Below, piece by piece: positions 1 through 12,115 of a DNA stretch of 12,115 bases (positions are counted from its first letter, which is position 1; each line of letters starts with the position of its first letter). The stretch comes from Comamonadaceae bacterium (GTDB taxonomy: Bacteria > Pseudomonadota > Gammaproteobacteria > Burkholderiales > Burkholderiaceae_C). The DNA is taken from positions 1 through 12,115 of the forward strand of contig CANGYC010000046.1 in the NCBI GenBank assembly GCA_947457975.1, given 5' to 3'. Below the pieces are notes generated by a model. The model saw only the letters and a list, made by a program, of their open reading frames with translations. It had not been told where the DNA came from and made no database searches. A program made the translations under genes and the position numbers.

Positions 1-1172
1 ACAATCAGGGCCCAGGTCTCTTTCGGGTCCCAGCTCCAATAACCGCCCCAGGCTTCGGCCGCCCACAAAGCGCCCAGCACAGTGGCAATCGTGAAGAACG
101 CAAAACCCACGGCGATGGATTTGTACATCACATCGTCGAGGATTTCATAAGACGGCAAACGCTCTGCGATGCGGCGCCGCCCAGCCAAAATGCCCGCCAC
201 GATGAAGGCGGACACACCAAAGTAAACCATCCAATAGCTGCTGGTCTGGTCGTTGGCGGATTGGCGGAACACCACCGGCTCAAAGCACAGCACAATCCCC
301 AGCAGCCACAAAGGTGCCAGTTTGTACCAGCGGGTTTCGGTCGCTTGTTGCTTGATCAGGTAGGCAAATGCCACCATGGCCGCCAGGGCAAAAGTGCCAT
401 AACCAATGAAGTTGGCCGGCACATGCACCTTCATCCACCAGCTCTTGAGGGCAGGCACCAGGGGCTGGATTTCGTGCGCCTCGCGCACCAGCGTGTACCA
501 GAGCAAAAAGCCCACGGCTGCACTCACCACCAGCATGACCAGGCCACCGAGGGAGCGCGTGCCGTACTGAACCTCGAAGTACAGGTAAAACAGTGCCGTC
601 ATCCAGCAAAACAGCACAAAGACCTCATAGAGGTTGCTCACCGGAATGTGACCAATGTCCGGGCCCATCTGGTGGCCCTCGTACCAGCGCACCATGGTGC
701 CGATCAGCGCCATGGTCACGGCCGTCCAGGCCAGGCGCGAACCCAGCAATTCGAAGGTGCCGCCCTGCCCCTTGATGAGAACAGGCAACCAGTAAAAAAC
801 GGTGCTCATGAAAAAGAGCATGCACATCCACAGGATGGCCGACTGGCTGGAGAAAAAGTACTTCAGCCAGAACACCTGCTCGGCCCGGGCCAGGTCGCCG
901 CCGTAGGACCCGATAGCCAACAAGGAGGCGGCTGTGACCACGCCCATGAGCACCTGCAGGGGCCGCCAGAACCAACCCAGGGCCACCGTGGCCGGAAGAA
1001 TTCCGATCAGGATGGCCTGCTCATAGCCGTCCATGGCGTGCTGGTAATTGAAAAAGGCAAACAGGCCTGCGGCCAGCACCAGGACGGCGAACACCCAGTC
1101 CAGGGGCTGGCGACGGGCGAAATAGCCTTCGTTCAGGACAATGCCATCTTCACGGCGGAGGGTGCTGCTCAT
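1..1172 (-). CDS. ccsB: System II cytochrome c biogenesis protein CcsB (CcsA/ResC type), C-terminus beyond window
   Basis: This is the multi-pass membrane heme handler of System II cytochrome c maturation, which with ResB carries heme to the outer face of the inner membrane and attaches it to CXXCH motifs. I translated 390 codons from an ATG at 1172. The family-defining tryptophan-rich WWD motif, WGGYWSWDPKETW, lies at residues 375-387. Several hydrophobic segments come before it (about 26-42, 52-68, 111-130, 149-160, 184-199, 209-227, 253-273, 286-300, 315-330), and conserved-looking histidines sit at 167, 175 and 250. The reading frame is open at base 1, so roughly the last 50 residues, including the final membrane segment, are missing. 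The ATG overlaps the resB TGA (ATGA), which points to translational coupling. Naming is confusing: the bacterial family model for this WWD protein is called CcsB, while plastid and Bacillus nomenclature uses CcsA/ResC. Confidence 0.95.
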   Translation of the reverse strand, partial: MSSTLRREDGIVLNEGYFARRQPLDWVFAVLVLAAGLFAFFNYQHAMDGYEQAILIGILPATVALGWFWRPLQVLMGVVTAASLLAIGSYGGDLARAEQVFWLKYFFSSQSAILWMCMLFFMSTVFYWLPVLIKGQGGTFELLGSRLAWTAVTMALIGTMVRWYEGHQMGPDIGHIPVSNLYEVFVLFCWMTALFYLYFEVQYGTRSLGGLVMLVVSAAVGFLLWYTLVREAHEIQPLVPALKSWWMKVHVPANFIGYGTFALAAMVAFAYLIKQQATETRWYKLAPLWLLGIVLCFEPVVFRQSANDQTSSYWMVYFGVSAFIVAGILAGRRRIAERLPSYEILDDVMYKSIAVGFAFFTIATVLGALWAAEAWGGYWSWDPKETWALI

Positions 1173-3304
1173 GGGGATACCTGCAGAAGTCGAGAAGTCA
1201 GATGATCGAATTCCTTGTCGCCGTCCAGCGTCTTGCGGTTGGTCGACAGGGCCATGGTGGCCTGTGAGCCCTGACCAGCAGGCGCCAGCCAGATCCAGAG
1301 CCGACGCTCACGCACGTAGAGCATCGCAAAGATACCGATGATCAGGAAGAGGCAACCCAGATAGACAACGTTGCGGCCAGGGGCTCGCGCCACCTGAAAG
1401 ACGCTGGCCTGCACTTGCTGGAAGTCCTTGAGCTCGAAGGTCATGGGTGCCGGATAGAAGAAGGCATCCGACAGGCTCAGCACCGCCTGAGCCATGAAAT
1501 TTTGCGTCCATTCGTTTAGCTCCAAGGCAGGCAGGCCGGACTGCTGCCGGCCCATCTGCACCAGCTCGAACAGGACACCATTGAGGATGCGGATCAGCAC
1601 CTCGCTGGCCTTTTGGCGCTCGGCCTCAGGCACGTTGCTTTCCATGAAATCGGACACGGCCTGCAAGCCGGCCACGGGCTGGCTCTTGGTCGAGGGCTGA
1701 GCCGTGGTTTTGGCTTCAGGGGGCTCGGTCCCCGCGAACAGCGCCAGGGCTCGGCTGGCCGAGGCCTGCAGCTGCTGCGCCATCTCAGGGCGGCCAGCTG
1801 GAATGGCGCCCTGCACGTAACGGCGCACAGCCGCCTCGCGGCTGGCAGGTTGCTGCAGCAGTTCTCGGGCTTTGAGGAAGGTGGTCTTGCCGCCTTCAGG
1901 GTCTGCCGGGATGCGCAGGTACTGGAATTCATCGGCCGGTGTCTCGCGCATGCCCAGCAGGAACACAGGCACGCTGTCGGGGTGCTCGTCGAGCCGGACC
2001 GGCAGCATGTAGTTGTTGTACTCACGGGCCTGGCCGGCGGCATCGCGCAGCTTGTAACTCACGCTCGGGCCCACGTTGCGCAGTTCCTTGCGGGTAGTGG
2101 TCTTGTTGGCAGCGCCCAGGCGGCTGTTCAGGGCGTGGACCAACGGGGACTGGCCCTCGGGCGCCGCCGCGCGCGTGCTGCCGAAGTTCTCTACATTGAT
2201 CACCCGCAGACCGGAGAACTCCAGGTTGAGTTGCTCTTGGCCATTGCTCAGGGGTGTGGCGCCGCCGATGACACCCGTGACCTCGAAGGGCTTGACGCCG
2301 GCGCTCATGGGAACGGCCTTGAGCGTCACGCTCGAACCACCGTCATCAAAGCCGGACTGGAAAATATCGATGCCCCGGAAGCGGGCAGGGTGGTTGACCT
2401 CCACGCGCTGGTCGATGGCCTGGCCGGTGGCCTTGTCGTGAATGACGATCTCGCTGGCAAACAGCTTGGGCATGCCGGTGGAGTAGTACTCCACGATGAA
2501 CTTCTTGAGCTCGATGGAAAACGGCAACTCCTGCAGCAGCACGCCGCCAGGCTGGTTCAGCAGCGCGGTGCTGGAGTGCGTGCCTTCGGCTACCAGGAGG
2601 TTGCCGCGGAAGGTCGGGTTTGCTGCAGGCAGGCGGTGCTTAGCCGGTACATCGGCGAGCATGCCGGCGCCGCTGAAGACGGCCTTATCGCCCCACCACA
2701 TCTGCAGGCGCACCATCAGGTCGCCATCGAGCAGGCCGCCCACGCAGACCAACACGATGGCGCTGTGCGCGGCGATGTAGCCCAGCTTGTTGGCGGCACC
2801 CTTCTTGGCCGCCACCATCCAGCCTTGCTCACGCTGCTGCAGCTTGACCTTCCAGCCGCCAGCCGCCAGGGCCTGCCCCATACGACCCGCAGCCTCTTTC
2901 GGCGGCTCGGTCAAGGCCTGTTCGGCGCGGTGGGGAAAGGCCTTGAGGCTTTGCTCGCGGATGTGCTCCTTGAACTGCCGCAGGTCGGTCAGGATCTTGG
3001 GGGTGTTGCGCGCAATGCACAGACTGGTGCTGACGACCAGGAAGGCCAGGATCAGCAGAAACCACCAGGCGCTGTAGACGGTGTAGAGGTTGAGCTTGCC
3101 AAAGAGCTGGGCCCAGAAGGGACCGAACTGGTTGACGTAGTTGACCTGGGGCTCAGCCTGCTTGAGAACAGTGCCGATGACGGAGGCGATGCAGATCAGG
3201 GTGAGCAGCGAGATCGCAAAGCGCATCGATGCCAGAAGTTCCAGCAGGCCACGCCCGGTGGGACTGGCGTCGCGCCCTTGAAGGTCCTGAATGCTGGCGG
3301 TCAT
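1169..3304 (-). CDS. resB: cytochrome c biogenesis protein ResB (Ccs1 type)
   Basis: A protein of 711 residues, the large partner of the WWD protein in System II (CcsBA) heme delivery and apocytochrome thiol handling in the inner membrane and periplasm. Membrane segments are visible at about residues 29-47, 78-97, 173-192 and 646-664. A large, presumably periplasmic domain lies between the third and fourth, the layout expected for ResB. His180 in the third segment sits where the family carries a conserved heme-related histidine. The N-terminal stretch LLASMRFAISLLT is typical of the family. The ATG at 3304 has only a weak purine-rich AAGGA far upstream. The gene is longer than Bacillus ResB, with an Ala/Gln/Pro-rich linker around residues 510-545, which is usual for betaproteobacterial versions as I recall. 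It overlaps ccsB by four bases, and an intrinsic terminator separates it from the cytochrome gene upstream. Confidence 0.95.
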   Translation of the reverse strand: MTASIQDLQGRDASPTGRGLLELLASMRFAISLLTLICIASVIGTVLKQAEPQVNYVNQFGPFWAQLFGKLNLYTVYSAWWFLLILAFLVVSTSLCIARNTPKILTDLRQFKEHIREQSLKAFPHRAEQALTEPPKEAAGRMGQALAAGGWKVKLQQREQGWMVAAKKGAANKLGYIAAHSAIVLVCVGGLLDGDLMVRLQMWWGDKAVFSGAGMLADVPAKHRLPAANPTFRGNLLVAEGTHSSTALLNQPGGVLLQELPFSIELKKFIVEYYSTGMPKLFASEIVIHDKATGQAIDQRVEVNHPARFRGIDIFQSGFDDGGSSVTLKAVPMSAGVKPFEVTGVIGGATPLSNGQEQLNLEFSGLRVINVENFGSTRAAAPEGQSPLVHALNSRLGAANKTTTRKELRNVGPSVSYKLRDAAGQAREYNNYMLPVRLDEHPDSVPVFLLGMRETPADEFQYLRIPADPEGGKTTFLKARELLQQPASREAAVRRYVQGAIPAGRPEMAQQLQASASRALALFAGTEPPEAKTTAQPSTKSQPVAGLQAVSDFMESNVPEAERQKASEVLIRILNGVLFELVQMGRQQSGLPALELNEWTQNFMAQAVLSLSDAFFYPAPMTFELKDFQQVQASVFQVARAPGRNVVYLGCLFLIIGIFAMLYVRERRLWIWLAPAGQGSQATMALSTNRKTLDGDKEFDHLTSRLLQVSP

Positions 3305-3330
3305 GGAGAGGGGAACAATCCTTCAAACGG

Positions 3331-3356
3331 CGGCGGCACCTGGGGCGCGGCGGCAC
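3331..3356. repeat. Direct repeat CGGCGGCAC in the resB leader
   Basis: Two exact copies of CGGCGGCAC lie at 3331-3339 and 3348-3356, a 17-base period, between the cytochrome terminator and the resB start. In the resB direction they read GTGCCGCCG. They could be a protein-binding site or a chance result of GC-rich sequence. No matching promoter boxes were found here. Confidence 0.4.
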
Positions 3357-3362
3357 ATCGGC

Positions 3363-3401
3363 AAACAAAAAGGCGGGCCTTTCTTCACGAAAGACCCGCC
3401 T
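3363..3401 (-). terminator. Intrinsic terminator after the cytochrome c4-type gene
   Basis: Read on the minus strand, a 13-base stem pairs 3401-3389 with 3383-3371 (AGGCGGGTCTTTC against GAAAGGCCCGCCT, one mismatch). The loop is five bases, and a T-rich tract TTTTGTTT (3370-3363) follows. This is a textbook Rho-independent terminator acting only in the minus direction, since the plus-strand 3' side has no T run. It lies about 125 bases past the cytochrome stop and about 60 bases before the resB start. Confidence 0.9.
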
Positions 3402-3491
3402 GTGGTGATCTGGCTTTCAAACCGGGGTTCCGTTCAGCTGCGCGTCAACTGTAAACGCATCTGCTCGACGGCCAAAGCCTGGAGGCGCAAA

Positions 3492-3539
3492 GGCCTGCGC
3501 AGTCCCGGGCTTCCTGGCACCTGTGCTTCAGCGCAGGCC
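3492..3539 (-). repeat. 9-bp perfect inverted repeat at the cytochrome gene stop
   Basis: GGCCTGCGC (3492-3500) and GCGCAGGCC (3531-3539) are exact reverse complements 30 bases apart. The right arm covers the last codons of the cytochrome gene just before its TGA. In the transcript this could form a 3' stem upstream of the intrinsic terminator, perhaps protecting the end or slowing polymerase. There is no T tract, so it is not a terminator by itself. Confidence 0.5.
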
Positions 3540-4160
3540 GGCAATGTAGTCGGCCAGTGCACGGATCTCGCGGTCATTGAGCTTGGCAGCCACCTGCGTC
3601 ATCTGCACGCTGTTCTGGCGGCCGCCATCGCGGTAGGCGCTGAGCTGGGCCTGGGTGTAGTCGGCGTGCTGACCAGCCAGACGGGGGTACTGGGCGGGGT
3701 TGCCGGCACCGGTGGGGTTGTGGCAACCAGCGCAGGCAGCGATCTGACGGTCGGCAATGCCGCCGCGGTAGATGCGCTCGCCCAGGGCGACCAGTTCCTT
3801 GTCCTTGGCAAAGCCAGGCTTGGACTGCTTGCTGGCCAGCCAGAAGGCGATGTTTTTCATGTCTTCGTCGGACAAACCCGCCGCCATGCCCTGCATGATG
3901 GCGTTTTTGCGCACGCCACTCTTGTACTCGCGAAGCTGCTTGACCAGGTATTCAGGGTGCTGCTGAGCCAGCTTGGGATTGACGGGGGAGCCGGAATTGC
4001 CATCGGCACCGTGGCAGGCGGCGCAGGCCGCTGTGAACCGTGCCTCGCCTGCGACCAGGTCCGGTTTGGCGGCTGGCTTGGGCGCCCCAGTGGCTGCAAG
4101 GGACAAGGGAGCGATTGCGGCCAACAGGGCAGCCAATAAAGAGGAGGCGAGCAGCTTCAT
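3528..4160 (-). CDS. Diheme c-type cytochrome, cytochrome c4 family
   Basis: A 210-residue periplasmic electron carrier with two covalent hemes, expected to pass electrons to a terminal oxidase. Residues 1-22 form a Sec signal peptide (charged start, hydrophobic Leu/Ala core, cleavage near SLA-A). Two tandem cytochrome c domains follow, with heme sites CAACH at 46-50 and CAGCH at 143-147. The likely distal methionine ligands are Met89 (IMQGM) and Met187 (VQMTQ), which fall at equivalent places when the two halves are aligned. Two domains, two hemes and about 20 kDa mature size fit cytochrome c4. The ATG at 4160 has no strong ribosome site but places the signal peptide correctly. The next genes downstream encode the heme-attachment machinery this protein would need. 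The name c4 rests on architecture, and its oxidase partner is not in the window. Confidence 0.93.
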   Translation of the reverse strand: MKLLASSLLAALLAAIAPLSLAATGAPKPAAKPDLVAGEARFTAACAACHGADGNSGSPVNPKLAQQHPEYLVKQLREYKSGVRKNAIMQGMAAGLSDEDMKNIAFWLASKQSKPGFAKDKELVALGERIYRGGIADRQIAACAGCHNPTGAGNPAQYPRLAGQHADYTQAQLSAYRDGGRQNSVQMTQVAAKLNDREIRALADYIAGLR

Positions 4161-4204
4161 AGGGAACGCTTTAATTGAGGGGGCGGGAAATTCACAAACG
4201 CTTG

Positions 4205-4236
4205 ATTTTACAATGGCTTCCAGTACTCCCTGTCAG
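4205..4236 (-). promoter_or_regulatory. Weak candidate promoter for the cytochrome gene
   Basis: On the minus strand CTGACA (4236-4231) and TAAAAT (4210-4205) each match the sigma-70 boxes at five of six positions. The spacer is 20 bases, longer than the ideal 17, so this is tentative. A start about seven bases on would leave a leader of about 38 bases before the ATG at 4160. Confidence 0.25.
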
Positions 4237-4268
4237 CCACCGAAGGTAGAAGGGCCGATTCTCCAAGC

Positions 4269-4283
4269 CGCCGCTTAGCGGCG
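4269..4283 (+). repeat. Short perfect hairpin in the engB leader
   Basis: CGCCGC and GCGGCG flank a three-base loop TTA, giving a six-pair GC stem that ends 21 bases before the annotated engB ATG. No T tract follows on either strand, so it is not an obvious terminator. It might affect engB translation, but this is only a structural observation. Confidence 0.45.
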
Positions 4284-4304
4284 ATTTCCCTGCCCTTCCT
4301 CGCC

Positions 4305-5018
4305 ATGAACTTGCCTACGCCTCCCCCCGTCGATCCCAAGGTGGCCATGGGCTGGCTGCACACCGCCCGCTTCCTGACCACCGCACCGCAGCTGCAGCAC
4401 CTGCCGGTGCTCGATGTGCCTGAAATCGCCTTTGTGGGCCGCTCCAATGCGGGCAAGTCCACCTGCATCAACACCCTGACTCAGCAGCACCGCCTGGCCT
4501 TTGCCTCCAAGACGCCTGGACGCACCCAGAGCATCAACCTGTTTTCACTGGGCAAGCAGGGCCTGACCGACGCCGTGCTGGCAGACCTGCCCGGCTACGG
4601 CTACGCGGCCGTGCCCAAGGAGGCCAAGCTGCGCTGGCAGCGGGTGATGGCCAATTACCTGCAAACGCGCCCCAACCTCAAGGGCGTGGTGTTGATGTGC
4701 GACCCCCGGCTAGGGATGACCGAGCTCGACGAGATCCTGCTTGACGTGATCCGCCCCCGGGTGGAGGCGGGCCTGAAGTTCCTGGTGCTGCTGACCAAAG
4801 CCGACAAACTCACCCGTGCAGAAGGGGCCAAGGTGCTGTCCATCGTCCGGCTGCAGGCCGGTGGCGGTGAGGTGCGGCTGTTCTCGGCGCTCAAGCGGCA
4901 AGGGCTGGAAGAAGCCGGCCAGATCCTGTGGCAATGGGCCCATGAGGAGGGCAGCGTCTTACACTCCCCCACCCCGTCCTCGGCTCCCGCCGAAGACGAG
5001 CCGCCGGCCCTGGACTGA
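4305..5018 (+). CDS. engB: Ribosome biogenesis GTP-binding protein YihA/YsxC (EngB)
   Basis: A 237-residue TrmE-Era-EngA-EngB-Septin type GTPase needed for large ribosomal subunit assembly in the cytoplasm. All main GTPase motifs are present: G1 GRSNAGKS at residues 45-52, a switch I TPGRTQ with the G2 threonine at about 70-75, G3 DLPGYG at 94-99, G4 TKAD at 164-167 and a G5-like SALK near 195. GRSNAGKS plus PGRTQ is diagnostic for EngB among small GTPases. A proline- and acid-rich tail of about 20 residues follows the domain. The ATG at 4305 has no clear ribosome site. An in-frame ATG at 4347 (MGWLHTARF) is preceded by AAGG at a good distance and could be the true start, giving about 223 residues. 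The gene is divergent from the cytochrome gene and convergent with the acyltransferase pair, 14 bases away. Confidence 0.96.
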   Translation: MNLPTPPPVDPKVAMGWLHTARFLTTAPQLQHLPVLDVPEIAFVGRSNAGKSTCINTLTQQHRLAFASKTPGRTQSINLFSLGKQGLTDAVLADLPGYGYAAVPKEAKLRWQRVMANYLQTRPNLKGVVLMCDPRLGMTELDEILLDVIRPRVEAGLKFLVLLTKADKLTRAEGAKVLSIVRLQAGGGEVRLFSALKRQGLEEAGQILWQWAHEEGSVLHSPTPSSAPAEDEPPALD

Positions 5019-5032
5019 GCAGGCCACCGGCT

Positions 5033-5917
5033 TCAGTAGACGGCAGGCTCCCCGGGAGGGCGGGTCTTGAAGCGCTTGTGCACCCAGTAGTACTGGGCCG
5101 GCATCTCGCGGATGAAACCCTCGAGCAACTGGTTGCCGCGCGCTGTGTCGGCCAGCAGGTCCCCCAGGGGGAAATCAGGCCACATTGGCTTGACCTCGAC
5201 CTCATAGCCATCGCGCGTCAGGCGCGACACCACCGAGATCACCTTGGCCCGGCCCAGGCGGGCAAAGCGGGCAATCGAGGGCACGGTGGATGCCGGCACA
5301 CCAAAGAAAGGGGCGAACACCGTGCCTTCAGAACCAAAATCCATGTCGGGCAGCAGGTACAACACCTCGCCAGCGCGCAGGGCACTGACGATGTCCTTGA
5401 CGCCATCGCGGCGGTTGAACAGCCGCACCCGGCCAAGGCGCAGACGACCGGCTTTGATCCACTCGTCCACCAGAGGATTGGCCTGCGGTGTGTAGATGGA
5501 GGTAAAGCGACGCTGGATGTGCATGTTGATGGCGGTGGCCCCTGCATCGAGTCCGTAGAAATGCGGGCTAAAAACGATGGTGGGCGCATCGCCCTCGAAC
5601 TCGTGCAAGGCACCGTGGAGCTTGAGCCGGCGGGCCAGCAGCTCGGGTGAGCCGTGCCAGAGCCAGCTGCGGTCCAGCCAGGTCTGTGCGAAGTACACAA
5701 AGGTCTGGCGCGCCAGGCGCGTGCGTTCAGCGGCGGGCAAGGCCGGAAAGCACAGGGCGAGATTGGTCTGCACGATGCGCCGGCGCGGCAGAACCAAGAC
5801 GTAGAGCAGCCCGCCCAGCACCACCCCGAGTCGGCGCAGCACAGGCAAGGGCCAGCCGGCCATGCGCTTCATCAGGCCAATGCCCAGGCGGGTGGCCAGG
5901 CGGCTCAAGAAGTTCAT
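5033..5917 (-). CDS. Lysophospholipid acyltransferase family protein (LpxL/LpxM type), downstream copy
   Basis: A 294-residue inner-membrane acyltransferase of the HtrB/MsbB family, which adds secondary acyl chains to lipid A precursors from acyl-ACP. The catalytic HX4D motif is at His119-Asp124 (SPHFYGLD). Block II-like YTPQANP is near 147, and the PDMDFG then FAPFFG block is near 196-210. HX4D resembles E. coli LpxM, while LpxL has HX4E. A hydrophobic N-terminal segment (about 31-44) followed by basic PRRR is the usual membrane anchor. The ATG at 5917 overlaps the TGA of the upstream acyltransferase by four bases, so the two are surely one operon and probably translationally coupled. Which acyl position each enzyme modifies cannot be told from sequence alone. 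Confidence 0.92.
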   Translation of the reverse strand: MNFLSRLATRLGIGLMKRMAGWPLPVLRRLGVVLGGLLYVLVLPRRRIVQTNLALCFPALPAAERTRLARQTFVYFAQTWLDRSWLWHGSPELLARRLKLHGALHEFEGDAPTIVFSPHFYGLDAGATAINMHIQRRFTSIYTPQANPLVDEWIKAGRLRLGRVRLFNRRDGVKDIVSALRAGEVLYLLPDMDFGSEGTVFAPFFGVPASTVPSIARFARLGRAKVISVVSRLTRDGYEVEVKPMWPDFPLGDLLADTARGNQLLEGFIREMPAQYYWVHKRFKTRPPGEPAVY

Positions 5918-6795
5918 GCTCCAGCGCCCTCCTGCGGAGCGGGCGCCGCACCGCCCTCGCGGCGCGGCTGCTTGTAGCGGGCGTAGGCCCAGAGGTACTG
6001 CCCAGGCAGGCTGAGGATCAGTGCCTCATTGGCGCGGTTGACCAAGGTCACAGCCGTCAGCAGGTCGGGGGGCGGAGCGGTATCGAAATCGGCGACCGGC
6101 GGCAGGAAGTCAAGCTGGTAGCCCTGGCCACTTGGCAGGCGGCTGGTGCGCACCGGAATCAAAGCGGCGCCGCTTTGCAGCACGAGGCGCGCCGCCAAGG
6201 TCATGCTGTAGGCCGGCCGGCCGAAAAAGGGCGCCCACACGCCCAGACCCTCGGGTGGTACCTGGTCGGTGAGCAGGGCCACCGCACCTCGGGAGCGCAG
6301 CGCCTTGAGCATCTGACGGATGCCGGCCAAGCTGGCTGGGGCCATCACCAGGCCCGGGCGCTCGCGGCTGGCCGCCATCAGCCGGGCCAGCCAGGGCTGG
6401 CGCGCCGGCCGGTACAGCGCGGTGACAGGTCCATAGAGTTCGGCCAGGGCCTGCGGTGCGAGCTCGAAGCTGCCGCAGTGGGCCGAGAAGAAAACCACGC
6501 CACGACCCTTGGCGAGAGCCGCATCCACATGCTCGCGGCCGGACACGCTCACCTGGGTGAGGCAAGACTGCTGGTGCGGCCGCATCCAGAGCCGGGGCAG
6601 CTCCGCCACAAAGCGGCCGGCGTCAGCGATGGCGGGGCGGGCCTGCTCGAAGGACAGCCCCGCCTGGGCCACGTTGGCCCGGAAGCTGCGGCGGTAGCCA
6701 GGGCTCAGCACCCACACCAGCCAACCAAGCAGTCCCCCCAGGGCATGCAACAGGGGCAGGGGCCAGCGTGACAGGAATCGAAAGAAAAGGAACAT
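5914..6795 (-). CDS. Lysophospholipid acyltransferase family protein (LpxL/HtrB type), upstream copy
   Basis: A 293-residue paralogue of the neighbouring acyltransferase and a probable lipid A lauroyl/myristoyl transferase at the inner membrane. The catalytic HX4E motif (AHCGSFE) is at His106-Glu111. YRPARQP lies around 131-137, and the TDQVPPEG then WAPFFGRP block is near 192-207, all in family order. The N-terminus is hydrophobic (FLFFRFL, then GGLLGWLVWVL) and ends in a basic anchor (YRRSFR). I chose the ATG at 6795. The frame extends to a TTG at 6813, but family members usually start just before the SRWPLPLLHA block, which favours the ATG. No good ribosome site is visible for either start. 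It is the first gene of a two-gene operon and divergent from metK. Its Ala/Pro-rich C-terminus carries the four-base overlap with the next gene. Confidence 0.92.
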   Translation of the reverse strand: MFLFFRFLSRWPLPLLHALGGLLGWLVWVLSPGYRRSFRANVAQAGLSFEQARPAIADAGRFVAELPRLWMRPHQQSCLTQVSVSGREHVDAALAKGRGVVFFSAHCGSFELAPQALAELYGPVTALYRPARQPWLARLMAASRERPGLVMAPASLAGIRQMLKALRSRGAVALLTDQVPPEGLGVWAPFFGRPAYSMTLAARLVLQSGAALIPVRTSRLPSGQGYQLDFLPPVADFDTAPPPDLLTAVTLVNRANEALILSLPGQYLWAYARYKQPRREGGAAPAPQEGAGA

Positions 6796-6849
6796 CAAAC
6801 CATGGGGCCGCAAAGGGTCAGAGGTGATCGGCCGGGGGCGAGAGCTGCC

Positions 6850-6855
6850 TATAAT
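6850..6855 (+). promoter_or_regulatory. Promoter -10 box for metK
   Basis: A perfect TATAAT. The expected transcription start about seven bases downstream (6861-6863) coincides with the first bases of the P1 stem of the proposed riboswitch, which supports both calls. No good -35 box is visible; TGATCG around 6825-6830 is a poor match. The box sits in the divergent region shared with the acyltransferase operon. Confidence 0.6.
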
Positions 6856-6860
6856 GGCCG

Positions 6861-6920
6861 AGGTCGCCGAGTTACAGAACTACTTGCAGGGCGACCTTAA
6901 ACAATTCTGCTAAAGCGTTC
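6861..6920 (+). promoter_or_regulatory. SAM-II (SAM_alpha) riboswitch aptamer upstream of metK
   Basis: By hand the leader folds into an H-type pseudoknot. P1 is AGGTCGCC (6861-6868) with GGCGACCT (6890-6897). P2a is GAAC (6877-6880) with GTTC (6917-6920), and P2b is GCAG (6886-6889) with CTGC (6907-6910). Signature sequence is present: TTGCAG just before the P1 3' strand, TTAAACAA after it, then GCTAAAG. Aligned to the published metX SAM-II aptamer as I recall it, U21/G22 map to 6885/6886 and U44-A47 to 6911-6914, the SAM-contacting bases. The spacing between P2a, P2b and the CUAAA element then matches base for base. The element binds S-adenosylmethionine and lowers expression, here of the enzyme that makes SAM. 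The first loop is two or three bases longer than in metX. No covariance search could be run. Confidence 0.82.
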
Positions 6921-6944
6921 GCCGCGACTCCCCGCCGGCAACGC
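6915..6944 (+). promoter_or_regulatory. Candidate expression-platform hairpin of the metK leader
   Basis: GCGTT plus GCCG (6915-6919, 6921-6924) pairs with CGGC plus AACGC (6936-6939, 6940-6944), giving nine pairs with one bulged C at 6920. It reuses 6917-6920, the 3' strand of aptamer stem P2a, so it and the ligand-bound pseudoknot exclude each other. Its loop contains ACTCC (6927-6931), complementary to GGAGT (6961-6965) in the metK ribosome site. No T tract follows, so control of translation is more likely than intrinsic termination. This is inference from pairing only. Confidence 0.4.
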
Positions 6945-6959
6945 GCCGAGCAACTTCAC

Positions 6960-6964
6960 AGGAG
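6960..6964 (+). promoter_or_regulatory. metK ribosome binding site
   Basis: AGGAG lies nine bases before the metK ATG, a good Shine-Dalgarno match that fixes this start. It overlaps GGAGT (6961-6965), which is complementary to ACTCC at 6927-6931 in the leader, so access to it could be switched. Confidence 0.75.
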
Positions 6965-6973
6965 TGTACGTAA

Positions 6974-8152
6974 ATGGCGAACGACTATCTCTTCACGTCC
7001 GAATCGGTTTCCGAAGGTCACCCCGACAAGGTGGCCGACCAGATTTCGGACGCCATCCTCGATGCGATCTTCGCGCAGGACCCGAGGTCCCGCGTGGCCG
7101 CCGAAACCCTGACCAACACCGGTCTGGTGGTGCTGGCCGGCGAGATCACGACCAACGCGCATGTGGACTACATCCAGGTCGCGCGCGACACCATCAAGCG
7201 CATCGGCTACGACAACACCGACTACGGCATCGACTACAAGGGCTGCGCGGTCATGGTCTGCTACGACAAGCAGTCCAACGACATCGCCCAGGGTGTCAAC
7301 CATGCGTCCGACGACCACCTGAACATCGGCGCTGGCGACCAAGGCCTGATGTTCGGCTATGCCTGCGACGAGACGCCCGAGCTGATGCCCGCGCCCATTT
7401 ACTACGCGCACCGCCTGGTCGAGCGCCAAGCGCAATTGCGCAAAGACGGCCGCCTGCCCTTCCTGCGTCCCGACGCCAAGAGCCAGGTCACCATGCGCTA
7501 TGTGGACGGCAAGCCGCACAGCATCGACACCGTGGTGCTGTCCAGCCAGCACGCCCCCGAGATGAGCCTGGGCGACAAGATGAAGCCGGCCTTCGTCGCG
7601 GCGGTGAGCGAGGAAATCATCAAGCCTGTACTGCCCAGGGAGTGGCTCAAGGACACGAACTACCTGATCAACCCGACCGGCCGCTTCGTCATCGGCGGCC
7701 CGCAGGGCGATTGCGGTCTGACCGGCCGCAAGATCATCGTCGACACCTACGGCGGCGCCTGCCCGCACGGCGGTGGCGCCTTCTCGGGCAAGGACCCCTC
7801 CAAGGTCGACCGCAGCGCTGCCTACGCAGCCCGCTACGTGGCCAAGAACGTGGTGGCCGCAGGCCTGGCCAAGCAGTGCCAGGTGCAGGTGGCCTACGCC
7901 ATCGGCGTGGCGCGTCCGATGAACGTGACGGTGTACACCGAGGGCACCGGCGTCATCTCCGACGACAAGATTGCCGCCCTGGTCAACGAGCACTTCGACC
8001 TGCGCCCCAAGGGCATCATCCAGATGCTGGATCTGCTGCGTCCGATCTACTCGAAGACAGCCGCCTACGGCCACTTCGGGCGCGAAGAGCCAGAGTTCAC
8101 CTGGGAACGCACGGATAAGGCCGCCGCCCTGCGCGCCGCAGCCGGCCTGTGA
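6974..8152 (+). CDS. metK: S-adenosylmethionine synthetase (methionine adenosyltransferase)
   Basis: A cytoplasmic enzyme that makes S-adenosylmethionine from methionine and ATP and releases phosphate and pyrophosphate. The 392-residue length is normal for the family. The N-terminal [13 protein letters not shown] (residues 15-27, with catalytic His16 and metal-binding Asp18) is followed by the ATP-contacting hexapeptide GAGDQG at 119-124. The DTYGG then [16 protein letters not shown] block lies near 257-280, and the C-terminal domain is intact. The ATG at 6974 is set by an AGGAG ribosome site. The leader holds a perfect TATAAT and a SAM-II-type aptamer, implying feedback repression by the product. 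The stop overlaps the GTG of the downstream amidase and no terminator is visible there. Together with ahcY to the right it forms the methyl cycle. Confidence 0.98.
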
Positions 8153-9750
8153 AGCGTCGGGCTGCCCTACAGGCCCTGAGCGGCGGGGCAGCCCTCTTGT
8201 CGCTGGCCCCCATGGCCACCTCCGCACAGCCCTTGCGCATCGACCCCGCCCGCGCCACCACCGCCAGCCTCGGTCGCGCCTTGCGTGCCGGCCGCACCAG
8301 CGTTCAAGCCATCGCCCAATCGCATCTCGACCGCATCGCAGCCCTGGACCGCGCAGGTCCGCGCCTGAACAGCATCATCGAACTCAACCCCGATGTGCTG
8401 AAGGAAGCCAAGCGGCTGGACGCACTCGCCCGCAAGGGCCAATGGCTCGGCCCCCTTCACGGCATCCCGGTGCTGCTGAAGGACAACGTGGCCACCGGCG
8501 ACCGCATGCAAACCACCGCCGGCTCGCTGGCCTTGGAAGGAACCCGTGCTGCGCGCGACGCTGCCATCGTCGAGCAACTGCGCGCCGCCGGCGCATTGAT
8601 CCTGGCCAAGACCAACCTCAGCGAGTGGGCCAACATCCGCTCCAACCGCTCCACCAGCGGCTGGAGCAGCCGCGGCGGCCTGACCCGCAACCCCTACGCA
8701 CTGGACCGCAACACCAGCGGCAGCAGTTCGGGCACAGGTGCGGCCATCGCCGCAGGCCTGGGTGTGCTGGGCGTGGGCACCGAAACCGACGGCTCCATCA
8801 TTTCTCCGGCCATGCGCAACGGGCTGGTGGGGCTCAAGCCCACGGTGGGCCGCGTCAGCCGCGACGGCATCATCCCGATTTCCCACACGCAGGACACGGC
8901 CGGGCCCATGACCCGCACCGTCGCCGATGCGGCCGCGCTGATGCAGGCCATCAGCGCACACGACCCACGCGACGTGGCGATGCAAGGCGCGCCTGCCGCA
9001 CCCGACTACCACGCCGCGCTCCAGCCCACTGCCCTGCAGGGCGTCCGCCTGGGTGTGGCTCGCAACCAACTCAATGCGCATACGGGCATCGGCGCCCTGT
9101 TCGAGCGCAGCCTGCAACAGCTCAAGCAGCTCGGCGCGGAGTTGGTGGACGTGCAGGCCCCGCGCCCGGCCACCTGGAGCGCCGATGAACTCACCGTGCT
9201 GCTGGTTGAACTCAAGGCCGGCCTTGCTGCGTGGCTGGCCGAATTCGCCCCACAGGCACGGGTGCGCAACCTTGACGACATCATCGCCTTCAACGAGGCC
9301 AACGCTGCCAAGGTGATGCCGCACTTCGGGCAAGAACTCTTTCTGCAAGCGCGCGCCCTTGGCGACCTGGACAGCCCCGGCTACAAGGCAGCGCTTGAGA
9401 AATGCCGCCGACTGGCCCGTACCGAAGGCTTGGAAGCCCTGTTTGCCAAGGAACAGATCCAGGCCCTGGTGGCCCCCAGCGGCGGCCTGGCCTCGCTGAC
9501 CGACTTGGGCGCGGGCGACCACTCCACCGGCGGCTTCTCGTCTGCCGCGGCCGTGGCCGGCCTGCCGCACCTCACCGTGCCCATGGGCGTGGTCGGCATA
9601 CAGGGCGGCGCCGTATTGCCCGCAGGCCTGTCCTTCGTGGGACCCGCGTGGAGCGAAGACACGCTGCTGGGCTACGGGTTCGCCTTTGAACGGGCCGGCC
9701 CTCAGCGCGTGTCGCCTGCCTTCCGGCGGTACTCCACCGCCAACGCCTGA
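8149..9750 (+). CDS. Exported amidase-signature family protein, possibly peptide-amidase-like
   Basis: A 533-residue hydrolase of the amidase signature family, which cleaves carboxamide bonds. The Ser-cisSer-Lys triad is visible. Lys111 lies in PVLLKDN, cis-Ser192 in SGSSSGTG, and the nucleophile Ser216 in TDGSIISPA, exactly 24 residues on as in fatty acid amide hydrolase and peptide amidase. The usual GGSSGG is SGSSSG here, a mild variation. Residues 1-26 look like a signal peptide (KRR, then a hydrophobic stretch, then TSAQP), so the enzyme is probably periplasmic. This makes the GatA role unlikely and suggests a relative of Stenotrophomonas peptide amidase. The GTG start overlaps the metK TGA and has no ribosome site of its own, which implies translational coupling. 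A later ATG at 8212 would destroy the signal peptide. The substrate cannot be told from sequence. Confidence 0.88.
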
Positions 9751-9790
9751 GCTGGGCGGCAGACACGGGCTTCAAGCGCCATTCAGCTCA
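9748..9790. repeat. Inverted repeat spanning the two convergent stop codons
   Basis: TGAGCTG (9748-9754) and CAGCTCA (9784-9790) are exact reverse complements, and inner GGCG (9755-9758) can pair with CGCC (9777-9780) across a three-base bulge. The stem covers the amidase stop and the transporter stop on opposite strands. It could be a shared, weak bidirectional transcript end, but neither side has a T tract. Confidence 0.4.
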
Positions 9791-11015
9791 GTGCCCGCTG
9801 CCGGGAGGCCAAGACACTGCCCAACGCCAGGATGACAGCACTCACCACGAACCCGCGCTGCAAGCCGCCGGCGCCGTCGGCCACCAAGCCCACCAGCACC
9901 GGCCCCACGATCTGTCCAACCGCAAAGATGATGGTGAAGGCCGCAATCCCCGAAGGCCAGGCCGCCTTCACACAGTTGTGGCGCACGAGCGCGGTGGTCG
10001 AGGCCACCACCGACAGGAACACGCTGCCGAACAGGGCCCCCGACACGAATACCGCCACCGGATGCGCACTCAGCACGGGCAAGACCGTGGCCAGCGCCAA
10101 CAGGCCGTTGAGCGTGGCCATCGGCCGACCGCCCCGGTGCCGCTGGAGCAGACCGGCCCACAGCCATGAAGAGGCCACCACGCCCACGCCCAGCAGCACA
10201 TAGAAAGCCGTGAGCACCGGCGCACTCAGGCCTTGCTCTCGCAGCAAGGTAATGATGAAGGTCATGTAGCCGATGTAGCCCAGGCCGAAGCACAGATAGC
10301 CCAACAAACCAAACATCAGCGCGCGCAAGGGTGCAGGCTCGCGCAGCGCGGCCGGCACCGGTGGGCTCGTCATGCCGCGCGTCATGATCAACATGCCCAG
10401 GTTGGCGAACAGGGCCAGCGCCGCCAGCACCACCCAGGCCCGCTGCCAGTCGGCCGGGGACGCTGTGCCCAGGGACCCAGCCACCCACGCGCCCAAGGCT
10501 GCAGCCCCCTCGGGCCCCATCGCCCAGGGCACCATCAACGAACAGGCCACGATGCCCAAGCCCGTTCCGCCGTAATAGATGCCCAGAATGAGGCCGGATC
10601 GCTGTGCACCACCGGGCCGCTGGGCCAGCGAAGCCGCCAACAAGCCCCCACCGGCGAAGCTGGCCGCGCTGGCCACCCCGCTGGCAAAGCGCAGCGCGAA
10701 GAGCGCCTCTTCCGATCGCACCAGGCCATGAAGCAGCAGCGTCACACAGGCGCCCACGCCACCGGCCACCACCACGTGCCGGCCGTCGAACCGGGCCTGC
10801 CACCGAGGCAACATCAAGGCACCCGCCAGATAACCCGCCGCATTGACCGTGTTCATGGCGCCAGCCGTGGCATAGCTCCAGTCCAAGTCGGCCCGCATCG
10901 CCGGCAGCAGCAGCGCGTAGGCAAAGCGGGCCAGGCCCAAGGAGACAGCCGAAGCCAGGGCCAGGCCCATGGCCGTGTACAGCAGGCCCGCACCTTCCCC
11001 GGAATCCGACTTCAT
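9783..11015 (-). CDS. YbfB/YjiJ family major facilitator transporter
   Basis: A 410-residue inner-membrane protein with about twelve hydrophobic segments spread along its length, a short cytoplasmic-type loop in the middle (about residues 210-230) and basic residues after helix pairs, as in the major facilitator superfamily. The N-terminal [20 protein letters not shown] and the following [11 protein letters not shown] resemble the YbfB/YjiJ family, whose substrates are mostly unknown. I set the start at the ATG at 11015, preceded four bases away by GAGGAGGG. The frame stays open for 70 more codons upstream, but that extension is not hydrophobic, has no ribosome site and runs antisense through the ahcY riboswitch. 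The gene is convergent with the amidase and divergent from ahcY. Nothing seen links it to methyl metabolism beyond position. Confidence 0.87.
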
Positions 11016-11019
11016 TGCA

Positions 11020-11027
11020 CCCTCCTC
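11020..11027 (-). promoter_or_regulatory. Ribosome binding site of the MFS transporter
   Basis: GAGGAGGG on the minus strand sits four bases before the ATG at 11015. This strong match decides the start against the much longer open frame that reaches 11225. Confidence 0.75.
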
Positions 11028-11058
11028 ACGCCAGGCGACATGCATGCACCGCATGAAC

Positions 11059-11074
11059 CATTCCGCCAGGAATG
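11059..11074. repeat. Palindrome CATTCC-N4-GGAATG between transporter and ahcY
   Basis: A perfect six-base inverted repeat with a four-base centre (GCCA), 44 bases upstream of the transporter start. Its size and place suit a dimeric regulator operator, but no regulator gene is nearby and the pattern could be chance. A smaller repeat CGAC-N5-GTCG follows at 11081-11093. Confidence 0.35.
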
Positions 11075-11129
11075 CCCCTTCGACCCAGTGTCGCATGTCA
11101 TCCCTTCCACCCGGCAATGGGCGCTCGGG

Positions 11130-11135
11130 TAAACT
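11130..11135 (+). promoter_or_regulatory. Candidate -10 box for ahcY
   Basis: TAAACT matches the -10 consensus at four of six positions. A start about seven bases on (near 11142) would fall three bases before the P1 stem of the SAH riboswitch, the same arrangement as at metK. The -35 region (TTCCAC, 11105-11110, 19-base spacer) is weak. Confidence 0.4.
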
Positions 11136-11144
11136 GCGGGCACC

Positions 11145-11223
11145 TTCCGAGGAGCGCTGCGAGACGCTCGTGTGTGTCCACACGAAAGTCGTCCCAGGCT
11201 CGGAACCGTGTCCAACCGCGCTC
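11145..11223 (+). promoter_or_regulatory. SAH riboswitch upstream of ahcY
   Basis: An aptamer for S-adenosylhomocysteine that raises expression when SAH accumulates. P1 is TTCCGAG (11145-11151) with CTCGGAA (11199-11205), seven perfect pairs. The pseudoknot is GAGCGC (11152-11157) with GCGCTC (11218-11223), six perfect pairs. The internal arm has GACG (11163-11166) with CGTC (11190-11193) and CGTGTG (11169-11174) with CACACG (11179-11184), capped by TGTC. The conserved strings GAGGAGCGCTGCGA, CCCAGGCTCGG and GCGCTCACC match the known SAH element as I recall it, and the next gene removes SAH, as expected. The arm capped by TGTC is the variable region of the motif. Confidence 0.93.
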
Positions 11224-11230
11224 ACCCTGC

Positions 11231-11318
11231 TTCGGCCCGTTCATGCGGGCGTGCACGGCGAGCCGAACCCTTCATCGACTCTCCCTGCGCGTCACGTTAC
11301 GGCGGCGCACGCAGCAGG
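11231..11318 (+). promoter_or_regulatory. Possible alternative hairpins in the ahcY leader (expression platform)
   Basis: Downstream of the aptamer are GCCCG (11235-11239) with CGGGC (11246-11250), and TTCGGC (11231-11236) with GCCGAA (11262-11267). These two share bases 11235-11236 and so compete. CTGCG (11285-11289) can pair with CGCAG (11310-11314). No T tract follows any of them and no clear anti-Shine-Dalgarno was found, so the mode of control is unclear. Confidence 0.3.
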
Positions 11319-11336
11319 CTCCAACTTTCATTTTTC

Positions 11337-11340
11337 GGAG
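11337..11340 (+). promoter_or_regulatory. ahcY ribosome binding site
   Basis: GGAG lies nine bases before the ATG at 11350, just after a T-rich run at 11331-11335. It fixes the ahcY start. Confidence 0.65.
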
Positions 11341-11349
11341 CAAAGAGTC

Positions 11350-12115
<766 letters not shown>

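Follow-up and report, generated by a model that had tools for sequence, protein, structure and literature searches.

The metK gene in the stretch of DNA analysed here (the window; 12,115 nucleotides) is preceded by what is likely a diverged, SAM-sensing riboswitch of the SAM-II kind, which would lie at the start of the metK transcript and turn the gene off through an anti-Shine-Dalgarno (anti-SD) sequence. SAM, the product of MetK, is the cell's main donor of methyl groups. Comparison of leader sequences demonstrates the structure of the element, its covariation, its homology to SAM-II, its metK context and the covariation of the anti-SD with the Shine-Dalgarno (SD) sequence. On this comparative evidence, the element is a widespread, unannotated SAM-II variant, new here as a covarying branch.

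The preliminary description of this DNA had proposed a pseudoknot of three stems (8, 4 and 4 pairs), with the strings UUGCAG, UUAAACAA and GCUAAAG at the ligand-contacting places of SAM-II, upstream of metK in a member of the Burkholderiales. Direct reading of 6861-6920 confirms the pseudoknot base for base (P1 of 8 bp, P2a of 4 bp, P2b of 4 bp) and finds all three strings where they had been placed. The ORF from 6974 is borne out as metK by a TIGR01034 match of 582.5 bits (cut-off 309.4), and the assignment of the host to the Burkholderiales also holds. The window contains a single instance of the 5' core pattern GAGTTA-N1-9-CWACTTGCRGG, which is absent from all 200 dinucleotide shuffles. The fold of 6861-6985 has an energy of -43.2 kcal/mol (z -2.31; 5 of 200 shuffles are equally stable), and P1 is part of this predicted structure, which comes from a folding tool that predicts no pseudoknots. 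The features of the leader are as follows.

6850..6855, + strand: -10-like box TATAAT, read directly; the transcript would start at about 6861-6862, with the aptamer as the mRNA 5' end
6861..6868, + strand: P1 5' strand AGGUCGCC, from direct reading and the 41-leader alignment
6869..6874, + strand: L1 GAGUUA, third strand of the SAM-II ligand site; 6871 is the U10-to-G position (numbering after the pocket positions given in PMC3764141)
6877..6880, + strand: P2b 5' strand GAAC, from leader comparison
6884..6889, + strand: UUGCAG, comprising U20, U21 and then the P2a 5' strand GCAG (6886-6889), from leader comparison
6890..6897, + strand: P1 3' strand GGCGACCU, from direct reading and the 41-leader alignment
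6897..6904, + strand: L3 UUAAACAA, the site of hairpin inserts in other leaders
6907..6915, + strand: CUGCUAAAG, comprising the P2a 3' strand (CUGC, 6907-6910) and pocket bases U44, A45, A46 and A47, from leader comparison
6917..6920, + strand: P2b 3' strand GUUC, which has three competing partners
6927..6931, + strand: anti-SD ACUCC, from comparison of pairing energies with the SD
6937..6944, + strand: GGCAACGC, partner of GCGUUCGCC (6915-6923) in H1, which encloses the anti-SD, from pairing and folding
6961..6966, + strand: SD GGAGUG, from direct reading and the anti-SD pairing comparison
6976..6983, + strand: GGCGAACG within codons 1-4 of metK; its complement is CGUUCGCC at 6916-6923 (hairpin H2), from folding and codon counts
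6974..8152, + strand: metK, methionine adenosyltransferase, 392 aa, from the ORF and TIGR01034

The helices were evaluated in a set of 101 metK leaders, 63 from the window's family and 38 from other families of the order, the latter picked to spread across families. Eighty of these were parsed, leaving out L078 and 20 of the 38 other-family leaders. The alignment A1 comprises the 41 leaders that have no long inserts; the other 39 have such inserts or a long L1 linker and do not enter it. At the 15 pairs of the three stems, 98.2% of the cells in A1 are standard pairs, compared with 36-45% when the partners are slid by 1-3 columns as a control, and seven pairs, spread over P1, P2a and P2b, show two-sided change. 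The covariation score is reached by 0 of 500 shuffles, in permutations that ignore kinship. The count of pair types is unexceptional (135 of 500 shuffles are as high), and the other four measures are reached by 0 to 5 of 500.

The changes can be followed through all 80 leaders. P2a occurs as GCAG/CUGC (35 leaders), GCGG/CCGC (28), GCGG/CUGC (7), GCGA/UCGC (2) and GCAA/UUGC (1), and is one base shorter in the remaining seven. P2b is formed by GAAC, GAGC or GGAC with GUUC in 59 leaders, and among the other 21 its two strands change length in concert, with GAC opposite GUC in 18 and GGC opposite GUC in one. The misfits are the two leaders of family f18, where UCAC faces GUCU and CGAC faces GCGU.

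The Rfam SAM-II model RF00521 (SAM_alpha) aligns over 6853-6934 with 18.6 bits (E 0.13), below its cut-off of 36, and the element is therefore missed by standard annotation. None of 16 metK loci from the window's family reaches the RF00521 gathering score, and a search of 20 further metK leaders gave four matches at E <= 1, the best at 26.8 bits. Covariance models built from the leaders themselves behave differently. R2, made from eight sequences that all come from other families and none from the window's own, matches 6862-6927 of the window with 45.6 bits (E 5e-13; the next best match has E 0.36). R1, a covariance model of the metK-leader core, recognises all 31 of the RF00521 loci supplied to it (E <= 7.4e-5). 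Because compensatory changes occur in all three stems and R1 finds every one of these RF00521 loci, the homology of the metK-leader element to SAM-II is regarded as secure at the level of sequence comparison. The preliminary description had tied its refutation to two findings together, no RF00521 match above threshold and no compensatory changes in other metK leaders; the RF00521 match does lie at the site but below threshold, and compensatory changes are abundant in P1, P2a and P2b, so its reading is supported. What stands of it is the SAM-II class, by covariation and homology; what falls is membership in the standard family, from which the element has diverged by the change of U10 to G, a short P2b and inserts in L3. 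A large covarying branch escapes the SAM_alpha threshold of Rfam.

A scan of the whole window at Rfam gathering scores lists only an SAH riboswitch at 11143-11230 on the + strand (RF01057, 55.6 bits, cut-off 37), about 3 kb downstream of metK. RF01057 is a known riboswitch class, often found before ahcY. With the metK leader, this places two SAM-cycle RNA sensors within one 12 kb stretch.

The binding pocket is largely retained. In the part of the structural survey PMC3764141 that treats the pocket, 13 SAM-II bases, U10 among them, are described as completely conserved. Twelve of them are kept in the window (U11, U12, U20, U21, G22, C23, G42, C43, U44, A45, A46 and A47), and these twelve are invariant in the 41 leaders of A1, as placed by our own alignment to the positions given in that part of the survey. 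The thirteenth, U10, is replaced by G, both in the window and among the leaders (76 of 80), giving an L1 of GAGUUA. The remaining L1 sequences are GAUUUA and GGUUUA (two leaders each), and it is family f18, with two leaders, that retains GAUUUA in the same metK context. Among canonical SAM-II copies in the order, L1 is GAUUUG in 31 of the 32 matches counted. The metK leaders thus supply a natural example of change at a place in the pocket for which full conservation has been described. In SAM-II an A-rich L3 lies in the minor groove of P1; the corresponding loop reads UUAAACAA in the window, and long inserts interrupt it in 32 of the 80 leaders. These inserts tend to fold, with a mean z of -1.9 against mononucleotide shuffles and 21 of the 32 below -1.5.

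The SAM-V riboswitch gives some indication of what a change at U10 might mean. As described in sections of PMC6061858, its pocket superposes on that of SAM-II, it uses translational control, and its U8, taken here as the equivalent of SAM-II U10, hydrogen-bonds the uridine that pairs with the adenine of SAM. GAGUUA is also found at six Pelagibacteraceae loci, where a hairpin and a T run follow. In the two of these that were scanned (L135 and L246), SAM-V follows the GAGUUA element, and the associated genes encode an O-acetylhomoserine sulfhydrylase and a homocysteine S-methyltransferase. These loci fit the tandem SAM-II/SAM-V arrangement that is known from a passage of PMC9481103, and the presence of GAGUUA in them argues, without proving it, that a G in place of U10 still permits SAM sensing.

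Several lines of evidence bear on how the leader might control expression. A TAnnnT box with at least four matches to TATAAT stands 5-10 nt before P1 in 77 of the 80 leaders (5-6 nt in 69), compared with 3 of 557 background windows. With this -10-like box just in front of P1, the metK mRNA therefore probably begins with the aptamer. A two-box sigma-70 scan of 6700-7050 returned no promoter, and a terminator scan of the same region returned no terminator, with a scanner that also missed a hairpin and T run visible in another locus of the same genome (L061). The anti-SD lies directly after the P2b strand. Over the 80 leaders, its pairing with the leader's own SD averages -10.31 kcal/mol against -8.93 for swapped partners, and 0 of 10,000 permutations, which ignore kinship, are as good. 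In the 18 other-family leaders alone the values are -12.08 and -9.33 kcal/mol (0 of 10,000), and in the window's family alone 4 of 10,000 permutations do as well; with one leader for each of 12 families, the median fraction is 0.0 and the worst 0.044. The pairing extends to 15 contiguous pairs in L112. An anti-SD that adjoins P2b and covaries with the SD points to translational control, which is quite likely here in preference to transcriptional control.

The P2b strand has a second potential partner downstream, in that GCGUUCGCC can pair with GGCAACGC to form H1. H1 crosses the anti-SD:SD helix, and the two should therefore exclude each other. Its pairing energy is -13.3 kcal/mol against -9.1 for shuffled downstream stretches (0 of 200 as good), but for covariation the 18 other-family leaders do not pair clearly better with their own partners than with swapped ones (866 of 10,000). 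In folding of the leader before the SD emerges, H1 prevails (P > 0.5) in 54 of 62 leaders of the family and 10 of 18 others; at full length it exceeds 0.5 in 0 of 62 and 1 of 18.

Equilibrium folding was rejected as proof of switching, since it does not reproduce switching over the 80 leaders. When the sequence after GCUAAAG is folded, the SD stays closed whether P2b forms or not (its unpaired probability averages 0.097 with the P2b strand free, 0.099 with it blocked); blocking lowers SD exposure in only 26 of 80 leaders, never by more than 0.2, and the Wilcoxon test (p 0.008) points in the wrong direction. As the SD is closed at equilibrium either way, an OFF switch needs co-transcriptional timing.

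A mechanism of this kind can be proposed. SAM would stabilise the P1/P2 pseudoknot and a major-groove triplex, and the formation of P2b would remove GUUC (6917-6920) from H1. The adjoining anti-SD, once freed, would base-pair with the emerging SD and so lower metK translation, giving negative feedback on SAM synthesis. Without SAM, H1 would form first during transcription and keep the anti-SD in its loop while ribosomes load. In the window's family, pairing of the P2b strand with metK codons 1-4, its third partner, could shut mRNA that missed early loading. SAM is very likely the ligand. An OFF switch in which the choice of H1 is kinetic is somewhat favoured, the OFF sign because, to our knowledge, SAM generally exerts negative feedback on its synthase where such control is known. 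The riboswitches that precede metK in other bacteria are SAM-responsive according to sections of PMC4239095 and PMC2864571.

It may be, though this is doubtful, that the leader is a three-way switch, with the strand GUUCGCC common to the ligand pseudoknot, the anti-sequestering hairpin and the first metK codons; together with the change of U10 to G, such a switch may be kinetically timed and differ in the ligands it favours, for instance by a shifted balance between SAM and SAH. As GUUCGCC also pairs with the first metK codons, the coding sequence itself would then be part of the expression platform.

The same aptamer and ligand could also act with the opposite sign: in the absence of SAM, the P2b strand and the anti-SD would lock the SD and start codon in a single long hairpin, H2, and SAM, by taking GUUC into the pseudoknot, would raise metK translation. 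H2 is the minimum-energy fold of the leader in the window, where blocking the P2b strand lifts the unpaired probability of the SD from 0.04 to 0.34, and at full-length equilibrium the P2b strand is predicted to pair with the start codons in 58 of the 62 leaders of the family. The second metK codon is GCG in 47 of the 56 cases in the family where it encodes Ala, compared with 26% in 30 metK bodies; in a set of 206 other genes from mixed hosts, the figure for second codons is 10 of 27. Some of this bias may stem from the history of the clade. However, the start-codon pairing is predicted in only 6 of 18 other-family leaders, and was rejected as a general mechanism outside the family, whereas the anti-SD pairing is general. 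Mean SD exposure over the 80 leaders is hardly altered, and activation of the SAM synthase by SAM would be unusual against general background knowledge. An ON switch is thus considered unlikely.

Other alternatives leave the aptamer in place and change what follows from it, or what it binds. Rho-dependent termination or mRNA decay, with anti-SD pairing as a secondary matter, has a parallel in Sinorhizobium meliloti, where a passage of PMC9373788 links SAM-II pseudoknot formation to mRNA stabilisation, and canonical copies in the order are followed, by eye, by hairpins and T runs at many of the loci inspected; with no intrinsic terminator found in 6700-7050 and an anti-SD that covaries with the SD, it is an improbable account of the metK leader. 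Slightly less probable again is an aptamer descended from SAM-II whose preference has moved to a different ligand. The G beside the adenine-binding uridine in 76 of 80 leaders suggests it, given the contact made by SAM-V U8 in the cited section of PMC6061858, but GAGUUA recurs in the six Pelagibacteraceae loci, two of which continue with SAM-V and the genes named above, f18 keeps GAUUUA before the same gene, and that gene is the SAM synthase. A leader conserved for protein binding or for its structure, and without a small-molecule ligand, is very hard to reconcile with the retention of 12 of 13 pocket bases and of the pseudoknot, or with the homologous RF00521 loci, of which 17 of 30 have a metX match and one a metK match. 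The reading preferred here remains a SAM-sensing OFF switch at the level of translation.

The element is near-universal in the window's family. All 60 sampled genomes have metK and all 60 have the element in a metK leader; 62 of 63 family leaders carry it, the exception (L078) being a second metK copy in one genome. R1 at E <= 0.001 finds it in 195 of 200 family genomes and in 177 of the 178 good ones, a few of which may reflect metX or other copies. Elsewhere in the order, 18 of 38 leaders and 11 of 27 families carry the element according to a motif reader that covers about 330 bases and is insensitive to absence, and across the phylum R1 matches 35 of 299 genomes, canonical SAM-II loci included. 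A pattern scan of named genomes gave at least 120 places, at least 112 of them with the full motif and at least 99 before metK; among the matches listed, those before metK include Burkholderia, Paraburkholderia, Ralstonia, Cupriavidus, Bordetella and Achromobacter, as well as Polaromonas, Rhodoferax, Polynucleobacter, Dechloromonas and Accumulibacter. Of the two possibilities raised in the preliminary description, clade spread or transfer, this distribution does not look like local transfer. Simple transfer is disfavoured, as judged by this distribution, since almost every genome of the family has the element and its presence, through gain or loss, varies mostly by family. Plasmid carriage was also discarded as an explanation: among 72,556 plasmid records there was a single partial match, which covers 45% of the query at 79.4% identity.

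Related elements occur in other contexts. In f55, another family of the same class, seven loci (L266, L273, L275, L276, L279, L281 and L282) have an element resembling SAM-II, in which GAUUUA and a long L3 are joined by what looks by eye like an anti-SD of the GCCUC/GAGGC type. It precedes ORFs of about 100-120 aa, of which one was tested (letters of L279, its end from L281 and L282) and has a sub-threshold methyltransferase match only. At L187, L222, L231 and L050, in hosts that include Pseudogulbenkiania, Aquitalea and Silvimonas, the element precedes small ORFs of about 105 aa that start with MYDC or MFDC, and the three of these tested have no NCBIfam match. In L050 the element is a second copy behind a canonical SAM-II, and in L231 a MATE transporter ORF follows, with a similar-looking ORF by eye in L187. 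In Dechloromonas (L236) the ORF that it precedes has a sub-threshold match to an HD domain, and in Accumulibacter (L167) it precedes another ORF; neither of the two is metK. Some genomes of the window's family have extra copies before other ORFs (L283, L286, L284 and L287), two of which have CUUGCC in place of CUUGC and are further SAM-II-like variants.

SAM-II in betaproteobacteria as such was already mentioned in 2009. The relevant section of Leyn et al. 2014 (PMC4239095) places SAM_alpha only in Rhizobiales and Rhodobacterales, describes a new 'metXZ' RNA element in betaproteobacteria, and calls attempts to find the regulation of betaproteobacterial metK unsuccessful. A passage of PMC3521395 that lists Rfam-type RNAs for one Burkholderia names SAH, and no SAM class appears in that passage. 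Among the papers listed by a search of the open-licence literature, which is not proof of absence, none deals with a SAM-II element before betaproteobacterial metK. The metK leader element is thus a concrete candidate answer to the missing metK regulation noted in that section of PMC4239095.

The 'metXZ' element itself is probably SAM-II, a match based on its genes, the arrangement of its parts and its terminator. The genome from which the window derives has a canonical-looking SAM-II (L061, contig C1, 1664-1725) before a metX identified by NCBIfam, with 25.4 bits for RF00521 and 24.9 for R1. Its parts run GCGCC-GAUUUG...CUUGCGG-GCGC...GCUAAAG, and the G+C-rich hairpin and T run that follow were seen by eye and not called by the scanner. 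RF00521 exceeds its cut-off in 26 of 150 genomes of the order, with a metX match at 17 of the 30 loci fetched. The assignment of 'metXZ' follows from these matches, the metX genes and the anatomy of L061, and if it is correct the element is no longer an orphan. A metK leader from another family (L038) has a canonical SAM-II of 41.7 bits.

Among known systems, the metK element most resembles SAM-II (RF00521), with which it shares the H-type P1/P2a/P2b pseudoknot, the UUGC and GCUAAA pocket strands, an association with methionine and SAM genes and, possibly, the A-rich L3. It differs in scoring only 18.6 bits, in having GAGUUA in place of GAUUU in L1 and a P2b of 3-4 bp, in the hairpin inserts in L3 (32 of 80 leaders), in its metK target, and in an anti-SD platform with no terminator found. 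The 'metXZ' element of PMC4239095 is a sister element in the same genomes, but stands before metX/metZ with a terminator and has GAUUUG in L1. SAM-V (RF01826) shares the superposable pocket and translational control in the cited sections of PMC6061858, but the metK leader has no RF01826 match at E <= 10 in 6500-7300, with a tool that detects SAM-V in L135 and L246. RF01726, the SAM-II form with long loops in the relevant passage of PMC2864571, is at home in Bacteroidetes and marine sequences, and no match to it is listed at E <= 10 for the metK leader. RF01727 (SAM/SAH) has no match at E <= 10 in 6500-7300 of the window; it too is found before metK, and its home, in the same passage of PMC2864571, is the Rhodobacterales.
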